Part shown: in pieces, positions 1 to 64,000 of the stretch | Position numbering within the stretch: the stretch's first letter is position 1 | How the letters are laid out: every line of letters starts with the position of its first letter | Assembly (NCBI RefSeq): GCF_007671685.1 | Contig: NZ_VCNL01000003.1 | Span: 62,001-126,000 of the forward strand | Direction: 5' to 3' | From: Halorubrum salsamenti | GTDB taxonomy: Archaea > Halobacteriota > Halobacteria > Halobacteriales > Haloferacaceae | Length of the DNA stretch: 64,000 nt | Position numbers and translations under genes: made by a program | The notes under the pieces: generated by a model | Told to the model about the DNA's origin: nothing | The model's database searches: none | What the model saw: only the letters and a program-made list of their open reading frames with translations

Positions 1-158
1 GCGACCTCCAGCACGCGCTGTCCCTCCTCGATCGGTCCGAGCGCCGAGAGGACCGCCTCCTTCTCGCGGCGATCGATGAGCTCCCCGCCGCCGGAGAACC
101 GTACGTCCTCGTACTCCTCCGCGACCTCGTCGGCCTGGTACCAGTCCTGTCCCTTCAC
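1..158 (-). CDS. SAM-dependent methyltransferase, N-terminal fragment cut by the window edge
   Basis: Only the first roughly 52 residues are inside the window. They read into EEGQRVLEVA, the beginning of motif I of a class I SAM-binding fold (normally followed by CGTG), so a methyltransferase is likely but the substrate cannot be told. I place the start at the GTG at 158 (MKGQDWYQADEVAEEY) because an A/T-rich TATA-like stretch lies about 29 bases upstream, which suits a leaderless transcript. A second GTG at 176 is in frame and possible. The neighbouring PPOX gene runs in the same direction and ends at 234. Confidence 0.6.
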   Translation of the reverse strand, partial: MKGQDWYQADEVAEEYEDVRFSGGGELIDRREKEAVLSALGPIEEGQRVLEV

Positions 159-233
159 GTTGTCCGTACTGCACACCCGACCGACAAAACCGTACTGGAT
201 ACGGTCGGCGATTCGCTCGACGAGTCGACCCGA

Positions 234-653
234 TCAGCCGCTCGTCGTGACGTTCTCGGCCGGGATTTTCACCGGCACTCGCGGACCGGACTCCTCGCCG
301 TGGTGCGGATACTCGTCGCCGTCGAAGTACCGCCGCGCGAGCTCGTCGATGTGCTCGGTCGCTCCCTCCTCGGTGAGCTCCGCCTCGCCGCGCACCGAGA
401 CGTACCGGTACGGGTCCGGCGAGTCGAGTACGCTCACGCCCACCTTCGGGCTCCGGCGGACGTTCCGCACCTTCTGGCGGCCGCGTGCCGTGTTGACGGA
501 CACGTACTCGCGGTCCCCGTGGTCTACCCACACCGGTGTCACGTGCGGCGTCCCGTCCGGCATCACCGTCGCGAAGTGAGCGTACGATTCGGACTCGGGG
601 ACGTCGACGTGAGACTCGGGGACCGCGGTGGACCGTACGCGCCACCGCGTCAA
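234..653 (-). CDS. PPOX-fold (pyridoxamine 5'-phosphate oxidase-like) flavin/F420-binding protein
   Basis: The 139-residue protein has the split-barrel signature of the PPOX class: HFATVMPDGTPHVTPVWVDH near the N-terminus, then VNTARGRQKVRNVRRSPKVGVSV and YRYVSVRGEAEL. Family members bind FMN, F420 or heme and are often small oxidoreductases, so the exact reaction here is unknown. The only start I see is a TTG at 653; no ATG or GTG lies close upstream of the conserved region, so the true start is uncertain by some residues. It is followed by the truncated methyltransferase on the same strand. Confidence 0.8.
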   Translation of the reverse strand: MTRWRVRSTAVPESHVDVPESESYAHFATVMPDGTPHVTPVWVDHGDREYVSVNTARGRQKVRNVRRSPKVGVSVLDSPDPYRYVSVRGEAELTEEGATEHIDELARRYFDGDEYPHHGEESGPRVPVKIPAENVTTSG

Positions 654-777
654 AATCTGCCTGATCGATCAAGATTGATGGTTCTCCGAGATGTGATATT
701 AACACATTATATTATTGCAATCGAATTGCCCTATATGTAGCCAACCTTTACCAATAGGCGCGGACTGCACATGAGAC

Positions 778-1050
778 ATGAGTACCAGTCCCGCGGAGAC
801 CGCTGACCAGGATCGTTTGTCGGAGTCGGAGTACCGCGACCGCTTACGCGAACTCCCCCCGAGCGCTAAGCTCGTCGCGAAGGTGTTAGAGGGTGACGCC
901 CCCCTCTCGCAGGGCGGCCTCGCCGACGAGTCGCTGCTCCCCGACCGGACCGTCCGCTACGCGCTCAACCGCCTCGAGGAGGAGGGCCTCGTCGACTCTC
1001 GCTACAGCTTCAAGGACGCGCGCAAGCAGGTGTACTACCTGACGGTCTGA
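778..1050 (+). CDS. small winged helix-turn-helix transcriptional regulator
   Basis: A 90-residue protein that is nearly all a MarR/TrmB-like winged helix. Residues about 27-60 (SAKLVAKVLEGDAPLSQGGLADE, then LLPDRTVRYALNRLEEEGLV) form the helix-turn-helix and the C-terminal part (SRYSFKDARKQVYYLTV) the wing. No ligand domain is present, so it probably binds DNA constitutively or by partner contact. Proteins of this size and sequence are widespread in haloarchaea to my knowledge, but their targets are not known to me. The start ATG lies in an A/T-rich upstream region (654-777), which also holds candidate promoters for this gene and the divergent PPOX gene. Confidence 0.75.
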   Translation: MSTSPAETADQDRLSESEYRDRLRELPPSAKLVAKVLEGDAPLSQGGLADESLLPDRTVRYALNRLEEEGLVDSRYSFKDARKQVYYLTV

Positions 1051-1128
1051 ACGCTCGCCGACCTGACAGTCCGAACGCTCGCCGACCGATTCTCGGCTCG
1101 GCCGCACGGTCGGCCCCGCACGGAGCCC

Positions 1129-1135
1129 TTTTTAA
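1129..1135 (+). promoter_or_regulatory. TATA element of the glycosyltransferase gene
   Basis: TTTTTAAT-type element centred about 28 bases before the ATG at 1160. It supports that start over the in-frame codon at 1139 and predicts a leaderless mRNA. Confidence 0.6.
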
Positions 1136-1159
1136 TCCTTGGCCCCGATAGCTGACCGT

Positions 1160-2116
1160 ATGGACCTCTCGGTCGTCGTTCCCACCCTTAACGGGCGAGA
1201 CCGGTTGGCCGCCTGCCTCGACGCGCTGGCGGCCCACGCCCCCGACGCGGAGGTGGTCGTCGCCAACGGCCCCTCCGCCGACGGCACCACCGGGATGGTA
1301 CGAGACCGCGACGACGTGGACGTGTTAGTGGAGATATCGGACCGCACAGTCAACGTCGCCCGCAACGCCGGCGTCGAGGTCGCGACGGGCGAGGTGGTCG
1401 CCCTCGTAGACTACGATAACCGGATCGAAGCGGGCTGGCTCGACGCCGTCCGCACCGGACTCGACGTCGCGGACGCCGTGACGGGGCCGGTGACGCCGAT
1501 CGAGCCGGAAGAGAGGGAACACGACAGGGAAGTCGACGCCGACGAGCCCCGCGACGGCCCGGAGCGCCGGAGCATCGCGGGCACCGAGGTGACCTACTTC
1601 GAGGGCGGCAACGTCGCCTTCCGGCGCGAGGCGCTTCGGGACCTGGACGGCTTCGACGAGTACCTCCACACCGGCGGCGCACGGGACGCAGCCCACCGGT
1701 TGGCGCAGATGGGCCGAACCGTGGCGTGGCGCGAGGGCATGGCGGTCGCCAAGGCGCTCCCGAGCCCGACGGCGGCCGACGGCGGGCGCAGCGCCCGCGA
1801 GTGGGGGTGGAAGTACCGGGCGCTCGCGTACCGACTTTCGAAGAACTACGGAGTCCACCCGACTGCCATCGCGCGGGCCGGGACGCACGCGGCGACGGAC
1901 GCGCTCGGAGCCGCGGGCGACGTGATCCGCGGCGAGTCGACCCCGTCGCGGTGGATCGCCACCGGCCGCGACGTGATTTTCGGGCTCGCCGGCGGGAGCT
2001 CCGACGGGCTCGTCGCGCGGAGCCGAGACCGGAGCCCGGCTCGGAACCCGAACGGCATCTCGAAGCGCGCCGACCGCGCCGTCGCGAAGTACGACCGGCG
2101 AGCGCCGGAGGAGTGA
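1160..2116 (+). CDS. family 2 glycosyltransferase
   Basis: A 318-residue GT-A fold enzyme. The N-terminus MDLSVVVPTLNGRDRLAACLDAL is the classical GT2 nucleotide-sugar binding start, and DYD at residues 84-86 (ALVDYDNRI) is the metal-binding DxD motif. EGGNVAFRREALRDLDGFDE near residues 143-162 is the acceptor-side motif of this family. The C-terminal 100 residues carry a possible membrane-associated segment (WKYRALAYRLSKNYGV and DVIFGLAGGSS). Likely role: transfer of a sugar from an activated donor to a cell-surface glycan or lipid; donor and acceptor cannot be read from sequence. Start set by the TATA element at 1129-1135. Confidence 0.85.
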   Translation: MDLSVVVPTLNGRDRLAACLDALAAHAPDAEVVVANGPSADGTTGMVRDRDDVDVLVEISDRTVNVARNAGVEVATGEVVALVDYDNRIEAGWLDAVRTGLDVADAVTGPVTPIEPEEREHDREVDADEPRDGPERRSIAGTEVTYFEGGNVAFRREALRDLDGFDEYLHTGGARDAAHRLAQMGRTVAWREGMAVAKALPSPTAADGGRSAREWGWKYRALAYRLSKNYGVHPTAIARAGTHAATDALGAAGDVIRGESTPSRWIATGRDVIFGLAGGSSDGLVARSRDRSPARNPNGISKRADRAVAKYDRRAPEE

Positions 2117-2214
2117 CGGACCGCCCGGAGTCGGCCCGCGATCGACCGCCGGCGCGGACCGGCCGCCCGTCCCCGCGCCTTTTAACCCCAGCCGTCGCCA
2201 ACGACCGGTAACGA

Positions 2215-3033
2215 ATGGGACTCACGAAGCGGATCATCCCCTGTATCGACGTCGACCTCGACGACGACGGGGACGCGGCGGTGTACACGGGCGTCAACTT
2301 CGAGAACTTGGAGTACACCGGCGACCCGGTCGAGCTGGCGAAGAAGTACAACGCCGCGGGCGCCGACGAGTTCGTCTTCCTCGACATCACCGCGAGCGCG
2401 GACGGCCGCGAGACGATGCTCGACGTGGTGAACGCGGTCGCCGACGAGTGTTTCATCCCGCTGACGGTCGGCGGCGGCATCCGCACCAAAGCCGACATCA
2501 AGGAGACGCTCCGGGCGGGCGCGGACAAGGTGTCGATCACGACCGGCGCCTTAGAGCGCCCCGAGCTCATCGAGGAGGGCGCCGCGGCGTTCGGCAGCCA
2601 GTGTATCGTCATCTCCGTCGACGCGCGCCGCCGGTACGACGACGAGGGCGAGCACTTCTACGAGGACGAGGACGGCGAGACGGTGTGGTTCGAGTGCACC
2701 AAGAAGGGCGGCCGCGAGGGAACGGGTATCGACGCCGTCTCGTGGGCGAAAGAGGCCGAGGAGCGCGGCGCGGGCGAGCTGTTCGTCAACTCCATCGACA
2801 AGGACGGGACGAAGGACGGCTACGACATTCCCCTGATGAAAGCGGTGTGCGACGCCGTCTCGACGCCCGTCATCGCCTCCTCGGGCTGCGGCTCGCCCGA
2901 GGACATGTACGACGTGTTCACCGAGGCGAACGCCGACGCCGGGCTCGCGGCCTCCATCTTCCACTTCGGCGACTACTCGATCGAGGAGACGAAGGAGTAC
3001 CTCGACGAGCGCGGTGTGCCCGTCCGGTTGTAG
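2215..3033 (+). CDS. hisF: imidazole glycerol phosphate synthase cyclase subunit HisF
   Basis: Cyclase subunit of the histidine-pathway enzyme that turns PRFAR plus ammonia from HisH into imidazole glycerol phosphate and AICAR. The 272-residue protein is a full (beta-alpha)8 barrel. Catalytic aspartates are visible as Asp12 (IIPCIDVD) and Asp136 (VISVDARR); the phosphate-binding turns TVGGGIR and [11 protein letters not shown] are intact. The stretch [21 protein letters not shown] is an acidic loop typical of halophiles. TTTTAA at 2180-2185 is the likely promoter. hisH is not adjacent, so histidine genes are scattered here. Confidence 0.97.
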
Positions 3034-3158
3034 GGGGACGGAATCCGGTCTGTGGTTTTACTCGAGGGCCGGTTAATTTCCGATATCTACGGCGGTTGTT
3101 CCGTCGATCGCGACTGAAAACCAATACTTATTATTTGATCGGGAACGAATCGTGACGT

Positions 3159-3341
3159 ATGTCCACGTCATCGACGCAGGTCCGTGCCGAGCGGTCGGAG
3201 CTCGTCTGTAAGCGGACTGACGGCGACTCCGACGGCGAGGAGGTGACGTTCTTCGAGCGGGACCGCGATCCCGACGAGCGGACGACCCGGTGGATCACGG
3301 TCCGCGCGGCGGACTGCGTGCCGGCGGACGAGTGGCGATAA
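3159..3341 (+). CDS. small conserved haloarchaeal protein, DUF7511-like
   Basis: Sixty residues, acidic, with a C-terminal TTRWITVRAADCVPADEWR. The pattern of a short beta-rich body ending in W-I-(T/S)...D(x)R resembles the small haloarchaeal proteins called DUF7511, but that assignment is from memory and uncertain. No membrane segment or metal ligands apart from two isolated cysteines. An A/T-rich promoter (AATACTTATTATTTG, about 3121-3136) lies 25-30 bases upstream, so the gene is probably expressed. Function unknown. Confidence 0.6.
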   Translation: MSTSSTQVRAERSELVCKRTDGDSDGEEVTFFERDRDPDERTTRWITVRAADCVPADEWR

Positions 3342-3416
3342 GTTCGGTGTCTCTCGGTTTTTCACGCGTTGTCGGTGGGACGCCGTGTGCGTGAGCGGTG
3401 AGGTCCCAGTGTGCGT

Positions 3417-3535
3417 TTATATTGGCTGCCGAGGGATCGATAACGGACACTTCCAAAGCCCCGGCCGACTCCCTCGCGCGTGCTCTCGCCGGCGGCCGCT
3501 CGGCGACACGCGCCACCGCACTCGACTTATAAGCC
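3417..3535. repeat. dispersed modular intergenic repeat, copy F (short)
   Basis: Shortest copy of the repeat family. It has a TTTATA-containing left end, TTCCAAAGCCCCGGCCG (variant of the CCAAAGCCCCAGCCGC block), CTCCCTCGCGCGTGC, then ACACGCGCCACCGCA and the terminal TTATAAG at 3527-3533. The central CCTTTGAGTCCCACC block is missing. It lies in the gap between two convergent genes (3342-3591). See the other copies at 24.98, 28.6, 34.8, 45.9 and 50.0 kb. Confidence 0.75.
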
Positions 3536-3591
3536 CGGATCGCACACGCTCGGCGGATTTGAATATCGAAGCGAAGACACGGCACGTCGAA

Positions 3592-5736
3592 TCAGTCGTC
3601 AGCGGCGACGCGGTCGGCGAACTGCGGGAGTTCGTCGTCGAGCAGCGCCACGGTCGCCAGCCGGATCGCGTGAGGCCATCCGAGCGGCGTCGCGCTGTCG
3701 GGCGTCCCGTCGTCGAAGAACTGCTCGGGGAGGTAGCTCGTCGGCTCGCAGAGCGTCCCGCCGGGCGAGACGTGCGCGAGCAGTTCGCGGGCGCGCTCGA
3801 CCATCTCGGCCGCGCGCGGGTCGTCGCGGTCGGCGAGCAGGACGGCGAGTTCGGCGCAGGCGTTCGCGCCCCACGCGGTCGAGACGGTCCACACCTTCTC
3901 GGAGCGCTGGCCGGCCCGTCGCCAGCCGTCGCCCTCGTACCGGATCAGCCCCGCGATCTCGTCGCTCTCGTGAGCGAGCCCGTCCACGACCGTCTCGACG
4001 TGCGAGACCAGCCGGTCGAGGCGCTCGGCGTCGACCGCGCCGGCCTCCGCCGTCCCATCGCCGGCGCCGTCGCCGGCCACCTCGTCCCCTCCGAGCGCGT
4101 CGAACGAGCGGTGCGCGCTCGCCAGCGACAGCGTCGAGGAGTCGAGCCGGTCGTCGATCGCGCCCTCGGGCGTCTCGCGGAGCGCGTAGCAGCCGCGCTC
4201 GGGCACCCACAGGTCGTCGAGGGCGTCGTACACCCGCGCCGCCTGATCGCGGGCGTGGCCGGCGAGGTCGTCGGGGAGGGGATCGAGGTCGCCGTCGGGA
4301 TCGATATCGGACGCGCCCAGCCCCTCGCCGTGGAGCGCGAGCTCGCTGTACGCCTCCAAGAACGTCGCGGTCGTGTGCGCGAAGCGCCCCGCGCTGTCCT
4401 CCCACGCGTTCTGGCAGACGACCGGGCGGCCGTCGTCCTCCAGCGTCTCGTCGAGCCCGGCGAGCGCGGCGACGAGGGTCCGATCGAGCCCCTCGGCGTC
4501 GACGCCCGCGGCGCGCGCCTGCGCGAGGTAGGCGATGACGCTGCCGGTCTGGTCCGCCTGGTAGTCCACGTCGGGGCCGTCTTCGATGCGCGCGTTCGCC
4601 CAGCCGGGCGCGAGCGCGCCGTTCCGGGGCCACACCCGGTGGGGCCACGAGCCGTCGGGGCGCTGGGTGGCGACGTACATCTCGGCCGAGCGGGCGTGCC
4701 AGTCGTCGAGCCCGAGCCCGAGCCGGTCGTCGGCGTCGAGCGCGAACGTCGAAATCTCGGCGTCGTCGCGGAACCACGTGTAGCCGTAGCCGCCGGAGGT
4801 CGCGTAGAAGGGGTCGAAGTCTGGACCGGCGATTCGGAGCCCGGACTCGGCTGAGAGCAGCGAGAGCACCCGGAGGTCGGCGACGATCGACTCCCGAGCC
4901 GGAACGGACTCGGGGACCGAGGGGGTCGTCTCGCCCGCGGCCGCGGCGAGCGCGTCGGGGTCGTCGAGGGACTCGAACAGCTCGTCGAGTCGGTCGCGAG
5001 CGGCCTCGCGCGTCGTCTCCTCGCGGTCGGTCAGCAGCGACGCGACCGTGGCGACGCCGCCTTCGAAGGGCACGTCGGCGATGACCTCGCCGGAGAGGCG
5101 CTCCTCCTCGTAACGGTCGCTGGCGCGGTCCCGGGGGAGATCCGTCGGCGCGTCGTCGATCAGTTCGGGGAACGTCGCCGGAAGCTGGCCGCGCAGGTCG
5201 GCGAAGCCGGTGTCGCTCGCGAGGAAGTCGCGCTCGTCGGCGTGGTACACCTCGACGGCGTCGTCGTACCGGAGCTGCCCCACCCGGTCGTCGCGCCCGT
5301 CGGGCGCGAACCGGGCGTACACGACGAGCGAGAGGTCGGCGGGGTCGACGTTCGCGTGCCCGTCGTCGCCGACGTCGATCGTCGCGCGCGTGAGGTGGGC
5401 GTCGCCGAGCGTCGCGTCGTGTCTGGTCACCGTCCCGTGGCCGGTCTCGTGGACGGTCTCGATCAGGGTCGCATCGCCGACGTAGCGCTGCCGGGTCGCG
5501 ACCTCGTCGAGCCACGTGACCTCGTCGCCGACCGCGAGGCCGAGGCGCGAGCGGACGAGTCCCGTCTGACCGGTCAGCGGGTAGCCGAAGTCGCGGATCT
5601 CACCGCCGGCATCGACGTGGACGAGTCGCCCCTCACCGCCCGAGAAGCGACCGGTGACGGTCCGGCGTTCGCCGGGGAACCGGGTGGCGTGCCCGGTGTT
5701 TCGCTTGTAGTCGTCGAGCGCGTCGCGGAGTTGCAT
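3592..5736 (-). CDS. glycoside hydrolase family 15 (glucoamylase/glucodextranase-like)
   Basis: A 714-residue protein without signal peptide or membrane helix, so cytoplasmic. The N-terminal 300 residues form a beta-rich domain; the C-terminal half is the (alpha/alpha)6 barrel of GH15, with SGGYGYTWFRDDAEIS, PDGSWPHRVWPRNG and the closing LPEQFFDDGTPDSATPLGWPHA, whose Glu is the family's catalytic base. At the place where GH15 normally has the acid Glu in an (I/L)DE motif, this protein reads QADQT (Gln396), see findings. It likely releases glucose from maltodextrins. I chose the ATG at 5736 (MQLRDALDDYKR); an upstream in-frame ATG at 5790 would overlap the divergent promoter. Divergent from the GH13 gene. 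Confidence 0.88.
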   Translation of the reverse strand: MQLRDALDDYKRNTGHATRFPGERRTVTGRFSGGEGRLVHVDAGGEIRDFGYPLTGQTGLVRSRLGLAVGDEVTWLDEVATRQRYVGDATLIETVHETGHGTVTRHDATLGDAHLTRATIDVGDDGHANVDPADLSLVVYARFAPDGRDDRVGQLRYDDAVEVYHADERDFLASDTGFADLRGQLPATFPELIDDAPTDLPRDRASDRYEEERLSGEVIADVPFEGGVATVASLLTDREETTREAARDRLDELFESLDDPDALAAAAGETTPSVPESVPARESIVADLRVLSLLSAESGLRIAGPDFDPFYATSGGYGYTWFRDDAEISTFALDADDRLGLGLDDWHARSAEMYVATQRPDGSWPHRVWPRNGALAPGWANARIEDGPDVDYQADQTGSVIAYLAQARAAGVDAEGLDRTLVAALAGLDETLEDDGRPVVCQNAWEDSAGRFAHTTATFLEAYSELALHGEGLGASDIDPDGDLDPLPDDLAGHARDQAARVYDALDDLWVPERGCYALRETPEGAIDDRLDSSTLSLASAHRSFDALGGDEVAGDGAGDGTAEAGAVDAERLDRLVSHVETVVDGLAHESDEIAGLIRYEGDGWRRAGQRSEKVWTVSTAWGANACAELAVLLADRDDPRAAEMVERARELLAHVSPGGTLCEPTSYLPEQFFDDGTPDSATPLGWPHAIRLATVALLDDELPQFADRVAADD

Positions 5737-5839
5737 TACGCGGGTAAACGACCCCTCCGCGTATGAAGTTTTGGTGTAATTATTATTCATGCGTTTGAAG
5801 AACGGAAACCCTCAAGCCGAGCCGCCGTCGGGACTCCGT

Positions 5840-8125
5840 ATGCACGAACCCGGTCCGCCGCGCACGACGAGCGTCGGCGAATCCGTCGAGCTGGCTCCGC
5901 GGAGCCCCGATCCCGACGGGTCCTACGAGTGGACGCTCCGCGACGCACCGACCGAGAGCGACGCGCGCGACGACGGAGGCCGGGTTGGCGGGGACAGTGG
6001 TGACGGAGACGTCCTCGTCCCCGGCCAGACGAGTCGCCCGGACGCACCGGTGATTCACCTCCGTCCCGACGCGCCCGGCACGTACGTCCTGACGCTCGAC
6101 GCCCCGGACGGGACCCACCGCCAGCGCGTGCGCGCCTACCCCGACGAGCGGCGGTCGGTCGAGCTCCGCGTCCCCGCCGCGGACCTGCCGGTCGACGACG
6201 GCGACGTGGACCGGGTCTCGCTGATGTGGCCCCACAACGACCGCCTGCTCGCCCGCGACCGCCCGGAGCGCGACGGCGACGACTGGGTCTGCGAGGTCCG
6301 CGTTCCGCCCGGCCGCCACGGGTTCAGCTTCGTCGCCAACGACGACCCGTCCAACGAGCACGGCGACGAGGCGGTCGTGCCGGGCCCGGGCCGACCGCGC
6401 GTCTCGGTGTCGGCGAGCGTCGTCGATAGCGGAGCGGGAGATGGTCCGTCTGTCCGGATCGCCGCCGACGCCGCGGCGCCGCCCGACATCGACGGCGAAG
6501 GCGGTGCCGGACGAAACGGCGGCGAGTCGCCCGTCGCCGTCGACTTCCTCGTCGACGACCGGGACGCGTCCCCCGAGGCGGTCGCGCGGATCGAGTCGCT
6601 GGCCGCGGACGGCACTCTCTCGGTCCCGGTCTCGGAGCTTCCCGGCGACCGCTCGGACGGAGTCCGGATCCACGTCGTCCCGCACGGAGACCGGTACGGC
6701 GCGGCTGAGACGGTGCGAATCGGACGGGACAAAGAGGGTAACGCGACCGTTTCCGACCCCCACGCGCCTCCGGAGTGGGCCGACTCGCCGACGATCTACG
6801 AGGCCTTCGTCCGGTCGTTCGCGGGCGACACCCTCCCGACGACGTTCCGCGAGATCGAGCGTCGGGTTCCTTACATCGAGAGCCTCGGCGTCGACGCGCT
6901 GTGGCTCACCCCCGTGCTCGCCTCGCCGACGGAGCACGGCTACCACGTCACCGACTACTACGACACCGCCGCCGACCTCGGTTCCCGCGAGGCGTTCGAG
7001 TCCCTGGTCGCGACCTGCCACGAGTCGGGGATCAGGGTGATCTTCGACCTCGTCATCAACCACACCTCCCGCGACCACCCCGCCTTCCAGATGCACGCCG
7101 CCGGCGTGGATGAATACGCCGACCACTACCGGCGGGCCGACGGCGACTTCGACGTGACCGGCACCGACTGGGCGGAGCTCGCCGACGGCGACATGCCGGA
7201 GTACTACTTCAACTGGCGCCGGATCCCGAACCTCAACTTCGACAGTCCGGCGGTCCGCGAGTGGCTGCTCGACGTGGTCGACGAGTGGAGCGCGGTCGTC
7301 GACGGCTTCCGCGCCGACGTGGCGTGGGGCGTCCCCCACGGCTTCTGGAAGGAGGTCGGCGAGCGCGTGACCGACGACGTCCTCCTGCTCGACGAGACGC
7401 TCCCGCACGACCCCTTCTACGGCGAGGGAGAGTTCGACCTCCACTACGACACCTCCCTGTACGACGTGCTCCGGGATATCGGGGCGGGCGATTCGCCTGC
7501 CGACTCGATCGCCGACGCGTTCGCTCGCGCCGAGTGGCTCGGGTTCGGCGACCCGAGCCTCCAGATGCGCTACGTGGAGAACCACGACGAGGAGCGCTAC
7601 CTCGCGGAGTACGGCCGAGGGGCGCTGAAGGCGGCCGCCGCGGCGACGTTCACGCTCCCCGGGGCGCCGATGGTCTACGCCGGACAGGAGCGCGGCAACG
7701 AGACGTACCGGGGGCCGATCCGGTGGCACGACGGCGACAACGCCCTGACCGACTTCCACCGCGACCTCGCCGCGCTCCGGGAGTACGAGCCGATCCTCCG
7801 AGACGGCGCCGTCGACTTCGGGGGGCGCGCCGCCGACGTGTCGGTCGTCGACGGCGACCCCGAGCGCGTGACTGCGTACGAACGCACGCCGGCGACCGGC
7901 GGTTCCGAGGGCGACGACCCGGTCGCGGACGCCGACCCCCTCCTCGTCGTCGTCAACTTCGCGGACCGACCGGCGACCGTGGCGGTTCCGCCGGAGTTCG
8001 AGGCCGACCTGTTCGCGGGCGACGACGATGGGTCGGTCGGTGGCGAGTCGACCGATAGCGAGCCGACCGACGGGACACCGATCGGGAGGACGGTCCCGGT
8101 CGAGACCGTCGCGGTCCTGCGGTAG
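5840..8125 (+). CDS. glycoside hydrolase family 13 (alpha-amylase family), intracellular
   Basis: A 761-residue protein with no signal peptide. The first about 310 residues are beta-rich carbohydrate-module-like sequence; the GH13 barrel starts around WADSPTIYEAFVRSF. All four conserved regions are present: DLVINHT, DGFRADVA (nucleophile Asp493), LLLDET (acid/base Glu519) and VENHDEER (Asp583). A C-terminal beta domain follows. Expected activity is hydrolysis or transfer on alpha-1,4-glucans; subfamily cannot be fixed by eye. I prefer the ATG at 5840 over the one at 5789. It pairs with the GH15 gene and with the TrmB-type regulator just downstream, so it likely belongs to maltodextrin or glycogen turnover. 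Confidence 0.92.
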   Translation: MHEPGPPRTTSVGESVELAPRSPDPDGSYEWTLRDAPTESDARDDGGRVGGDSGDGDVLVPGQTSRPDAPVIHLRPDAPGTYVLTLDAPDGTHRQRVRAYPDERRSVELRVPAADLPVDDGDVDRVSLMWPHNDRLLARDRPERDGDDWVCEVRVPPGRHGFSFVANDDPSNEHGDEAVVPGPGRPRVSVSASVVDSGAGDGPSVRIAADAAAPPDIDGEGGAGRNGGESPVAVDFLVDDRDASPEAVARIESLAADGTLSVPVSELPGDRSDGVRIHVVPHGDRYGAAETVRIGRDKEGNATVSDPHAPPEWADSPTIYEAFVRSFAGDTLPTTFREIERRVPYIESLGVDALWLTPVLASPTEHGYHVTDYYDTAADLGSREAFESLVATCHESGIRVIFDLVINHTSRDHPAFQMHAAGVDEYADHYRRADGDFDVTGTDWAELADGDMPEYYFNWRRIPNLNFDSPAVREWLLDVVDEWSAVVDGFRADVAWGVPHGFWKEVGERVTDDVLLLDETLPHDPFYGEGEFDLHYDTSLYDVLRDIGAGDSPADSIADAFARAEWLGFGDPSLQMRYVENHDEERYLAEYGRGALKAAAAATFTLPGAPMVYAGQERGNETYRGPIRWHDGDNALTDFHRDLAALREYEPILRDGAVDFGGRAADVSVVDGDPERVTAYERTPATGGSEGDDPVADADPLLVVVNFADRPATVAVPPEFEADLFAGDDDGSVGGESTDSEPTDGTPIGRTVPVETVAVLR

Positions 8126-8172
8126 GAGAATCGTCTTCGAGGCGCTCGCCGCCGCGACGGGCGAGGCGACCC

Positions 8173-8178
8173 TTATAA
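8173..8178 (+). promoter_or_regulatory. TATA box of the TrmB-type gene
   Basis: TTATAA 27-32 bases before the ATG at 8205, preceded by a purine-rich BRE-like GCGAGGCGA. It indicates that the regulator has its own promoter even though it follows the amylase gene closely. Confidence 0.65.
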
Positions 8179-8204
8179 GTGATTCCCTCGCGCATCCCTG
8201 TCAT

Positions 8205-9311
8205 ATGGACGACCGGACGCTGAACGATCTTCTCCGCCGGTTCGGGCTCTCGGACAAGGAGGTCGACACGTACCTCAGTCTCTTGGAGCACGGCGAGGCG
8301 AAGGCGAGCACCGTCGCCGACGCCGCCGGCGTGTCGAAACGCTACGTCTACAGCGTGAGCGAGTCGCTCGCGGAGCGCGGCTTCGTCGAGGTGAACGACC
8401 ACGTCGTGCCGACGACGATCCGCGCGAACCCGCCGGACGAGGTGATAAACCGGCTCCGCTCGGACGTCGACGCGATCCGCCCCGGTCTCGAAGAGCGCTT
8501 CTCGCGGGCGGAGCGACAGACCGAGCAGTTCGAGGTGATCAAATCGCGGGTGACAGTGATAAAGCGGATCCGCTCGCTGCTCGCCGGAGCCGAGGACGAG
8601 GTGGCGCTGTCGATCACGGCCGAACACCTCGCCGAGATCCGCGACTCCCTCGTCGAGGCGGTCGACCGCGGCGTGCTGGTGCTGCTCATCGTCTCCGACG
8701 CGAGCGAGGTTCCGGGCGGTTTCGCCGGGGAGCTCGACGGCGTCGCCAGCGTCGTCCGGACGTGGAGCGAGGCGATGCCGACGCTGCTCACGGTCGACTC
8801 CGCGGCCGGCGTCGTCGCCCCGCCGGAGCTGTTGCGCCGGTCCAACACCGACCGGCAGGCGATCCACTTCTCGCAGGAGCAGCTCGCGCCCGTGATCGTC
8901 GGCTCGTTCCTCGGGAACTACTGGCCGGCCGCGAACGAGCTCGCGACGGCGCCGCCCGCGTCGCTCCCGGTCGAGTACGCGAACTTCAGGCACACCGTCT
9001 TCCAGACCACGCTCCGGCTCCGAGCCGGGGAGACGCCGCACGTCACCGTGGGCGGCCGGTGGACCGACGCCGACGAGCCGGCCGAGATCAGCGGTCGCGT
9101 CGTCGAGTCGAAACAGGGGATGGTGGAGCCGACGAACAACGAGTTCCCGGTCCAACACTCGCTCGTCGTCGAGACCGACGACGGCGAGACCGTCACAGTG
9201 GGGGGACAGGGCGCCTTCGTGGAGGACATCGAGGCGGATCTCGTGCGGATCGAGGCGGACGGTGAGGACTCCGAAGAGACGGACGGGACGGACGAGGCAG
9301 ACGACGAGTAA
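8205..9311 (+). CDS. TrmB-family sugar-sensing transcriptional regulator
   Basis: 368 residues with the TrmB architecture: an N-terminal winged helix (LNDLLRRFGLSDKEVDTYLSLLEHG, then ASTVADAAGVSKRYVYSVSESL, residues 5-65), and a long C-terminal part with the phospholipase-D-like and sugar-binding beta domain (residues about 110-350). In haloarchaea TrmB is known to control central sugar metabolism genes in response to glucose. Position next to GH13/GH15 suggests local control of alpha-glucan use. The C-terminal tail EDSEETDGTDEADDE is an acidic halophilic extension. Start fixed by the TTATAA at 8173-8178. Confidence 0.88.
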   Translation: MDDRTLNDLLRRFGLSDKEVDTYLSLLEHGEAKASTVADAAGVSKRYVYSVSESLAERGFVEVNDHVVPTTIRANPPDEVINRLRSDVDAIRPGLEERFSRAERQTEQFEVIKSRVTVIKRIRSLLAGAEDEVALSITAEHLAEIRDSLVEAVDRGVLVLLIVSDASEVPGGFAGELDGVASVVRTWSEAMPTLLTVDSAAGVVAPPELLRRSNTDRQAIHFSQEQLAPVIVGSFLGNYWPAANELATAPPASLPVEYANFRHTVFQTTLRLRAGETPHVTVGGRWTDADEPAEISGRVVESKQGMVEPTNNEFPVQHSLVVETDDGETVTVGGQGAFVEDIEADLVRIEADGEDSEETDGTDEADDE

Positions 9312-9369
9312 CGGCGAACTCGCGTCAGGGCCGTCGACGGCCCCGCCGCCCGGCGGCGACACACACAGG

Positions 9370-10401
9370 TTACGACCGGATCGCCGCGCTGGCGATCCCG
9401 ACCGGCTCGCCGTCGGAACCGACGGAGAGGCTGACCTGCCAGCCCTCGTCGACGGAGGCGATCCGGACCGCGTCGTGGCGGCGGTCCGGCTCCGTTCTGC
9501 GGTACAGTTCGAGGACCAGCGGCAGCGTCGGGAACCGCCCGTCGCGAGCCGTGAGCGCGCAGTCGGTCACCAGGACGGTCGCGCTCTCGGCCGTCGAATC
9601 GGGATCGCGGGCGTACCCGTCGACGACGCCGGCCCCCGCGAGGCGCTCGAACGCGCCGGAGACCGGATCGTCCGCGGAGACGGGCGGGAGCCCCGCCGCC
9701 GCGGCCGCCAGCACCGCCGCCTGTTCGTCGGGGGTAAGCCGCCGGTGGAGGGCCTCGGCCATCGCTTCGAGGAGGCACAGACAGAGGTCGTCCGGATCGC
9801 TCACGCGCTCGGCGAGGTCGAAGTACGCGTCCATCACCGCCGACTCGGCGTCGGCGTGACCGCCGGCCGACAGCGCCTCGAACACCGCGGCCGCCGCCTC
9901 GTGGCAGAACTCGACGCGGTCTCGCCCGCGGTCGGTGTCGCGGCCGCTCGGCTCGCCCGGGTCGTCCCGACCGTCCCGACCGTCGGTTCCCCCTACTCCC
10001 TCCACCCCCTCCACCACGGGGTCGGAGAGGCTCCACTCGGACGCCTCCGCGGCCGAGAATCGGCGTACGTCGTGCGGGTCGTTGGACGGCTCGTCGGGTC
10101 CGTCCGGCCCGCGGGCGTCGCCGGCGGACTCGACCGCCGAACCGTCGTCCGCGAACTCCTGTCGAACGATCACGTCGTAGTACGGCAGCCGCGGGTCGTA
10201 CCGGCGAAGCGCGTCGCGGTACTGCTCGGTGGCGCGCGCCGCGGCACGCGCGACTGGCCGGCTCTCGAACCGGAGCCCGGCGGCCGGGACCGGTCGGTCG
10301 CCGTACCGCGCGCAGACGAGCGAGTACTCGCCCGTCTCGCTCGCGAGCGATTCGATGTGGTCGCTGATCTCGAGTAGCGTCGTTCCGATCACGTGTGTCA
10401 C
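9370..10401 (-). CDS. conserved haloarchaeal protein of unknown function
   Basis: 343 residues. The N-terminus (MTHVIGTTLLEISDHIESLASETGEYSLVC) and the C-terminus (VRIASVDEGWQVSLSVGSDGEPVGIASAA) look ordered, with a long low-complexity acidic linker in the middle (about residues 95-165). No transmembrane segment, no catalytic motif I recognise; the helical part EQAAVLAAAAAGLPPVSADDPV could be a winged-helix or regulator fold. I believe it belongs to a DUF restricted to haloarchaea (DUF7551-like), from memory only. It ends the minus-strand series after the iron-uptake operon, 13 bases downstream of the FAD oxidoreductase, so it may be cotranscribed. Confidence 0.6.
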   Translation of the reverse strand: MTHVIGTTLLEISDHIESLASETGEYSLVCARYGDRPVPAAGLRFESRPVARAAARATEQYRDALRRYDPRLPYYDVIVRQEFADDGSAVESAGDARGPDGPDEPSNDPHDVRRFSAAEASEWSLSDPVVEGVEGVGGTDGRDGRDDPGEPSGRDTDRGRDRVEFCHEAAAAVFEALSAGGHADAESAVMDAYFDLAERVSDPDDLCLCLLEAMAEALHRRLTPDEQAAVLAAAAAGLPPVSADDPVSGAFERLAGAGVVDGYARDPDSTAESATVLVTDCALTARDGRFPTLPLVLELYRRTEPDRRHDAVRIASVDEGWQVSLSVGSDGEPVGIASAAIRS

Positions 10402-10414
10402 CTCCGCGCGCGGC

Positions 10415-11263
10415 TCACTCCTCCAGACTCGGGTGGGTCTCCTGCGGGTCCGGGTGCGGCGCCGCGAACCGCTCTCGGATCGCCTCGCGCGACTGCTCCT
10501 CGCGCTCGCGGCGTTCGTCCGCGTCTATCTCCTCGCAGCCCGGCGGCACCTGACGGTCCCGGTCGGTGAAGTACCCCTCGGGCGCGACCCAGTCGTGGTA
10601 GAACCCGCGGTCGTCCTCCTCCAAGATCGTCACGCCGACCTCGGCGCCGTGGCCCGCGCACACCGCCGCCTGATGCGGCTTCTCCGCGAGTCGACCGGCC
10701 GCGTACAGCCCGTCGACGCCGGTCCGCCCGCGCTCGTCGGTGTCGACGTACGACTTCCCGCGGTCGAGGATGCCGACCCCCTCGACGTCCGCGAGATAGC
10801 CGACTTCGTTCTTCGTCGCCGCGACGACGTACCGGGTCCGGATCGGGGCGCGGGGGTCGTCGCCGTCGCCCGCGCCGTCGCCGTCGCCCGCGCCGTCAGC
10901 GTCGACTTCGACGGCGAACCGGGCGTCGTCGTCCGGGTCGGAACCGCCCGCGCCGCCGGAGTCGACCGCCGAGACGCGCGTCGCTCGGTCGTCGAGCCGG
11001 TCTGCGCCCGCGGTCGCGGCCTGCTCGGCGAGGAGGTCGAGCAGGCGCCGGGCGTCCACGCCGAGCGGGAAGCCGGGGAAGTTCTCCAGGTGCGCGTTCC
11101 GGCGCAGGAGCGACCCGCCGTCATCGACCACGAGCGTGTCGAGCCCCTGCCGGGCCGTGAACACGGCCGCGGAGAGGCCGGCGACGCCGCCGCCGACGAC
11201 GACCACGTCGCGAGAGCGGTGCGGGTCGGTCTCGTCGTCCGCGGACATCTCGTCACCGTTCAT
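10415..11263 (-). CDS. FAD-dependent pyridine nucleotide-disulfide-type oxidoreductase, iron operon II
   Basis: A 282-residue thioredoxin-reductase-like flavoprotein. Rossmann motif VVVVGGGVAGLSAA (Gly24-Gly29), then NAHLENFPGFPLGVD and the C-terminal FAD motif GVDGLYAAGRL. The redox CxxC of true thioredoxin reductase is absent, so it is not a thioredoxin reductase in function. Its place at the end of a binding-protein operon and the paralogue at 16298-17272 suggest ferric-siderophore or heme reduction, which is inference. The ATG at 11263 overlaps the stop of the preceding 50-residue gene (ATGA), so translation is probably coupled. A later ATG at 11248 is possible. Confidence 0.8.
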   Translation of the reverse strand: MNGDEMSADDETDPHRSRDVVVVGGGVAGLSAAVFTARQGLDTLVVDDGGSLLRRNAHLENFPGFPLGVDARRLLDLLAEQAATAGADRLDDRATRVSAVDSGGAGGSDPDDDARFAVEVDADGAGDGDGAGDGDDPRAPIRTRYVVAATKNEVGYLADVEGVGILDRGKSYVDTDERGRTGVDGLYAAGRLAEKPHQAAVCAGHGAEVGVTILEEDDRGFYHDWVAPEGYFTDRDRQVPPGCEEIDADERREREEQSREAIRERFAAPHPDPQETHPSLEE

Positions 11264-11412
11264 CGGTCGATCCCCCGTGCGAGTCGCGGATCGTCGCTGT
11301 CGATCGCCATATCCCTCGGCGCGCGCGAGCCGTCGTAGTCGCTTCGGTCCGGGACCGGTTCGACTTCGGTTGCTCCCGCGGCCTCGTCGGGACGGGGGCA
11401 CCGCGCGCTCAT
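11260..11412 (-). CDS. 50-residue protein, iron operon II
   Basis: A small acidic protein, starting MSARCPRPDEAAGATEVE and ending DPRLARGIDR. It is supported mainly by position: its ATG overlaps the stop of the 58-residue gene by ATGA (11409-11412) and its own stop overlaps the start of the FAD oxidoreductase by ATGA (11260-11263). Such a chain of four-base overlaps is unlikely to be chance. No domain recognised; one cysteine. It may serve the transporter or simply relay translation to the oxidoreductase. Confidence 0.6.
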   Translation of the reverse strand: MSARCPRPDEAAGATEVEPVPDRSDYDGSRAPRDMAIDSDDPRLARGIDR

Positions 11413-11585
11413 CGCCGCACCCGAACCGGTCGTTCCGCCGCGATGAACGGCTCGTCGCTGTCGGCGGCTGCGAACGCGAGGTCGCCGTCGGCGCCGCGTT
11501 CGACCCGCCACGTCGGGAGATCCGGCACGTCGTACGCCGTCGGGTCGCCGAATGCGGCCGCGACCGTCCACTCGCGGGCCCGCAT
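11409..11585 (-). CDS. 58-residue protein, iron operon II
   Basis: Reads MRAREWTVAAAFGDPTAYDV near its start and EPFIAAERPVRVRR at its end. The ATG at 11585 directly abuts the TAG stop of the binding-protein gene (11586-11588), and its TGA overlaps the ATG of the next small gene. The sequence looks like a compact beta-rich peptide (W-T-V, W-R-V-E, F-I-A-A-E-R-P-V-R-V) rather than random coding shadow, and codon third positions are G/C-rich in this frame. Function unknown; a small accessory factor of siderophore or heme handling is conceivable. Confidence 0.65.
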   Translation of the reverse strand: MRAREWTVAAAFGDPTAYDVPDLPTWRVERGADGDLAFAAADSDEPFIAAERPVRVRR

Positions 11586-12836
11586 CTACAGGTCCCCGTT
11601 GATGACGTCCGCGACGCGCCCGCGGTCGAACAGCCGTTCGTCCTCGGGGATCTCCGGGTACGGTCCCGACTCGTACCGCGGCCACGCGCCGAACTCGTCG
11701 GGGTAGAGCTGCTTCGCCGTCATCTCCAGCTGGAAGAGGTTGAGTATCGGCCCCTGATACCGGGCGCCCTGCGGGTGGATGCGGTCGTTCTGAACCGCCG
11801 TGACCTGCGAGCCGACGGCGTCCTCCTCGAAGGCGGCCCGCCGCCCGGCCATATCCGTTCCCGGCTCCATGCCGCCGAGGTAGAGGATCACGTCGGGGTC
11901 GGCCTCGAGTATCGTCTCGAAGTCGACGACCGTCCCGGACTCGACGCTCCCCTCGAACGCGTCGCGCGGCCCGAGCGGGCGCGTGTGCGACGTGAGGAAC
12001 CCGGGGTTGCTCAGGGTGTACGCGTAGATCTGTTCGATGTCGGCCGCGGCGATCATGATCGCGGTCGGGCGCTCCTCCTCCGGCGGTAGGCGGTCCTCGA
12101 TCGTCGACAGGAGGCCCTCGCGGACCTCGGCGAGCGCCTCGTACCGCTCGCGCTCCCGGAACGCCTCGGCGACGCGCTCGAACTGCTCCCACAGCCCGTA
12201 GTACTGGTAGCCGTCGGCCCACTCCTCGGCGGGCTCCTGATGGCGGTCGCTGAGGGAGTTGCCGAACCACGGCGAGACGTTCTCGGCGATCTCGTCGATA
12301 TCTTCTCGGTCCCACCCCTCCAGTTGCGTCACCCACGCGGGATCCGCGAGGTGGATATCGCTGTCGAGCTCGTACAGCTTCTCCTTGTCCGGCTCCCACG
12401 AGGAGTAGAGCCCGGACCAGTCGAGCGAGACGCCCGGCAGGCGCTCGACGTACTGGTTCCAGAGCCCGTCGTAGTAGTCGGGCGCGTGCAGCGCGGTGAC
12501 GTCGTCCCCCCGCCCGAGCGCGAACGCCATGTCCGCGTGGTGGGTGAGCCGCGTGAACACCGTCTCCGGCGGCGACTCGAAGGTCACCTCGCCCGTCGGC
12601 GAGATCGACGCCGTGTAGCTCGCGTCGCCTTCGGACTGTGAGTCCTCCGAGCCGTCGTCGGTCGAAGCGTCGTCGGCCGAGCCGTTCTCGGTCGCGCCGT
12701 CGTCGGACGAATCGGGTTCGGCGCCGTCGCCGCCGGTGCACCCGGCGAGGAGACCGCCGAGGGCGACGGTGCCGCCGTACTTGATCGTCTCTCTTCGCGT
12801 CGGCGTCTCGCGGTCAGTCGTGTCGTTGGTGTCCAT
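11586..12836 (-). CDS. iron-siderophore-type ABC transporter substrate-binding lipoprotein (operon II, second)
   Basis: 416 residues. Tat-type signal with RRETIKYGGTVALGGLLAGC: twin arginine, hydrophobic stretch and lipobox LAGC, so exported folded and lipid-anchored at the outer face of the membrane. A low-complexity acidic linker (about residues 36-72) is followed by a cluster A-2 / BtuF-FepB-like fold with ADPDVILYLGG and AVQNDRIHPQGARYQGPILNLFQ. Paralogues are the genes at 12839-14071 and 17269-18582. Expected ligand is a ferric siderophore or related chelate; not provable by eye. It begins two bases after the stop of the first binding protein of this operon. Confidence 0.88.
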   Translation of the reverse strand: MDTNDTTDRETPTRRETIKYGGTVALGGLLAGCTGGDGAEPDSSDDGATENGSADDASTDDGSEDSQSEGDASYTASISPTGEVTFESPPETVFTRLTHHADMAFALGRGDDVTALHAPDYYDGLWNQYVERLPGVSLDWSGLYSSWEPDKEKLYELDSDIHLADPAWVTQLEGWDREDIDEIAENVSPWFGNSLSDRHQEPAEEWADGYQYYGLWEQFERVAEAFRERERYEALAEVREGLLSTIEDRLPPEEERPTAIMIAAADIEQIYAYTLSNPGFLTSHTRPLGPRDAFEGSVESGTVVDFETILEADPDVILYLGGMEPGTDMAGRRAAFEEDAVGSQVTAVQNDRIHPQGARYQGPILNLFQLEMTAKQLYPDEFGAWPRYESGPYPEIPEDERLFDRGRVADVINGDL

Positions 12837-12838
12837 TA

Positions 12839-14071
12839 TCAGAACTCCCCGTTGATAATATCCGCAACGCGCTGGCGGTCGAACAGCTCCTCGTCGCCGG
12901 TGACTGGCCCGAACTCATCCGGATACAGCTGCTTCGCGGCCCGTTCCGTCAAAAAGAGGTTGTGGATCGGTCCCTGATAGAGGTAGCCGCCGCGGTACAC
13001 GCGACCGTTCTGGACCGCCGTGAGCTCGCTTCCGACGGGGTGATCCTCCATATAGGCGAGGACCGTGTCGCGGAACTCCGTCGGTGATTTGCGCTCGTGT
13101 CCGCGGACGAGGATGACGTCCGGATCTACTTCGAGCATGTTCTCGTAGTCGAGCTCTCCGCGGTTCGTGGTGCTGAGGTTCTCGACGTCCGTTCCCGCGA
13201 GCGCGTCGGTCACGCCCAGATCGAGCCACTGCTTCTTGCTCGTCCCTTTGTCGACCAGCCGATACGGTGAGAAGGTCTCCGGTTCGTCGGTTCCCTCGAA
13301 CGTCAGAAACACGTTGGGCCGCTCGTCGACCGGGGGAAGGCGCCCCTGCACGTCGGCGATGAACGACTCGTGGAGCTCGGCGAACGCCTCGTAGCGCTCG
13401 CGCTCGTCGAACGCCGCCGCGATCCGCTCGAACGCCTCGTACAGCGTGTAGTACCGGTAGTCGTGCCACTCATCTGAGCGGCGAAAGATCAGGTTGCCGA
13501 AGAACGGGGCGACGTTGTCACGGATCTCCGTGACGTCAGCCTCCCCCCAGTCGAACCAATTGACGAGCATTTGGGGGTCGTACAGATGGACGTCGGCGTC
13601 GATCTCGTAGAACTGCTCTTTCGTCCTGACCTCCGGGTGCGACTCGATCGGGCTCCGATCGATGTCGACTCCCGGAAGTTCGTCGTAGACGTACGTGTAG
13701 TACCGATCGGCGTTGCCGATGCCGGCCAACCCGTCGCCTTTCCCGAGCGCGACGGCCATGTCCGCGAAGCCGCCGTCGTACGCGACCCACCGCTCCGGGA
13801 CCGCCTCGAAGGTCACCTCACCGACGGGTTCCATGGCGGCGGTGTACGGGAGTTCCTCCGACCCCTCGGTCCCGTCGTCCGATTCGGTCGAGGTCGTCGA
13901 GGCGGTCTCCGTGTCCCCGTCGCCGTCACCCTCCTCCGCGCCGTCGCTACTGTTACCGCTGTCGGTTCCGCCGGTGCAACCGGCGAGGAGACCGCCGAGG
14001 GCGACGGTGCCGCCGTACTTCGCGAACGCTCTGCGGGTCGATTCCCCGTGTGCCGCATCGTCCCTGACCAT
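12839..14071 (-). CDS. iron-siderophore-type ABC transporter substrate-binding lipoprotein (operon II, first)
   Basis: 410 residues, same plan as its neighbour: Tat motif TRRAFAKYGGTVALGGLLAGC with lipobox, a Ser/Asp/Thr-rich linker, then the binding domain with VDPDVILVRGHE and VQNGRVYRGGYLYQGPIHNLFLTERAAKQL. First gene of the minus-strand operon II (14071 to about 10415). Its promoter has two TTTAGGnnnnCCTAAA dyads at 14075-14090 and 14111-14126 around a TTTTAATT TATA element, which predicts repression by a DtxR-family regulator when iron is sufficient. Confidence 0.88.
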   Translation of the reverse strand: MVRDDAAHGESTRRAFAKYGGTVALGGLLAGCTGGTDSGNSSDGAEEGDGDGDTETASTTSTESDDGTEGSEELPYTAAMEPVGEVTFEAVPERWVAYDGGFADMAVALGKGDGLAGIGNADRYYTYVYDELPGVDIDRSPIESHPEVRTKEQFYEIDADVHLYDPQMLVNWFDWGEADVTEIRDNVAPFFGNLIFRRSDEWHDYRYYTLYEAFERIAAAFDERERYEAFAELHESFIADVQGRLPPVDERPNVFLTFEGTDEPETFSPYRLVDKGTSKKQWLDLGVTDALAGTDVENLSTTNRGELDYENMLEVDPDVILVRGHERKSPTEFRDTVLAYMEDHPVGSELTAVQNGRVYRGGYLYQGPIHNLFLTERAAKQLYPDEFGPVTGDEELFDRQRVADIINGEF

Positions 14072-14074
14072 GTT

Positions 14075-14090
14075 TTTAGGCTAGCCTAAA
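14075..14090. promoter_or_regulatory. iron-box-like operator, operon II proximal site
   Basis: TTTAGGCTAGCCTAAA, a perfect 16-base palindrome five bases upstream of the ATG at 14071 and downstream of the TATA element, so over the expected transcription start. Matches the sites at 14111, 18587, 18623, 19890, 20376 and 52677. Confidence 0.85.
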
Positions 14091-14110
14091 CAATTAAAAT
14101 CGTTCCGATC

Positions 14111-14126
14111 TTTAGGTCGGCCTAAA
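14111..14126. promoter_or_regulatory. iron-box-like operator, operon II distal site
   Basis: TTTAGGTCGGCCTAAA, upstream of the TATA element. Centre-to-centre distance to the proximal site is 36 bases, identical to the pair in front of operon I. Confidence 0.85.
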
Positions 14127-14216
14127 ATATAGATCGGACGACCGGTCGGGCGACGGATCGCGCCCGTCGTCCGACGGACCCTCGACGAGCGGGTCGTGTG
14201 CGGTCGATTTCGCGCT

Positions 14217-15128
14217 CTACTCCGCTCCCTCGTGTCGCGCCCGAATCGGGGTGACGCGCGGGCCGTTCTCGGTCTGCGCCACGTCGGCGTCGACGCGGAA
14301 CACGTCCGCGAGCAGCTCCTCGGTGACGATCTCCTCGGGGGCGCCGCGGGCGCGGATCTCGCCGTCCTTGAGCGCGACCATCCGGTCCGCGAGCCGGGCG
14401 GCCTGCTCGATGTCGTGGAGGACGACGACGACGGTCACGTCGCTCTCCGAACGCAGCGTCTCGATGATCTCCATCACCTCCATCTGGTGGTGGAGGTCGA
14501 GGAACGTCGTCGGCTCGTCGAGGAGGAGCACGTCGGTGTCCTGCGCTAACACCATCGCGATCCACGCCAGCTGCTTCTGCCCGCCGCTGAGGCTTCCGAC
14601 CTCGCGCTCGCGAAGGTGACCGCAGCCGGCCAGTTCGATCGCCTCCTCGACGGCGCGCGCGTCCTCGTCGGTCGTCCGCTCGAAGAACCCGCGGTGCGGG
14701 TACCGGCCGTGGTACACCAAGTCCTCGACCGTGATGCTGTCGGGCGAGGTGCTCTCCTGCGAGAGCAGCCCGAGCTTCCGGGCGAGCGCCTTCGTGTCCA
14801 TCGCGTGCACGTCGCGGCCGTCGACCAGCACGGAGCCGTCGTCCGGCGCGAGCTGCGTCGCCAACCCCTTCAGCAGGGTGCTCTTCCCGGACCCGTTCGG
14901 GCCGACGAGCGCGGTTACCGCGCCGGGCTCCGCCGCGATCGACTCGCCGTCGATGACGGGCTCCGGGGCGTTCGGGTACCCCAAGACGAGGTCCTCGCCG
15001 TCGAGGTCGCTCGCGTCCGTCTCGGCGGATTCGCCCGGAGTTCCCGCCCCCGGGGCGTCGGCGCCGTTCGATCCGTCCGGTCCGTCCGTCGCGTCCGTCC
15101 GCGTCGTGTCTACGTGTTCCGTTGCCAT
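14217..15128 (-). CDS. ABC transporter ATP-binding protein, iron-siderophore type (operon I)
   Basis: 303 residues of the FecE/BtuD type. After an acidic N-terminal extension of about 45 residues it has Walker A GPNGSGKST (76-84), Q-loop LLSQEST (about 121), signature LSGGQ (180-184), Walker B LLLDEP (201-206) and the switch His in VVLHDIEQAA. It powers import through the permease encoded just upstream; its ATG at 15128 abuts the permease stop. Being the only ATPase of this class in the island, it may serve all three binding proteins. Last gene of operon I. Confidence 0.93.
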   Translation of the reverse strand: MATEHVDTTRTDATDGPDGSNGADAPGAGTPGESAETDASDLDGEDLVLGYPNAPEPVIDGESIAAEPGAVTALVGPNGSGKSTLLKGLATQLAPDDGSVLVDGRDVHAMDTKALARKLGLLSQESTSPDSITVEDLVYHGRYPHRGFFERTTDEDARAVEEAIELAGCGHLREREVGSLSGGQKQLAWIAMVLAQDTDVLLLDEPTTFLDLHHQMEVMEIIETLRSESDVTVVVVLHDIEQAARLADRMVALKDGEIRARGAPEEIVTEELLADVFRVDADVAQTENGPRVTPIRARHEGAE

Positions 15129-16301
15129 TCAGAGCTCACCCATGTTCTGCTGCCGCCGCATCAGGTACAGGAAGTACGGGCCGCCGATCAGCCCGGTGAC
15201 GATCCCGACCGGGATCTGCGAGTCCGCGCCCGTGATCACGCCCATTCCGAGGCGCGCGCCCACGTCGGCCGCGACCATCAGCGCCGGGCCGACGAACAGG
15301 CAGCCCACGATCACCCGCTTGTAGTCGCTGCCGACGAGGTTCCGGACCATGTGGGGGACGATCAGCCCCACGAAGCTGACGATCCCCGCCACCGCGATGC
15401 TGGCTGCCGCCGCCAGCACGGCGACGCCGGAGAGCGCGAACCGGACCCTCTCGATCGACATCCCCAGCGACTTCGCCGTCTGCTCGCCGAGGAGGAGGAG
15501 GTTCAGCTGCCGCGACCCCGCGAGCGATAACGCCACCGCCGCGACCGTCCACGGGAGCGCCATCCGGACCTGCTCCCAGTCGGTCCCCGTCAGCGACCCC
15601 GTCGTCCACTGGATCGCCGACTGGACGACACCGATGTCGTTCGCGAAGAAGAACAGCCCCGTCTGGAGGCTGTTGAAGACGGTCCCGACGATCACGCCCG
15701 CGAGCACGAGCCGGACCGGGCTCGTCCCGTTCTTCCACGCGATGGCGTAGACGACCAGGAACGCGACCGCGCCGCCGAGCGCCGCGATCAGTGGGAGGAA
15801 CGCCGAGAGCCCCCCGAACACCACGAGCGTCAGCAGGATCATCAGCCCCGCGCCCGAGGAGACGCCGAGGATGAACGGGCTCGCCAGCTCGTTCCTGGTG
15901 ACCGCCTGGAAGATGGCCCCCGAAATTCCGAGGTTCATTCCGACGATGGCGGCCACGAACACCCGCGGGAGCCGGATGTTCCAGACGATGAGCGTCCCGT
16001 GCGCCAGCTCGGGCAGCTCCCCCTGAAAGCCGGTGATCGAGCGCATCAGTCCCTCGCCGACGACGAAGTTCAACAGCCAGCGGGGGTCGAGGAGGACCGC
16101 GGGATCGAGGACGGCGCGCCACGCCTCGCCGACCGTCATCGAGTACGCGCCGAAGCTCACCTGCACGAGCCCGCCGGCGACGACGACCGCGACGCTGGCG
16201 AGCGCGACCGAGACCAGCTTCGGATCGAACAGCCACCCGATCCGGCCCTCCGACGCCCGGCGCGCGGCGCTCTCACCGGCGACCGACCCCCCGCCGCTCA
16301 T
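15129..16301 (-). CDS. FecCD-family iron-siderophore ABC permease (operon I)
   Basis: 390 residues with about nine to ten hydrophobic helices, the FecCD/BtuC pattern. VWNIRLPRVFVAAIVGMNLG is the conserved early motif, and the EAA-like coupling segment is near VGLIVPHMVRNLVGSDYKRV. Start at the ATG at 16301, which overlaps the stop of the FAD oxidoreductase by ATGA and has a good Shine-Dalgarno-like GGAGGGGG just upstream; the reading frame extends further upstream but only as antisense-like low-complexity sequence. Single membrane subunit, so probably a homodimer in the transporter. Confidence 0.92.
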   Translation of the reverse strand: MSGGGSVAGESAARRASEGRIGWLFDPKLVSVALASVAVVVAGGLVQVSFGAYSMTVGEAWRAVLDPAVLLDPRWLLNFVVGEGLMRSITGFQGELPELAHGTLIVWNIRLPRVFVAAIVGMNLGISGAIFQAVTRNELASPFILGVSSGAGLMILLTLVVFGGLSAFLPLIAALGGAVAFLVVYAIAWKNGTSPVRLVLAGVIVGTVFNSLQTGLFFFANDIGVVQSAIQWTTGSLTGTDWEQVRMALPWTVAAVALSLAGSRQLNLLLLGEQTAKSLGMSIERVRFALSGVAVLAAAASIAVAGIVSFVGLIVPHMVRNLVGSDYKRVIVGCLFVGPALMVAADVGARLGMGVITGADSQIPVGIVTGLIGGPYFLYLMRRQQNMGEL

Positions 16302-17272
16302 CGCGCCCCCTCCGCGTACGCGGCGATATCCTCGTCGTCCATCGCGTCGAGCAGCGCCTCGGCGCCGTGCGCGTCGACGACGGCGTCCGGGTCGAGGTGA
16401 CCGGCGAGCGCGCGCCGGCCCTCGGCCGCCCGCGCCTCCGCCTCGTCGGCGTCGACGTACGCCGACAGCGCCGAATCGATCGCCGCCTCGCGGACACGGG
16501 AGAACCGCTCCGCGTCCGGATCGACGGGGGCGTCGGCGTGTCGTTCGTCGAACCACTCGACCCAGCGCTCGCGGTCGGCCCACTCCTCGTCGCGCTCGGC
16601 CTCGCGGCGCACCCAGTCGACGCCCTCGGCCGCCGCGGGCCACCAGCCGTCCGCGATCCGCGCGTCCGTGACGACCCGGCGGGCGACGCGGGCGCCGCGT
16701 CCGGCCGCCGTGACCGCCTGTCGGTCGGCCTCGGAGGGAGAGGCGACGTAGAGCCCCTCGACCGGCGTCGTCCCGTCGGGATCGGCGTACTCCCGGTCGA
16801 AGTGCTCGTGGACCTCGCCGCCGTGGTCGTGGGTCTCGAACATCGCCGCGTCGTCGTCGAGGCCGCGGAGGTACTCGCCGTCGTACCGGGTCGCCGCCAC
16901 CACGCGTCGGGCGGTGACCGGCTCGCCCTCCTGCGGGGTGACGCGGAAGCGCGTCTCCTCCCCGTCCTCATGCCGCCGTTCGACCGACTCGACGAGGTCG
17001 TCGACGAGCGCGCCGCCCGCGCGGTCGACGTGGTCGTGCAGGAGGTCGTAGAACGTCTCGACGTCGATCCCGGCCGGGAAACCGAGGTAGTTCCCGAGGT
17101 GCGCACAGCGCGCGATCGACGACCGACCGCGGTCGAACACGGCGACGTCGCCCCCCTCGCGGGCGAGGAAGACGGCGGCCGAGCAGCCGGCGGGACCGCC
17201 GCCGACCACGACCGCGTCGTAGTCGACCTCCCCGGCGGCCTCGTCGAGGTCGAGGTCGAGGTCGTCGCTCAT
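16298..17272 (-). CDS. FAD-dependent oxidoreductase, iron operon I
   Basis: 324 residues. VVVGGGPAGCSAAVF (Gly24-Gly29) is the FAD-binding Rossmann motif, followed by CAHLGNYLGFPAGID, equivalent to the same block in the paralogue at 10415-11263. No CxxC active site. The C-terminal part (EEWADRERWVEWFDERH and DEAEARAAEGRRALAGH) is a helical extension absent from the shorter paralogue. ATG at 17272 overlaps the binding-protein stop by ATGA; stop overlaps the permease start the same way. Being tucked between binding protein and permease genes, it probably acts on the imported iron chelate, e.g. by reduction; this is inference. Confidence 0.82.
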   Translation of the reverse strand: MSDDLDLDLDEAAGEVDYDAVVVGGGPAGCSAAVFLAREGGDVAVFDRGRSSIARCAHLGNYLGFPAGIDVETFYDLLHDHVDRAGGALVDDLVESVERRHEDGEETRFRVTPQEGEPVTARRVVAATRYDGEYLRGLDDDAAMFETHDHGGEVHEHFDREYADPDGTTPVEGLYVASPSEADRQAVTAAGRGARVARRVVTDARIADGWWPAAAEGVDWVRREAERDEEWADRERWVEWFDERHADAPVDPDAERFSRVREAAIDSALSAYVDADEAEARAAEGRRALAGHLDPDAVVDAHGAEALLDAMDDEDIAAYAEGAR

Positions 17273-18582
17273 TCCGAATCACCGGCGACTATCTCCGCGA
17301 CTCGGCCGCGGTCGAAGAGGCGCTCGGACTCGGGGATCTCGGGGTAGCCGTCGCCGAGTTCGTAGGCCGGCCACTCGCCGAACCGCTCGGGGAACAGCTG
17401 TTTGGCGGTCATCTCGATCTGGAAGAGGTTCATGATCGGGCCCTGTACCGGGTTCCCCGAGGGGTAGAACCGGTCGTTCTCGATCGCGGAGAGCTCGCCG
17501 GCGACGGGGTGGTCGGCGAGCTCCTCGCGGACGCCGGCCACGTCGTAGTAGGACTCGACCCCGTACTGGTGTAAGATTACGTCGGGGTCGACCTCCAGCA
17601 GCTGTTCGTGGTCGTAGGCGGTCTCGTAAGTCACGTCGTCGGCGCCGAACGCGTCGACCACGCCGAAGGGGCGCACGTGGGCGTTGGCGAACCCCGGGTC
17701 GTCGAGCCGCGAGGGGTAGTAGGTCCCGTCCATGTAGAGGAGCGTGCCGACGGCCGGGCGCTCCCCCTCCGGCGGCAGGTCCGCCTGCACCGTCTCGATC
17801 AGGCCGTCGTGGACCGACGAGAGCGCCTCGAAGCGCTCCGGCTCCCGAAACACGCCGGCGACTCGCTCGGCGATCTCCCAGAGGCCGTAGTACTCGTACC
17901 CGTCGCGACACGACTCCGGGGGCTCGGAGTTCCGGCGGCTGAACACGTTGCCGAACCACGGCGCGACGTTGTCGCGGACCTCCGCCACGTCGCCCTCGTC
18001 CCACCCCTCGAAGGAGGCGAACAGGCAGGGGTCCGCCAGGTGGAGGTCGGAGTCGAGCTCGTAGAGCAGCTCCCGGTCGACCGAGATCCCGTCGCCGGAG
18101 CCCGTGTTGAGCTGTCGGATCCCCTCCCGGTCGAACTCGACGCCGTCGAGCTCGGCGTAGTAGGCGTCGAGCGTGTTCCCGCCGGCGTCGGCGTCGAAGC
18201 CGAGCGAGTTCACCGCGTCGCCGTGGCCGAACGCGACCGCCATGTCCGCGTACAGGAGGCTGTAGACCATCACGTCCCCGGGAACCGTATCGAGCGTCAC
18301 TTCGCCGACCGGCGCCATCTCGACGGAGTACGAGCCCGCGGACCCGTCGCCGTCCGTCCCCTCGCCGTCGGAACCGGCCGGTCCTCCGGCCTCGGCGTCG
18401 TCCGATCCGTCGGTGCCGTCAGGGCCGCCGGAGCCGCCGTCCGAGCCGGGAGCGCCCGATCCCGCTCCGAGACATCCCGCGAGCAGTCCCGCCCCCGCGA
18501 CCGCGCCGCCGTACCTGATCGCGTTACGGCGCGTCGACGTGGTACGGCGCGTCGACGTGGTCCGGTCCGCGTGCTTTCCCAT
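17269..18582 (-). CDS. iron-siderophore-type ABC transporter substrate-binding lipoprotein (operon I)
   Basis: 437 residues, third paralogue in the island. Tat-type N-terminus (TRRNAIRYGGAVAGAGLLAGC) with lipobox, a Gly/Asp/Ser linker to about residue 75, then a binding-protein fold with VDPDVILHQYGVESYYD and ENDRFYPSGNPVQGPIMNLFQIEMTAKQL. The N-terminal STRRTTSTRR shows a small internal duplication (TTSTRR twice). First gene of operon I, transcribed to 14217. Two operators at 18587-18602 and 18623-18638 flank the TATA element. Confidence 0.88.
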   Translation of the reverse strand: MGKHADRTTSTRRTTSTRRNAIRYGGAVAGAGLLAGCLGAGSGAPGSDGGSGGPDGTDGSDDAEAGGPAGSDGEGTDGDGSAGSYSVEMAPVGEVTLDTVPGDVMVYSLLYADMAVAFGHGDAVNSLGFDADAGGNTLDAYYAELDGVEFDREGIRQLNTGSGDGISVDRELLYELDSDLHLADPCLFASFEGWDEGDVAEVRDNVAPWFGNVFSRRNSEPPESCRDGYEYYGLWEIAERVAGVFREPERFEALSSVHDGLIETVQADLPPEGERPAVGTLLYMDGTYYPSRLDDPGFANAHVRPFGVVDAFGADDVTYETAYDHEQLLEVDPDVILHQYGVESYYDVAGVREELADHPVAGELSAIENDRFYPSGNPVQGPIMNLFQIEMTAKQLFPERFGEWPAYELGDGYPEIPESERLFDRGRVAEIVAGDSE

Positions 18583-18586
18583 ATAG

Positions 18587-18602
18587 TTTAGGCCTCCCTA
18601 AA
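18587..18602. promoter_or_regulatory. iron-box-like operator, operon I proximal site
   Basis: TTTAGGCCTCCCTAAA, between the TATA element (ATTTAATG on the minus strand, about 18603-18612) and the ATG at 18582. Inverted hexamers match all other sites; the four-base spacer is free. Confidence 0.85.
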
Positions 18603-18622
18603 GCATTAAATTGCTTTCGAAT

Positions 18623-18638
18623 CTTAGGGAAGCCTAAA
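18623..18638. promoter_or_regulatory. iron-box-like operator, operon I distal site
   Basis: CTTAGGGAAGCCTAAA, 36 bases centre to centre from the proximal site, one mismatch to the consensus at the first base. Confidence 0.8.
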
Positions 18639-18764
18639 TCAGGGTGATCGGCGAGTTCCTGCCCTCGTCCCGCCGAGCCATCGGCCGGTCGAATAAATTC
18701 AAAAGATCAGACAAGAAGTCAGAATACGGCGCCGATAAGACGCCTATCGGAGGTGTAGTAGAGT

Positions 18765-18780
18765 TTTAGGTCGTACGAAA
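18765..18780. promoter_or_regulatory. possible degenerate iron box upstream of dpsA
   Basis: TTTAGGTCGTACGAAA: the left half is perfect and the right half matches four of six bases (ACGAAA for CCTAAA). It lies about 56-71 bases before the dpsA start, upstream of the TATA-like elements. Confidence 0.35.
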
Positions 18781-18835
18781 AAGTGTTTTAATATTGATAA
18801 CTTATAAGTAGGTAGAGGACGTACGACGTAGTGTT

Positions 18836-19381
18836 ATGAACACGCAGAAGGAGACTCGGCAGCACGCCGGCACCGTCGAAGAGAACGCCCTCAGACTCGA
18901 ACCCGAGAAGGCGGAACAGATCATCGAGGCGCTGAACGTCGACCTCGCGGACGCGTACGTCCTCTACCACCAGCTCCACAAACACCACTGGAACGTCGAG
19001 GGCGCGGAGTTCCTCGACGTCCACGTGTTCCTCCAAGAGGTGTACGAGGACGTCGAGGCGGCCGCCGACGAACTCGCCGAGCGGCTGCAGGCGCTCGGCG
19101 GCGTGCCGCACGCCAGCATGACGACGCTCGCTGAGAACGCCACCGTCGAGGCGGAAGACGAGGACGTGTACGACGTCCGCACGTCGCTCGGGAACGACCT
19201 AGAGATGATGGGCGACATCATCGAGAGCTACCGGGAGCACATCGAGCTCGCGGAGGGCCTCGGCGACTACGCGACCGCGGAGATGCTCCGCGAGCAGCTG
19301 GAGGGGATCGAGGAGCACGCGCACCACATCGAGCACTACCTCGAGGACGACACGCTCGTCGTGGAGTCCGCGACGAAGTGA
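18836..19381 (+). CDS. dpsA: DNA-protecting ferritin-like protein DpsA
   Basis: 181-residue Dps/ferritin-superfamily protein. Dps dodecamers oxidise and store Fe(II) and shield DNA from peroxide damage; in Halobacterium DpsA is induced by iron and oxidative conditions. The inter-subunit ferroxidase ligands are visible in HKHHWNVEG (His50/His51), FLDVHVFLQEVYEDVE (His63, Glu68, Asp72). Four long helices account for the whole chain, and length fits the archaeal family. The upstream region is A/T-rich with TTTTAATATT and ACTTATAAG, two candidate TATA elements, and the degenerate iron box at 18765. Opposite orientation to operon I, with which it shares the 253-base gap. Confidence 0.96.
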   Translation: MNTQKETRQHAGTVEENALRLEPEKAEQIIEALNVDLADAYVLYHQLHKHHWNVEGAEFLDVHVFLQEVYEDVEAAADELAERLQALGGVPHASMTTLAENATVEAEDEDVYDVRTSLGNDLEMMGDIIESYREHIELAEGLGDYATAEMLREQLEGIEEHAHHIEHYLEDDTLVVESATK

Positions 19382-19400
19382 CCGAAAACCGGCTACCCTT

Positions 19401-19712
19401 TTAACGAACGTCCGGCGCCGTCTGGTCGGTCCGACCCGGCAGCGTCACTTCGATTTCTAACTCCGGTTCGCCGACGCCCTCGTAGTCGACGTCGAGTTCC
19501 ACGGGCTCGCCGAACGCGAAGGGGAGCTCCCACTCCTCCGTCTCGATCCGGAGGTCGTCGCCGTCGCGGAGTTGCTCGCCGAGCGCGATCAGAAACTCGC
19601 CGGCCTCGCTCGCGTCAACCCGATACTCCTGTTCGAAGTTCCGACCCGCAATGACCGTCCGGTCGTCGTCCGTCGAGGACGCCGACCCGTCCGAGGGGGA
19701 TTCGTCCGTCAT
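19401..19712 (-). CDS. amphi-Trp domain protein
   Basis: 103 residues. The C-terminal two thirds (FEQEYRVDASEAGEFLIALG, then IETEEWELPFAFGEPVELDVDY and ELEIEVTL) match the amphi-Trp domain, a small beta-rich domain of unknown function named for a conserved Trp in an amphipathic strand. The first 18 residues are a disordered acidic/Ser leader. The ATG at 19712 comes one base after the stop of the small CxxC gene, so the two form an operon controlled by the iron box at 19890-19905. Role in iron stress is inferred from that operator. Confidence 0.8.
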   Translation of the reverse strand: MTDESPSDGSASSTDDDRTVIAGRNFEQEYRVDASEAGEFLIALGEQLRDGDDLRIETEEWELPFAFGEPVELDVDYEGVGEPELEIEVTLPGRTDQTAPDVR

Positions 19713-19713
19713 C

Positions 19714-19881
19714 TCACCGAGTCACGTCGACGACGTGGTCGCTCGCGATCCACCCGTCCGTGTTCTCGGACTCCATGAACACCGACCGGCCGGGACACCC
19801 CTCACAGACGGTGACTGACGGGTTCTGTTCGAATTCCGATTCGCGACGAGAGTCGGTGCGGGACCGGGCGCCTGCTGACAT
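19714..19881 (-). CDS. 55-residue CxxC protein, first gene of an iron-box operon
   Basis: Begins MSAGARSRTDSRRESEFEQN and contains VTVCEGCPGRSVF (Cys26, Cys29), then FMESENTDGWIASDHVVDVTR. The CxxC could bind a metal or undergo thiol-disulfide exchange; with only two Cys a full zinc ribbon would require dimerisation. The ATG at 19881 follows the operator by eight bases and a T-rich TATA element (TTTTTATTTT on the minus strand, about 19902-19912), a leaderless arrangement as in the other iron-box genes. Followed one base later by the amphi-Trp gene. I recall similar tiny proteins in other haloarchaea but no name. Confidence 0.75.
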   Translation of the reverse strand: MSAGARSRTDSRRESEFEQNPSVTVCEGCPGRSVFMESENTDGWIASDHVVDVTR

Positions 19882-19889
19882 TGAGAGTC

Positions 19890-19905
19890 TTTAGGTGGAC
19901 CTAAA
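19890..19905. promoter_or_regulatory. iron-box-like operator of the CxxC/amphi-Trp operon
   Basis: TTTAGGTGGACCTAAA, perfect hexamer pair, between the TATA element and the ATG at 19881. Confidence 0.85.
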
Positions 19906-19931
19906 ATAAAAAGGATGCGGTCGGCACCGAG

Positions 19932-20372
19932 TCACTCCGCGCGGCTCGGCGAGACGCCGAGGCCATCGGGACGGCCCTCGGCGTCGACGTCGAGGTCCTC
20001 GAACAGCAGGTGGGCGAGCCGTTCGGCGACCTCGGGACTGATCAGTCCGGCCATCTCCATCGCCTCGCGCTCGTGCGCGTCGAGGTCGAGTACGTCGCGG
20101 AAGAACCACGAGAGCGCGACGTACGTCTCGTGGAGATCGCTCGCGCGCTCCCGGCCGGTGTCGGTGAGCGTCACCCCCTCGTACGGCTCGCGAGCGACGA
20201 GCCCGTCGGCCGCGAGCCGCTGGAGCATCTCCGTCGTCGCCGCCGGAGAACGATCGAGCATCTCGGCGATCCGCCCGGGGGAGATCGGCGTCCCCGCCCG
20301 GTGTTCCGCGATGTACAGCGCGAGGAGGTACCGGACCCTCCGCGTGGAGCCCGGTTCGCCGACGTGCGCCAT
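19932..20372 (-). CDS. DtxR-family metal-dependent transcriptional repressor (Idr/SirR-like)
   Basis: 146 residues. N-terminal winged helix (TRRVRYLLALYIAEHRAGTPISPGRI, then LDRSPAATTEMLQRLAADGLVAREPYEGVTLT), followed by the dimerisation/metal domain with LHETYVALSWFFRDVLDLDAHEREAMEMAGLISPEVAERL. This matches iron- or manganese-sensing DtxR proteins; it lacks the C-terminal SH3-like domain, so it is the short type. Its own promoter carries TTTAGGTCTCCCTAAA at 20376-20391, which suggests autorepression, and the same dyad is on the iron-uptake operons. It is therefore the most likely regulator of the island, though haloarchaea carry several DtxR paralogues. Confidence 0.9.
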   Translation of the reverse strand: MAHVGEPGSTRRVRYLLALYIAEHRAGTPISPGRIAEMLDRSPAATTEMLQRLAADGLVAREPYEGVTLTDTGRERASDLHETYVALSWFFRDVLDLDAHEREAMEMAGLISPEVAERLAHLLFEDLDVDAEGRPDGLGVSPSRAE

Positions 20373-20375
20373 GAT

Positions 20376-20391
20376 TTTAGGTCTCCCTAAA
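20376..20391. promoter_or_regulatory. iron-box-like operator of the DtxR-family gene
   Basis: TTTAGGTCTCCCTAAA immediately before the ATG at 20372 and downstream of AAATATAAAT (20391-20400), so repressor binding would cover the transcription start. Confidence 0.85.
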
Positions 20392-20501
20392 AATATAAAT
20401 CAATTACGGATCCGGAACACCAGTGCCGCGGCACCTCGCACGAGATCGCAACCGGGACGGTCGATACGGTCGCTAACCAATTCGATATAGTCGAGTGCGG
20501 T

Positions 20502-21416
20502 TTATTCTCCGCCGAACGCCCGAATCGACTTAAAAGAGCCGTCGACGATCGCGTCCGCTATCCCGTCGACGTCCCCGCCACGCGGCACCTCGTGGGGATA
20601 CTTCCGCCCGAAGTATCGAAGGAGGTTCTCCACGTCGCGTTCGAGGAACTCGCGGGCGTTCTCGTGGTCGACGGGGACCGCCTGCGGCCAGTCGAAGATC
20701 GTGATCCCACTCTCGGCGACCGCGACGTTGTGCTCGGACATGTCCGCGTGGACCCACCCGAGGTCGTAAGCGGTCACCAGCTCTCGGAGGACGAGGTCGA
20801 GGACGCCGATCGCCTGTTCGGGATCGAGCTTCGCGCGCGCGAGCTCGACGCCGTCGAACTTGTCCATCACGATGGCGTGGCGGTTGTGGTCGACCGGCCG
20901 CGGCACCGACACGTCGGGGTACAGCGCCTCCATCGCCTCGTACTCCCGTTCCGCCGCCTTGCGCGCGGTGTACAGCCAGGAGACGTGGTCGCGATCCGCG
21001 GTGTACTCGCGCTCGCGGTTCACCTCGCGGAAGTTCGTGTACCCCTCGCGGTGGTATTTCAGAGCGAGGGGTTTGAACGACTGCGCCTCGTACACGTCGC
21101 CCTCCTTACCGAACCCCAGGGGCGAGCCCACGCCGTCGATGGTCTCGCGCTCGGCGAACGTCCGGAGCGCCAACGCGTCGTACCCCTCGAAGGTGAGCTG
21201 GTACCCCTCGTACTGGATCGTCTTCCGTTCGATCAGCTCGCGGTCGAGACACCGATCGATCCGGTAGTCGACCTCCTCGCGCGTCAGGTCGGCGTAATCG
21301 GGGAGCTTGTCCCGGCGGACCCACTCCGAGAAGCGCATTCCCTGCTCGACGCCCGAGAGGAGATAGAAGTCCTCGGGATCGAGCTCGGCCATGTCGCCGG
21401 CGACGTTTCGAACCAT
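20502..21416 (-). CDS. rio2: RIO2-type serine/threonine protein kinase
   Basis: 304 residues. N-terminal winged helix typical of Rio2 (residues about 1-90: YLLSGVEQGMRFSEWVRRDKL, QLTFEGYDALALRTF), then the atypical kinase domain: Gly-rich LGFGKEGDVYEA, ALKYHREG lysine, catalytic loop WVHADMSEHNVAV and metal-binding Asp in ITIFDWPQAV. Rio2 is universally conserved in archaea and acts in late maturation of the small ribosomal subunit. Ends with FKSIRAFGGE. Upstream of it no overlap with other genes. Confidence 0.96.
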   Translation of the reverse strand: MVRNVAGDMAELDPEDFYLLSGVEQGMRFSEWVRRDKLPDYADLTREEVDYRIDRCLDRELIERKTIQYEGYQLTFEGYDALALRTFAERETIDGVGSPLGFGKEGDVYEAQSFKPLALKYHREGYTNFREVNREREYTADRDHVSWLYTARKAAEREYEAMEALYPDVSVPRPVDHNRHAIVMDKFDGVELARAKLDPEQAIGVLDLVLRELVTAYDLGWVHADMSEHNVAVAESGITIFDWPQAVPVDHENAREFLERDVENLLRYFGRKYPHEVPRGGDVDGIADAIVDGSFKSIRAFGGE

Positions 21417-21566
21417 ACGCGCCCCTACTCCGGCGATTCCTAAAAGGGACGCGCGTCCGGTGAGCGACGGTATAAATCATATTGTACGATATCAAATCGA
21501 CTGGGCGGATCGAATCACGGCCCCTCGAACGCAACCGCTTTCGGACGGGACGCCGACGTGGGTCGT

Positions 21567-21656
21567 ATGCACGCGGACGGAGCGCAGGACGAGGGCGATA
21601 GTCGATCGGGAAGCGCGGACGGTGGCCGATCGCGGAGCGCGGGTGGTGGACGGTGA
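21567..21656 (+). CDS. possible 29-residue upstream ORF overlapping the lipoate ligase start
   Basis: ATG at 21567, stop TGA overlapping the GTG of the next gene by four bases (GTGA, 21653-21656). The encoded peptide (MHADGAQDEGDSRSGSADGG then RSRSAGGGR) is low complexity, so the ORF may matter for coupling rather than as a protein. Weak evidence. Confidence 0.25.
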   Translation: MHADGAQDEGDSRSGSADGGRSRSAGGGR

Positions 21657-22549
21657 CCGCGCCGGCGGGCGACTGGCGGCTGATCCGGGAGGAGCCGCGG
21701 CCGGGCCCGATGCAGATGGCGCTCGACGAGGTGGCGGCGGAGACGGCGGCCGCCGGCGGCCCGGCCACCGTGCGGACGTACCGGTGGGACCCGAGCTGTC
21801 TCTCCCTCGGCTACCGACAGGACCCGGAGACGGTCGACTGGGCGTTCTGCGAGCGCGAGGGGATCGACGTGACCCGACGCCAGACCGGCGGCGGCGGGAT
21901 CTACCACGACGGGCGCGGTGACATCGCGTACTCGATAGCCGTCCCCGCCGCCGACGTGCCGGGCGAACTGCTCGACTGCTACCACCTGCTGTGTAAGCCC
22001 GTCCTCGACGCCTTCGATCGGCTCGGGATCGACGCGGGCTACGTCGAGGAGGAGGTGCCAGAGCTGTACCACCCGGCCTGCTACCTGCGGGAGCTGCACC
22101 CGGCACACGACGTGGTCGCCGGCGGTTCCGGCGGCTCCGACGCCTCCGGCGACTCCGTCGACAGCGGCGACCGTCGACGGAAGATCGCCGGCAACGCCCA
22201 GTACCGGAAGCGAGACGCCGTCATTCAGCACGGCTCGCTGACGTTCTCGGTCGAGGCGGAGCGCCACCTCGGGACGTTCGCAGACCCGCCCGTGACGCCC
22301 GCCGAGTTCCGTGATCGGGTCGTCGGAATGGACGAACTCGCCGATATCGATCGGGCGGACGCGGTGGCGGCGGTGGAGGCGGCGCTCGTCGCGTGGGTGG
22401 CGGGGGAGGGCGACGATCGCGAGGGCGTCGCTCTCGACCGCGACGGTTCGTGGACCGACGCGGAACTCCGGCGCGCGGAGGAGCTCGTCGAGACGAAGTA
22501 CCGGGACGAGGGGTGGGTCCGGACACAGCCCGGGAACGGGCACGCGTAG
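21653..22549 (+). CDS. lipoate-protein ligase A / biotin-lipoate ligase family protein
   Basis: 298 residues. The BPL/LplA fold is marked by [19 protein letters not shown], the substrate-binding [21 protein letters not shown] and the catalytic lysine in [22 protein letters not shown]. Family members attach lipoate or octanoate to E2 subunits or GcvH via an acyl-AMP. A Gly/Ser/Asp-rich insertion ([19 protein letters not shown]) before the lysine motif is a halophilic decoration. Start is a GTG. The TATA-like GTATAAATCATATT at about 21470 is far upstream, so a leader of over 100 bases or another promoter is implied. Confidence 0.9.
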
Positions 22550-22649
22550 CGTCCCGGGGGGTCGGAGACGCAGGACCGCCGTGACAGATCGCAGGCGGCG
22601 ATCGCTCCGGTTCCGAAGGGGCTTTTTCCGGCGCTCGCGTGGAAACGGT

Positions 22650-23486
22650 ATGAGCCTCAAGGTCGGCGCGCACGTCTCGATCGCGGGCGGCGTGGACAAC
22701 GCGGTCGAGAATCAGGTGGAGGTCGGCGGCAACTGCGGACAGATATTCACCCACTCCCCGCAGGTGTGGCAGGACCCGAACATCGGCGACGAGGAGGCCG
22801 AGCGGTTCCGAGAAGGCACCGAACGCGATCTGGAAGGTCCGTGGATGATCCACACCTCCTACCTCGTCAACCTCTGTACGCCCAAGGAGGGGCTCCGCGA
22901 GAAGTCGCTCGACTCGATGCAGAAGGAGGTCGACGCGGCCGACAAGCTCGGGATCCCGTACGTCAACGTCCACCTCGGCGCGCACACGGGAGCGGGCGTC
23001 GAGGGCGGCCTCGACAACGCCGCGTCGGTGATCGACGACATCGACGTGCCCGACGGGGTCACGATCCTGGTCGAGAGCGACGCGGGCGCGGGCACGAAGC
23101 TCGGCGGCGAGTTCGAGCATCTGGCCGGGATCATCGACCGCACGGAGACGGACATCGACGTCTGCGTCGACACCGCTCACGCGTTCGCGGCGGGCTACGA
23201 CCTCTCGACGCCCGAAGCGGTCGACGAGACGATCGCGGAGTTCGACGACGTGGTCGGGTTAGAGCACCTTCAGTACATTCACCTCAACGACTCGAAGCAC
23301 GCCTGCGGCACCAACAAAGACGAGCACGCCCACATCGGCGAGGGGCTCATCGGCGAAGACGGGATGGAGCGGTTCCTCAATCACCCGGACCTGGCGGACG
23401 TGCCGCTCGCGCTGGAGACGCCGACCGAGAACGGCAAGAGCTTCGCGTGGAACATCGACCGCGTCCGCGAGCTGCGGGCGGAGTGA
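22650..23486 (+). CDS. nfo: endonuclease IV (AP endonuclease)
   Basis: 278-residue TIM-barrel nuclease of base-excision repair; cleaves 5' of abasic sites with three zinc ions. Metal ligands can be followed along the chain: [75 protein letters not shown] and LALETPT. Full family length. The ATG at 22650 is preceded by GGGGCTTTTTCCGG, a poor TATA-like stretch at about 25 bases. Downstream gene is separated by 100 bases and has its own strong TATA box. Confidence 0.96.
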
Positions 23487-23557
23487 GCCTGGGGCGAGTA
23501 GGCCGTTAGCAGACGAATATCGGGTCGTTCGGAGGCATTTAAAGCGTCCGACGCGCC

Positions 23558-23566
23558 TTTATATAT
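23558..23566 (+). promoter_or_regulatory. strong TATA box of the 162-residue membrane protein gene
   Basis: TTTATATAT 21-29 bases before the ATG at 23587, one of the best archaeal TATA matches in the window; leaderless transcript expected. Confidence 0.7.
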
Positions 23567-23586
23567 CAAGAGCCTGATCCACGGAT

Positions 23587-24075
23587 ATGACCACCACGAA
23601 AGCGCTGCTGATCGGGCAGCGGCGTCGGTTGGCCCTCACGATGGTCGGGGGGTTCGCCGGCCTCGTGGCGCTGGCGCTGGCGGTCGCGGTCTTCGCCGAG
23701 CGCGCGGACATCCAGACCGCGGCGGCGGTGACGGACCGACTCGTCCCGCTGTTGGTGTTCTACGCGCCGGCGCCGATCGCGGCCGCCGGGGCGTACGCGC
23801 GCTGCGGCGGACCGGCGTGTCTGACCGTGGGCGTCGTGCCCGCCCTCGTGTTCGCCGCGCTCGTAGTCGTCGGCACCGTGTTCGGCGTCCCCGGCGTGGG
23901 CGGCGGCGACGCGCCGCTGGGCGGGGTGACGATGTCGTTCGCGCTCGTCGGGTTGAGCGGGGCGTTCGTCGGCTACTGTGCCGGCGTCACCGCCGCTCTC
24001 CTCGCGGACCTCGCGGGGATCGGCGGGGGCGACGGCGAGGGTGGTGGCGGCGACGAGACGGACGGCGCGGAGTGA
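23587..24075 (+). CDS. four-helix membrane protein of unknown function
   Basis: 162 residues with four hydrophobic helices (about 18-38, 48-68, 77-98, 112-140), short loops and an acidic Gly-rich tail (GGGDGEGGGGDETDGAE). No family signature recognised; comparable small membrane proteins (DUF7534-like) are common in haloarchaea. Own TATA box at 23558. The next gene starts 66 bases later with its own promoter. Confidence 0.7.
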   Translation: MTTTKALLIGQRRRLALTMVGGFAGLVALALAVAVFAERADIQTAAAVTDRLVPLLVFYAPAPIAAAGAYARCGGPACLTVGVVPALVFAALVVVGTVFGVPGVGGGDAPLGGVTMSFALVGLSGAFVGYCAGVTAALLADLAGIGGGDGEGGGGDETDGAE

Positions 24076-24110
24076 GGGACGGTCCTGCCCGGACGACCGA
24101 GTTCCGTACG

Positions 24111-24116
24111 TTTATT
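24111..24116 (+). promoter_or_regulatory. TATA element of the methyltransferase gene
   Basis: TTTATT 25-30 bases before the GTG at 24141; this decides the start in a frame that stays open far upstream. Confidence 0.6.
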
Positions 24117-24140
24117 CTCCTCTGCGTCGAACGCGGGAGC

Positions 24141-24947
24141 GTGCGACGCTTCTCCGCGGAGTATCTCGAACACACCCGTCGCGGGATGTGGGCCGACGGC
24201 CGGGAGGCGCTGACGGACCTCGACCTGCCGAGCCGCCGCCGCGTCCTCGACGTCGGCTGCGGCACCGGGGAGCTGACCCGGGTCCTCGACGCGGAGACGG
24301 GGCCCGACGCGACCGTGATCGGCGTCGACGCGGACCCGGAGCTGTTGGGGGTCGCCCGCGAGGAGACCGGGCTCCCGTACGTCGCCGGCGACGCGACGCG
24401 GCTCCCCCTCCCGGACGACGCCGTCGATCTCGTCGTCTGTCAGGCCCTCCTCATCAACCTCCCCGACCCGGCCGCCGCGGTCCGGGAGTTTTCTCGGGTT
24501 TCCTCTGAGCTGGTGGCCGCGATCGAGCCCGACAACGCCGACGTGACGGTGGCCTCCACCGTCGACGCCGAGGAGCGCTTGGAGCGGGAGGCGCGGGAGG
24601 CGTACCTGCGGGGAGTCGACACCGACGTGGCGCTCGGCGACCGCGTCCGCGAGGCGTTCGCGGCGGCGGGGCTGGACGAGGTTCGGACCCGGCGCTACGT
24701 CCACGAGAAGCGGGTCGCGGCGCCGTACGCGGAGCCGGCGCTGACCGCCGCGGCGCGGAAGGCCTCGGGCGCGGGGCTGGCCGACCACCGCGAGGAGCTG
24801 GTCGCGGCGACCTCCGAGCGCGCGTACGACGACCTCCGACGGCGCTGGCGCGAGATGGGTCGGGAGGTGGTCGACGCGATCGGAGCCGAGGAGTACGAGC
24901 GCGTCGAGCGCGTCCCCTTCGACGTGACCGCGGGACGAGTGGCGTGA
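24141..24947 (+). CDS. class I SAM-dependent methyltransferase (UbiE/Methyltransf_11-like)
   Basis: 268 residues. SAM motifs: I RVLDVGCGTGELTRVL, II ATVIGVDADPELLGVA (acidic Asp binding the ribose), III VAGDATRLPLPDDAVDLVV, IV QALLINLPDPAAAVREF. The C-terminal half is helical and unassigned. Substrate unknown; such stand-alone enzymes act on quinones, small metabolites or lipids. Start GTG chosen from the TTTATT at 24111. Confidence 0.85.
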   Translation: MRRFSAEYLEHTRRGMWADGREALTDLDLPSRRRVLDVGCGTGELTRVLDAETGPDATVIGVDADPELLGVAREETGLPYVAGDATRLPLPDDAVDLVVCQALLINLPDPAAAVREFSRVSSELVAAIEPDNADVTVASTVDAEERLEREAREAYLRGVDTDVALGDRVREAFAAAGLDEVRTRRYVHEKRVAAPYAEPALTAAARKASGAGLADHREELVAATSERAYDDLRRRWREMGREVVDAIGAEEYERVERVPFDVTAGRVA

Positions 24948-24980
24948 GAGAGTACGTGAAGCGGATCGGTCGAGTGGTTG

Positions 24981-25463
24981 TTTATAAGTCGAGTTGAGGT
25001 GTTGTCGGCGGCTGTTTATAAGCGATTGACGACTCTACGGTGAGGCCTGCAAAGCCTCAGCCGCTCGCTTATAAACGGGTGACTGACAATCGGCGGTGAA
25101 CACCGCCAAAGCCCCAGCCGCGACGACTCGATGGGCTCGCTGCGGTCCTCGGTCGCTCGCGTTGCTCGCTCCCTGTGGTCCTTACGTCGTCATCAGAACG
25201 CGGAGCGTTCTGATTGGCTCACGGGAGCGTTGCTCTCGTGAACGCCCGTCTTCGTCCTTCCGGGAGACTTCGTCTCCCGTCTTTCCGCTCGCTACGCTCG
25301 CGGAAATCGCGACTGCCCCTTTGCGTCCCGACCGCACCGCAACCGCGCCTCACACCTCCCCAGCCTCGCGGCTCACTTCGTTCGCCGCGTCCCTCGCGCG
25401 TGCGACTCGCGCCCTTACCAAGGCGCTCGTCGGCACGCGCCACCGCATCGTTCACTTATAAGC
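24981..25463. repeat. dispersed modular intergenic repeat, copy A (longest)
   Basis: Fills most of the 555-base gap 24948-25502. Three TTATAA elements (24982, 25016, 25069) separate left modules; GGCGGTGAACACCGCCAAAG then CCCCAGCCGC follows at about 25093-25120. A variable middle has four hairpins in a row: 25194-25212 (8-base stems), 25220-25240, 25261-25279 (8-base stems around TTC) and 25282-25306. Then CCTTTGCGTCCCGACC, CACACCTCCCCAGCCTCGCGG, CGTCCCTCGCGCGTGC, GGCACGCGCCACCGCA and the terminal TTATAAG at 25456. Short open frames here are not genes in my judgement. Confidence 0.85.
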
Positions 25464-25502
25464 GACCGTCGGTAGCGATCTGTTTCACCTACTCCCGTCG
25501 AG

Positions 25503-26147
25503 TCACACCATATCGCCGCGCACCGACGCCCCCTCCTGCTCGGCTCGCTGCCGCTTGAGCACGTCCGCGGCCTCGTTGGCCACGTCCTCGTCGGCGCCGA
25601 GCATCCCGAGCGCGGCGGGGAGCGTCGGCATCGCGAGGGAGGCCTCCCGCAGCCGGTCGAACGCCTCCTCGTCGCGGGTGCCGTCGACCCACAGGCAGAC
25701 CCCGCGGGGGTCGAGCACCTCCTCGTAGGCGTCGCGGGCGAGGGCGCCCTTCAGGCGCTGGCGCACGTTGTCCTCGAAGCTCGCGTTGCACACTTCGAGG
25801 TGAATGGGCTCGTCGTCCGCGACGAGCTCGGCCGCGAGGCACTTCTCGGGCGCGGCGTACCCGTTGTCGCTCGCTCGCACGCGATCGGGATGGGCCTCGG
25901 CCCACTCGGCGCGCACGGAGGTGCCGACGCCCTTGACGCCGTACTCGGCCGCGAAGTCGGCGGCCGCCTCGGTGTCGCCGCCCATGATCACGTCCTTCGT
26001 GACGTACACGTCGAGGCGCTCGACCGGGTCGAGCCCGAGCGCCACGTCGCCGAACGCCCACACCTCGCGGACGGGGACCGGCATGGTCTCGCGTTCGACG
26101 CGGTCGACGAGGGTCTCTAACCGGGCGACGGCCTGCTCGCGATCCAT
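25503..26147 (-). CDS. conserved haloarchaeal protein, DUF7095-like
   Basis: 214 residues, no membrane segment. Begins MDREQAVARLETLVDRVERE, followed by VREVWAFGDVALGLDPVERLDVYVTKDVIMGGD, which resembles a nucleotidyltransferase-like or small alpha/beta fold, and IHLEVCNASFEDNVRQRL. I associate this with the haloarchaeal DUF7095, from memory. It is the last of three minus-strand genes with Mut7-C RNase and PolX, 54 bases after the former, hinting at nucleic-acid metabolism. Confidence 0.65.
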   Translation of the reverse strand: MDREQAVARLETLVDRVERETMPVPVREVWAFGDVALGLDPVERLDVYVTKDVIMGGDTEAAADFAAEYGVKGVGTSVRAEWAEAHPDRVRASDNGYAAPEKCLAAELVADDEPIHLEVCNASFEDNVRQRLKGALARDAYEEVLDPRGVCLWVDGTRDEEAFDRLREASLAMPTLPAALGMLGADEDVANEAADVLKRQRAEQEGASVRGDMV

Positions 26148-26201
26148 TGCGGGACCGTAGGCGAGTCGCGGCCAAACCGGTTTCGCTCGGTGGGCGGGGG
26201 G

Positions 26202-26762
26202 TCAGACCGCGTCGAGGCGCTCGGAGACCGACTCCCAGTGGCTCCCCTTCCAGAACCAGCGCCCGCAGTCGCAACAGCGCCACGCGGGGCGGGCGTCGAC
26301 GTCGGATTCGGATTCGCCCGCCGGCGACACTCCCACGTCGTCGGGGACGTACTCGGGGCGGTCGTCGGGATCGGGTCCGGCCGAGGCCGAGATCCGCTCG
26401 ACGCGCCCGTTACAGGCGCCACAGCGCGTCGGCTCGTCGGCGAGCGCGACGGGGTATCCCGCGGCGGCGACCTCGCGGAGCTGGTCGAGCACGTCGCGCT
26501 CGGCGAGGAGGACCGCGTCGTCGGCGCGGGCGGCGAGTTCGCGGTCGCGGGTGATCAGGGTCCGATCTTCGGTGGCCGCGAGCGCCAGAATCCGGTCGTC
26601 GTCCTCGATCCCGCGGTCGAGCGCGTAGGCGGCGTCGTAGCCGCACATCCGGAGGTAGGTGGCGAGTTTGCCGCACATCGCGTCGAGGAGGACGCGAGGG
26701 GGGTCGCCGTCGGCGGCGGTCGGTTCGTCGTCGCCGGCGCCCGTCCCGCCGTCGGTCGGCAT
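26202..26762 (-). CDS. Mut7-C RNase domain protein with zinc ribbon
   Basis: 186 residues. RVLLDAMCGKLATYLRMCGYDAAY is the PIN-like Mut7-C motif with the catalytic Asp; DRTLITRDRELAARA carries further acidic residues. The C-terminus has a four-cysteine zinc ribbon (CGACNGRV ... WRCCDCGRWFWKGSHW). Family members are predicted RNases. Its start overlaps the PolX stop (TGATG at 26760-26764), so the two are translationally coupled. Confidence 0.9.
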   Translation of the reverse strand: MPTDGGTGAGDDEPTAADGDPPRVLLDAMCGKLATYLRMCGYDAAYALDRGIEDDDRILALAATEDRTLITRDRELAARADDAVLLAERDVLDQLREVAAAGYPVALADEPTRCGACNGRVERISASAGPDPDDRPEYVPDDVGVSPAGESESDVDARPAWRCCDCGRWFWKGSHWESVSERLDAV

Positions 26763-28570
26763 CAGTCGTCGAGGAACGCCCGGATCACCACGGGCGAGCG
26801 CGCGTTGAGCACGTCCGCCGTCTCGGCCCAGCCGCGTCGAGCGGTGTGGACCCCGTACCGGGCGTTGTCGAGCTCTCGGGGCGAGTGCGCGTCGGTGTCG
26901 ACGGCGATCGTCGCGCCCGCGTCGATCGCGGCCCGGACCATATCTCCGTCGGCGTCGAGCCGGGCGGGGTTCGCGTTCACCTCGATCGCGGTGCCGGCGG
27001 CCGCGGCCGCCTCGACCACGGCCTTCACGTCGGGCGCGATTCCCGGCCGGCTGTTGATGATCCGTCCGGTCGGGTGGCCGAGAACGTCGACGTGCGGGTG
27101 TTCGACCGCCCGGATCAGCCGTTCCGTGGCGGCGGCGGAGTCCTGGCCCAGCGCGGAGTGCGGCGAGGCGACGACGATGTCGAGGTCGGCGAGCGTCTCG
27201 TCGTCGGTGGTGATCGCCCCCTCGGCGTCGATGTTGGCCTCGATGCCGTGGAGGACTTCGATGTCGGCGGCGGCGGCGTCCCCATCGCCGGCCGCGACCG
27301 CGCCGTCGACCGCGTCGATTGCCTCCGCGACGGCCTCGGCCTGCTCCGCGATCTCGGCCTCGTCGAGCCCGGTGTTGCCGAAGATCCCCGGGCCGGCGGC
27401 GTGGTCGGTGACCGCGTGGGCGTCGTAGCTGCGCTCCGCGGCCGCCTCGATCATCTCCGCGATCGAGAACCCGCCGTCCGACCAGTCGGTGTGGGTGTGG
27501 AGGTCGCCGCGGAGTTCATCGGTCGCCACGAGGTCGGGGAGGTCGCCGTCCGCGGCCGCCGCGACCTCGCCGTTGTCCTCGCGGAGTTCGGGCGGCACGG
27601 GCTCCATGTCGAGCGCCTCGTAGACGCCGTCCTCGGTCGCGCCCGCGACGCGCTCGCCGACCCGCTGGCCGTCGGTCTCGTCGGCGGCGTCCGGATCGGC
27701 GACGTCAGAGATATCGAACAGCCCGTACTCGTTGAGCTTCAGGTCGCGGTCGATCGCGCGGTTGCGCACCGCGACGTTGTGGGCGCGCGAGCCGGTGAAG
27801 TACTGGAGCGCGGCGCCGAACTCCTCGCCGTCGACGATCCGGAGGTCCACCCGGGTGCCGCTCGCGCGGACGCTCGCCTTCCCGGTGCCCGCCTCGATCG
27901 TCGCGTCCGCCTCGGGCCAGTCGGTGAACGCCTCGACGATGGGCTCGCGCACGTCGCTGGCGACGAGCAGGTCGACGTCGCCGATGGTGTCCTTCCAGCG
28001 CCGGATCGAGCCGCACACCTCCGCCTCGGCGACCGCGTCGAGGTCGGCGAGGTAGGCGAGGGCCGCGTCCGCGACCGGGCGGGCGTCCCCGAGGCGGGTG
28101 CGCTTCCGGGCCTCGCGCGCGAACGGGATGTTGTCGAGGATGTTCTCCTCGGTCTTGGCGCCGAAGCCGGAGACCTCGCGGATCCGCTCCGCCTCGGCCG
28201 CCTCCTCCAGTTCGTCGAGGGTGGTGATTCCGAGCGCCTCGTAGAGGCTCCCGACCGTCTTCGGCCCGACGCCCTCGACCGCGGTCAGCGCCTCGATGTC
28301 GGCGGGCAGCTCCGAGCGGAGCTCCTCCAGCTCCTCGATCTCGCCGGTCTCGAAGTACTCGACGATCTTCGACGCGATCGCGTCGCCGACGCGGTCGATC
28401 TCGGCGACCGCGTCCTCGCCCTCCCCCGCGAGGTTCTCGATCGGCGCGGTGTGCTCGCGGACGTTCTCCGCGGCGCGGCGGTAGGCGGTCGGCTTGTACT
28501 CGACGCCGGTCGCTTCGAGCCGGTCGGCGAACTCCTCTAAGAGACCGGCGACCTCGTCGTTACGGCTCAT
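26762..28570 (-). CDS. polX: family X DNA polymerase / 3'-5' exonuclease PolX
   Basis: 602 residues, the bacterial/archaeal PolX layout. N-terminal helix-hairpin-helix region (LLEEFADRLEATGVEYKPTAYRRAAENVRE, VEGVGPKTVGSLYEALG), polymerase palm with the metal Asp pair in CGSIRRWKDTIGDVDLLV and GTRVDLRIVD, then a C-terminal PHP domain carrying the exonuclease metals: LRGDLHTHTDWSDGG, AVTDHAAGPG, GIEANID, VVASPHSAL, DVLGHPTG and VDTDAHSPREL. Function: gap filling and processing in base-excision repair. Coupled to the Mut7-C RNase gene. Confidence 0.96.
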   Translation of the reverse strand: MSRNDEVAGLLEEFADRLEATGVEYKPTAYRRAAENVREHTAPIENLAGEGEDAVAEIDRVGDAIASKIVEYFETGEIEELEELRSELPADIEALTAVEGVGPKTVGSLYEALGITTLDELEEAAEAERIREVSGFGAKTEENILDNIPFAREARKRTRLGDARPVADAALAYLADLDAVAEAEVCGSIRRWKDTIGDVDLLVASDVREPIVEAFTDWPEADATIEAGTGKASVRASGTRVDLRIVDGEEFGAALQYFTGSRAHNVAVRNRAIDRDLKLNEYGLFDISDVADPDAADETDGQRVGERVAGATEDGVYEALDMEPVPPELREDNGEVAAAADGDLPDLVATDELRGDLHTHTDWSDGGFSIAEMIEAAAERSYDAHAVTDHAAGPGIFGNTGLDEAEIAEQAEAVAEAIDAVDGAVAAGDGDAAAADIEVLHGIEANIDAEGAITTDDETLADLDIVVASPHSALGQDSAAATERLIRAVEHPHVDVLGHPTGRIINSRPGIAPDVKAVVEAAAAAGTAIEVNANPARLDADGDMVRAAIDAGATIAVDTDAHSPRELDNARYGVHTARRGWAETADVLNARSPVVIRAFLDD

Positions 28571-28646
28571 TGGGTGACGGTTCGACCGCGCGGTACTAAT
28601 AAGTGAGAGCGATCGGGGTAGATCGATCGCGGTCTGATCGTTGTCG

Positions 28647-29059
28647 TTTATAAGCGGTCGACGGTGGGTTGGCGGCGAGGACAGTCAAGGCCGCGGGCGC
28701 TCGCTTATAAATAGCTGTTGACGACGGATCCTCGATGAACTCCGCCAAAGCCCCAGCCGCTCGGTCGTACGTGATCGACGCTCGTTCGGTGAACTCCGCC
28801 AAAGCCCCAGCCGCGAGGGCGGCGTACGCTCGCTGCGCTCCTCAGTCGCTCACTCCGTTCGCTCCCTGTGGTGCTTACGTCGCCTATGCCGCCCTCGCGG
28901 CTGCCCCTTTGAGTCCCACCCCCGCACCGCAACCGCACAGCCTCACACCTCCCCAGCCTCGCGGTTCGCGCTCTTCGAGCGCTCACCGCATCCCTCGCGC
29001 GTGCACCTCGCGCCCGATGGGCGCTCGGTGGCACGCGCCACCGCAGAACGACTTATAAA
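28647..29059. repeat. dispersed modular intergenic repeat, copy B
   Basis: In the 559-base gap 28571-29129. TTATAA at 28648 and 28705 mark left modules; the block CGCCAAAGCCCCAGCCGC occurs twice (about 28743 and 28798), each preceded by GATGAACTC or GGTGAACTC. The middle has GGCTGCCCCTTTGAGTCCCA, ACCGCAACCGCACAGCC and CACACCTCCCCAGCC, then a hairpin GCGCTC-TTC-GAGCGC (28968-28982), CATCCCTCGCGCGTGC, a GCGCCC-GAT-GGGCGC hairpin, GGCACGCGCCACCGCA and terminal TTATAA at 29053. Confidence 0.85.
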
Positions 29060-29129
29060 GAGCTGCAGTCACCCGGTCCCGAACCGTCGATGGGCAAGAC
29101 ACTTGTCGGATCTCACGGATCCCCCGCGT

Positions 29130-29879
29130 ATGCCCTCCCCGCTCGCCCCGCTGTCCGGACTCGTCGGTGGCCTCCTCGATCGCTCGCGCGCCGGCTTCCG
29201 TCGGCTCAAACCGGGAGGAAAGGGACTCGCGGTCGGCGTCGTCGTTGTCGTCACCCTCGCCACGATCCTCGGGGTCGTCGCGCTCGGCGCCGCCTTCGAC
29301 GCGGCGATCGACCGCGAGGTGACGGTCGACAACCCCGACCGGCCACCGGAGGCGACCTGCGAGACGTTCGACGAGGACGACGACTCCGTCTTCGCCGGGC
29401 AGTGCGACCGGCCCGAGCGGATCGAGGTAGACGTGGGCGAAGAGTTGCGGAGCGCGGCGAACGGCTACGTCGGCTACGCGCTTATCGGCGTGCCGATCTG
29501 GTGGGCGGTCTTCGCGCTCGCGCTCCACGGCGGGGCGCGCGTCGCGGGCGGCGCCGGCTCCCTCGGCGACTCGTTCGTCATCGCGGCGTGGGCGATCGCG
29601 GCGGAGGTGGCCCGACTGGTCGCCGGGCTCGCCGCGATCTGGTACGCGCTTTCGACGGCGACCGTCGACGGGACCACGCTGGAGGCGATCGCGAACGAGA
29701 TCGTCGCGGCCATCTCCGCGATGCAGGGGCCGCTGCTGGCCGCCTCGGCGGTCGTGATCGCGGTCCAGTGGGTCGTGGTCGTCGGCGGGCTGGAGGCGTA
29801 CCACGACCTCGATCGGGGGATCGCCGGCGCGGTCGCGGGCGTCTTCGCGCTGCTCGGGGTCCTGCTCGCGGCGGTGTGA
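29130..29879 (+). CDS. YIP1-like membrane protein
   Basis: 249 residues with about five hydrophobic helices: 32-56, then after a loop with two Cys (ATCETFDEDD, FAGQCDRPERI) helices at about 112-131, 143-170, 190-215 and 228-248. The last four-helix block (YVGYALIGVPIWWAVFALALHGG ... LAAIWYALSTATVDG) resembles the Yip1/DUF1282 family. Role unknown, possibly membrane organisation. ATG at 29130 chosen; the TTATAA that closes repeat copy B (29053) is about 75 bases upstream and may act as promoter. Confidence 0.75.
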   Translation: MPSPLAPLSGLVGGLLDRSRAGFRRLKPGGKGLAVGVVVVVTLATILGVVALGAAFDAAIDREVTVDNPDRPPEATCETFDEDDDSVFAGQCDRPERIEVDVGEELRSAANGYVGYALIGVPIWWAVFALALHGGARVAGGAGSLGDSFVIAAWAIAAEVARLVAGLAAIWYALSTATVDGTTLEAIANEIVAAISAMQGPLLAASAVVIAVQWVVVVGGLEAYHDLDRGIAGAVAGVFALLGVLLAAV

Positions 29880-29937
29880 CGGGCGTCCGCGCGACCGGCG
29901 GTGCCCCCGGCGCCCCGGGCGTCCGCGGATTCGGGAG

Positions 29938-29944
29938 TTTTTAA
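29938..29944 (+). promoter_or_regulatory. TATA element of the dcd-thiR operon
   Basis: TTTTTAA 25-31 bases before the dcd ATG at 29969; leaderless. Confidence 0.65.
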
Positions 29945-29968
29945 CCCGGTCGGGGCCCCTCTCCCGAC

Positions 29969-30595
29969 ATGATCCTGTCGGACGCGGACATCCTCGACCG
30001 CCTCGCGGACGGGGACCTGGTGGTCGAGCCGCTCGACGACGTCGACCAGCAGGTCCAGCCCGCGAGCGTCGACCTGCGGCTCGGCGAGCGCTTCTTAGAG
30101 TTCCAGCGCACGAACATCCCCTGTATCCACCCGACCGAGGCCGACGAGGTCGGCGACTACGTCACGGAGACGCGGGTGCCAGAGGGCGAGGAGTTCATCC
30201 TCCATCCGGGCGACTTCGTGCTCGGGACCACCACGGAGCGCGTCGAGATCCCGCCGGACCTGCTCGCGACCGTGCAGGGCCGGTCCTCGCTCGGCCGGCT
30301 CGCGATCGTCATCCACGCCACCGCGGGGATCGTCGACCCGGGGTACAAGGGCCAGATCACGCTGGAGCTGTCGAACCTCGGCACCGCGCCCGTCGCGCTC
30401 ACGCCCGGGATGCGCGTCTCGCAGCTCATCTTCACGGAACTCAAGTCGCCCGCGAACCGCCCGTACGGGGTCGAGCGCGGCTCGAAGTACCAGGACCAGG
30501 ACGGCCCGCAGGCCTCCCGGATCGGCTCCGATCCGGAGTTCGACGGGGACGAGAGCGGCGAGGAGGCCGGGAGGAACGTGGAGGAGGACAGATGA
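29969..30595 (+). CDS. dcd: dCTP deaminase
   Basis: 208 residues. Converts dCTP to dUTP (or dUMP in the bifunctional form), feeding thymidylate synthesis. Core motifs: [26 protein letters not shown] and [23 protein letters not shown], with the catalytic Glu in the last. The C-terminal 30 residues are an acidic halophilic tail. Its stop overlaps the next gene's ATG (ATGA, 30592-30595). Confidence 0.94.
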
Positions 30596-31491
30596 AGTTC
30601 ATCGAGGAGGTCGTCGTCGACGAGTTCCTCCCGACCGTGCGCTCGATGCTGGCGGAGGACCTCCGCGAGCGCGGCTTCACCCAGCGCGAGGTCGCCGACG
30701 CGCTCGGCATCTCCCAGTCGGCCGTCTCGAAGTACGCCCACGGCGACGTGGCGCGCCACGACCGGATCGTCGCCGACGAGCGCGTCCGCGAGCTCGTGGA
30801 GCGCGTGGGCGAGGGGCTCGCGGCGGGCGAGATGACCCCGGTCGCGGCGCTCGTCGAGATCGAGGTGCTGATCCGCCGGCTGGAGGAGGGCGACCTCCTC
30901 GCGGACCTCCACGAGGAGGCGATGCCCGCGCTCGCCGACGCCGAGGTGGAGTTCTCGGTCCACGACCCGGACAGCGGGCTCCGCGAGCGCGAGCGCGTCC
31001 TCTCGTCGGTCCGGCGCGGGCTCCGGACCCTGACGAACGCCTCCGGGTTCGCCGGGCTCATCCCGAACGTCGGCGCCAACGTCGCTGAGTGCCTCGACGG
31101 CGCGCAGACGATCGACGACGTGGCGGCCGTGCCCGGTCGGCTCGTCGACGTGAAGGGGCAGGCGATGGTCCCGGGAGAGCCCGAGTTCGGCGTGAGCGAG
31201 CACGTCGCGACGGTCCTGCTCGCCGCGCGCGAGGCGGGCGCGACCGCTCGCGGCGCAGTGAACGTGCGGTACGCCCCCGAGACCGTCGAGGCGCTCGCCG
31301 CCGACCATCCGACGGTGGAGTTCGACCCCGAGCGCCCCACTCGGGAGGCGGTCACAGACGCGGTCGCCGACGCCGATCCGAACGACACGCTCGTCCTCTA
31401 TCAGACCGGTGCGGTCGGCATCGAGCCGATCGTGTACGTCCTCGCACCGACCGCGTCGGAGGCGGCCGCGATCGTCCGCGCGATCGTGTAG
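30592..31491 (+). CDS. HTH-ThiN protein, ThiR-type thiamine regulator
   Basis: 299 residues. N-terminal helix-turn-helix ([36 protein letters not shown], residues 16-52), a helical linker and a C-terminal ThiN domain (about 125-299; [51 protein letters not shown]). ThiN alone or fused to ThiD is the archaeal thiamine-phosphate synthase, while HTH-ThiN fusions are described as thiamine-phosphate-sensing repressors (ThiR). A Shine-Dalgarno-like GGAGGAGG lies just before the ATG, fitting coupled translation with dcd. No thiamine genes are adjacent. Confidence 0.88.
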
Positions 31492-31599
31492 GCGAGTCGT
31501 AACGGGCCGACGCATAGGTGAGGCGTAACGGGCCGACGCATTCCCCTCCCTTCGCGGTCCGTGGCCGGTCTTCATTATCGTGCCCGTCCAATGTCACGT

Positions 31600-32052
31600 A
31601 TGACCGGTCCCGACGCGGTTCAGATGGAAGACGACGAGCGCGACGAGTTCCTCGGGCGATCCGGGACGGGGGTTCTCTCCCTGTCGACGGCCAGCGACGA
31701 CCCCCCGCACTCGGTCCCGGTGTCGTACGGGTACGACCCGGTCGATGAGGTGTTTTACTTCCGGCTCGCCGTCGGGGGAGAGAGCGGAAAGGCGAACCCC
31801 ACCGACCGCGGAACCACGTTCGTCACCTACGGCGAACGCGACGGGCGGTGGAAGAGCGTGGTGGCAAGCGGTCGGTTGGTGTCGACGACCGACGAGTCCC
31901 TTTCCACGGAGTCGCTCGCCGGGCTCGAACGCACGAAGCAGATACCGATAGTCGACATCTTCGGCGAGCCGACGAGTCAGGTGGAGTTCCAGTTTTACCG
32001 GCTCGATCCGGACCGGCTCACCGGCCGCGTCGAACGGTCGTTGGACTCCTGA
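31600..32052 (+). CDS. PPOX-fold flavin-nucleotide-binding protein
   Basis: 150 residues from ATG 31600 (MTGPDAVQMEDDERDEFLG). SGTGVLSLSTASDDPPHSVPVSYGYD, VFYFRLAVGGESGKA and TTFVTYGERDGRWKSVVASGRL are the split-barrel flavin-binding segments. A second ATG nine bases upstream (31591) is also possible. Distinct from the PPOX protein at 234-653. Small proteins of this group are often of unknown substrate. TATA-like TTCATTATCG lies about 27 bases upstream. Confidence 0.85.
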   Translation: MTGPDAVQMEDDERDEFLGRSGTGVLSLSTASDDPPHSVPVSYGYDPVDEVFYFRLAVGGESGKANPTDRGTTFVTYGERDGRWKSVVASGRLVSTTDESLSTESLAGLERTKQIPIVDIFGEPTSQVEFQFYRLDPDRLTGRVERSLDS

Positions 32053-32207
32053 GTCACCTCCCCTCGGGACCGGTGCCGAGGGGCCGTGCGAACACCGTTC
32101 TGTCGATCGGGCACGGCTTCCCGCTGACGCGATCGGTCCGTCTCGATCTCACCCGAAAATCAGCGGGCTTTAGGCCCGTATCCACGACACTTCGATACAC
32201 ACACCAC

Positions 32208-34346
32208 ATGAGCCACGACGACTTCCCCACCGACGACCCGGCGGTGGTGACCTGTGGACTGCCGTACGCCAACGGCGACCTCCACATCGGCCACCTCCGA
32301 ACCTACGTCGGCGGCGACGTGTACCGGCGCGCGCTCGAACGGCTCGGACAGGAGACCGCGTTCGTCTCCGGCTCCGACATGCACGGCACCCCCGTCGCGG
32401 TCAACGCCGAGCAGGAGGGAGTCTCCCCCGAGCGGTTCGCGCTCGACTGGCACGAGCGGTACGCCGCGACGTTCCCGAAGTTCAACGTCGAGTTCGACAA
32501 CTACGGCCACACCCACGACGAGACGAACACGGAGCTGACCCAGCAGCTGGTGCGCGATCTCGACGAGGCCGGCCACCTCTACGAGAAGGAGATCATGGTC
32601 GCGTACGACCCTGTCGACGACCAGTTCCTCCCGGACCGGTACGTCGAGGGGACCTGCCCGTACTGCGGCGCGCACGCCCGCGGCGACGAGTGCGACGAGG
32701 GGTGCCAGCGCCACCTCGAGCCCGGCGAGATCGAGAACCCCGAGTCGACGATCACGGGCAACCCCGCGGAGTACCGCGAGCGCACCCACAAGTTCTTCGA
32801 GGTCTCCGAGTTCTCGGAGTACCTCTCCGGCTTCCTCGACCGGCTCGAGGGGACCTCGAACGCCCGGAACCAGCCCCGCGAGTGGATCGAGCAGGGGCTG
32901 CAGGACTGGTGTATCACCCGCGACATGGACTGGGGGATCGACCTGCCCGGCGAGAACCCGCAGGATCTGGTCCTCTACGTCTGGGTCGACGCCCCGATCG
33001 AGTACATCTCCTCGACGAAGCAGTACACCGACCGCGTCGGCGCCGACGAGTTCGACTGGGAGGCGGCGTGGAAGGAGGGCGCGAGCGAGGAACAGCCGGA
33101 GGGCGGCGAAATCGTCCACGTGATCGGTCGCGACATCATCCAACACCACACGATCTTCTGGCCCGCGATGCTGGAGGCGACCGACCACACGGAGCCGCGC
33201 GCCGTGATGGCGTCCGGCTTCGTCACCCTCGGCGGGAAGGGCTTTTCCACCAGCCGCGACCGCGCGGTCTGGGCCGACGAGTACCTCGACGAGGGGTTCC
33301 ACCCGGACCCGCTGCGCTACTACCTCGCGACCAACGGCGGGTTCCAGCAGGACGTTGACTTCTCGTGGGAGAAGTTCCGCGACCGGGTTAACACCGAGCT
33401 GGTGGGCACGGTCGGCAACTTCCTCTACCGCTCGCTGCTGTTCGCCCACCGCAACTACGACGACGCGCCCATCGCGGACGGGACGAGCGACGAGGTCGAG
33501 GAGGCGATCGAGGAGGCGATCGAGGCGTTCGAGGCCGCCGTCAACGACTACTCCGTGCGCGCGGTCGGCGACGCCGTCACCGACCTCGCGCGATACGGGA
33601 ACGAGTACATCCAGCGCAGCGAGCCGTGGAAGCTCGTCGACGACGACCCGGAGGAGGCCGCGCAGGTCATCCACGACTGCGTCGCCATCGCGAAGGCGAT
33701 CGCGGTCCTGTTCGAGCCGATCGCGCCCGAGAAGGCCGAGCGGCTCTGGGACCAGCTCGGCGAGGACGGCTCGGTCCACGAGGTCACCGTCGAGGCGGCC
33801 CGCGAGGGACCCGCCGGCGACCTCGCGGAGCCGACGGAGCTGTTCGAGCAGATCGAAGACGAGCGCGTCGAGGCGCTGAACGAGAAGCTGGAGGCGCGCG
33901 TCGCCGAGGCGGAAGACGGCGGCGAGAGCGACGACGCAGATGGCGGCGACGAGAGCGAGAGCGGTGACGCCGACGAGAGCGACGACGACACCACCGACGA
34001 CATGACCGACATCGAACCCCTCAGCGACGACCGCATCGGCTTCGAGGACTTCCAAGAGCTGGACATCCGGATCGGCCGGATCGAGGAGGCCGAGGGCATC
34101 GAGGGCGCCGACGACCTCCTGAAGCTCCGCGTCGACCTCGGCGCGGAGACCCGGACGATCGTCGCGGGGCTCAAACAGCTCCACGACGTCGACGACCTGC
34201 CCGGAACGAAGGTCGTCGTGCTCGCCAACATGGAGAAGGCGGAGCTGTTCGGCGTCGAGTCGAACGGCATGGTGCTGGCCGCCGGGGAGGAGGCCGACCT
34301 CCTCACCACCTACGGGGACGCCGGGCCGGGCACGAAGGTGAAGTGA
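32208..34346 (+). CDS. metG: methionyl-tRNA synthetase
   Basis: 712 residues, cytoplasmic class I synthetase. PYANGDLHIGHLRTYVGGDV contains the HIGH motif; the zinc knuckle is CPYCGAHARGDECDEGCQRH; the KMSKS loop reads GFSTSRDRAVW, a usual archaeal variant. An anticodon-binding helical domain follows, then a disordered linker of Glu/Asp/Gly/Ser (about residues 570-610, e.g. DADGGDESESGDADESDDD) and an EMAP-II/Arc1p-like C-terminal tRNA-binding domain (FQELDIRIGRIEEAEG to the end). The domain fusion is normal for the enzyme; the linker length is a halophilic feature. Confidence 0.97.
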   Translation: MSHDDFPTDDPAVVTCGLPYANGDLHIGHLRTYVGGDVYRRALERLGQETAFVSGSDMHGTPVAVNAEQEGVSPERFALDWHERYAATFPKFNVEFDNYGHTHDETNTELTQQLVRDLDEAGHLYEKEIMVAYDPVDDQFLPDRYVEGTCPYCGAHARGDECDEGCQRHLEPGEIENPESTITGNPAEYRERTHKFFEVSEFSEYLSGFLDRLEGTSNARNQPREWIEQGLQDWCITRDMDWGIDLPGENPQDLVLYVWVDAPIEYISSTKQYTDRVGADEFDWEAAWKEGASEEQPEGGEIVHVIGRDIIQHHTIFWPAMLEATDHTEPRAVMASGFVTLGGKGFSTSRDRAVWADEYLDEGFHPDPLRYYLATNGGFQQDVDFSWEKFRDRVNTELVGTVGNFLYRSLLFAHRNYDDAPIADGTSDEVEEAIEEAIEAFEAAVNDYSVRAVGDAVTDLARYGNEYIQRSEPWKLVDDDPEEAAQVIHDCVAIAKAIAVLFEPIAPEKAERLWDQLGEDGSVHEVTVEAAREGPAGDLAEPTELFEQIEDERVEALNEKLEARVAEAEDGGESDDADGGDESESGDADESDDDTTDDMTDIEPLSDDRIGFEDFQELDIRIGRIEEAEGIEGADDLLKLRVDLGAETRTIVAGLKQLHDVDDLPGTKVVVLANMEKAELFGVESNGMVLAAGEEADLLTTYGDAGPGTKVK

Positions 34347-34371
34347 GACGGAAGCGAGCGATACCGCGCGC

Positions 34372-34791
34372 TTAGGCGTCGAGCACTTCGATCAGGTTCC
34401 CCTCCGGGTCCCTGACGAACAGGATCGTCGTCCCGCTCTCGGTCGTTCGGGGCGGGCTCAGCGTCTCCACGTCGTCAGCGAGGTCGGCGTAGAAGGCCTC
34501 CACGTCGTCGACGGACAGCCCGAGGTGGGTCGCCCCCTGACGGTTCAGTTCCGGATCAGTGGCCGACTCGGCGGCGGGGTCGTACGCGACGAGTTCGATG
34601 CGGGCGCCGTCGGCGTCGAGATGTGCGAACTCGGCCGACGCGCCCTCGACGGCGACCGCCTCGGCGAAGGCGTCGCCCCCGACCGTGAACTCGGTCAGGA
34701 CGTCGAGATCGAACGTCTCGGTGTAGAAGTCGACGGCGCGATCGAGGTCGGCGACGGTGATTCCGACGTGGTGAGCGGTTGGATCGGACAC
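34372..34791 (-). CDS. VOC (glyoxalase/bleomycin-resistance) family protein
   Basis: 139 residues. Two beta-alpha-beta-beta-beta modules of the VOC fold, MSDPTAHHVGITVADLDRAVDFYTETF and THLGLSVDDVEAFYADL, with metal ligand candidates His8/His9, Glu in AVAVEGASAEFAHL, His in GATHLGLSV and the terminal Glu in PEGNLIEVLDA. Could be a lactoylglutathione-lyase-like isomerase; the substrate is unknown. Lies just after metG on the other strand. Confidence 0.88.
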   Translation of the reverse strand: MSDPTAHHVGITVADLDRAVDFYTETFDLDVLTEFTVGGDAFAEAVAVEGASAEFAHLDADGARIELVAYDPAAESATDPELNRQGATHLGLSVDDVEAFYADLADDVETLSPPRTTESGTTILFVRDPEGNLIEVLDA

Positions 34792-34847
34792 GGTCCGTGG
34801 ATCGCTGGTCGGCGAGAAAACGATGTCGACCCTCGTACGTGAGAGAC

Positions 34848-34971
34848 TGATAAGTGGTTGATAGTGACTCTGTGGTGAAGACCGTCAAAGCCCCAGCCGC
34901 GAGGACTCGCGCGTGTCCCTCGCGCCCTGCGGGCGCTCGGTGGCACGCGCCGCCGCATTCTGATTTATAAG
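34848..34971. repeat. dispersed modular intergenic repeat, copy C (minimal)
   Basis: 124 bases in the 272-base gap between the VOC and MFS genes. TGATAAGTGGTTG left end, GGTGAAGACCGTCAAAG plus CCCCAGCCGCGAGGACTCG, then CGCGTGTCCCTCGCGCCC, a short GCGCCC-TGC-GGGCGC hairpin, GGTGGCACGCGCCGCCGCA and TTATAAGTCGCTG right end (34965). Left and right ends resemble each other as direct repeats. The middle blocks of the longer copies are absent. Confidence 0.8.
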
Positions 34972-35063
34972 TCGCTGTTGCCGCCGGAACGCCGCCGATC
35001 GGCGACCGGCGGCATCCGGGCGGTTCCGTCCGTTTTTAAGCGTCACCGGGGTATCAACGGGCG

Positions 35064-36290
35064 ATGAACCTCGGCCGGGTCCGGGAGTACGACGTGCTCG
35101 CGCTCACGGCCCTGATCTGGTTTCTCGGGAAGTTCGTGCGGTACGCGTTCCCCCCGCTGTTCGGACCTCTGCAGGCGAGCTACGGGGTGAGCAACGCCGC
35201 CGTCGGCGCGGCGTTCTCGGGCTTCATGGCCGTCTACGCCCTCCTGCAGTTCCCGAGCGGGGCGATCGCCGACCGGGTCGGCGCGGTCCGGGTGATCGCG
35301 GCGGGCGCGGCGGTGGCGGGCGTCGGCGCCCTCGCGCTGCTCGTCGACACCCCCTTCGCGGTGCTGGCGGGGGTGATGCTCGTGATCGGCGCGGGGACGG
35401 GCGCGCACAAGACGGTGGCGGTGCGGCTGCTCTCGCGGGTTCACCCGCTCCGGACCGGGCGCGTGCTCGGCGCCCACGACACCTTCGGCGCGCTCGGCGG
35501 GGTGGCGGCTCCCGCGGCGGTCACCCTCTTCGTCGCCGCGCCGCCCGCGCTCGCCGCGCTCCTCTCGCGGCTCCCGGGCGCGGACTGGCGCGCCCTGTTC
35601 GTCGTCACGGGCGTCGTCGCGCTCGCGCTGGCGGCGGCGTTCCGCCTCCACGTCCCGGGTCGGCTTCCGGCCGGCGCCGACCGCGGCCCGGAACGAGATG
35701 GGCCGGAGCCGAGCGCGCGCGACTACCTCGCGCTGTTCGAGGACCGTCGACTCGCGGCGTTCGCGCTCGTGACGGTCGCCTTCTCGTTCGCGTACAACGG
35801 GGCCGTCGCCTTCCTCCCGCTGTACCTCTCGCAGGCGGCCGGGCTGTCGACCGCGACCGCGAACCTGCTGTACTCAGCGCTGTTCGCGGTCACCTTCGTC
35901 CAGCTCGTCTCCGGCGACCTCTCCGACCGCCTCGGTCGCTTCCCCGTGATGGTCGCTGCGCTCGCGCTCGCGGCCGCGGCACTCGTCGGCGCCGTCGCCC
36001 TCGCGGAAACCGGACCGATCGTTCTCGGCGTCTTCGTCGTCGCGTTCGGCCTCGGATCGCACGGGTTCCGTCCCGTCCGCGCCGCGTACCTGATCGAATC
36101 CCTTCCCGACCGACTCGCAGGCGGCGGGCTCGGGGCGATCCGAACCCTGTTGATGGCGGCCGGCGCGCTCGCCCCCGCGACCGTCGGCGCCGTCGCCGAC
36201 GCGTCCGGGTTCCGGCCCGCGTTCGGGCTGCTCGCCGGGGCGCTCGCGCTCGCGGCGGTCGTGGCGGCGGGACTGTCGGTCACCGAGTAG
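35064..36290 (+). CDS. major facilitator superfamily transporter
   Basis: 408 residues with twelve hydrophobic helices. The MFS loop 2-3 motif appears as GAIADRVGAVRVIAAGA, and again after helix 8 as GDLSDRLGRFPVMVAAL. The first helix LALTALIWFLGKFVRYAFPPLFGPLQ and charged loop residues in RLLSRVHPLRTGRVLG are typical. Cargo unknown. The promoter CCGTTTTTAAGC is about 25 bases before the ATG. Confidence 0.9.
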   Translation: MNLGRVREYDVLALTALIWFLGKFVRYAFPPLFGPLQASYGVSNAAVGAAFSGFMAVYALLQFPSGAIADRVGAVRVIAAGAAVAGVGALALLVDTPFAVLAGVMLVIGAGTGAHKTVAVRLLSRVHPLRTGRVLGAHDTFGALGGVAAPAAVTLFVAAPPALAALLSRLPGADWRALFVVTGVVALALAAAFRLHVPGRLPAGADRGPERDGPEPSARDYLALFEDRRLAAFALVTVAFSFAYNGAVAFLPLYLSQAAGLSTATANLLYSALFAVTFVQLVSGDLSDRLGRFPVMVAALALAAAALVGAVALAETGPIVLGVFVVAFGLGSHGFRPVRAAYLIESLPDRLAGGGLGAIRTLLMAAGALAPATVGAVADASGFRPAFGLLAGALALAAVVAAGLSVTE

Positions 36291-36343
36291 GGCCGGGGAG
36301 GGACAACCGAAACGACCATTCCCCACGCGGGCGACCCTCGCGT

Positions 36344-37045
36344 ATGCACGTCGTCGTCAACGCGGCCCAGAGCGTCGACGGGAAGCTCGCGACGCGGCGC
36401 CGGACGCAGCTCCGGATCTCGGGGCCGGAGGACTTCGACCGGGTCGACCGCGTCAGGGCGGCCGCAGACGCGGTGTTGGTCGGGGTCGGGACCGTCCTCG
36501 CGGACGATCCGCACCTCACGCTCGACGTGGAGGACCGGCGCGTCGAACGCCTCCGGAACGGCCGTCCCGGCAACCCCGCCCGCGTCGTCGTCGACTCGAC
36601 CGGGCGGACGCCGACCGACGCCCGGATCCTCGACGACGCGGCGACGACCTACCTGCTCGTCTCCCCGGCGACGCCCGCCGAGCGCCGCGAGGCCCTCGAG
36701 GGCGCCGGCGCCGAGGTCGTCGTGGTCGAGGGCGAATCGGAGGGGGGCGAGACGGGCGATGACGGGGGCCACGTCGACCTCGCGGCCGGAATCGACGCGC
36801 TGGCGGAGCGGGGCGTCGACCGGCTGATGGTCGAGGGCGGCGGCGAGATCATCCACTCGTGTTTCGCCGCCGGACTCGTCGACGAGCTCCACGTGTACGT
36901 GGGCTCGATGGTGATCGGCGGTCGCGACGCGCCGACGCTCGCCGACGGCGAGGGGTTCACGGAGTCGTTCCCGCGGCTCGATCTGGTCGACACCGAACGG
37001 CTCGACGACGGGATCGTGCTCTCGTACGAGGTCGGGGACGGCTGA
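36344..37045 (+). CDS. 2,5-diamino-6-ribosylamino-pyrimidinone 5'-phosphate reductase (riboflavin pathway)
   Basis: 233 residues of the RibD C-terminal / Rib7 reductase family. MHVVVNAAQSVDGKLATRRRTQLRISGPED, VRAAADAVLVGVGTVLADDPHLTL, RVVVDSTGRTP and VDRLMVEGGGEIIHSCFAAGLVDELHVYV are the NADPH- and substrate-binding motifs. In archaea the enzyme (ArfC) reduces the ribose of the diaminopyrimidinone intermediate in riboflavin and F420 synthesis. Full length, start ATG clear. Confidence 0.94.
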   Translation: MHVVVNAAQSVDGKLATRRRTQLRISGPEDFDRVDRVRAAADAVLVGVGTVLADDPHLTLDVEDRRVERLRNGRPGNPARVVVDSTGRTPTDARILDDAATTYLLVSPATPAERREALEGAGAEVVVVEGESEGGETGDDGGHVDLAAGIDALAERGVDRLMVEGGGEIIHSCFAAGLVDELHVYVGSMVIGGRDAPTLADGEGFTESFPRLDLVDTERLDDGIVLSYEVGDG

Positions 37046-37131
37046 TACGTATTGATTGGTGTGTGATCGATAATCACGGATCCAGGAGTAGACGGTCCGT
37101 GCTACCGTCGTACACCCGAATCACCGAAGTA

Positions 37132-37281
37132 TTTATATGTCGGCCCGCGGTAGGATCTGGTACCAGAACGCCTCCGGCGCTGGTGGGATCGCACGCTGAA
37201 ATGAACGGGAGCTCTTGTGTACGGCTCGACGCACGACGGCGAGCGCTCGCTATCCCCGGAGCGGTGATGGAGAGATAAAAA
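37132..37281 (+). promoter_or_regulatory. promoter and unusually long leader of the coiled-coil protein gene
   Basis: TTTATAT at 37132-37138 is a good TATA box, about 144 bases before the ATG at 37282. With initiation about 25 bases downstream the mRNA would have a leader near 120 bases, against zero to a few bases for most genes here. The leader ends with GATGGAGAGATAAAAA before the ATG and contains short inverted segments (GGTACC, CGCCTCCGGCGCTGGTG). See findings. Confidence 0.45.
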
Positions 37282-38205
37282 ATGGTAACGAAAGAAGAAG
37301 TCATCGAACAGTACGATATCGAGGCGATGGACGAGGCGGACAACGTGGACCTTTCTGAGGACGACCTTGACAACGGGTCGAAAGGACAGCTCATCAAACG
37401 CGCCGGTCAGCTGCGCGACCGACGCAACGAGCTGAACCAGATGGCCTCCGAGCGCGCCTCCAAGCGCGACGACCTCAACGCGAAGACGCGCGAAAAGGTC
37501 GACGAGGCCCAGGAACACCGCGAGAAGCGCGACGAGCTCAACGAGCAGGTCCAGGAGCACAAGGACAAGCGCAACGAGCTCAACGCCGAGGCCAACGAGC
37601 TGTTCGACGAGGTCGAGGAGCTCAAATCGGACATGGAGCTCGGCTCCGGCAAGTCCATCGAGGAGCTCAAAGAGGAGATCGAGGACCTCGAGTTCCGTCA
37701 GCAGACGGAAGTCCTCGACGCCGAGGACGAGCGCGAACTCATCGAGAAGATCGACGAGAAGCGCGAGAAGCTCGCCGAGAAGAAGGAGAAGGTCGACGAC
37801 ACCAGCGAGCTCGACGACCTCGTCGAGGAGGCCGAGGAGGTCCGTTCCGAGGCGTCCCAGCACCACCAGAAGGTGACGGAGCTCGCCGACAAGGCCCAGG
37901 AGCACCACAACCAGATGATCGAGGCCTACCGCGAGGCCGACGACATCCGGGACGAGGCCGACGAGATGCACGAGCTGTTCGTCGAGGCCCAGGAGGCCGC
38001 CGACCAGCACCACGAGGACTTCGTGCGCGTCCAGAAGCGCCTGCGCGAGCTCGACAAGGAAGAGGAGGAGGAGCGCAAGGACGAGCGCGCCGAGAAGCGC
38101 GAGGAAGAGAAGGAAGAGGCCGAGGAGATCTACCAGAAGTTCAAGGAGGGCGAGACGCTCGACACCGAGGACCTGATGAAGCTCCAGAAGACCGGCCTGC
38201 TGTAA
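37282..38205 (+). CDS. long coiled-coil protein, COG1340 type
   Basis: 307 residues, over 80 percent alpha-helical coiled coil from about residue 30 to 290, with repeated K-R-(D/E)-E-L-N heptads such as REKRDELNEQVQEHKDKRNELN. No hydrophobic segment. Ends GETLDTEDLMKLQKTGLL, a conserved tail in the archaeal family COG1340 (DUF7121 in haloarchaea, from memory). Databases sometimes label it phosphoserine phosphatase, but no phosphatase motif is visible. A structural or scaffold role is likely. Codon use shows very strong C/G bias typical of highly expressed genes. Confidence 0.85.
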   Translation: MVTKEEVIEQYDIEAMDEADNVDLSEDDLDNGSKGQLIKRAGQLRDRRNELNQMASERASKRDDLNAKTREKVDEAQEHREKRDELNEQVQEHKDKRNELNAEANELFDEVEELKSDMELGSGKSIEELKEEIEDLEFRQQTEVLDAEDERELIEKIDEKREKLAEKKEKVDDTSELDDLVEEAEEVRSEASQHHQKVTELADKAQEHHNQMIEAYREADDIRDEADEMHELFVEAQEAADQHHEDFVRVQKRLRELDKEEEEERKDERAEKREEEKEEAEEIYQKFKEGETLDTEDLMKLQKTGLL

Positions 38206-38354
38206 GTCTCGGGTAAATAGACGTTTCTGCGGCTCTTTCGCGACGCGCCGAGCGTCGGCTCAGCGCGCGGTCACGCTGAGTCCGTGTCGCTGTGAGTCCG
38301 TGTCGCCGACGGATCGCACCGGTTCCCGTTCGAGCGAAGTCGCTTCGAAGCCGA

Positions 38355-39884
38355 TCAGTCGGTGCGGGTCGGTTCCTCGTCGGAGACGAAGCGGTCGTAC
38401 GCGGACGTGAACTCCGCGTCCGCTTCGGTCGCCTCCTCCCACGCGGTGAGCCCGCGTTCAGCGGCCGTCCCCGCGATCGAGTTGTCGAGGAAAAACGCGA
38501 CGAGTCCACCGACGGCCATACCCGTCGACCCGATGACGTAGAGCGTGTTCGCGACGACGTCGGCACCGAGGAGGGGGCCGAGCAGGAAGCTGTCGGCCAG
38601 TCCCTGTTGGAGGGCGGTCGCGCTCCCGACGCTCCGAAGGTACTCCGGGACGGCGAGTCCGGAGAAGAGCGCGATTCCGATGATGAAGATGTTACGCGAC
38701 GAGTCGAGGTCGACGTACTTGAGGTTCGAGAGACCGACACCGACGATCTGGGCGAACATGGCGATGTAGAGACCACCGATGATCGGGTTCGGGATGGTGG
38801 CGACGAGCTGTCCGAAGTAGCCGACGAACCCGACGAGGATCATGAGCGCGGCACCGATCTGGACGACGTACCGTGAGGCCACGCCGGTGAGACCGATCGC
38901 TCCGATGTTCTCGGAGTACGAGGTCGACCCGCCGGTTCCCATCACCCCGGAGAAGACGTTCATGAGTCCCTCCATGCCGATCCCGTGATTCATCCGTTCG
39001 CTGCTGGGTGCGCCCATGCCGGAGAGGCGGGCGACGGCGTGGTAATCGCCGATGGATTCGACGATCGAGGCGGCGATGCCGGCGAGCATGCCGATGACGA
39101 ACGCGGGCGTAACGCTCGGGACGCCCCACTGAAGCGGATAAATGAGGTGGAACGAGTCGGCCGCGGCGACGCTCGCCAGGTCGACGTAACCGGGTGCGTC
39201 CGCCCCGAAGACGCCGAGGACCGACAGGGCCGCGGCGAGTATCCACGCGACCACGATACCGAGAAGGACCGGAAACAACTGGAAGACCTTGGACTTCTCC
39301 CCGAAGTACTGCGAGAACAGAACGATGGTGACCAGCGTCAGACCGACGATCCACCAGTTCTGATCGGTCGTCGTGATCTCGGGCGCGTTGAATAGTGACA
39401 GGCCGATGAGGACGATGACCGGCACGATGACGACCGGTGAGAGGTGTTTCCGCAACCGTCCGACGAGTCCGAGATAGCCGATCGCGACCTCGGCGAGCGC
39501 GGAGACGATGATCGCGCCCTGGAGTTGGAGTAGCGCCGCACGCCAGGCGACGATACCCTCCGGCGGGTTTGCCGTCACGACGCCGATGACCGCGAGCGCG
39601 GGCGCGAGCATCGAGAACGGTGCGCCCTGTACGATCGGGTAGCGGTTGCCGAACGTCGTCTGCGCGAGAGTCGCGATCCCCGAGACGACGAAGAACGTGC
39701 CGACGAAACGGGGAATGACTTCGTCGGGCATCCCCATCGCGCCGGCGAGGAGGAGGGGCACGGCGATGTTCGCGCCTACCATCGTGAGATAGTGCTGAGC
39801 GCCCAGAAGGAGCGACTTCCCGAGCGGCGGTCTGTCATCGATGCCGTACCGAACGAACGAGTCTCCGTCGTCGTTGCCTCCCAT
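38355..39884 (-). CDS. NCS2-family nucleobase permease (xanthine/uracil type)
   Basis: 509 residues from ATG 39884, with fourteen predicted hydrophobic helices. LLLGAQHYLTMVGANIAVPLLLAGAMG is the family's opening motif; QGAPFSMLAPALAVIG, VESIGDYHAVARLSGM (NCS2 signature with Glu and His), VMGTGGSTSYSENIGAIGLTGVASR and LGADVVANTLYVIG follow. Substrate among xanthine, uric acid, uracil or guanine cannot be set. Another ATG at 39899 is in frame, but the TATA element (TTTTTGTA on the minus strand, about 39912-39919) fits 39884 better. Confidence 0.92.
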   Translation of the reverse strand: MGGNDDGDSFVRYGIDDRPPLGKSLLLGAQHYLTMVGANIAVPLLLAGAMGMPDEVIPRFVGTFFVVSGIATLAQTTFGNRYPIVQGAPFSMLAPALAVIGVVTANPPEGIVAWRAALLQLQGAIIVSALAEVAIGYLGLVGRLRKHLSPVVIVPVIVLIGLSLFNAPEITTTDQNWWIVGLTLVTIVLFSQYFGEKSKVFQLFPVLLGIVVAWILAAALSVLGVFGADAPGYVDLASVAAADSFHLIYPLQWGVPSVTPAFVIGMLAGIAASIVESIGDYHAVARLSGMGAPSSERMNHGIGMEGLMNVFSGVMGTGGSTSYSENIGAIGLTGVASRYVVQIGAALMILVGFVGYFGQLVATIPNPIIGGLYIAMFAQIVGVGLSNLKYVDLDSSRNIFIIGIALFSGLAVPEYLRSVGSATALQQGLADSFLLGPLLGADVVANTLYVIGSTGMAVGGLVAFFLDNSIAGTAAERGLTAWEEATEADAEFTSAYDRFVSDEEPTRTD

Positions 39885-40077
39885 CCTTGTGGCGCCCATC
39901 GACACAGGGCTACAAAAATTCGGCCTTCGAGACGTGCCAGACGAGGGCTTCGGTCTCGCGATTCGGGACCGAGCCGGCCGAGGCGCCGACGGGCGACGAG
40001 GAATCCGCGAGTCGAGCCCTCGGGCGATCGGACCCGCGGCCCGGTCCGCGACGACGTGCGGGTTCCGTCGCCGACAG

Positions 40078-40087
40078 TATATATAAA
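40078..40087 (+). promoter_or_regulatory. TATA box of the S49 peptidase gene
   Basis: TATATATAAA 24-33 bases before the ATG at 40111, with purine-rich GACAG (BRE side) upstream; leaderless transcript expected. Confidence 0.7.
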
Positions 40088-40110
40088 CGGCCGCACGCCC
40101 TACCGACGGT

Positions 40111-41046
40111 ATGGCAAGCGACGCGCGTTCGACCGGACGGAACCTCCTCGCGGCCGCCATGATCGGAGCGACGGCGACGGTGGCGGGCAAGCGCCTCATC
40201 GCCCGACTCACCCGCGGTCGGTTCGGCGAGACCGAGGAGTACAACGCGGCGAAGGTGACGGTCTCGGGACCGATCACCCGCGACACCGGCCGCCCGTCCC
40301 CGCTTTCGGGACCGGGCGGGGCGACCGCGGACGACGTGGTGGAGCAGATCGAGGCGGCCGACGAGGACGAGGACGTGGAAGCGCTCGTCGTCGAACTCAA
40401 CACCCCGGGCGGCGAGGTGCTCCCGAGCGACGACATCCGGCGCGCGGCGGCCGAGTTCGACGGCCCGACGCTCGCGTACGCCACCGACACCTGCGCGTCC
40501 GGCGGCTACTGGATCGCGAGCGGCTGCGACGAGCTGTGGGCGCGCGACGCGAGCCTCGTCGGGTCGATCGGCGTCGTCGGCTCCCGCCCGAACGCGGCCG
40601 GCCTCGCCGACAAGCTCGGCGTCTCCTACGAGCAGTTCACCGCCGGCGAGTACAAGGACGCCGGCGTCCCGCTGCGGGAGATCGAGGAGGACGAACGGGA
40701 GTACCTCCAGGGGATCATCGACGGGTACTACGAGCAGTTCGTCGAGACGGTCAGCGAGGGCCGAGACATGGATCCCGAGGCGATCCGGGAGACCGAGGCC
40801 CGGGTCTACCTCGGTAGCGACGCCGCCGAGATCGGGCTCGTCGACGAGCTCGGCACCGAAGACGACGTGGAAGATCGGCTCGAAGCGCTGATCGACGCGG
40901 AGCCCGAGGTCCGCGAGTTCACGCCCGACCGGGGGATCGCGGAGCGGCTCGGAATCGGGGCCGAGCGCGTCGCGTTCGCGGCCGGAAGCGGCGTCGCGAG
41001 CGTGTTCGCGAGCGAGGGCGGCGACGTCGACGTCGAGCTGCGGTAG
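40111..41046 (+). CDS. sppA: signal peptide peptidase SppA (S49 family)
   Basis: 311 residues. One N-terminal membrane anchor (NLLAAAMIGATATVAGKRLIA), then the ClpP-like S49 domain. Nucleophile Ser130 in TCASGGYWIAS and general base Lys182 in GEYKDAGVP are 52 residues apart, the same spacing as in the Bacillus SppA dyad. VEALVVELNTPGGEVLPSD and LVGSIGVVGS are the surrounding motifs. Expected job: degradation of signal peptides and membrane peptides. Strong TATA box at 40078. Confidence 0.94.
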   Translation: MASDARSTGRNLLAAAMIGATATVAGKRLIARLTRGRFGETEEYNAAKVTVSGPITRDTGRPSPLSGPGGATADDVVEQIEAADEDEDVEALVVELNTPGGEVLPSDDIRRAAAEFDGPTLAYATDTCASGGYWIASGCDELWARDASLVGSIGVVGSRPNAAGLADKLGVSYEQFTAGEYKDAGVPLREIEEDEREYLQGIIDGYYEQFVETVSEGRDMDPEAIRETEARVYLGSDAAEIGLVDELGTEDDVEDRLEALIDAEPEVREFTPDRGIAERLGIGAERVAFAAGSGVASVFASEGGDVDVELR

Positions 41047-41133
41047 GTCGTCGCGGTCGGCGGCCCCAGTCCCGGCCGGACCGATCCCCCGGCGACGGGG
41101 AGCTTTTTATCCGGGCGGATCGAGTGTCGGGAC

Positions 41134-42261
41134 GTGACGACGCTGGTCATCTGTATCGACCGATCCGGGGCGATCGGGCGGGCCACCAACGTCCCCATGC
41201 CGGTCGCCGGCTGGGAGGCGGTCCGCTCGCTCGTCACGGACGCCGGGCTGAGCGACCCGGAAGACGCCAGCGTCAACTGTCTGCTCGAATCGTTACGAGT
41301 CGCCCGCGACCTCCGAGACGAGCGCGAGGAGGCGGTCGTCGCGGTCGTGTCGGCCGAGAGCGACAGCGCGGTCGGCGCCGACCGCTCCATCGCCGCACAG
41401 CTCGACGACCTCGTGGACCGGTACGACCCCCGGGCCGCGATCGTCGTCGTCGACTCCGCGGAGGACGAGCAGGTGCTTCCGATCGTCGAGTCGCGGATGC
41501 CCGTCGACTCGGTCGACCGCGTGGTGGTCCGGCAGGCCCGCGACATCGAGTCGACCTACTACCTGCTGAAACAGTTCCTCGCCGACGAGCAGCTCCGGTC
41601 GACGATCCTCGTTCCGTTCGGGATCGCCCTCCTGTTGGTGCCGGCGCTGTTCTACTGGTTCTCCGCCGGCGAGGCGGTCGCGGGCGTCGCCGGGCTGCTC
41701 GGGGCCGCGCTCCTGTACAAGGGGCTCGCCATCGACCGGTTCGTCGCGGGGATGCCCGAACGCGTCCGCGAGGCGCTGTACGCCGGCCAGGTGTCGATCG
41801 TGACGTACGTCGTCGCCGGGGGGCTCGCGCTGGTCGGCGGCTTCTTCGGGGTGCTCTCCGCGTCGGAGCTGGGCGAGGCCCCGGCGCTCGTGGGCGCGGT
41901 CGAGTTCGTCTACGCCGCGGTCCCGTGGTTCGCGGTCGCGGGCGTGACCGCGGCGGTCGGGCGGCTGCTCGACGAGCTGATCCGCGACGAGGGGATCCGG
42001 ACGCCCTACCTCAACCTCCCGTTCGTCATCGCCGCGGTCGCCCTCGTCGTCCGCGGGTTCGCCGGCTACTTCCTCGCGCAGGAGGCGATCATCGATCCCT
42101 TCCAGATGGGAGGCGTCGCCGTCAGCCCGGTCCAGCAGCTCGCGGCGTTCATCGTCGGCGGCATCGTGGTCTCGCTCGTGGGCGTCAAGCTCGCGAGCGA
42201 CGTGGGCACGGAGACGCTGGAGGACGTGATCGACGCGGACCGGGAGACGGACGGGGAGTGA
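41134..42261 (+). CDS. DUF373 family membrane protein
   Basis: 375 residues. N-terminal soluble domain with VICIDRSGAIGRATNVPMPVAGWEAV and AAIVVVDSAEDEQVLPIVESRMP, the DUF373 pattern, followed by about seven hydrophobic helices from residue 167. The family is archaea-wide and uncharacterised; the N-terminal part resembles a nucleotide- or sugar-phosphate-binding fold. Start is GTG at 41134; TTTTTATCC lies about 26 bases upstream. Confidence 0.9.
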   Translation: MTTLVICIDRSGAIGRATNVPMPVAGWEAVRSLVTDAGLSDPEDASVNCLLESLRVARDLRDEREEAVVAVVSAESDSAVGADRSIAAQLDDLVDRYDPRAAIVVVDSAEDEQVLPIVESRMPVDSVDRVVVRQARDIESTYYLLKQFLADEQLRSTILVPFGIALLLVPALFYWFSAGEAVAGVAGLLGAALLYKGLAIDRFVAGMPERVREALYAGQVSIVTYVVAGGLALVGGFFGVLSASELGEAPALVGAVEFVYAAVPWFAVAGVTAAVGRLLDELIRDEGIRTPYLNLPFVIAAVALVVRGFAGYFLAQEAIIDPFQMGGVAVSPVQQLAAFIVGGIVVSLVGVKLASDVGTETLEDVIDADRETDGE

Positions 42262-42344
42262 GGCGGGGACGACTCGCCGAGGTGTTCCCGCTGTTCTCCC
42301 GGACGACCGCGCTTCTTTTGTCGGTCGCGGCCGCGTGACTCGCC

Positions 42345-43169
42345 ATGCAGGTTTACGGACTGATCGGGAACCCGGTCGGCCACTCGCTGTCGCCGCCGAT
42401 GCACGAGGCCGGCTACGGGTCGCTCGGGATCGACGCGCGCTACGTGACGTTCGAGCCGGCCCCCGACGACGCCGCCGCGGCGATCGAGGGGGCCGGCGCG
42501 CTCGGGGTCGCCGGGCTCAACGTCACGGTCCCGTTCAAACGGGACGCGCTGGAGGCGGTGGACCCCGCGCCCCTCGCGAAGCGGATCGGCGCGGTCAACA
42601 CGGTCGACTTCGCGCCGGTCCGCGACGGCGACGCCGACCGGCCGCGCGGCCACAACACCGACGCGGCGGGAGTGAAACGCGCGTTTTCTCACCACGGCGT
42701 CGAACTGGACGGGCGGGACGCGGTCGTCGTCGGGGCGGGGGGCGCGGGGCGAGCGGCCGCGTTCGCGCTGGCCGACGCGGGCGCGGCGGTCCACGTCGCG
42801 AACCGCACCGCGGAGCGGGCGGTCGAGCTGGCCGACGCGGTCCCCGACGCGACCGGCGGCGGGCTCGACGACCTCGGCGACCGCGTCGCAGGTGCCGACG
42901 TGCTGGTCAACGCGACAAGCGTCGGGATGGACGAGCCGGAGGCGACCCCGGTGCCCGCCGACTATCTCCACGGCGACCTCGCCGTGCTCGACGCGGTGTA
43001 CGCGCCGATCGAGACCCGGCTCCTGCGGGAGGCGGCCGACGCGGGCGCGACGACGGTCGACGGGGCGTGGATGCTGCTGTTCCAGGGCGTCGAGGCGTTC
43101 GAGATCTGGACCGGCGCCGACGCGCCGGTGGAGGCGATGAACGCGGCGCTGCGGGCGGAGCTGGAGTAG
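42345..43169 (+). CDS. aroE: shikimate dehydrogenase
   Basis: 274 residues. Shikimate-binding motif [22 protein letters not shown], then [12 protein letters not shown] with catalytic Lys, AVNTVDF and [14 protein letters not shown] with the Asp partner; the NADP domain begins [16 protein letters not shown] and has [12 protein letters not shown]-terminal [18 protein letters not shown] closes the active site. Reduces 3-dehydroshikimate in aromatic amino acid synthesis. Confidence 0.97.
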
Positions 43170-43205
43170 GGAAACGGGCGACGAAAACGGTGGACCGCGA
43201 GCGCC

Positions 43206-43664
43206 TCAGAACAGCGTCGGGCTCGCGAGCAGGCCGGCCGCGACGATGAGCGCGACGGAGAGCCCGGCGGCGCCGTAGAGGAACGGCTTCGCGTCGCGGG
43301 CGGGCTCGCGGAGCTTCCCGGCGTCGACGCCGTCGAGGATCTTCCCGCTGCCGACCTCGACGAGGCCGGTGATCAGGAACCACAGGGCGATCATCGTCAA
43401 CACGAGGTACCCGCGGGCGCTCCCGGTGAGCGACTCGAACGTGTAGAGCGTGCCCGCCATGTGGCCGCCGGAGGCGAGGAACGCGAGCGCGGCGATCCGG
43501 CTGATCCACCGGAGTCGACCGACGATCGAGCCGAGGGCGCCGCCGTCTATCTCGCCGCGGAGCGCGGGCGGAAGCACCGCCAGCGCGACGAACAACACGC
43601 CGCCGGTCCACAGCACCGCGAAGGCGACGTGGACCGACCACATGACCGGGTTGAGAGCGTTCAT
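43206..43664 (-). CDS. CopD-like four-helix membrane protein
   Basis: 152 residues, four hydrophobic helices (about 6-28, 52-72, 80-100, 127-150). WSVHVAFAVLWTGGVLFVALAVLPP and RWISRIAALAFLASGGHMAGTLY resemble the CopD/DUF2269 family with conserved His residues (His12, His68) that may bind heme or copper. Function in haloarchaea not known. Confidence 0.75.
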   Translation of the reverse strand: MNALNPVMWSVHVAFAVLWTGGVLFVALAVLPPALRGEIDGGALGSIVGRLRWISRIAALAFLASGGHMAGTLYTFESLTGSARGYLVLTMIALWFLITGLVEVGSGKILDGVDAGKLREPARDAKPFLYGAAGLSVALIVAAGLLASPTLF

Positions 43665-43803
43665 ACCTCCCGTACGCGCCGGTGATCCTTATAAATCGGC
43701 GAGACGCGGTCGGCGGGTGAGAAGGACGGTCGGCGCGACTGGAAGTGGCGAGATGTCGCGGCGGCGAGGGCTTTTAAATATCCGACGTTCGTATCTGCCG
43801 TCG

Positions 43804-44532
43804 ATGGCCCTACTGCAGAAGATCAAAGAGAAGCTCGGGTTCGGAAGCGGTCCCGCCGAACGCGAGGAAACGGACCCGGAAGTGACCGTCGAGCACGAAC
43901 CGGATCCGGAATCCGAGGCGGAACCGGAATCAGAACCGACGGACGACGCCGACGAAGCGGTCGCCACTGAGACGGAGGCGGCCGCCTCGACCGACTCGCT
44001 GGTCGACGAGGAGGGTGCCGCCGAGGACCCGGCCGAGGCGGCCGAGCCGGCGGAGGCCGCGGGGATCGCTCACGAGGAGATGGCGGACGACGACGGTGAC
44101 GGCGGTGACGACGCCGAGACGGATGCGGACGAGGAGTCCGCCGCCGGCGAGGAATCGGTCGACGACGAGCCCGTCGCTACCGAGACGGAGGCGGCCGCCT
44201 CGACCGACTCGCTGGTCGACGAGGAGGGGACCACAGAGGACCCGGCCGAGGCGGCCGAGCCGGCGGAGGCCGCGGGGATCGCCGATGAAACGGCCGAGGC
44301 CGACACCGAGGCGGACGCGGACGACGACGAGGCGGGCGGAGACGACGGCGAGACCGGCGTCGACGTCGACGAGCTGAAGGGGATCGGGCCGGCCTACGCG
44401 GAGCGGCTCGCCGAGATCGGGATCGAGACCGTCGCGGACCTCGCGGCCGCCGACGCCGAGGCGGTCGCCGAGGGGGCGAGCGTCGGCGAGAAGCGGGCCG
44501 CGACGTGGATCGACCGCGCCAAGGAGTTCTGA
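43804..44532 (+). CDS. helix-hairpin-helix protein with duplicated acidic linker
   Basis: 242 residues. Short basic N-terminus (MALLQKIKEKLGFGSG), a very long Glu/Ala/Asp linker, and a C-terminal helix-hairpin-helix (VDELKGIGPAYAERLAEIGIETVADLAAADAEAV, about residues 188-235), as in DNA-binding and rRNA-associated proteins. The linker contains a 36-residue repeat twice (ETEAAASTDSLVDEEG... then AEAAEPAEAAGIA), starting at about 43960 and 44173. Function unknown; the N-terminal helix could be a membrane or ribosome contact. Confidence 0.75.
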   Translation: MALLQKIKEKLGFGSGPAEREETDPEVTVEHEPDPESEAEPESEPTDDADEAVATETEAAASTDSLVDEEGAAEDPAEAAEPAEAAGIAHEEMADDDGDGGDDAETDADEESAAGEESVDDEPVATETEAAASTDSLVDEEGTTEDPAEAAEPAEAAGIADETAEADTEADADDDEAGGDDGETGVDVDELKGIGPAYAERLAEIGIETVADLAAADAEAVAEGASVGEKRAATWIDRAKEF

Positions 44533-44603
44533 GGTCGCCGACCGCGCCTGTTTCTGAGACGGCCGACCGCAACTGTTTCGTCGACCCCGCCGAACCGGGA
44601 GGC

Positions 44604-44870
44604 ATGCAGCGATCGGTACACACCGGCCGGGCCCGATTCCGCGAGGTCGCCGCCGCGGCGCCCGCGGGTGCCCGGGTTCCGGTCGAGCGCGAGGCCCTCC
44701 CCGACGAGCTGGTCGAGACCGCGCGCACCGAGGACGAGCGCGGGGTCGTGATGGGGGTTCGCCACCGCGAGAGGCCCCACATCGGCGTGCAGTTCCACCC
44801 GGAGAGCGTCCTGACGCCGCGGGGGACGGCGATGGTGGAGCGCTTCGTGGAGGTGTGCGAGGATGGGTGA
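44604..44870 (+). pseudogene. pabB-pabA deletion scar: N-terminus of PabB fused to C-terminus of PabA
   Basis: An 88-residue frame. The C-terminal part (LVETARTEDERGVVMGVRHR, then PHIGVQFHPESVLTPRG) is the last third of a class I glutamine amidotransferase of the PabA/TrpG type, with the catalytic His of VQFHPES but without the Cys nucleophile region. The first about 28 residues (RARFREVAAAAPAGARVPVE) resemble the start of a haloarchaeal PabB/TrpE. Join appears at VPVE|REALPDE. pabC follows directly, and pabB-pabA-pabC is a usual order in haloarchaea. The open frame overlaps pabC by a few bases. No amidotransferase activity expected. Confidence 0.75.
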
Positions 44871-45804
44871 GGAACGGGGTGGAGGCGACGTGGACGGCGC
44901 GGGCGAGGAACGCCGCTACCACGTCGACGGCGAGCTCGTCCCCGCCTCGGACGCGACCGTTTCGGTCGAGGACCGCGGGTTCGCCTACGGCGACGCCGCC
45001 TTCGAGACCCTGCGCGCGTACGGCGGCGACGTGTTCCGGTGGGACGACCACGCGGCGCGGCTCGCGGACACCTGCGAGACGCTCGGGCTCGACCACGGGC
45101 TCGCTGATTCGGACCTGAAGGCCCGGATCGACGAGACGCTCGCGGCCAACGACCTCGCGGACGCGTACGTGAAACTCTCGATAACTCGGGGGGTCCAACC
45201 CGACACACTCGACCCGGGGCCCGAGGTCGACCACACCGTCGTCGTGATCGCGAAGCCGCTCCTCCGCGGCGGCGTCGACTCGGCACCGGTCCACGACGGC
45301 CCCGCCGCGCTCCAGACGACGAAGACCCGCAAACCCTCCTCGCGGGCGCTCCCGGCCGACGCGAAGACGCACAACTACCTCAACGGGATCCTCGCTCGGC
45401 TGGAGCTGCGCGTGACCGGCGCCGACGAGGCGCTCATGCTCGATCCCGAGGGCAACGTCGCCGAGGGAGCGACCTCGAACCTCTTCTTCGCCGACGGCAC
45501 CGCCCTCAAGACGCCCTCGCTCGGCGGGCCGATCCTCCCGGGCGTGACGCGTCGCACCGTGATCGAGATCGCCGGGGAGGAGGGGATTCCGGTCGAGGAG
45601 GGGACGTACGCGCCGGACGCGGTGCGCGAGGCCGACGAGGTGTTTTTGACTAACTCGACGTGGGAGATCCGGCCGGTCGAGACGGTGGACGGTATCGCGG
45701 TCGACGGCGACGGCGAGGGCGTCGAGGGGCCGCTGACCGCGCTGCTCTCGCGACTGTTCGATCGGCGTATCGAGGAGCGGTACTACGACGGCGAGCGGCT
45801 GTAA
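44863..45804 (+). CDS. pabC: aminotransferase class IV, aminodeoxychorismate lyase-type
   Basis: 313 residues of the fold-type IV PLP enzymes. Start MGEERGGGDVDGAGEERRYHV, then VSVEDRGFAYGDAAFETLRAYGG, the catalytic lysine Lys168 in ADAKTHNYLNGIL, and EGNVAEGATSNLFFADG with the phosphate-binding loop. In the folate and p-aminobenzoate context it would release pyruvate from aminodeoxychorismate, but a branched-chain or D-amino acid aminotransferase role is possible. With pabB and most of pabA lost from this locus, its substrate must come from elsewhere or it acts otherwise. Confidence 0.85.
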   Translation: MGEERGGGDVDGAGEERRYHVDGELVPASDATVSVEDRGFAYGDAAFETLRAYGGDVFRWDDHAARLADTCETLGLDHGLADSDLKARIDETLAANDLADAYVKLSITRGVQPDTLDPGPEVDHTVVVIAKPLLRGGVDSAPVHDGPAALQTTKTRKPSSRALPADAKTHNYLNGILARLELRVTGADEALMLDPEGNVAEGATSNLFFADGTALKTPSLGGPILPGVTRRTVIEIAGEEGIPVEEGTYAPDAVREADEVFLTNSTWEIRPVETVDGIAVDGDGEGVEGPLTALLSRLFDRRIEERYYDGERL

Positions 45805-45875
45805 GGGGTTTTTGAGTGGGTGTTCGACGCGGGCGGGACCTGTATCGACCATCTATATGTAGTCGTCGCGCTCGA

Positions 45876-46126
45876 CGGGACGGTCAAGAACACCGTTAGA
45901 GTCCCAGCCACTCGCTTATAAGTAGCTGACTGCGGATCGCCGGTGAACACCGCCAAAGCCTCACCGGCTGCCCCTTTGAGTCCCACCCGCACCGCTCAGC
46001 ACCTCACGCCTCCCCAGCCTTGCCGCTCGCGCTTAAAAGCGCTCGCGGCGTCCCTCGCACGGGCTCCTCGTGGCCGCCGAGGGCGGCCACTCGGAGGCGT
46101 GCGCCACCGCAGCGTTGTTTATAAGG
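45876..46126. repeat. dispersed modular intergenic repeat, copy D
   Basis: In the 326-base gap 45805-46130. Degenerate left module (GTCAAGAACACCGTTAGAG, TCCCAGCCACTCGC), then TTATAAGTAGCTGAC at 45916, GGTGAACACCGCCAAAGCC, GGCTGCCCCTTTGAGTCCCA, CACGCCTCCCCAGCC, a GCGCTTAAAAGCGC hairpin (46029-46042), GGCGTCCCTCGCAC, a 9-bp-stem hairpin with GAG loop at 46070-46090, GAGGCGTGCGCCACCGCA and TTATAAG at 46119. Close to the stop of the KDG kinase gene, so the right terminus may affect its 3' end. Confidence 0.85.
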
Positions 46127-46130
46127 GTCG

Positions 46131-47087
46131 CTACCGGTCGATCCCGCTCGGGCCGTCGACGACGCTCTCGACGTCGCCGGGCGTGATCACCGCGAGGTCG
46201 CCGTCGACGGTGCGCTTCAGGGCGGCGGCCGCGGCCGCCCACTCCAGCGAATCGGCCACGCTGCCCCCGTCGATCCGCTTCGCGAGGTAGCCGGCGACGA
46301 ACGCGTCGCCGGTGCCGATCGCGTCGTAGGTGTCGGCCTCGAAGACGCCCTGCTCGTACACCTCGCCGTCGCGGAGCGCGACCGCCCCCTCCGTGCCGCG
46401 GGTGACGACCACCGTCTCGAAGCCGAACGCGGACGCGAGCCCGTGAGCGATCTCGACCGCGTCGCCCTCGCGGCCAAGCACCTCGCGGGCGTCTCGCCGG
46501 GGGACGAACAGGGTGTCGACGTGTTCGAAGAGGTCCTCGTAGGCGGCGCGGGCGGTCTCCGGCTCCCAGAGCTTCGCCCGGTAGTTGAGGTCGAACGAGC
46601 GCGTCGCGCCGGCCTCGCCGGCGGCGCGGAGGAGGGCCGTCGTCGTCTCCGCGGCCCGCTCCGAGAGCGCGGGCGTGATCCCGGTCGTGTGGAAGCGCTC
46701 GGCCGCCTCCAGCGCCCCGGTCGGCAGCTCCGCGGGCGTGACCGTCGTGATCGCGGCGTCCGTGCGGTCGTAGATCACGTTCGTTCCGCGCGGCTCGCCG
46801 CCGTGTTCGAGGTAGTACGTGCCCAGTCGGCTCGTCTCGGGGTCGGCCCACGCCACTCCCGTCCGGACGCCGTGGCTCCGGAGCTCGCCGACGATTCGAC
46901 GACCGAGCGGCGACTCCGGGAGCTTCGAGAACCAGACGGCGTCGGCGCCGAGCCGCGCGGCGCCGACCGCGACGTTGCTCTCCGCGCCGCCCGCCTGCAC
47001 GTCGAGGGCCTCGGTGGTCTCCAGCCGCTCGCCGCGCGGCGGCGAGAGTCGGAGCATCGTCTCGCCGAACGTCACGAGGTCCGTCAC
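46131..47087 (-). CDS. kdgK: PfkB-family sugar kinase, 2-keto-3-deoxygluconate kinase type
   Basis: 318 residues from GTG 47087 ([22 protein letters not shown]). Ribokinase-like: [42 protein letters not shown] and the catalytic-base motif [17 protein letters not shown], with GxGD. It most resembles haloarchaeal KDG kinases of the semiphosphorylative Entner-Doudoroff pathway; phosphorylation of fructose or ribose is also possible. A second GTG at 47096 is in frame. Not clustered with the TrmB/amylase genes, but metabolically linked. Confidence 0.88.
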
Positions 47088-47269
47088 GCCGACCACCTCG
47101 CCGACGCAGCCGTCGCGGTCGCCGCGATCCGTGCGGTCCCTGCGGTCGCTGCGGTGTGCATATCGAAGCGTCGGCGAGGGAGTACAAAAGGACTCGCGAT
47201 CGGCGGCGAGGCGATCGACGCGGGAGCGACGAAAGCCCTCGGACTCCCCGGACCGCACAGGCCTGCCGA

Positions 47270-48328
47270 CTACCCCTCCGAGCCGTCGACCGCGTCGTCG
47301 AGAGGCGTGGTCGGGAACAGCGCGTCGACGTCCGGCTCCGGATCGACCAGTCGGTAGGCGGTCCCGTCGGACTCGACGACGCCGGCGTCCGCGAGGTGGT
47401 CGAGGTGCGCGAACGCCTCGCCGGGACCGTGGAGGACGTGGATCTCCGAGAGCTCGCCGAACAGCGCGGCCGAGACCTCCCACGCGGTCGCCGGTCCCCC
47501 GCCGGCGAGAACGTCGAGCACCCGTCGGGTGCGGTGCCGGTGGTGGTCGAGGATCGTCGCGGCCCGCCGGCTCGGGTCGTCGATCCGCTCGCGGTGGCCC
47601 GGGTGGGCCGCGTCGAAGTCGCGTGCGACGATCCGCGCGAGGCTCTCGGCGTAGGCGGCGAGCGCCCCCTTGACGCGAACGTCCGCGCCGCCGACGTTCG
47701 GGGTGTACCTCGGGAGGAGCGCGTCGCCGGCGAACAGCTCCTCGCCGGGACCGGCGCGACCCCGGTCGGAACCGACCGGCTCGTGGTCAGGGGCCTCGCG
47801 AGGGTCGAAGGCGAACCCGGTGAGCCCGGCGGTGTGACCCGGCAGATGGACCGCTTCGAGGGCGACGCCGCCGGCGTCGATCGCGTCGCCGTCGGCGAAC
47901 GTCGTCACGTCGGCGGGTCTGCCGCTGAGATCGGCGCTCACCGCGTCGAAGTAGGCGGTCAGCCGCTCCCGGTCGGGCTCGGGCATCCCCCACCGGTCGA
48001 ACGTCTCGCGCTGGAGGTCGCGGTCGAGGAACAGCGGCGACTCGGTGCCGTCGACGAGCGACACGTCCGCCTCGTGGACGTACACGTCGGCGTCGCCCTC
48101 GGCCTGAATCTCGCCGGCCAGCCCCGCGTGGTCGGGGTGCCAGTGGGTGAGCGCGATCGCGTCGACGTCGGCGAACGCGACCCCGTGCTCGGCGAGGCCG
48201 GCCTCCAGCTCCGCGCGCACGTCCGGGAGCGCGACGCCGGTGTCGACGAGCGCGGTCGTCTCGCCGTCGAGCAGGTACGCGTCGTTCTCGCCCTCGAAGA
48301 CGGTGTTGCCGAGCTGGATCCGTTTCAC
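47270..48328 (-). CDS. metallo-beta-lactamase fold hydrolase
   Basis: 352 residues. HxHxDH motif in [19 protein letters not shown], further metal ligands in [29 protein letters not shown] and [10 protein letters not shown]. The C-terminal 80 residues contain a winged-helix-like part ([27 protein letters not shown]), as in the human LACTB2-like group. GTG start at 48328; the frame extends upstream only in low-complexity sequence. Substrate unknown. Confidence 0.88.
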
Positions 48329-48416
48329 ACGGGAGGGTCGTCGGGAGCCCTTTTGAGGGTTGCCACCGCGGAAGGCAGAGCGGTGAGCGCGGGGACGGTG
48401 TCGACCCGGGGAGCGC

Positions 48417-49454
48417 TCAGTCGGTCGCGTCGACCCCGGTGAACTCGAACCGGGCGCCGCCGCCCGCGGCGTCGGTGACGCGAACGTCCCAGCCGTGAGC
48501 CGCCGCGACGGTCTCGACGATTTCGAGGCCGAACCCGGTCCCGTCCTCGTTCGTGGAGTACCCCGTCTCGAACACCGTCTCGCGGTCGCTCTCGGGGATT
48601 CCCGGGCCGTCGTCGGCGACGTAGAAGCCGCCGTCGACACCGCCGACGGTCACGGTGACATCGTCGCCCGCGTGCTCGACCGCGTTTCGCATGAGGTTCT
48701 CGAAGAGCTGTCTGAGCCGGCTCCGGTCCGCGCTGACCGCGCGATCGGTCTCGACCCGAAGCGAGGCCGCCGCGGTCTCGACGCCCTCCCAGCACGCCTC
48801 CGCGAGCTCGCGGAGGGGAACCCGCTCCGTCTCCTCGACCCCCTCGCCGTCGCGGGCGAGCGTCAGGAGGTCGTCGATGAGCGTCTCCATCCGGTCGTGG
48901 GCGTCGGCGACGGCGTCGAGGTGCTCGGAGTCGTGCGCTTCGCGGGCGATGTCCAACCGCCCCTGCGCGACGTTGAGGGGGTTCCGGAGGTCGTGCGAGA
49001 CGATGCTGGCGAACTCCTCGAGCCGTTCGTTGTTCTCTCGAAGCGCCTCCTCGCGCCGCTTTCGCTCGCGAACGTCTCGGATGACACCGACGCGGTCGAG
49101 GTCGGACGCCCCGTCCCCGTTCTGCCCGTCCACGAGCCGATTGAACCGCATCTCCACCGGGAATCGGTCGCCGTCCGCGGTGAGGAACTCGTACTCGACC
49201 GCGCCGGTCTCCCGCTCTCCGGCTTCGATCTCGCGGCGGATCCGTCTGGCCTTCGCCGCGGCCTCCTCGGTCACCCAGTCGTAGATGTCCGTTCCGATCA
49301 GCTCCTCGCGGCTCACGCCCTTCATCTCGGCGTAGCGATCGTTGACGTACGCGATGGTCCCGTCGGGACGCACGGCGTAGACGGCGTCGTCGAGCGAGTC
49401 GAGGATCGTCTCGTACCGCCGTAACTCCCTGTCCCGGGGTGACCGTTCCGTCAT
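48417..49454 (-). CDS. PAS-domain sensor histidine kinase
   Basis: 345 residues, no membrane helix, so a cytoplasmic sensor. PAS domain at residues about 13-130 (ILDSLDDAVYAVRPDGTIAYVNDRYAEMKGVS and the PAC part VGVIRDVRERKRREEALREN). HisKA with the phosphorylatable His in FASIVSHDLRNPLNVAQGRL, then HATPase: N box FENLMRNAVEHAG, G1 YVADDGPGIP, F box VFETGYS and G2 GTGFGLEIV. Signal unknown. No response regulator gene is adjacent, which is common in haloarchaea. Confidence 0.93.
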   Translation of the reverse strand: MTERSPRDRELRRYETILDSLDDAVYAVRPDGTIAYVNDRYAEMKGVSREELIGTDIYDWVTEEAAAKARRIRREIEAGERETGAVEYEFLTADGDRFPVEMRFNRLVDGQNGDGASDLDRVGVIRDVRERKRREEALRENNERLEEFASIVSHDLRNPLNVAQGRLDIAREAHDSEHLDAVADAHDRMETLIDDLLTLARDGEGVEETERVPLRELAEACWEGVETAAASLRVETDRAVSADRSRLRQLFENLMRNAVEHAGDDVTVTVGGVDGGFYVADDGPGIPESDRETVFETGYSTNEDGTGFGLEIVETVAAAHGWDVRVTDAAGGGARFEFTGVDATD

Positions 49455-49642
49455 AGCTTCTCTTGTGCGTTCGTTTCAACTGTGCAGTAATAAATGGGCC
49501 GTCGTGGCCGTCGCTTGCGTGGCCGGACGGGACGTCGCGCTGTCGCTCGCGCGCTCGTCCCTCGATCGCTCGTCTCACCGGAAACAGCGCGATTCCCGCG
49601 CGGATCCGGTGTGTTTTCGTCGCCTCACGCCGATGATACCGC

Positions 49643-50020
49643 ATGGAGTACCAACCGGGCGTGTGCAACATCGGACCGGCCCAACAGCGACGGCGGCTCC
49701 TCCTCGGCGTCGGGTCGCTGCTGCTCGCGGCCGTCACCGTCGCCGCGATCCTCGCGATGGGGTGGCCGCGCTGGACGCTGATCGCCTCGCTGTTCCCGCT
49801 GTACGGCGCCGCGATGGGGTACTTCCAGTACCGCGAGCGGTTCTGCGTCGGCTTCGCCGGGATCGGCGTCTTCGACGTCGGCGGGGGGACCCAAGAAGTG
49901 GCCAACGAGGAAGCGCTCGAAGCGGACCGACGGCGCGCGGTGCGGCTGAACACGAAGTCGCTGGCCGTCGGCGCGGTCGGATCGCTGGTGATCTACGGCG
50001 TGTCGCTCGCGGTTTTGTAG
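49643..50020 (+). CDS. small membrane protein of unknown function
   Basis: 125 residues with hydrophobic helices at about 20-40, 45-60 and 107-124. Conserved-looking start MEYQPGVCNIGPAQQRRRLLLGVGS with a Cys and basic stretch before the first helix, and FCVGFAGIGVFDVG in the loop. Family members occur in bacteria and archaea but the function is not known to me. Own start region A/T-poor; a TGATACCGC lies just before the ATG. Confidence 0.7.
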   Translation: MEYQPGVCNIGPAQQRRRLLLGVGSLLLAAVTVAAILAMGWPRWTLIASLFPLYGAAMGYFQYRERFCVGFAGIGVFDVGGGTQEVANEEALEADRRRAVRLNTKSLAVGAVGSLVIYGVSLAVL

Positions 50021-50035
50021 GGGGCTGTCCAGTCG

Positions 50036-50208
50036 TAGATCGGCGGTGACCACCTCCAAAGCCCCAGCCGCGACGACTCGCGCTTAAAAGCGCTTGCGGC
50101 GTCCCCCGCACGCGCTCTCGCCGGCGGCTTCGCCGCCGGCTGTCAGAGGGACCTTCGGTCCCTCACTACTCGCGCCCGGTGGGCGCTCGGAGGCGCGCGC
50201 CACCGCAC
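50036..50208. repeat. dispersed modular intergenic repeat, copy E
   Basis: In the 283-base gap before purL. GGCGGTGACCACCTCCAAAG plus CCCCAGCCGCGACGACTCG, a GCGCTTAAAAGCGC hairpin (50080-50093) shared with copy D, GGCGTCCCCCGCACGCGC, then three hairpins in a row: 50120-50140 (9-base stems around TTC), 50146-50164 (8-base stems around TTC) and 50172-50186 (GCGCCC/GGGCGC), followed by GGCGCGCGCCACCGCA. No terminal TTATAA. Confidence 0.8.
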
Positions 50209-50303
50209 AGCACCCCGATCCACGTCGCCGTCGAAGTCGCTTCTGACCACACGAACGTGCACATAGAAAAGCATTAGAACCGTCTCGATAACCACGTAAG
50301 TGA

Positions 50304-52589
50304 ATGAGTCTGTCCGAGCCGGACCACGAGCTCGTCGTCGCGGAGCTCGGCCGGGAGCCGACGGCGGCCGAGACCGCGCTGTTCGAGAACCTCTGGAGCG
50401 AGCACTGCGCGTACCGCTCCTCGCGGCCCCTGCTGTCGGCGTTCGAGAGCGAGGGCGACCAGGTCGTCGTCGGCCCCGGCGACGACGCGGCGGTCCTCGC
50501 GCTGCCCGAGCCGGACGCCGCGGACGCGCCCGCGTCGGAGCGCGACGCCGACGACTACAGCGATCAGTACGTCACCTTCGGCGTCGAGAGCCACAACCAC
50601 CCCTCCTTCGTCGATCCGTTCGACGGGGCGGCGACGGGAGTCGGCGGCATCGTCCGCGACACCATGTCGATGGGCGCGTACCCCATCGCCCTGCTCGACT
50701 CGCTGTACTTCGGCGACTTCGACCGCGAGCGCTCCCGCTACCTCTTCGAGGGCGTCGTCGAGGGGATCTCCCACTACGGCAACTGCATCGGGGTCCCCAC
50801 GGTCGGCGGCAGCGTCGCCTTCCACGGCGGCTACGAGGGGAACCCCCTCGTCAACGTCGCCTGCGTCGGCCTCACGAACGAGGAGCGTCTCGTGACCGCG
50901 ACCGCACAGGAGCCCGGGAACAAGCTCGTCTTGGTCGGCAACGGCACCGGCCGCGACGGGCTCGGCGGCGCCTCCTTCGCCAGCGAGGACCTCGCCGAGG
51001 ACGCGGAGACCGAGGACCGTCCCGCGGTGCAGGTGGGCGACCCCTACGCCGAGAAGCGGCTGATCGAGTGCAACGAGGCGCTGATCGACGAGGAGCTGGT
51101 CCTCTCCGCCCGCGACCTCGGCGCGGCGGGCCTCGGCGGCGCCTCCTCCGAGCTGGTCGCGAAGGGCGGGCTCGGCGCCCGGATCGACCTCGATTCCGTC
51201 CACCAGCGCGAGCCGAACATGAACGCGATGGAGATCCTGCTGGCCGAGAGCCAGGAGCGGATGTGCTACGAGGTCGCGCCCGAGGACGTGGACCGCGTCG
51301 CGGCGCTCGCCGAGCGGTTCGACCTCGGCTGCTCCGTCATCGGCGAGGTGACCGACGGGAACTACGTCTGCGAGTTCGCGGGCGACAGCGAGGGGGGAGA
51401 CGCGGACGCCGCCGACGCCGAGTCCGAGGTCGTCGTCGACGTGGACGCCGAGTACCTCGCCGACGGCGCCCCGATGAACGACCTCGCGAGCGAGGCCCCG
51501 ACCCAGCCGGACCGGGACCTCCCGGAGCCCGAGCCGTCCCTCGACGAGGCGGTCGAGGCGGTCGTCTCGGCCCCCTCGACCGCGAGCAAGCGCTGGGTGT
51601 ACCGCCAGTACGACCACGAGGTCGGCGTCCGCACCGCGATGAAACCCGGCGACGACGCCGCGATAATGGCGATCCGGGAGACGGCGGCGGACGGGGACAG
51701 TGCCGAGGGTGAGCGCCCCGAAGGCGTCGGCCTCGCGCTCTCCTCCGGGGCGAACCCGAACTGGACCGAGACCGCCCCCTACGAGGGCGCTCGCGCCGTC
51801 GCCCTCGAGAACGCGACCAACCTCGCCGCGAAGGGCGCGGTCCCGCTGGCCGCGGTCGACTGCCTCAACGGCGGCAACCCGGAGAAGCCCGACGTGTACG
51901 GCGGCTTCAAGGGAATCGTCGACGGGCTCGCCGACGCCTGCGCCGACCTCGACGCCCCGGTGGTCGGCGGCAACGTCTCGCTGTACAACGACAGCGTCGA
52001 AGGCCCGATCCCGCCGACGCCGACGCTCGCGGTGATCGGCACCCGGAAGGGGTACGACGCGCCGCCCGCCGCCCTCGACGCCGACCGCGCGGGCGACTCC
52101 GAACTCCTGTTAGTCGGCGCCGGCGGCGCCGACGGCGGCGCGCTCGGCGGCTCCGAGTACCTCGCGCAGACCGGCGGAACCGACCGGTTCCCGGCGCTCC
52201 CGGACTCGGACACCGGGGGGGTCGACGGTCTCGGCGACCTCGTTGCGTCGCTCGCGGCGGTCGCCCGCCACGAGTCGACGCTCGCGGCCCACGACGTGAG
52301 CGACGGCGGGCTCGCGGTCGCGCTCGCGGAGCTGGTGACCGGCGACGCGGGCGCCGACGTGACCCTTCCCGACCGCGTCGCGGCCTTCGAGGAGACGCCC
52401 GGCCGCCTCGTCGTCCAGACGACCGAACCCGAGGCGGTCGCCGAGATCGCGGGCGACCTCCCCGTCCTCCGGCTCGGCGAAGTGACGACCGACGGGACGC
52501 TCTCCCTCTCGGTCGACGGCGACGCGGTCGCGCTCGACGCCGACGCGATCCGGGAACTCCGCGGCGTCATCGAGCGCGAACTCGCCTGA
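50304..52589 (+). CDS. purL: phosphoribosylformylglycinamidine synthase subunit PurL
   Basis: 761 residues, the small (separate subunit) form. [18 protein letters not shown] is the conserved start with the catalytic His; [38 protein letters not shown] and the repeated AIRS-like half ([37 protein letters not shown]) follow. It amidates FGAR to FGAM in purine synthesis, with PurQ and PurS supplied by other loci. Two acidic inserts are halophilic features. Ends EIERELA-like with RGVIERELA. Confidence 0.97.
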
Positions 52590-52676
52590 ATCGACCTCGC
52601 GGACGATCGCCCGGTCGCCACGATCGGGGCGGTCGTCGCCCCCGCGTTATCACCGAGAGGGAGCGAGCGATACGTT

Positions 52677-52692
52677 TTTAGGTTTTCCTAAA
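52677..52692. promoter_or_regulatory. iron-box-like operator upstream of the ABC ATPase
   Basis: TTTAGGTTTTCCTAAA, perfect match to the hexamer pair used in the island 33 kb away. It lies 52 bases before the ATG at 52744, farther than the others, perhaps over the TATA/BRE region. Confidence 0.8.
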
Positions 52693-52743
52693 ATACGTAG
52701 TCCCAGTTACGGGACGCCGGCCGGCCCGGCGCCCGACACACCG

Positions 52744-53967
52744 ATGTCTCACACGCAATCAGTCGAACGGACGCAGTCGGCTCGGGACGCGAGCGAGTCG
52801 CCCGCGGACACGAACGAATCGGGTACCGACGCGGGCGAATCGCCCGCCGCGGCGTCCGCGGACCCCGTGCTGTCGCTGTCCGGCGTGACGAAGGATTTCG
52901 GCCCGGAGACCGCCGTCGACGGCGTCTCCCTCGACGTCAAGCCGGGAGAGCTGCTCACCTTCCTCGGCCCGTCCGGCTGCGGGAAGACGACCACGCTCCG
53001 GACCATCGCCGGGTTGGAGGAGCCGACCGAGGGGCAGATCACGCTCGGCGACGAGACCGTCTCCGGCGACGGCGCGTTCGTCCCGCCCGAGCAGCGCGAC
53101 GTGGGGATCGTCTTCCAGAACTTCGCGCTGTTCCCCCACCTCACCGTCCGGGAGAACATCGCGTTCGGGCTCGACGACGGCGCCGACGCGAACGCGGCCC
53201 GCGTCGACGAGATGCTCGACCTCGTCGACTTGCCCGAACACGGCGAGAAGACGCCGGACCAGCTCTCCGGGGGACAAAAGCAGCGCGTCGCGCTCGCGCG
53301 GTCGCTCGCGCCCGAGCCCGACATACTCCTCCTCGACGAGCCGTTCTCGAACCTCGACGTGCGGCTCCGCGTCGAGATGCGCGAGGAAGTCCGACAGATC
53401 CTGAAGGCGGCCGGCGTCACCGCCGTCTCCGTCACCCACGACCAGGAGGAGGCGCTCTCCATCTCCGACCGCGTCGCCGTGATGAACGACGGCCAGATCG
53501 AGCAGGTCGGCCGTCCCGAGTCGGTGTTCGAACGCCCCGAGTCGAAGTTCGTCGCCTCCTTCCTCGGACGGGCGTCGTTCCTCGAGGGGCACCTCCGCGA
53601 CGGGAAAGTCGAGACGGGAGTCGGCCGGTTCGACGCCGTCACGCTGGAGGGGTACGACACCGTCTACGACGGGGCGCCCGTCGACGTGCTGGTGCGGCCC
53701 GACGACCTCCGGGCGACCCCCGCGAGCGCCGAACTGGCCGACGGAACCATCGTCTCGCGGCAGTACGTCGGTCCCTCGTTCATCTACCGGGTCGAACTCG
53801 ACTCCGGAGAGGTCGTCCACTGCCTCCACAACCACGTCGAGGAGTTCGAACTCGACTCCGGAGAGGTCGTCCACTGCCTCCACAACCACGTCGAGGAGTT
53901 CGACCTCGACGAGCCGGTGAACCTCGAACTCACCGCCGCTCACCCGCTGGCCTGGTACCCGCGATAG
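52744..53967 (+). CDS. ABC transporter ATP-binding protein, FbpC/PotA-like, with tandem-duplicated C-terminus
   Basis: 407 residues. After an acidic 40-residue leader: Walker A GPSGCGKTT, signature LSGGQKQRVALARSL, Walker B ILLLDEP, H-loop SVTHDQEEA; then an OB/TOBE-like C-terminal domain as in ferric-iron (FbpC) and spermidine importers. At the C-terminus an 18-residue segment (ELDSGEVVHCLHNHVEEF) occurs twice, DNA-exact for 54 bases (53793-53846 and 53847-53900). The iron-box at 52677 suggests ferric transport. No permease or binding protein gene follows; it sits alone after purL. The duplication would shift the TOBE fold. Confidence 0.9.
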   Translation: MSHTQSVERTQSARDASESPADTNESGTDAGESPAAASADPVLSLSGVTKDFGPETAVDGVSLDVKPGELLTFLGPSGCGKTTTLRTIAGLEEPTEGQITLGDETVSGDGAFVPPEQRDVGIVFQNFALFPHLTVRENIAFGLDDGADANAARVDEMLDLVDLPEHGEKTPDQLSGGQKQRVALARSLAPEPDILLLDEPFSNLDVRLRVEMREEVRQILKAAGVTAVSVTHDQEEALSISDRVAVMNDGQIEQVGRPESVFERPESKFVASFLGRASFLEGHLRDGKVETGVGRFDAVTLEGYDTVYDGAPVDVLVRPDDLRATPASAELADGTIVSRQYVGPSFIYRVELDSGEVVHCLHNHVEEFELDSGEVVHCLHNHVEEFDLDEPVNLELTAAHPLAWYPR

Positions 53968-54022
53968 GCGGGTCGCCGTCGCTGTTCTCGGTGTGTTTAT
54001 AAATCGCGAGCGACGGCGCCGC

Positions 54023-54172
54023 TCAGAAGGTGAACAGGAACGGGATGACGTACGCGACGAGCAGACCGACGAGGGTGACGGCCGCGCCGATACCGACCTC
54101 GCGGCTGCCGAACGTCTGCATGGGGGCTGTCACGCGCTTGTCCGGATCGGGCTCGTGGGAGTGGTCGTCCAT
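54023..54172 (-). CDS. 49-residue single-helix membrane protein, DUF7550-like
   Basis: MDDHSHEPDPDKRVTAPMQT at the start, then a hydrophobic C-terminal helix GIGAAVTLVGLLVAYVIPFLF. Same design as a widespread haloarchaeal family of about 45-50 residues with a D/H-rich head, a T-x-P-M-Q motif and one C-terminal helix (DUF7550, from memory). Upstream region (54173-54365) is the promoter side. Role unknown. Confidence 0.7.
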   Translation of the reverse strand: MDDHSHEPDPDKRVTAPMQTFGSREVGIGAAVTLVGLLVAYVIPFLFTF

Positions 54173-54365
54173 AGTCGAGGGTCAGTACGGGGGACACATA
54201 AGCGCACCTGAACGGTGCGGTCGAACTCAAGCGACATTCGGTTCGGTAAGCGCTTTCCCGCGCCCGACTCGAAGCGTGGACCGAACGACTCGACGTCAAG
54301 GAGTGCGATAATCGACAGCGGGAACAGTACTCGCTCTCCGGTCCGCCGGTTTTGCACGGTGCGAA

Positions 54366-55205
54366 CTACTCCCAAGAGGGAGCGTCTCTGGCCGCCTCCT
54401 CGTCGACGGTATTCCCGTTACCGCGGTCGGACTTTTCGAAGACACCGATATCCCTGATACCAACGCCGACGATGGACCCCTCACAGTCACCGCCAAAATT
54501 GGTCTCGTCGACCGCCTCGTCCACTGGAACGCACTCGTAATCACTGCTAGATCTTACGCCCTCGCCGTTCTCACAGTACAGTTTTGCAGTAACCTCGCCG
54601 TTGTGACCGCCGCCACTACCGTTGCTCTGGGTCGTGAGGATCTTCACGTTATTACTGCTTCCCGGGAACTTGACTTTCGTGACTTGGTCCGTCGCGTCGT
54701 CTTCCGGTTCGTACTCGATCGAAAACGTCCGCGTCTTGTCGACGGTCGTTCCGGTGTCCGAAACCGCACCCGAGAAGGTGAGTTCGAGGCTCACCGTTCC
54801 GGCTCCGTGACACGTGGAAGTCACGTCGGCGGTCACGTCGGCGATATTCCCGAGTGGGATCGTGATATCGGCGCTGTTGTCGGGTGAGGAGTTACCGCCT
54901 TCCTCTCGATTGTCCGGCTCGATATCGATCTCGATGTCGCCACTGTCCTCTTCGACCTCAACCGCGCCGTTTCCTGACGCCAACGCTGCGGTGACGGTCA
55001 ACTCGAGATCCCCAGCGAACTGGTTTTTGATCCGTACGACCCCATCGTCCGAGTCCTCTTTCAGGCCCAGATACGCGTTCTCGTCCTCGACGACGTTCAC
55101 CTCCACGCCGCGCTCGGCCTCGACGCTGCTGAACGCGCCGGTGCCGACGCTCATCGCACCGGAACTCGCGCCGCCGAGCAGGAGGATGAGGTTTCGTCGT
55201 TTCAT
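54366..55205 (-). CDS. exported DUF1102-type protein
   Basis: 279 residues from the ATG at 55205 (MKRRNLILLLGGASSGAMSV). The N-terminus is a signal-like segment KRRNLILLLGGASSGAMSVG then TGAFSSVEAERGV, the hallmark of the archaeal DUF1102 family (TasA/camelysin-like surface proteins often processed by a SipW-type peptidase). The remainder is beta-rich with a Cys (STCHGAGTVSL) and later Cys pairs (LYCENGEGV, YECVPVDEA, GGDCEGSI), so disulfides are possible. Two paralogues at 56358 and 56985. Another ATG at 55211 is six bases upstream. Confidence 0.8.
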   Translation of the reverse strand: MKRRNLILLLGGASSGAMSVGTGAFSSVEAERGVEVNVVEDENAYLGLKEDSDDGVVRIKNQFAGDLELTVTAALASGNGAVEVEEDSGDIEIDIEPDNREEGGNSSPDNSADITIPLGNIADVTADVTSTCHGAGTVSLELTFSGAVSDTGTTVDKTRTFSIEYEPEDDATDQVTKVKFPGSSNNVKILTTQSNGSGGGHNGEVTAKLYCENGEGVRSSSDYECVPVDEAVDETNFGGDCEGSIVGVGIRDIGVFEKSDRGNGNTVDEEAARDAPSWE

Positions 55206-55306
55206 GTCCAATTGGGATTCGCTCTTCGCTCACTCGCCACAACGCGTTCCGACCGTAAGGTTATGCGGCGCCGGAAATCCGGTACGCGCCGCTTGAATCC
55301 ACTGAC

Positions 55307-55888
55307 TTACGTCAGTTCCGGGGGTTCCTCGGGTTCGCCGACCTTCATCTCCGCGGTGTAGTACTTGTGCGTGATCGCCGAGAACGCGAACGCGACGACG
55401 ATCGCAACCGTCCACGCCATGTCGGGCAAGAGCGTGAACGGCCACGCGCCGAGCCACACCGCGCCGACGAGCGCGACGGCGACGCCCGACAGCCCCAGAT
55501 AGTAGGTGCTCCAAGGGATCTCCTTCCCCTCGACCACGTCCATGTACACGTCGATGTCGGTTAGGGCCGGCGTCGGCTCGACGATGCCCCGGTCCTTGTT
55601 GAACTCCAGGACGCCCGCGTCGTCCATCTTCGGCAGGTGCGACTGCTGGAGCGCGGTGTACACGCGCTTGCGCTCGTTGCCCGTGATCTCCGCCCTGTCG
55701 ATCCCGTTCTCCCACGCCGCGATCTGCTCGGCCATATCGCCGATCGCGATCGAGTCGTCCGCTTCGCGTTTCAGCAGATGGACCGCGAACCGCCGCCGCT
55801 GGTTCGCCAATACGTCGAACAACTCGTCCTCGGACACGTCCGTCGCCGGTTCTGCTCCTCTCTCGTCGAGCTGCTGTACCGACGCCAT
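55307..55888 (-). CDS. HTH-membrane regulator, DUF7344-like
   Basis: 193 residues from ATG 55888 (MASVQQLDERG). The N-terminal part (DELFDVLANQRRRFAVHLLKREADDSIAIGDMAEQIAAWENG) is a winged helix with the LANxRRR pattern seen in haloarchaeal DUF7344 and ArsR-like regulators; LPKMDDAGVLEFNKDRGIVEP is the wing. Two C-terminal membrane helices (STYYLGLSGVAVALVGAVWLGAW and MAWTVAIVVAFAFSAITH). Likely a membrane-tethered regulator of the flanking secreted proteins; inference from position only. Confidence 0.8.
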   Translation of the reverse strand: MASVQQLDERGAEPATDVSEDELFDVLANQRRRFAVHLLKREADDSIAIGDMAEQIAAWENGIDRAEITGNERKRVYTALQQSHLPKMDDAGVLEFNKDRGIVEPTPALTDIDVYMDVVEGKEIPWSTYYLGLSGVAVALVGAVWLGAWPFTLLPDMAWTVAIVVAFAFSAITHKYYTAEMKVGEPEEPPELT

Positions 55889-56357
55889 TTCTGTCAGACA
55901 CATATGAATACTCCAACATAAATCCCGCGGTTATGATACTCAGCTAAACTTTCTCGCCGTTCAAACAGTGTCCAGTGAAGACAGACGATACGCCTTTCTC
56001 ACTGGTGTGAAACCCCAAGAAAACGGGTTTATGCGAATTAGTATCTCAGATGTCCCGTTCACTATTTATCAGGTTTCTGTTCGCTTCGGGGACATCTCAG
56101 CAGCAACGATTGCCGATTCAGGCCGGGCGTGAACGCGTTGCGAGTGGGTCTCAGGCCGGGCCTGAACCGATCGATCGGGGTTCAGGCGGGGACGGAACCC
56201 ACCGACCGGATCTTCAGTCCCGCCCGGAACTGTTTCTGGAAATTCATAACGATATGGGATAGGGCTCATGGGTGAAGTAGAGCGACCCCGGGTGACGCGG
56301 GACGTCCCGTCGTCGACGGCCCGCGGGTCGCGTGCGGACTAAACGAGGTCAACAACA
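55889..56357. other. 469-base gene-free A/T-richer control region
   Basis: Between the divergent HTH gene and the exported-protein operon. The left half is A/T-rich (AATACTCCAACATAAATCCC, GAATTAGTATCTCAG) and holds the promoter of the HTH gene; the middle holds four 32-bp-spaced dyads (56117-56230); the right half returns to high G+C (56276-56340) before CAACAACAATGG. A 70-codon open frame overlapping the dyads is not a gene in my judgement. Confidence 0.6.
56117..56230. repeat. array of four tandem dyads, about 32-bp period
   Basis: TTCAGGCCGGGCGTGAAC (56117), CTCAGGCCGGGCCTGAAC (56150), TTCAGGCGGGGACGGAAC (56181) and TTCAGTCCCGCCCGGAAC (56213). Spacings are 33, 31 and 32 bases, about three helical turns. 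Copy two is nearly a perfect inverted repeat (CAGGCC/GGCCTG). Located 130-240 bases before the exported-protein operon. Confidence 0.7.
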
Positions 56358-56969
56358 ATGGCAAACCGACGCAAGTTCATCGCCGGTCTGGGCGCATTGG
56401 CTACGGGTAGTGCAGCTGCAATGGGTACGGGCGCGTTCACGAGTGTGAGTGCGGATCGTGATATCACCGTAGACACTGCAGGTGACGCGAGTGCGTTCCT
56501 CCAGTTTACGAGGGCCGAAGAAGATGGGGGAGTTACTCCGAACGCTCAAGAGTATGTAACTCTCCCGACTGATGGTGCATTTGCCATCGATCTCACCGAC
56601 ACGAATGAATCCGCTGGGACGGGTGAAACGGGTGGGTCCGGTGTGAACAAGGATGCAGTGACTATCTTCGACAACCTCGTGGATGTCACGAATAACGGAA
56701 CCCAGGAGGTGAATATCGGTGTCGACCTGAGTACGGAACCCAGTGAACTCGGGATTTACGCCGAGGACGTGCAGGGAACTGATGACGATCTCGGCGGAGG
56801 GTTCGCTGTTCGTAACTATCCTGAGGATCCCAACTGGGACCACACACTAGGTGTCGGGGAGACGCTCGAAAATATCGGCGTCTACGTGACTGATCCCAGC
56901 GCGATCAGCGGTGAGACTACTTACACCGTCACGATCATCGCAGAGCGTGTTGGCGGGAACAGAGACTAA
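56358..56969 (+). CDS. exported DUF1102-type protein
   Basis: 203 residues. Signal region NRRKFIAGLGALATGSAAAM then GTGAFTSVSADRD; mature beta-rich chain with SAFLQFTRAEE, VTIFDNLVDVTNNGTQEVNI and GVYVTDPSAISGETTYTV. Same family as 54366-55205 and 56985-57518. Lower G+C at third codon positions than neighbouring genes. Followed after 15 bases by its paralogue, hence an operon. Likely a cell-surface fibre or adhesion subunit; inferred from family. Confidence 0.8.
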   Translation: MANRRKFIAGLGALATGSAAAMGTGAFTSVSADRDITVDTAGDASAFLQFTRAEEDGGVTPNAQEYVTLPTDGAFAIDLTDTNESAGTGETGGSGVNKDAVTIFDNLVDVTNNGTQEVNIGVDLSTEPSELGIYAEDVQGTDDDLGGGFAVRNYPEDPNWDHTLGVGETLENIGVYVTDPSAISGETTYTVTIIAERVGGNRD

Positions 56970-56984
56970 CTAGACTACTAATTT

Positions 56985-57518
56985 ATGAGACGGCGCAGAT
57001 TCCTCGCAGGCGTTGGCGGGCTCGTCAGTGCTGGGGGCGCAGCTCTTGGTACAGGGGCCTTCACCAACGTCGAAGCCGAGCGAAGCGTCTCTATCGCTGT
57101 CGCCAAAGATTACCGTGCGTTCCTTCGGATGGAGCAGATCGGGAAAGAAGGAATTGATGGCGAGAACACCGGTCGGTCGTTCATCAACGGTAGTGAGATT
57201 GCGTTCGAGATTCCCGGTGATGAGGATGGCGAAAACTCGAATGGCAAAGGTGTTGGGCTCGACTCAGTTTACGAGTTCCACGATCTATTCAGCGTAAGCA
57301 ATCAGGGTACGCAACCAGTCAAGCTATACAGTACCTACAACGGTGACAGTCTCTCCGATCTCGCGCTCGTAAACGACTCCGGTATCCTCAAAGACGACCC
57401 ACCAACGCTCACTGTCGGCGACAGCATCGATGTCGGGCTCTACATCGACACTCACGGTTCCCACATCAGTGAGTTCGACGAGACGCTGACCATCGTCGCT
57501 GAAAAGCCCGGCGAATAA
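56985..57518 (+). CDS. exported DUF1102-type protein
   Basis: 177 residues. RRRRFLAGVGGLVSAGGAAL then GTGAFTNVEAERSVSIAV is the same processed N-terminus as its neighbours. Mature part: AFLRMEQIGKEG, YEFHDLFSVSNQGTQPVKLY, GDSIDVGLYIDTHGSHISEFDETLTIVAE. Tandem duplicate of 56358-56969 with strong divergence. Codon usage A/T-richer than the window average, compatible with recent gain. Confidence 0.8.
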   Translation: MRRRRFLAGVGGLVSAGGAALGTGAFTNVEAERSVSIAVAKDYRAFLRMEQIGKEGIDGENTGRSFINGSEIAFEIPGDEDGENSNGKGVGLDSVYEFHDLFSVSNQGTQPVKLYSTYNGDSLSDLALVNDSGILKDDPPTLTVGDSIDVGLYIDTHGSHISEFDETLTIVAEKPGE

Positions 57519-57642
57519 CCCACTTTGATCGTTCGGCGGTTCAACTCCGTCGGTGGGTTCCCACAAGCGAATTAGTATGAAATGACGCACTTGATAACAC
57601 GAACGCGTACCCGCGCTTCGTCTCCGGTATACATCGATCTTG

Positions 57643-57777
57643 ATGGAACCGATCGTAGCAATTGGGATTGTGATCTTCACAATTTTCATTCGTCTGGTTC
57701 CGAATGTCCTCATCAAGCGAAGTATGAGACAATTCAGGCACAGCATAACCATACCTGTATATCTCATAAGGTTCTGA
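57643..57777 (+). CDS. possible 44-residue single-helix membrane peptide
   Basis: MEPIVAIGIVIFTIFIRLVP starts a clear hydrophobic helix, followed by a basic C-terminal tail (RSMRQFRHSITIPVYLIRF). It lies in the A/T-rich 269-base gap and uses A/T-rich codons. No homologue known to me and no clear promoter or ribosome site, so it may be fortuitous. Confidence 0.25.
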   Translation: MEPIVAIGIVIFTIFIRLVPNVLIKRSMRQFRHSITIPVYLIRF

Positions 57778-57787
57778 CAAGTCACCC

Positions 57788-59338
57788 ATGCCCACCGCCC
57801 GCCGCACCCTGATCCTCGCCCTCTTCCTCATAGCCGCGGGCTCACTCATCTTCACCACGGGCGCTGCGGTGGTCGACGGCGACGCCGACACCTTCGCGGA
57901 CGACGACCTCGCGGTCCAGCCGGCCGACGGGCCGAACGGGAACTACGCCTATTTAAATGACGACGACGAGATAGTCGTCGACATCTCCCCGACGAACCCG
58001 AACCTCCCGGCCGACTTCGAGGGCGTCAACCCCGACGCGCTCGCGTCGGCGGACGGCGTGTTCGAGATCACGTACACGGCCGACGAGTACGCGCGCGTCT
58101 GGATCGAACACGACGGCGGCGACGCGGTGACGTTCACGACCGACGGCGACTCGATCGGGGACAGGGACAACAACGTCACCCTCGGCCCGAACGAGACGGT
58201 GTCGGTCGGGATCGCGATCGACGCGCGCGGCGAGGTCGCCGGGACGCGGCTCGGCGCCGACGAGTTCTCGATCCGCGCTGAGGTCGCGGAGCCCGAGTCG
58301 GTCCCGGCCGCCTCGTCTTCGACCGGGGACTCCGGTCCGGTGACGATGGTCACCGCGCCGAGCGACGGCCGGCGCGAGTTCGACGCGAGCGACATCGGGT
58401 ACGACGACACGATCCGCTTCGGGGCCGACGGTATGCACCTCGACGGCGCGAACGTCACCCTCGACCGGCTCGACCTGACGGGCGTCCGGAACGAGCGCGT
58501 CGCAGTGAGTGCGGTCGGGAGTCCCGAACCCTTCGAGAACGGGAGCGCGCTGGACGCGTCGACGACCCCGCGGTCGATCGCGTATCTCGCCGTAGACCAC
58601 GACTTCGACGCCGACGGGGTCGACGCGATGACGGTCCGCTTCAGCGCCTCGCGCGAGGCGCTCGACGACGCCGGGATCGATCCGGAGACCGTCACGCTCT
58701 ACCGCCAGACGGAGGCGGGCAACTGGACCGAAAAGGGAGCCACCGTCGTCGGTGAGGACGCGGTCCGAATGCGGGGACTCTCGGAGGACCGGGTGCACTT
58801 CCGAGCGGCGACCGAGGAGTTCTCCACGTTCGCGGTCGCGGAGCGCGTCCCTCGACTCGACGTGACCGAGACGACGGTTGCGCCCGAGGCGATCGACCCC
58901 GGCGACGAGGCGACCGTTCGAGCGACCGTGGAGAACGGCGGCGGCGCGGCCGGCGAGGAGACGGTGACGCTGACGGTCGACGGCGACCCGGTCGCGAACG
59001 AGAGCGTCGCGCTGGCGCCGAACGAGACGGAAACCGTCGCGCTCGTGAGCGCGTTCGAGAGCGCCGGCGAGTACGAGCTCGCGGTCGCCGGGACGGACGC
59101 CGGAACCCTGCTCGTCGGCGACCCGGCGGGCGACGACGGCGACGGGGACACTCGAGACGCGGCCGGCACCGGCGACGGAGCGACGGGGGGATCTGACGGG
59201 AGGTCAACCGGGGACTCGGGCGCCGGACCGACCGAGGAGCCGGGAAGTATCGGCCTCATTGACCTCGGCGGCCTGCTCGCGCTCGTCGCGCTCGTCGTCG
59301 CCGGAATCGCGCTCGTCCGCCGGACACCTCGGTCGTGA
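57788..59338 (+). CDS. surface protein with PGF-pre-PGF-like and CARDB domains
   Basis: 516 residues. N-terminal signal anchor (TARRTLILALFLIAAGSLIF), a DUF1102-like first domain (ISPTNPNLPADFEGVNPDAL ... VTLGPNETVSVGIAI), a middle region typical of PGF-pre-PGF proteins (DDTIRFGADGMHLDGANVTL to VHFRAATEEFSTFAVAERV), a CARDB-like repeat (RLDVTETTVAPEAIDPGDEATV to EYELAVAGTDAGTLLVGDP), a Gly/Asp/Thr linker (probable glycosylation region) and a C-terminal membrane helix (LIDLGGLLALVALVVAGIAL) ending VRRTPRS. It would stand on the cell surface. Confidence 0.85.
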   Translation: MPTARRTLILALFLIAAGSLIFTTGAAVVDGDADTFADDDLAVQPADGPNGNYAYLNDDDEIVVDISPTNPNLPADFEGVNPDALASADGVFEITYTADEYARVWIEHDGGDAVTFTTDGDSIGDRDNNVTLGPNETVSVGIAIDARGEVAGTRLGADEFSIRAEVAEPESVPAASSSTGDSGPVTMVTAPSDGRREFDASDIGYDDTIRFGADGMHLDGANVTLDRLDLTGVRNERVAVSAVGSPEPFENGSALDASTTPRSIAYLAVDHDFDADGVDAMTVRFSASREALDDAGIDPETVTLYRQTEAGNWTEKGATVVGEDAVRMRGLSEDRVHFRAATEEFSTFAVAERVPRLDVTETTVAPEAIDPGDEATVRATVENGGGAAGEETVTLTVDGDPVANESVALAPNETETVALVSAFESAGEYELAVAGTDAGTLLVGDPAGDDGDGDTRDAAGTGDGATGGSDGRSTGDSGAGPTEEPGSIGLIDLGGLLALVALVVAGIALVRRTPRS

Positions 59339-59386
59339 GATGTCCCCGGCGACAGGTCTTAATCGCTGGTCTGCGAGAGTCGGGGC

Positions 59387-60292
59387 GTGACGGCTTCCTC
59401 GAACGAGCGGGACGAGCGGACCGCGGCGGAGCGGGACGCCGACGACGCCGGGTTCCGCCGCGAGCTGGTCGCGGGGGTCCGGCTCGTCGACCTGCTCGTA
59501 CTCGCGGCGGTGCCCGCGATCCTCTGCGCCGTCTTCGCGCTGCCGGAGTCGATCCGACGGTCGCTCGCGTTCGCGTACACCGACCCGACGGTGCGGACCG
59601 CCTTCACCGCCCACTACGTCCATCTCGACGCGGGCCACCTCGCCGGCAACGTGGCCGGGTACGGCCTCCTCGCCGGCGTCGGGTACGCCCTCGCGGTGTT
59701 GGCCGGCTACCGGCGGTTCTTCATGGTCGCGCTCGCGGCGTTCCTGCTGGCGTTCCCGTTCGCGCTCTCGGCGCTGAACCTCGCCGTCCCCCGGAACGCG
59801 ATCGGCTTCGGCTTCTCCGGGGTCAACATGGCGCTCGCCGGGCTGCTCCCGCTCTTACTCGGTGTGTACGCTCGCGAACGGTTCTTCCCGGAGGCGTCGG
59901 TCCGCGCGCTCCCCGCGGCCTTCTTCCCGCTCGTGGGGTGGATGGCGCTCTTGGCGCTGCCGGTCTCACCGGGAACCCTCGACGGCGCCGGGGTCGCCGG
60001 ACTCGCGACCGCGGTCGCGGGAGTCCTGCTCGGCCTGCTGTACGCGTCGAGCGCCGGGGTCCGGCTCCGACAGGCGGTCCGACGAGGGGGCCGGGCAACG
60101 GTGTCGAACCCGGGTGACGGCGACCTCTTCGCGGTCGGCGTCGCCCTGCTCGTCGGCTATCCGATCGTCGGGTTCCCCGGTGATCCGACGGGACCGGGCA
60201 GCGTGGTGAACCTGTACGTCCACCTGCTCGGCTTCTGCCTCGCGTTCATCGGGCCGTTCGCCCTGCTCGCGGCCGGGGCGTTCGAGGGGTGA
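59387..60292 (+). CDS. rhomboid-family intramembrane serine protease-like protein
   Basis: 301 residues with about seven to eight hydrophobic helices. HLAGN (His84, Asn88) corresponds to the HxxxN oxyanion motif, GFGFSGVNMALAG holds the nucleophile Ser144 (GFSG), and NLYVHLLGF the catalytic His279. All three elements are in the right order for a rhomboid. The N-terminal 30 residues are acidic and cytoplasmic. Sits between a surface protein and the signal peptidase, so may cut membrane-anchored surface proteins; substrate inferred from context only. GTG start, with CTTAAT about 25-30 bases upstream. Confidence 0.8.
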   Translation: MTASSNERDERTAAERDADDAGFRRELVAGVRLVDLLVLAAVPAILCAVFALPESIRRSLAFAYTDPTVRTAFTAHYVHLDAGHLAGNVAGYGLLAGVGYALAVLAGYRRFFMVALAAFLLAFPFALSALNLAVPRNAIGFGFSGVNMALAGLLPLLLGVYARERFFPEASVRALPAAFFPLVGWMALLALPVSPGTLDGAGVAGLATAVAGVLLGLLYASSAGVRLRQAVRRGGRATVSNPGDGDLFAVGVALLVGYPIVGFPGDPTGPGSVVNLYVHLLGFCLAFIGPFALLAAGAFEG

Positions 60293-60451
60293 GCGCACCT
60301 CGCCGCATCCCTCACCGCTGCGCTGCCCCGAACCACGAATTTATAACGCATCGATGACATTCACAGATCGACGACTGATCGGCGATCGATCGGCAACGGA
60401 TCGGCGGCCGATCGACGAGGAACCGCTTGGCCGACCACCGAGACACGACCC

Positions 60452-61615
60452 ATGTCCCTCAAACGCACGCTCTCGATAACGCTACAGGTCGCGGCCGTGC
60501 TCGTCGTCGCCTCGCTCATTGTGGGGCAGTACCTCGGGCAGCCGGTGCTTCTGAGCTACGTCGAGACCGGCAGCATGCAGCCCGTGCTCAACCCGGGCGA
60601 CGGGTTTATCGCGATCCCCGCGCCGCTCGCCGGCGGAATCGGCGTCGGCGATGTCGTGACCTTCGACGCCCAAGAGATCGAGGGCGGCGGACTAACGACC
60701 CACCGCGTCGTCGAAGAGACGGAACGCGGGTACGTCACGCGGGGGGACAACAACCCGTTCACCGATCAGGACGGCGGGGAGCCCGTCGTCCAGGAGGCCG
60801 ACATCGTCGCGAAGGCGCTCACGGTCGGCGGGAGCGTGGTCGTCATTCCGCACCTCGGCACCGTCGCGATGGGGTTCCAGTCGGCGCTCGACTCCGTCCA
60901 GACGTGGCTGGCGGTCACGTTCGGAGTCCGGTCGCTGCAGGGGACGCAGGGGCTCGCGTACATCCTCTTCGCGCTTTCCGGGGTCGCGTACGCGGTCGAC
61001 TGGTACCTCGACAGGGGGAGCCGCGAAACACGGGAGCGCGACCGCTCCCGCGACGACGGCACCTCGGTGTTCGCGATCGTCGGCGTGCTCGCGCTGGTGT
61101 TGATGGCGACGGCGACCGCGGCGATGGTCGTTCCGGCCGGGAGCCAGGAGTACGGCGTCGTGAGCGCCGAGTTCGAGTCCGAGGACCCGACCGTCATCGA
61201 GCGCGGTACGAGCCAGCAGCTGGAGTACGTCGTCCCCAACGCCGGGCTGGTCCCGGTGTACGCGTACGTCACCCCGCAGAGCCCGGGCGTCGATGTCGAG
61301 CCCGAGCGCGTCGCCGTCGGCGGACGGAGCGAGGCGTCGACGACGGTGACGCTCACGGCGCCCGACGAGACCGGCTACTACCGGCTGTTCGTCACCGAGC
61401 ACCGATATCTCGCCGTGTTACCGGCCGGCGTGATCGACGAGCTGTACGGGGTCCACCCGTGGGCCCCGCTGGTCGCGATCGACGGGCTCCTCGGCGGCGG
61501 CATCGTCGGACTCGGACTGCTGTTGCTCCGGGGCGAGCCCGCGCGGATACGGTCTCGAGAGTCACGCGCCAAACCCCCGCTGTACCGCCGTGTCCTCCGC
61601 GAGATCTACAGGTGA
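60452..61615 (+). CDS. SipW-like signal peptidase I (S26 family) with C-terminal extension
   Basis: 387 residues. N-terminal helix LSITLQVAAVLVVASLIVGQ, catalytic Ser41 in YVETGSMQPVLNPGDG, and His84 in GGLTTHRVVEETERG with TRGDNNPFTD, i.e. the ER/archaeal Ser-His type. After two further membrane regions it carries an unusual beta-rich extracytoplasmic domain (EYGVVSAEFESEDPTVIERGTSQQLEYVVPNAG ...) and a final helix. Longer than a plain signal peptidase (about 180-220 residues). Two open frames downstream and the DUF1102 proteins upstream fit a SipW/TasA-like export-processing unit. Confidence 0.88.
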   Translation: MSLKRTLSITLQVAAVLVVASLIVGQYLGQPVLLSYVETGSMQPVLNPGDGFIAIPAPLAGGIGVGDVVTFDAQEIEGGGLTTHRVVEETERGYVTRGDNNPFTDQDGGEPVVQEADIVAKALTVGGSVVVIPHLGTVAMGFQSALDSVQTWLAVTFGVRSLQGTQGLAYILFALSGVAYAVDWYLDRGSRETRERDRSRDDGTSVFAIVGVLALVLMATATAAMVVPAGSQEYGVVSAEFESEDPTVIERGTSQQLEYVVPNAGLVPVYAYVTPQSPGVDVEPERVAVGGRSEASTTVTLTAPDETGYYRLFVTEHRYLAVLPAGVIDELYGVHPWAPLVAIDGLLGGGIVGLGLLLLRGEPARIRSRESRAKPPLYRRVLREIYR

Positions 61616-61619
61616 CCGA

Positions 61620-63038
61620 ATGAGCCAGACATCTCCCAGCGAAACCCGGCTCCGCCTTCGAGCGGTACTGAACGCACAGTTCACCGTGATCCTCGCCGTC
61701 TGCCTCGTCGCCGCGGCGGTCGGGGGCGGGCTCGTCTACACGACCCACGTCGATCCGGGGACCGAGACCGAGACGCGGACCGTCCCGTCGCTGACCGTCG
61801 AGACCGAGTACGTCCACTCCGCCGAGGTGACGGAGCCGAACTCCGTGTTCGACACCGGAACGGTACTCGACGGTCGAGACACGTACTTCACGCGGATCGC
61901 GCCCGTACTCGACGTCGGCGTGCAGACGAGCTACGCGGCCGACGCCGCGAGCGACGTCGACGTCTCCTTCGAGTCGGTGCTCGTCGTCCAGAACGTCGGC
62001 GGCGAGGGGGAAACCGTCTACTGGGACGAGCGGGAGACGCTAATGACGGAGACCGTCTCGGGGGTCGAGCCCGAAGAGCCGGCGACCGCGTCGTTCGCGC
62101 TCAACAGCTCCGAGGTCGCCGCGACGGCCAGCGAGATCGAGTCGGACCTCGGGACCTCGCCCGGCGAGACGGAGACGTTCGTCGAGACCGACGTGACCGT
62201 GGAGGGCACGATCAACGGCGAGGCGACCTCGTACACGCAGCCGATCGAGATGACGATCGAACACGGCGGCGACACGTACACCGTCTCGGAGCCGGGAGTC
62301 CAGTCGAACACGCGGGAACAGTCCGAGCAGGTCACCGTCGAGCGGAGCTACGGGCCCCTCCGTTCCGTGGGCGGGCCGCTGCTGTTCCTGGCGGGGCTCG
62401 CCGGGGCCGGCGGGCTGGCGTACGCCCGCCGCGAGGTCGGCCTCGCGCTCACGCCGGCCGAGCGCGAGTACCTCTCGTACCGGGACGATCGCGCCGAGTT
62501 CGCGGAGTGGATCACCTCGATCCGGCTCCCCGAACCGGTCCACGAGCGCCCCGAGGCCGAAGCGTCGACCCTCCGGGATCTGGTCGACTTCGCGATCGAC
62601 AACGACACCGGCGTCGTCGAAGACCCGGCGACGGACGCGTACCACGCCGTGACCGACGAGTTCGTGTACACCTACACCCCGCCGGCGCTCGCGGCCGAAC
62701 GCGGTGACACGAGCGGGGGGGCCGGGGGAGGAGCGGCGGCCGGCGCAGTCGGCGAGACGGCCGGCGCGGCCGCCTCCGACGAGGCGACCGGCGGCTCCGC
62801 GGCGATCGACGACGACGTAACCCTCGCCGGCGCGTGGACGCGCGCCGGACACGATCCGGGGACCGTCCCCGGCCACCGACTGTCGGCCTCGGAGCGGACC
62901 GAGTCGGGGTCGCCGCTCGACGACGGGGAGGCGTGGGTGGACACCGACGTGAGTTCGACGCCGACGCCCGACGGTCGGGAGCGCGACAGCCGCGACCCCA
63001 GCGCCGGCGATTCCGGGTCATTCGGCGGGGGGGACTGA
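61620..63038 (+). CDS. DUF5305 domain membrane protein
   Basis: 472 residues. N-terminal membrane helix AQFTVILAVCLVAAAVGGGL, an extracytoplasmic beta-rich domain (VETEYVHSAEVTEPNSVFDTG ... YTQPIEMTIEHGGDTYTVSEPG, the DUF5305 pattern), a second membrane helix (LFLAGLAGAGGLAYARREVG) and a long acidic cytoplasmic tail with WITSIRLPEPVHERP and a Gly/Ala-rich disordered end. Starts four bases after the signal peptidase stop, so cotranscribed. DUF5305 genes commonly neighbour SipW-type peptidases in archaea, to my knowledge. Possible partner in assembling exported proteins. Confidence 0.85.
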   Translation: MSQTSPSETRLRLRAVLNAQFTVILAVCLVAAAVGGGLVYTTHVDPGTETETRTVPSLTVETEYVHSAEVTEPNSVFDTGTVLDGRDTYFTRIAPVLDVGVQTSYAADAASDVDVSFESVLVVQNVGGEGETVYWDERETLMTETVSGVEPEEPATASFALNSSEVAATASEIESDLGTSPGETETFVETDVTVEGTINGEATSYTQPIEMTIEHGGDTYTVSEPGVQSNTREQSEQVTVERSYGPLRSVGGPLLFLAGLAGAGGLAYARREVGLALTPAEREYLSYRDDRAEFAEWITSIRLPEPVHERPEAEASTLRDLVDFAIDNDTGVVEDPATDAYHAVTDEFVYTYTPPALAAERGDTSGGAGGGAAAGAVGETAGAAASDEATGGSAAIDDDVTLAGAWTRAGHDPGTVPGHRLSASERTESGSPLDDGEAWVDTDVSSTPTPDGRERDSRDPSAGDSGSFGGGD

Positions 63039-63141
63039 CTCCTCATCACTCGGACGATTCGCTGAGTGCGTCGCGATCGGCGGTCGGTGAGGGTCAGTGA
63101 AAAGTAACCTACTTGAGTGCGGGCGGGCAACCGTCGAGTGC

Positions 63142-63292
63142 AGTCCCGTGGTGTAGTGGCCAATCATAATGGCCTTTGGAGGGAATCCGTCCGCGTCAGC
63201 GGCCGAGACGCGATCACGGCCCGTCTCTTCGGAGATGCCCGTCGGATGCCCGAAGTCAGCCATTGACGGCGGTTCGAATCCGCCCGGGACTA
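63142..63292 (+). tRNA. tRNA-Gln (TTG anticodon) with intron
   Basis: Acceptor AGTCCCG (63142-63148) pairs with CGGGACT (63285-63291), discriminator A63292. Anticodon stem ATGGC/GCCAT, loop C-TTTGG-A split by an intron after position 37, anticodon TTG at 63176-63178. T arm GGCGG-TTCGAAT-CCGCC is perfect. The mature RNA is 73 bases. The intron (63180-63257) is framed by a canonical bulge-helix-bulge: outer stem GGC/GCC, bulge GGA, four-base helix CTTT/GAAG, bulge TCA, inner stem GGG/CCC. Cuts after the second base of each bulge give the exons listed. Confidence 0.96.
63180..63257 (+). other. archaeal tRNA intron, 78 bases
   Basis: Between GG (63178-63179) and A63258. The bulge-helix-bulge at both borders is complete. 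The inside has several short inverted segments; no reading frame. Haloarchaeal tRNA-Gln genes are known to carry introns at this site. Confidence 0.9.
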
Positions 63293-63368
63293 TTCTCCGA
63301 GCGAAGTGAGGACGAACAGTCGCAATGCGGATTCGAACCAGAGAACGGAGCGGCGCGGAGTGACCGAG

Positions 63369-63394
63369 GTCCGATATCCGCCCGGGACTGTTCT
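63369..63394 (+). repeat. truncated copy of the tRNA-Gln 3' end (possible attachment-site remnant)
   Basis: ATCCGCCCGGGACT at 63376-63389 repeats the T-arm/acceptor 3' end of tRNA-Gln (63278-63291) exactly, with further matches on both sides (GGTCCGA versus GGTTCGA and TTCTC). The copies are 98 bases apart. Between them CGGATTCGAACC-like sequence also resembles the T loop. Such 3'-end duplications are left by tRNA-targeting integrases; no integrase gene is visible. Confidence 0.55.
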
Positions 63395-63475
63395 CTCGCC
63401 CGGTGCGCGTTCACCCGACCCTTTCGCCTCCGTCGTGTATGTCATTTTTTACCATTCAGTTCGTGGGATCCCGAC

Positions 63476-63946
63476 ATGGGCCCGAACCAGTACCGCGACG
63501 CAGTCGTCGAGAAGCGGCGGGAACACGGCTTCGAGGTGGTCGACGGGTACACGAGGGGGTTCGATCCGGTGTGGGTGACCCGCGACGACGACCCCTCAGT
63601 GGGCGAGTGCGTCGCGCTCGCCACGCTCGTCGACGAGTCGGACCCCACTCCCGACGACGTCACCGCGACCGCCGACGAGTTCCGAGACGTGCTCGTCGAG
63701 CAGGTCGACGACCGACGAGGGCCGACGACGCCGCTCGGCTACGTCGTCTTCACGGTGTCGGACCCCGATCGGTCAGTCATCGACGCGGCGAAGTCGTACA
63801 CGGTCGCCAACCGCCGGACCAACGTGTTCCCGATCGTGTACGACTGCGACGAAGAGACGCTCCACCGACACGAAGTCCCGCGGCTGAAGGGCAGGGGGAT
63901 CTACCGTAGACAGGCCGAGGACGCCGAGCGGCTGTTCGAGGTTTAA
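63476..63946 (+). CDS. conserved haloarchaeal protein of unknown function
   Basis: 156 residues from ATG 63476 (MGPNQYRDAVVEKRREHGFE). No membrane segment. Features include a strand-helix pattern with VWVTRDDDPSVGECVALATLV, DVLVEQVDDRRGPTTPLGYVVF and RRTNVFPIVYDCDEETLHRHEVP. Reads like a small alpha/beta restriction-endonuclease-like or regulatory domain, but no catalytic motif can be claimed. The frame is open upstream to 63176, but the tRNA lies there, so this start is right. Promoter TTTTTTACC (63445-63453) sits near the expected distance. Confidence 0.65.
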   Translation: MGPNQYRDAVVEKRREHGFEVVDGYTRGFDPVWVTRDDDPSVGECVALATLVDESDPTPDDVTATADEFRDVLVEQVDDRRGPTTPLGYVVFTVSDPDRSVIDAAKSYTVANRRTNVFPIVYDCDEETLHRHEVPRLKGRGIYRRQAEDAERLFEV

Positions 63947-63980
63947 AGGGTAGAGAGGCGTCAGGAAACCGGTCGCCCGC

Positions 63981-64000
63981 TCAGATCAGGCGCTCGGCGA
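63981..64000 (-). CDS. possible end of a minus-strand gene at the window edge
   Basis: A TGA at 63981-63983 on the minus strand ends a frame reading AERLI, open to the window edge. Only six codons are visible, so nothing can be said about the product. Confidence 0.25.

Follow-up and report, generated by a model that had tools for sequence, protein, structure and literature searches.

The question raised by the present locus is whether two very short frames, chained by overlapping start and stop codons, encode small proteins. In Halorubrum salsamenti, frames of 58 and 50 codons (SP58 and SP50) stand between a gene for a substrate-binding protein (BP3) and one for a thioredoxin-reductase-like FAD/NAD(P) oxidoreductase (FADb) in an operon devoted to iron. 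A first interpretation, made by a model from the letters alone (the sequence-only reading), had taken both frames for small proteins. Our analysis of the surrounding 64,000 nucleotides, hereafter the window, and of related haloarchaeal genomes gives a different answer for each frame: SP58 is probably a folded protein of the iron operon, and SP50 a translated spacer with an internal promoter and a coupling mini-ORF. To this combined reading we assign a probability of about 0.7.

Organization of operon II and its gene chain

The operon under study, operon II, occupies the minus strand between 14071 and 9370 (Table 1). The species that supply the nearest relatives of FADb all belong to Halorubrum, and other genomes of the genus have the same loci. 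The stop codon of BP3 (TAG, 11588..11586) is followed with a gap of 0 nt by the ATG of SP58 (11585..11583). The TGA of SP58 (11411..11409) overlaps the ATG of SP50 (11412..11410) in a 4-base ATGA, and a second 4-base ATGA joins the TGA of SP50 (11262..11260) to the ATG of FADb (11263..11261), exactly as the sequence-only reading had placed them. A stop codon abuts the SP58 ATG in 26 of the 28 Halorubrum loci compared (25 times as TAG-ATG and once as TAA-ATG), and a gap of 0 nt to a binding-protein stop is found in 19 further loci outside operon II, nearly all from other genera. The double overlap from SP58 through SP50 to FADb also recurs in Halorubrum, with an SP50 of 35-66 codons. Since both the zero gap and the double overlap recur across loci, this arrangement is more than chance.

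Table 1. Genes and sequence elements of operon II, in positions of the window.
Feature	Position	Strand	Basis
Distal DtxR-type iron box TTAGGTCGGCCTAA before operon II, 36 bp from its partner	14112..14125		exact palindrome
Proximal DtxR-type iron box TTAGGCTAGCCTAA, 4 bp before the ATG of BP2	14076..14089		exact palindrome
BP2, first siderophore-type substrate-binding lipoprotein, 410 aa	12839..14071	-	Peripla_BP_2 E=3e-14
BP3, second substrate-binding protein, 416 aa, stop abuts SP58 ATG	11586..12836	-	Peripla_BP_2 E=1e-11
SP58, conserved protein, 58 aa	11409..11585	-	conservation, selection, predicted fold
SP50, bridging frame between SP58 and FADb, 50 codons	11260..11412	-	pN/pS 0.92-1.17; pLDDT 64, pTM 0.16
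Invariant GACCGAAG, BRE-like, -39 to -32 of the internal ATG	11342..11349	-	26/26 Halorubrum loci
ACTAC, weak TATA-like element, -29 to -25, invariant T at -27	11335..11339	-	alignment and A/T peak of upstream regions
Mini-ORF, 16 codons (MAIDSDDPRLARGIDR), internal leaderless-type ATG, ATGA overlap with FADb	11260..11310	-	26/26 loci
FADb, thioredoxin-reductase-like FAD/NAD(P) oxidoreductase, 282 aa	10415..11263	-	Pyr_redox_2 E=4e-10; TRX_reduct E=1e-19, below cut-off
DUF7552-DUF7551 protein, encoded at the end of operon II	9370..10401	-	domain match

A neighbouring operon I (18582 to 14217) codes for a binding protein, an FAD protein related to FADb, a FecCD permease and an ABC ATPase. The start of its FAD gene overlaps the binding-protein stop by 4 bases (17269-17272), with no small frame in between. 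The genes around SP58 match the families of siderophore ABC-uptake operons (Peripla_BP_2, FecCD, ABC ATPase), to which the present locus adds SP58, a pair of FAD proteins resembling thioredoxin reductase and the DUF7552-DUF7551 protein.

Relatives were searched for the same frames, and both recur at the same position in Halorubrum, with one or both lost in some members of the genus. The sequence-only reading had staked its case on this point, naming loss of the frames beside conserved flanking genes as what would count against it. Such loss does occur (both frames or parts of them in G109-G111, G121 and G125, SP50 in L017 and L024), and most carriers of the operon keep SP58. In G109, G110 and G111 the orthologous BP3 is directly followed by FADb, both small frames being absent, and in G112 BP3 is followed by the DUF7552-DUF7551 gene. 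A deletion in H. persicum (G125) joins the start of SP58 to SP50, and another in G121 leaves a 28-codon remnant. SP50 is absent from L017/L065 and L024/L073, and there SP58 directly overlaps FADb. With flanking genes conserved around these losses, SP58 and SP50 are both dispensable in some lineages. FADb itself is lost in L019, L022 and L025 and SP58 is kept, which ties SP58 more closely to the binding proteins than to FADb. In L025, the start of SP50 is fused to the last residues of FADb.

Conservation, selection and predicted structure of SP58

Besides this genome, 27 further Halorubrum genomes contain full-length copies of SP58 (58/58 residues, 74-95% identity), and both length and sequence are conserved in most Halorubrum that carry the operon. 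Of 391 class genomes, a profile search found the protein in 97, and of the 86 haloarchaeal genera sampled, in 31; a phylum-wide search gave no matches outside haloarchaea in the phylum sample. By a simple pairwise count on short, non-independent sequences, pN/pS among the Halorubrum copies (n=28) is 0.36, compared with 0.38-0.42 for FADb, a value that indicates purifying selection.

AlphaFold, run on SP58 with 47 sequences, returned a model with a pLDDT of 90.8, in which a helix (residues 2-12) and a short helix (15-18) are followed by three strands (26-30, 36-40 and 46-50). Residues M1, R4, P15, A50 and P53 are invariant, and A3, W6, A9, P21, P24, R57 and R58 nearly so. Purifying selection, the predicted fold and class-wide conservation led us to reject a chance open frame. 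A metal-binding peptide was rejected as well, there being no invariant Cys or His.

SP58 has no match in Pfam, NCBIfam or the PDB, divergent homologues having also been tried in Pfam and NCBIfam, and a Foldseek search of the model against the PDB gave nothing significant (best E 1.0). The search for paralogues in its own genome returned just weak matches within long unrelated frames. On these comparisons and on the model, SP58 is a real, conserved and selected small protein, predicted to be folded, and it founds an unnamed haloarchaeal protein family. The view that both frames are too small for routine gene calling was mistaken for SP58, since RefSeq annotates its orthologues in Natrinema versiforme and Halobellus limi as hypothetical proteins of 57 aa.

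Iron boxes and DtxR-type control

The window holds 7 exact palindromes of the form TTAGGN4CCTAA, whereas 100 shuffles gave 0, and a stricter 16-mer (TTTAGGN4CCTAAA) has only 14 occurrences in the 3.67-Mb genome. Pairs of these boxes precede both operons, at 14076/14112 and at 18588/18624. Two others, at 19891 and 20377, flank a gene for a DtxR-type regulator (19932-20372, minus strand; Fe_dep_repress E=1e-10), one of them just upstream of its ATG. This gene adjoins dps, a Dps-type ferritin being encoded nearby at 18836-19381 (plus strand). The regulator probably governs operons I and II.

With boxes before the operons and a DtxR-family regulator beside them, the locus has two sequence marks of the haloarchaeal DtxR-type iron regulon. 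It resembles the FerR/Idr regulon as that is described through PMC11349517 (Leyn and Rodionov 2015), in which palindromic boxes stand before siderophore ABC-transporter genes, with a DtxR-type regulator and dps nearby. In the literature searched, outside of which lay the text of Leyn and Rodionov (2015) itself, no conserved protein of 58 aa was found described as part of this regulon, and a search for small proteins linked to siderophores in Halorubrum yielded nothing useful.

Genomic contexts and possible role of SP58

The neighbourhoods of 90 distinct SP58 homologues, very few of which come from the intact Halorubrum operon, fall into several classes. In the largest, 39 homologues follow a binding-protein gene at a distance of at most 200 nt, and in 19 of these cases the gap is 0 nt. 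Another 18 are standalone genes with an exact TTAGGN4CCTAA at most 400 nt upstream, and these look like a further gene of the regulon. Three homologues come after a DUF5059-cupredoxin gene in loci that also contain iron boxes, 14 lie 8-68 nt behind an XdhC/CoxI gene with no box near, one stands behind an FAD gene and the remaining 15 are in other or degraded contexts. In Natrinema versiforme, the RefSeq annotation lists three binding proteins, SP58 (with zero gap), another binding protein, an FAD oxidoreductase, a metal-dependent regulator and DpsA.

Two minor observations concern these classes. At L144:1555-4173, L149 and L155, a large DUF5059-plastocyanin gene is directly followed by SP58 in loci with several iron boxes. 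At L138 and L161, damaged-looking SP58 copies with iron boxes are convergent with a gene for an FAD protein of the succinate dehydrogenase/fumarate reductase type.

The copies behind XdhC/CoxI genes (L158, L159, L162, L164, L167, L210-L212, L218, L219, L221, L223, L224 and L227) form a divergent branch, with a C-terminus like VMTAE..V.VRR as opposed to EPFI.A..PV.VRR. Several of them adjoin genes for CoxD-like AAA and VWA proteins; the names CoxI, CoxD-like and VWA denote sequence resemblance, Pfam having been used for XdhC only. Judged by this branch, the SP58 fold would serve at least one other pathway besides iron, and the XdhC/CoxI context may reveal the function of SP58.

The neighbourhoods also bear on the possibility that SP58 is a regulator, for example one whose conserved terminal Arg residues bind nucleic acid or the DtxR-type repressor. 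Such a role would suit R4, R57 and R58, which are invariant or nearly so and unusual in an acidic proteome, and some copies are indeed near DtxR and dps genes. The model, however, has no similarity to DNA-binding folds in the Foldseek search, and the commonest place of SP58 is right behind binding-protein genes, so that we consider a regulator unlikely. From its neighbourhood, our first choice for its role is an accessory in the uptake or reduction of siderophore iron, with a regulator as the second.

SP50 as a reading frame

SP50 is of a different kind from SP58. The same pairwise count on short, non-independent sequences gives pN/pS values of 0.92 and 0.99 within two clades and of 1.17 overall, with no sign of purifying selection. 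The product is predicted to be disordered (pLDDT 64, pTM 0.16), and it has no match in Pfam or NCBIfam. In 21 of 26 loci the frame is uninterrupted from end to end; we did not count this openness as evidence because long frames are common in GC-rich DNA. The frame of L014 is interrupted upstream of the conserved DNA block considered in the next section, and that of L018 has the nonsense codon TAG in place of the TAC at -27, with TA kept. Both loci retain the block, the ATG and the frame of the mini-ORF downstream. Several of the genomes compared are multi-contig drafts, and single breaks such as that of L014 could be sequencing errors.

By sequence and by model, SP50 looks like a translated spacer and not like a selected protein. 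The idea that the two frames are real small proteins with a place in iron handling holds up for SP58, which is conserved, under selection, predicted to be folded and surrounded by iron genes and DtxR-type boxes, but not for SP50, a neutral and predictedly disordered frame over promoter-like invariant DNA.

Promoter-like DNA and a mini-ORF inside SP50

All 26 spacer-bearing Halorubrum loci carry GACCGAAG, a T at -27 and an in-frame ATG at fixed spacing, and the flanks of this block have 41% identity between two clades. CCGAAG occupies -37 to -32 in 26/26 loci, where a BRE (CGAA about 36 nt before the start) is expected. At the place of a TATA element (TTWT near -27), T(-27) is invariant and A(-26) present in 25/26, the rest being GC-rich. 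The Arg codon of the block is always CGA, which is rare (17 of 187 Arg codons in the operons). Where FADb (L019, L022, L025) or SP50 (L017, L024) is lost, the block is absent.

The published promoter elements of haloarchaea are a BRE (CGAAA) and a TATA element (TTWT), and in Haloferax volcanii 72% of protein transcripts are leaderless (PMC4983044). The arrangement in SP50 is similar, with elements of the BRE and TATA types before a leaderless-type start, and internal starts are a recorded class in that species; here, in contrast, the predicted start falls inside a spacer frame that overlaps its neighbours, and the transcript would begin with a mini-ORF coupled to FADb. Our reference was a set of 672 haloarchaeal upstream regions, taken in the window and the fetched loci from genes that were called by composition and whose starts are not mapped TSSs. 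These regions show a CGAA peak at -37/-36 and enrichment of A/T from -29 to -25 and of T at -1, and CCGAAG starts between -39 and -36 in 13 of them, versus 1 and 0 at two control distances. A promoter matrix trained on composition-called starts ranks each internal site among the top 2-4.4% of ATGs, the CTAC part being weak. Because each site alone is only a moderate match, the case for a promoter rests on invariance and geometry. Halolamina homologues of FADb (L102, L104, L115) have CCGAAGTNCCTAAC upstream of their own ATG with almost identical spacing, and the SP50 block may for this reason descend from an old FADb promoter.

The mini-ORF opened by the internal ATG has 15-24 codons, and its ATG, its frame and its overlap with FADb are kept in 26/26 loci (25 ATGA, 1 TGATG). 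Overlaps of identical types, of 4 or 1 nt, gave strict translational coupling in 13 of 14 stop-start pairs tested in Haloferax and E. coli (PMC6728339); unlike in those pairs, the upstream partner is here a mini-ORF of 15-24 codons and neutral sequence. The sequence-only reading held that the chain keeps ribosomes moving through the operon, and this is plausible since 26/26 loci keep a mini-ORF that overlaps FADb and such overlaps couple in Haloferax. We read the DNA of SP50 as a putative internal promoter and coupling leader for FADb.

The same features could be explained by SP50 being a pure translational bridge, its conserved block an operator or an RNA element and not a promoter. The total length of SP50 does vary in steps of 3 with the overlaps preserved, and the TATA-like part is weak. 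Yet the block stands at the exact BRE/TATA distance from an invariant ATG, and ACCGAAG is found at the same distance from the ATG in the iron-boxed operon promoters of L012, L015, L021 and L023; we therefore regard a bridge of this kind as improbable. That both frames are functional small proteins, SP50 being a fast-evolving disordered peptide with a D-R-x-x-Y ... M core, has still poorer prospects: the 21 fully open frames, the two overlaps kept across 35-66 codons and the invariance of D22, R23, Y26 and M35 in the aligned set speak for it, but pN/pS is about 1, the peptide is predicted to be disordered, the invariance lies at the nucleotide level (CGA without exception, followed by a codon that varies freely at its third position), TAG in L018 and TTC in L021 replace the Tyr codon, and L017/L065 and L024/L073 lose SP50 but keep SP58 and FADb.

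Proposed mechanism

Taking SP58 as a folded protein and SP50 as a promoter-bearing spacer, the operon may work as follows. Under iron shortage, the DtxR-type repressor would leave its boxes and the whole operon would be transcribed. Ribosomes finishing BP3 would make SP58 without a gap. SP58 would then be a small, folded and probably cytoplasmic product of a DtxR-type iron-starvation operon, and its neighbourhood points to an accessory or adaptor of siderophore-iron handling, most likely acting with the neighbouring uptake or reduction proteins. From SP58, ribosomes would pass through SP50 to FADb by termination-reinitiation, a coupling that we infer. In parallel, the weak BRE/TATA-type promoter in SP50 would give rise, at codon 35, to a leaderless transcript whose mini-ORF would load ribosomes onto the overlapping FADb start and serve also the DUF7551 gene. 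FADb would in this way be made from two sources, (i) the iron-controlled operon promoter and (ii) a weak promoter of its own.

A broader proposal is tentative, and we give it clearly less than even odds: SP58 would be an interchangeable accessory both in siderophore-iron uptake and in the maturation of CO-dehydrogenase-type molybdenum enzymes (XdhC/CoxI), and a leaderless promoter hidden in the Halorubrum spacer, with a mini-ORF that primes FAD reductase translation, would make the supply of this reductase partly independent of iron control.

Haloarchaeal iron biology gains from SP58 a concrete, conserved and as yet unnamed small protein, with iron-box control as a sharp prediction. The SP50 case is relevant to the annotation of small ORFs in GC-rich genomes: chains of overlapping starts and stops do not by themselves prove small proteins, and a neutral, disordered frame can stay open through a promoter in its DNA and the hand-over of ribosomes to the next gene.

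Elsewhere in the window, an iron box at 52678 lies upstream of a gene for an Fbp-like ABC ATPase with a TOBE domain (52744-53967, plus strand), which has a C-terminal tandem duplication containing ELDSGEVVHCLHNHVEEF twice.

Follow-up and report, generated by a model that had tools for sequence, protein, structure and literature searches.

A small haloarchaeal protein with a predicted iron-repressed promoter, encoded beside the ferritin gene dpsA, as a candidate accessory partner of DpsA

We propose, as a tentative reading that we hold at somewhat below an even chance, that a 55-residue haloarchaeal protein is an iron-repressed accessory partner of the DpsA mini-ferritin, with the release of stored iron as the likeliest step. 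The features from which the proposal starts can be read in the DNA and the encoded proteins: an iron box, its position and its conservation, linkage to dpsA, a promoter element that dpsA shares with a paralog of the small gene, and the occurrence of Cys or His at residue 26. Binding to DpsA, contact with a metal and release of iron are what we infer from them. The gene lies in the window (the whole 64,000-nucleotide stretch of Halorubrum salsamenti DNA analyzed), where the following features bear on the argument.

17269-18582, minus strand: iron-transport binding protein gene, with twin iron boxes upstream
18588-18601 and 18624-18637, no strand assigned: twin iron boxes preceding the 17269-18582(-) gene, which is divergent from dpsA
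18765-18780, plus strand: dpsA-type element TTTAGG-N5-CGAAA, 71 bases before the dpsA ATG and upstream of the TATA
18836-19381, plus strand: dpsA, encoding a ferritin-like DNA-protection protein (NF041388, 285 bits) and facing the operon tail to tail
19401-19712, minus strand: amphi-Trp protein, 103 codons, the optional second gene of the operon
19714-19881, minus strand: small protein, 55 amino acids, a sub-threshold relative of Pfam DUF7331
19891-19904, no strand assigned: iron box of the small gene, an exact palindrome, -23 to -10 before the 55-residue protein's ATG
19903-19912, minus strand: TATA-like stretch TTTTTATTTT, directly upstream of the 19891-19904 box, read from sequence
19932-20372, minus strand: DtxR-type regulator (PF01325, 42 bits)
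20377-20390, no strand assigned: iron box of the DtxR-type regulator gene

On the minus strand the order is thus regulator (20372-19932), small protein (19881-19714) and amphi-Trp protein (19712-19401), with dpsA on the opposite strand. A single base separates the stop codon of the small protein from the amphi-Trp ATG, and the stop codons of dpsA and the operon are 19 bp apart. The first-pass annotation had described 19401-19905 as an iron box followed by a 55-residue CxxC protein and an amphi-Trp protein, and this description holds: the box is exact, both reading frames are real, and the second protein scores 44.7 bits against NCBIfam TIGR04354, above the cut-off of 31, while remaining below the gathering cut-off of Pfam PF20068 (18.2 versus 27 bits). 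Both proteins are under purifying selection, with a median dN/dS of 0.12 for the small protein and 0.19 for the amphi-Trp protein (28 pairs among eight Halorubrum sequences in either case).

The box at 19891-19904 reads TTAGGTGGACCTAA. The window contains seven exact TTAGG-N4-CCTAA sites, as against 0.04 expected in a search that permitted one mismatch (the expectation includes the mismatched sites), and none of 100 shuffles got to seven. The 3.67-Mb genome has 16 exact boxes and two matches to the reversed control pattern, and the box pattern was found in 57 of 59 related genomes. Elsewhere in the genome, boxes precede two further binding-protein genes of like kind along with genes for an SBP_bac_8 binding protein and a TOBE_2-containing ABC ATPase, as well as glycosyl-transfer genes and a Gluconate_2-dh3 gene; this is therefore an iron-uptake regulon that includes some genes of other types. 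Twin boxes 34-36 bases apart stand before three Peripla_BP_2-like lipoprotein genes (14076-14125, 18588-18637 and locus L154), whereas the small-protein gene and the regulator gene have one box each. Among named haloarchaeal loci of the small protein, taken as the best 80 of 160 confirmed loci (the pattern matched 187 stretches), 72 carry the exact box; its offset from the ATG, with start codons picked by protein match, is exactly -23 in 61 of these and -17 to -25 in the other 11. In addition to the exact box, some copies (L020, L025, L029, L085, L092, L101, L103 and L107; several are from Natrialbaceae) show a second one, TTAGG-N4-CCAAA, which is degenerate and lies upstream of the TATA, as if both types of control had been joined. 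The spacing of the box fits a leaderless transcript and, given the layout of archaeal promoters, a protein bound on it should block initiation. The iron repression that had been predicted from the operator is thereby well supported at the sequence level, by the exact box, its position and its conservation, with like boxes fronting uptake genes and the DtxR-type regulator; the direction of regulation and the leaderless start are probable. The haloarchaeal DtxR/Idr regulon is built in the same way, with an exact palindrome in the core promoters of the uptake genes and of the regulator gene; the difference is that here the box is predicted to control a ferritin-linked gene without an assigned function.

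The stable partner of the small gene, missed by the first-pass annotation, is the convergent ferritin gene dpsA. A convergent dpsA lies within 1.5 kb in 53 of the best 80 of 160 loci. Among the matches listed, 79 genomes are common to the order-wide searches for both genes (best 150 of each). No more than 2 kb separates the small gene from dpsA in 67 of them, with 66 pairs convergent and one in tandem; the median gap is 183 bp, and nine genomes have no dpsA within 5 kb. Across the order, 211 of 243 genomes have a profile homolog of the small protein; among the genomes of good quality the count is 183 of 205. By hand count over these 243, with genomes treated as independent of kinship, the protein is missing from 15 of 17 genomes without a dpsA match and from 17 of 226 with one (Fisher 2e-13). 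Some of the 17 are small and incomplete; at completeness of at least 90% and contamination of at most 5%, the protein is missing from 8 of 9 and from 14 of 196, respectively. One family (f17) accounts for most of the genomes that have dpsA and lack the protein. Adjacency alone could explain both the co-loss and the linkage. A second DpsA gene of the genome lies at C16:285763-286275 (L168); reading 3 kb around it revealed neither the iron box nor the dpsA-type element. In the window's iron transporter, the genes for the binding protein and the permease flank one at 16298-17272 that encodes a thioredoxin-reductase-like flavoprotein (51 bits to TIGR01292, far under the cut-off), possibly a ferric reductase.

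The other neighbors are less constant. In the same best 80 of 160 loci, the amphi-Trp gene directly follows the small gene in 34 and a DtxR-type regulator gene precedes it in 27; all three of amphi-Trp, dpsA and regulator occur together in 17 and none of them in 19. The pairing with the amphi-Trp protein, for which co-occurrence across haloarchaea had been suggested as a check, does recur, yet in a minority of loci, and as a general rule we reject the two proteins as a conserved unit. The genome encodes five amphi-Trp domain proteins (TIGR04354), of which the operon copy is distinct. The structure predicted for it is weak (pLDDT 71) and shows a single helix with four strands, a PDB fold search with the model gave no match at E<=0.001, the search for solved relatives returned two weak matches alone (E 0.27 and 0.29), and we found no literature on it.

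The dpsA promoter itself carries a different element. Within 60 bases, an exact iron box precedes none of 63 dpsA genes; extending the range to 350 bases finds one for 10 of them. The element TTTAGG-N5-CGAAA resembles an iron box with a changed right half, is situated upstream and not downstream of the TATA, and probably activates. In the H. salsamenti genome it occurs exactly twice, before dpsA and before a paralog of the small protein that lacks the iron box and sits on another contig; the reversed control has no occurrence. It is present in 31 of 61 dpsA promoters (the 63 without L077 and L087, whose promoters are truncated where the locus ends), at -68 to -72 and upstream of the TATA, and just ten others occur in the 1.6 Mb of those loci, both strands counted, five of them before box-less homologs. 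Across 59 genomes, 35 of 75 element sites precede a small-protein homolog, 19 precede dpsA and 21 lie elsewhere; within the genus (35 genomes, 53 sites) the corresponding numbers are 34, 15 and 4. Outside the genus 17 of 22 sites lie elsewhere, and the claim that the element ties dpsA to the paralog is weaker there. Three of the four in-genus sites lying elsewhere were fetched. Two adjoin a regulator of the same type where dpsA was not found (L162 and L163), one of the two elements preceding a CxxC protein, NifU-like as labeled by eye, with its own iron box; the third precedes a lipoprotein gene that also has its own iron box. The element-bearing paralogs face a dps gene tail to tail in 5 of 35 cases and have no dps within 1.5 kb in 30, and inspection by eye of the neighbors of the box-less paralog found nothing iron-related.

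The 55 codons of 19714-19881(-) include C26-x-x-C29 (CEGC) and the conserved core C/H26-E27..P30-G31..V34-F35.E37..N40.D42.W44-I45..D48. Across 83 non-redundant homologs, the residues N40, W44 and I45 never vary (core N-x-x-x-W-I), and P30, V34, F35, E37, D42 and D48 are kept at 90% or more. When these homologs are split by the exact box, 72 have it, and of these 49 carry Cys and 21 His at position 26 (70 of 72 together); among the 11 without it, Ser occurs there in six and Cys in one. Alternation of Cys and His at a single fixed site is what a metal ligand typically shows, though one conserved ligand position alone does not make a metal site. On a tree of the 45 linked DpsA proteins, built by a quick method with 20 of 42 inner branches open, the Cys/His state changes four times, at least two of these changes being forced by well supported branches. 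Position 29 is most commonly Arg (27 of 72 boxed homologs, as against 21 with Cys), and both cysteines are present in just 18 of 72; the conserved pair by which a CxxC chaperone or a zinc knuckle would be recognized is not found, and we rejected the CxxC as a defining feature of the protein. The predicted structure is weak (pLDDT 66, pTM 0.39), with a hairpin of residues 23-27 and 33-37 as its sole feature, and no solved relatives were found at E<=10.

The small protein resembles DUF7331 (PF24018) in length and has weak profile similarity to it, 60 of the 83 members matching at E<=0.01. Membership was rejected, as the protein scores 23 bits versus a gathering cut-off of 27, and the genome's full-scoring member (66 bits; C15:442995-443162, L166) is a different, distantly similar small protein without the C/H26, PG and D42-x-W-I of the family described here; the 3.2 kb read around its gene showed no iron box. 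Brz-type zinc-finger regulators of haloarchaea (PMC2253796) are likewise small, and some members of the present family also bear cysteines, but the family has no conserved zinc-knuckle pair. Homologs were found in 28 of 196 genomes of a phylum sample, all 28 in the one order. Our literature search found no description of the family, while an earlier listing within DtxR regulon studies is possible; the 2015 work of Leyn and Rodionov and that of Martinez Pastor et al. from 2024 may list the gene in a DtxR regulon. Haloferax volcanii has a member of the wider Pfam family (DUF7331). Other Haloferax species show the order regulator, small gene, dpsA (L049-L052, L054 and L056), and we take HVO_0536 to be dpsA of H. 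volcanii. Since idr is HVO_0538 according to a passage of PMC11349517, the Haloferax gene order makes HVO_0537 the likely ortholog of the small gene.

In the mechanism that we propose, the metal-loaded DtxR-type repressor would occupy the box between TATA and start when iron is plentiful, keeping the small gene off while dpsA stores iron. As iron falls, the repressor would depart, and the small protein, often together with the amphi-Trp protein, would be made from a leaderless transcript. It would then act on DpsA or its iron, most likely by aiding reduction or release of the stored iron. The conserved W-I core could serve as a docking surface and the Cys/His26-Glu27 pair as a metal or contact site, and the protein may bind to DpsA, provide a way out for the iron, ferry Fe(II) off or bring in a reductase. 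The small gene would be expected to go up at low iron, opposite to DpsA; in Halobacterium salinarum DpsA decreases under iron deficiency, as stated in a passage of PMC3600143. The main text of the H. volcanii iron-starvation proteome paper makes no mention of dpsA, ferritin or HVO_0536. The small gene is predicted to be on at iron shortage and usually lies tail to tail with dpsA, which makes it a good candidate for encoding the as yet missing factor that would act on the iron store when iron runs out.

By analogy, we suggest that the protein shares the logic of the Bfd-bacterioferritin system and not its sequence. Bfd has a cysteine set for its 2Fe-2S cluster, whereas the 72 boxed homologs conserve one Cys/His position and no such set, so the small protein cannot be a Bfd or transfer electrons in the Bfd manner. 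Passages of PMC7762939 describe Bfd as a small protein with a 2Fe-2S cluster that is encoded beside the bacterioferritin gene and expressed differently from it, and iron remains locked in the store without Bfd, as part of PMC7760384 reports. As with Bfd (e.g. BfrB-Bfd of Pseudomonas aeruginosa), the small gene adjoins a ferritin gene, dpsA being within 2 kb in 67 of 79 genomes among the matches listed, and here it is predicted to be on in low iron. Unlike Bfd, the protein is archaeal, its presumed partner is a 12-mer Dps without heme and not a Bfr, and the two genes are convergent. A broader version, which we regard as doubtful, is a two-form Dps accessory system: one form, encoded tail to tail with dpsA, would serve at scarce iron as a Dps-iron release factor unrelated to Bfd, and the other, at least in Halorubrum, would be the paralog, co-expressed with dpsA by means of the dedicated element. 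A convergent-transcript switch might be added to this system.

The main rivals to a partnership with DpsA are a role as an iron sensor or buffer, mere neighborhood, and an effect of convergent transcription on dpsA. We consider it fairly unlikely that the protein is a small iron sensor, buffer or regulator, with Fe(II) held by Cys/His26 and acidic residues, that tunes DtxR-type repressors or feeds clients, dpsA being just a fellow iron gene. The near-constant Cys or His (70 of 72 boxed copies) and the DtxR-type gene just upstream in 27 of 80 loci (best 80 of 160) would suit such a role, but conservation covers a single Cys/His position, dpsA is a steadier neighbor than the regulator (53 versus 27 of those 80), and the rare element of the paralog is common to dpsA and not to the regulator. 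An inherited neighborhood is unlikely: the protein would belong to the iron-starvation response without a functional tie to DpsA, and the gene order would persist from an ancestor. Vertical retention is possible, given that all 28 phylum-sample matches fall in one order. Yet the tail-to-tail order is kept across most families while amphi-Trp and regulator come and go at the same place, and a paralog elsewhere in the genome has the rare element in common with dpsA.

Convergence itself may matter, if low-iron transcription from the boxed promoter enters the 3' end of dpsA and lowers its output in the manner of an excludon, with the role of the protein a separate matter. Among the matches listed, 66 of the 67 close pairs are convergent, and the stop-to-stop gap has a median of 19 bp where the amphi-Trp gene is present (28 loci) and of 150 bp where it is not (25 loci), so that the 3' ends of the operon and dpsA nearly or really overlap. 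We nevertheless judge this switch quite improbable, because the small protein is itself conserved under purifying selection and the family is kept without convergence in the 30 of 35 element-bearing paralogs that have no nearby dps. Least of all do we expect the CxxC metal chaperone or iron-sulfur cluster helper that the first-pass annotation had in mind: the window's own protein has both CEGC and an iron box, but the scarcity of the full cysteine pair among boxed homologs and the prevalence of Arg at position 29 speak strongly against that function.

A small protein that is present nearly throughout the order, is predicted to be made at low iron and is encoded next to dpsA gives laboratory work in Haloferax or Halobacterium a definite target for deletion, as well as a protein that can be combined with iron-loaded DpsA. 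The rare element common to dpsA and the paralog also provides a way into the question of how expression of an archaeal ferritin gene is turned on.
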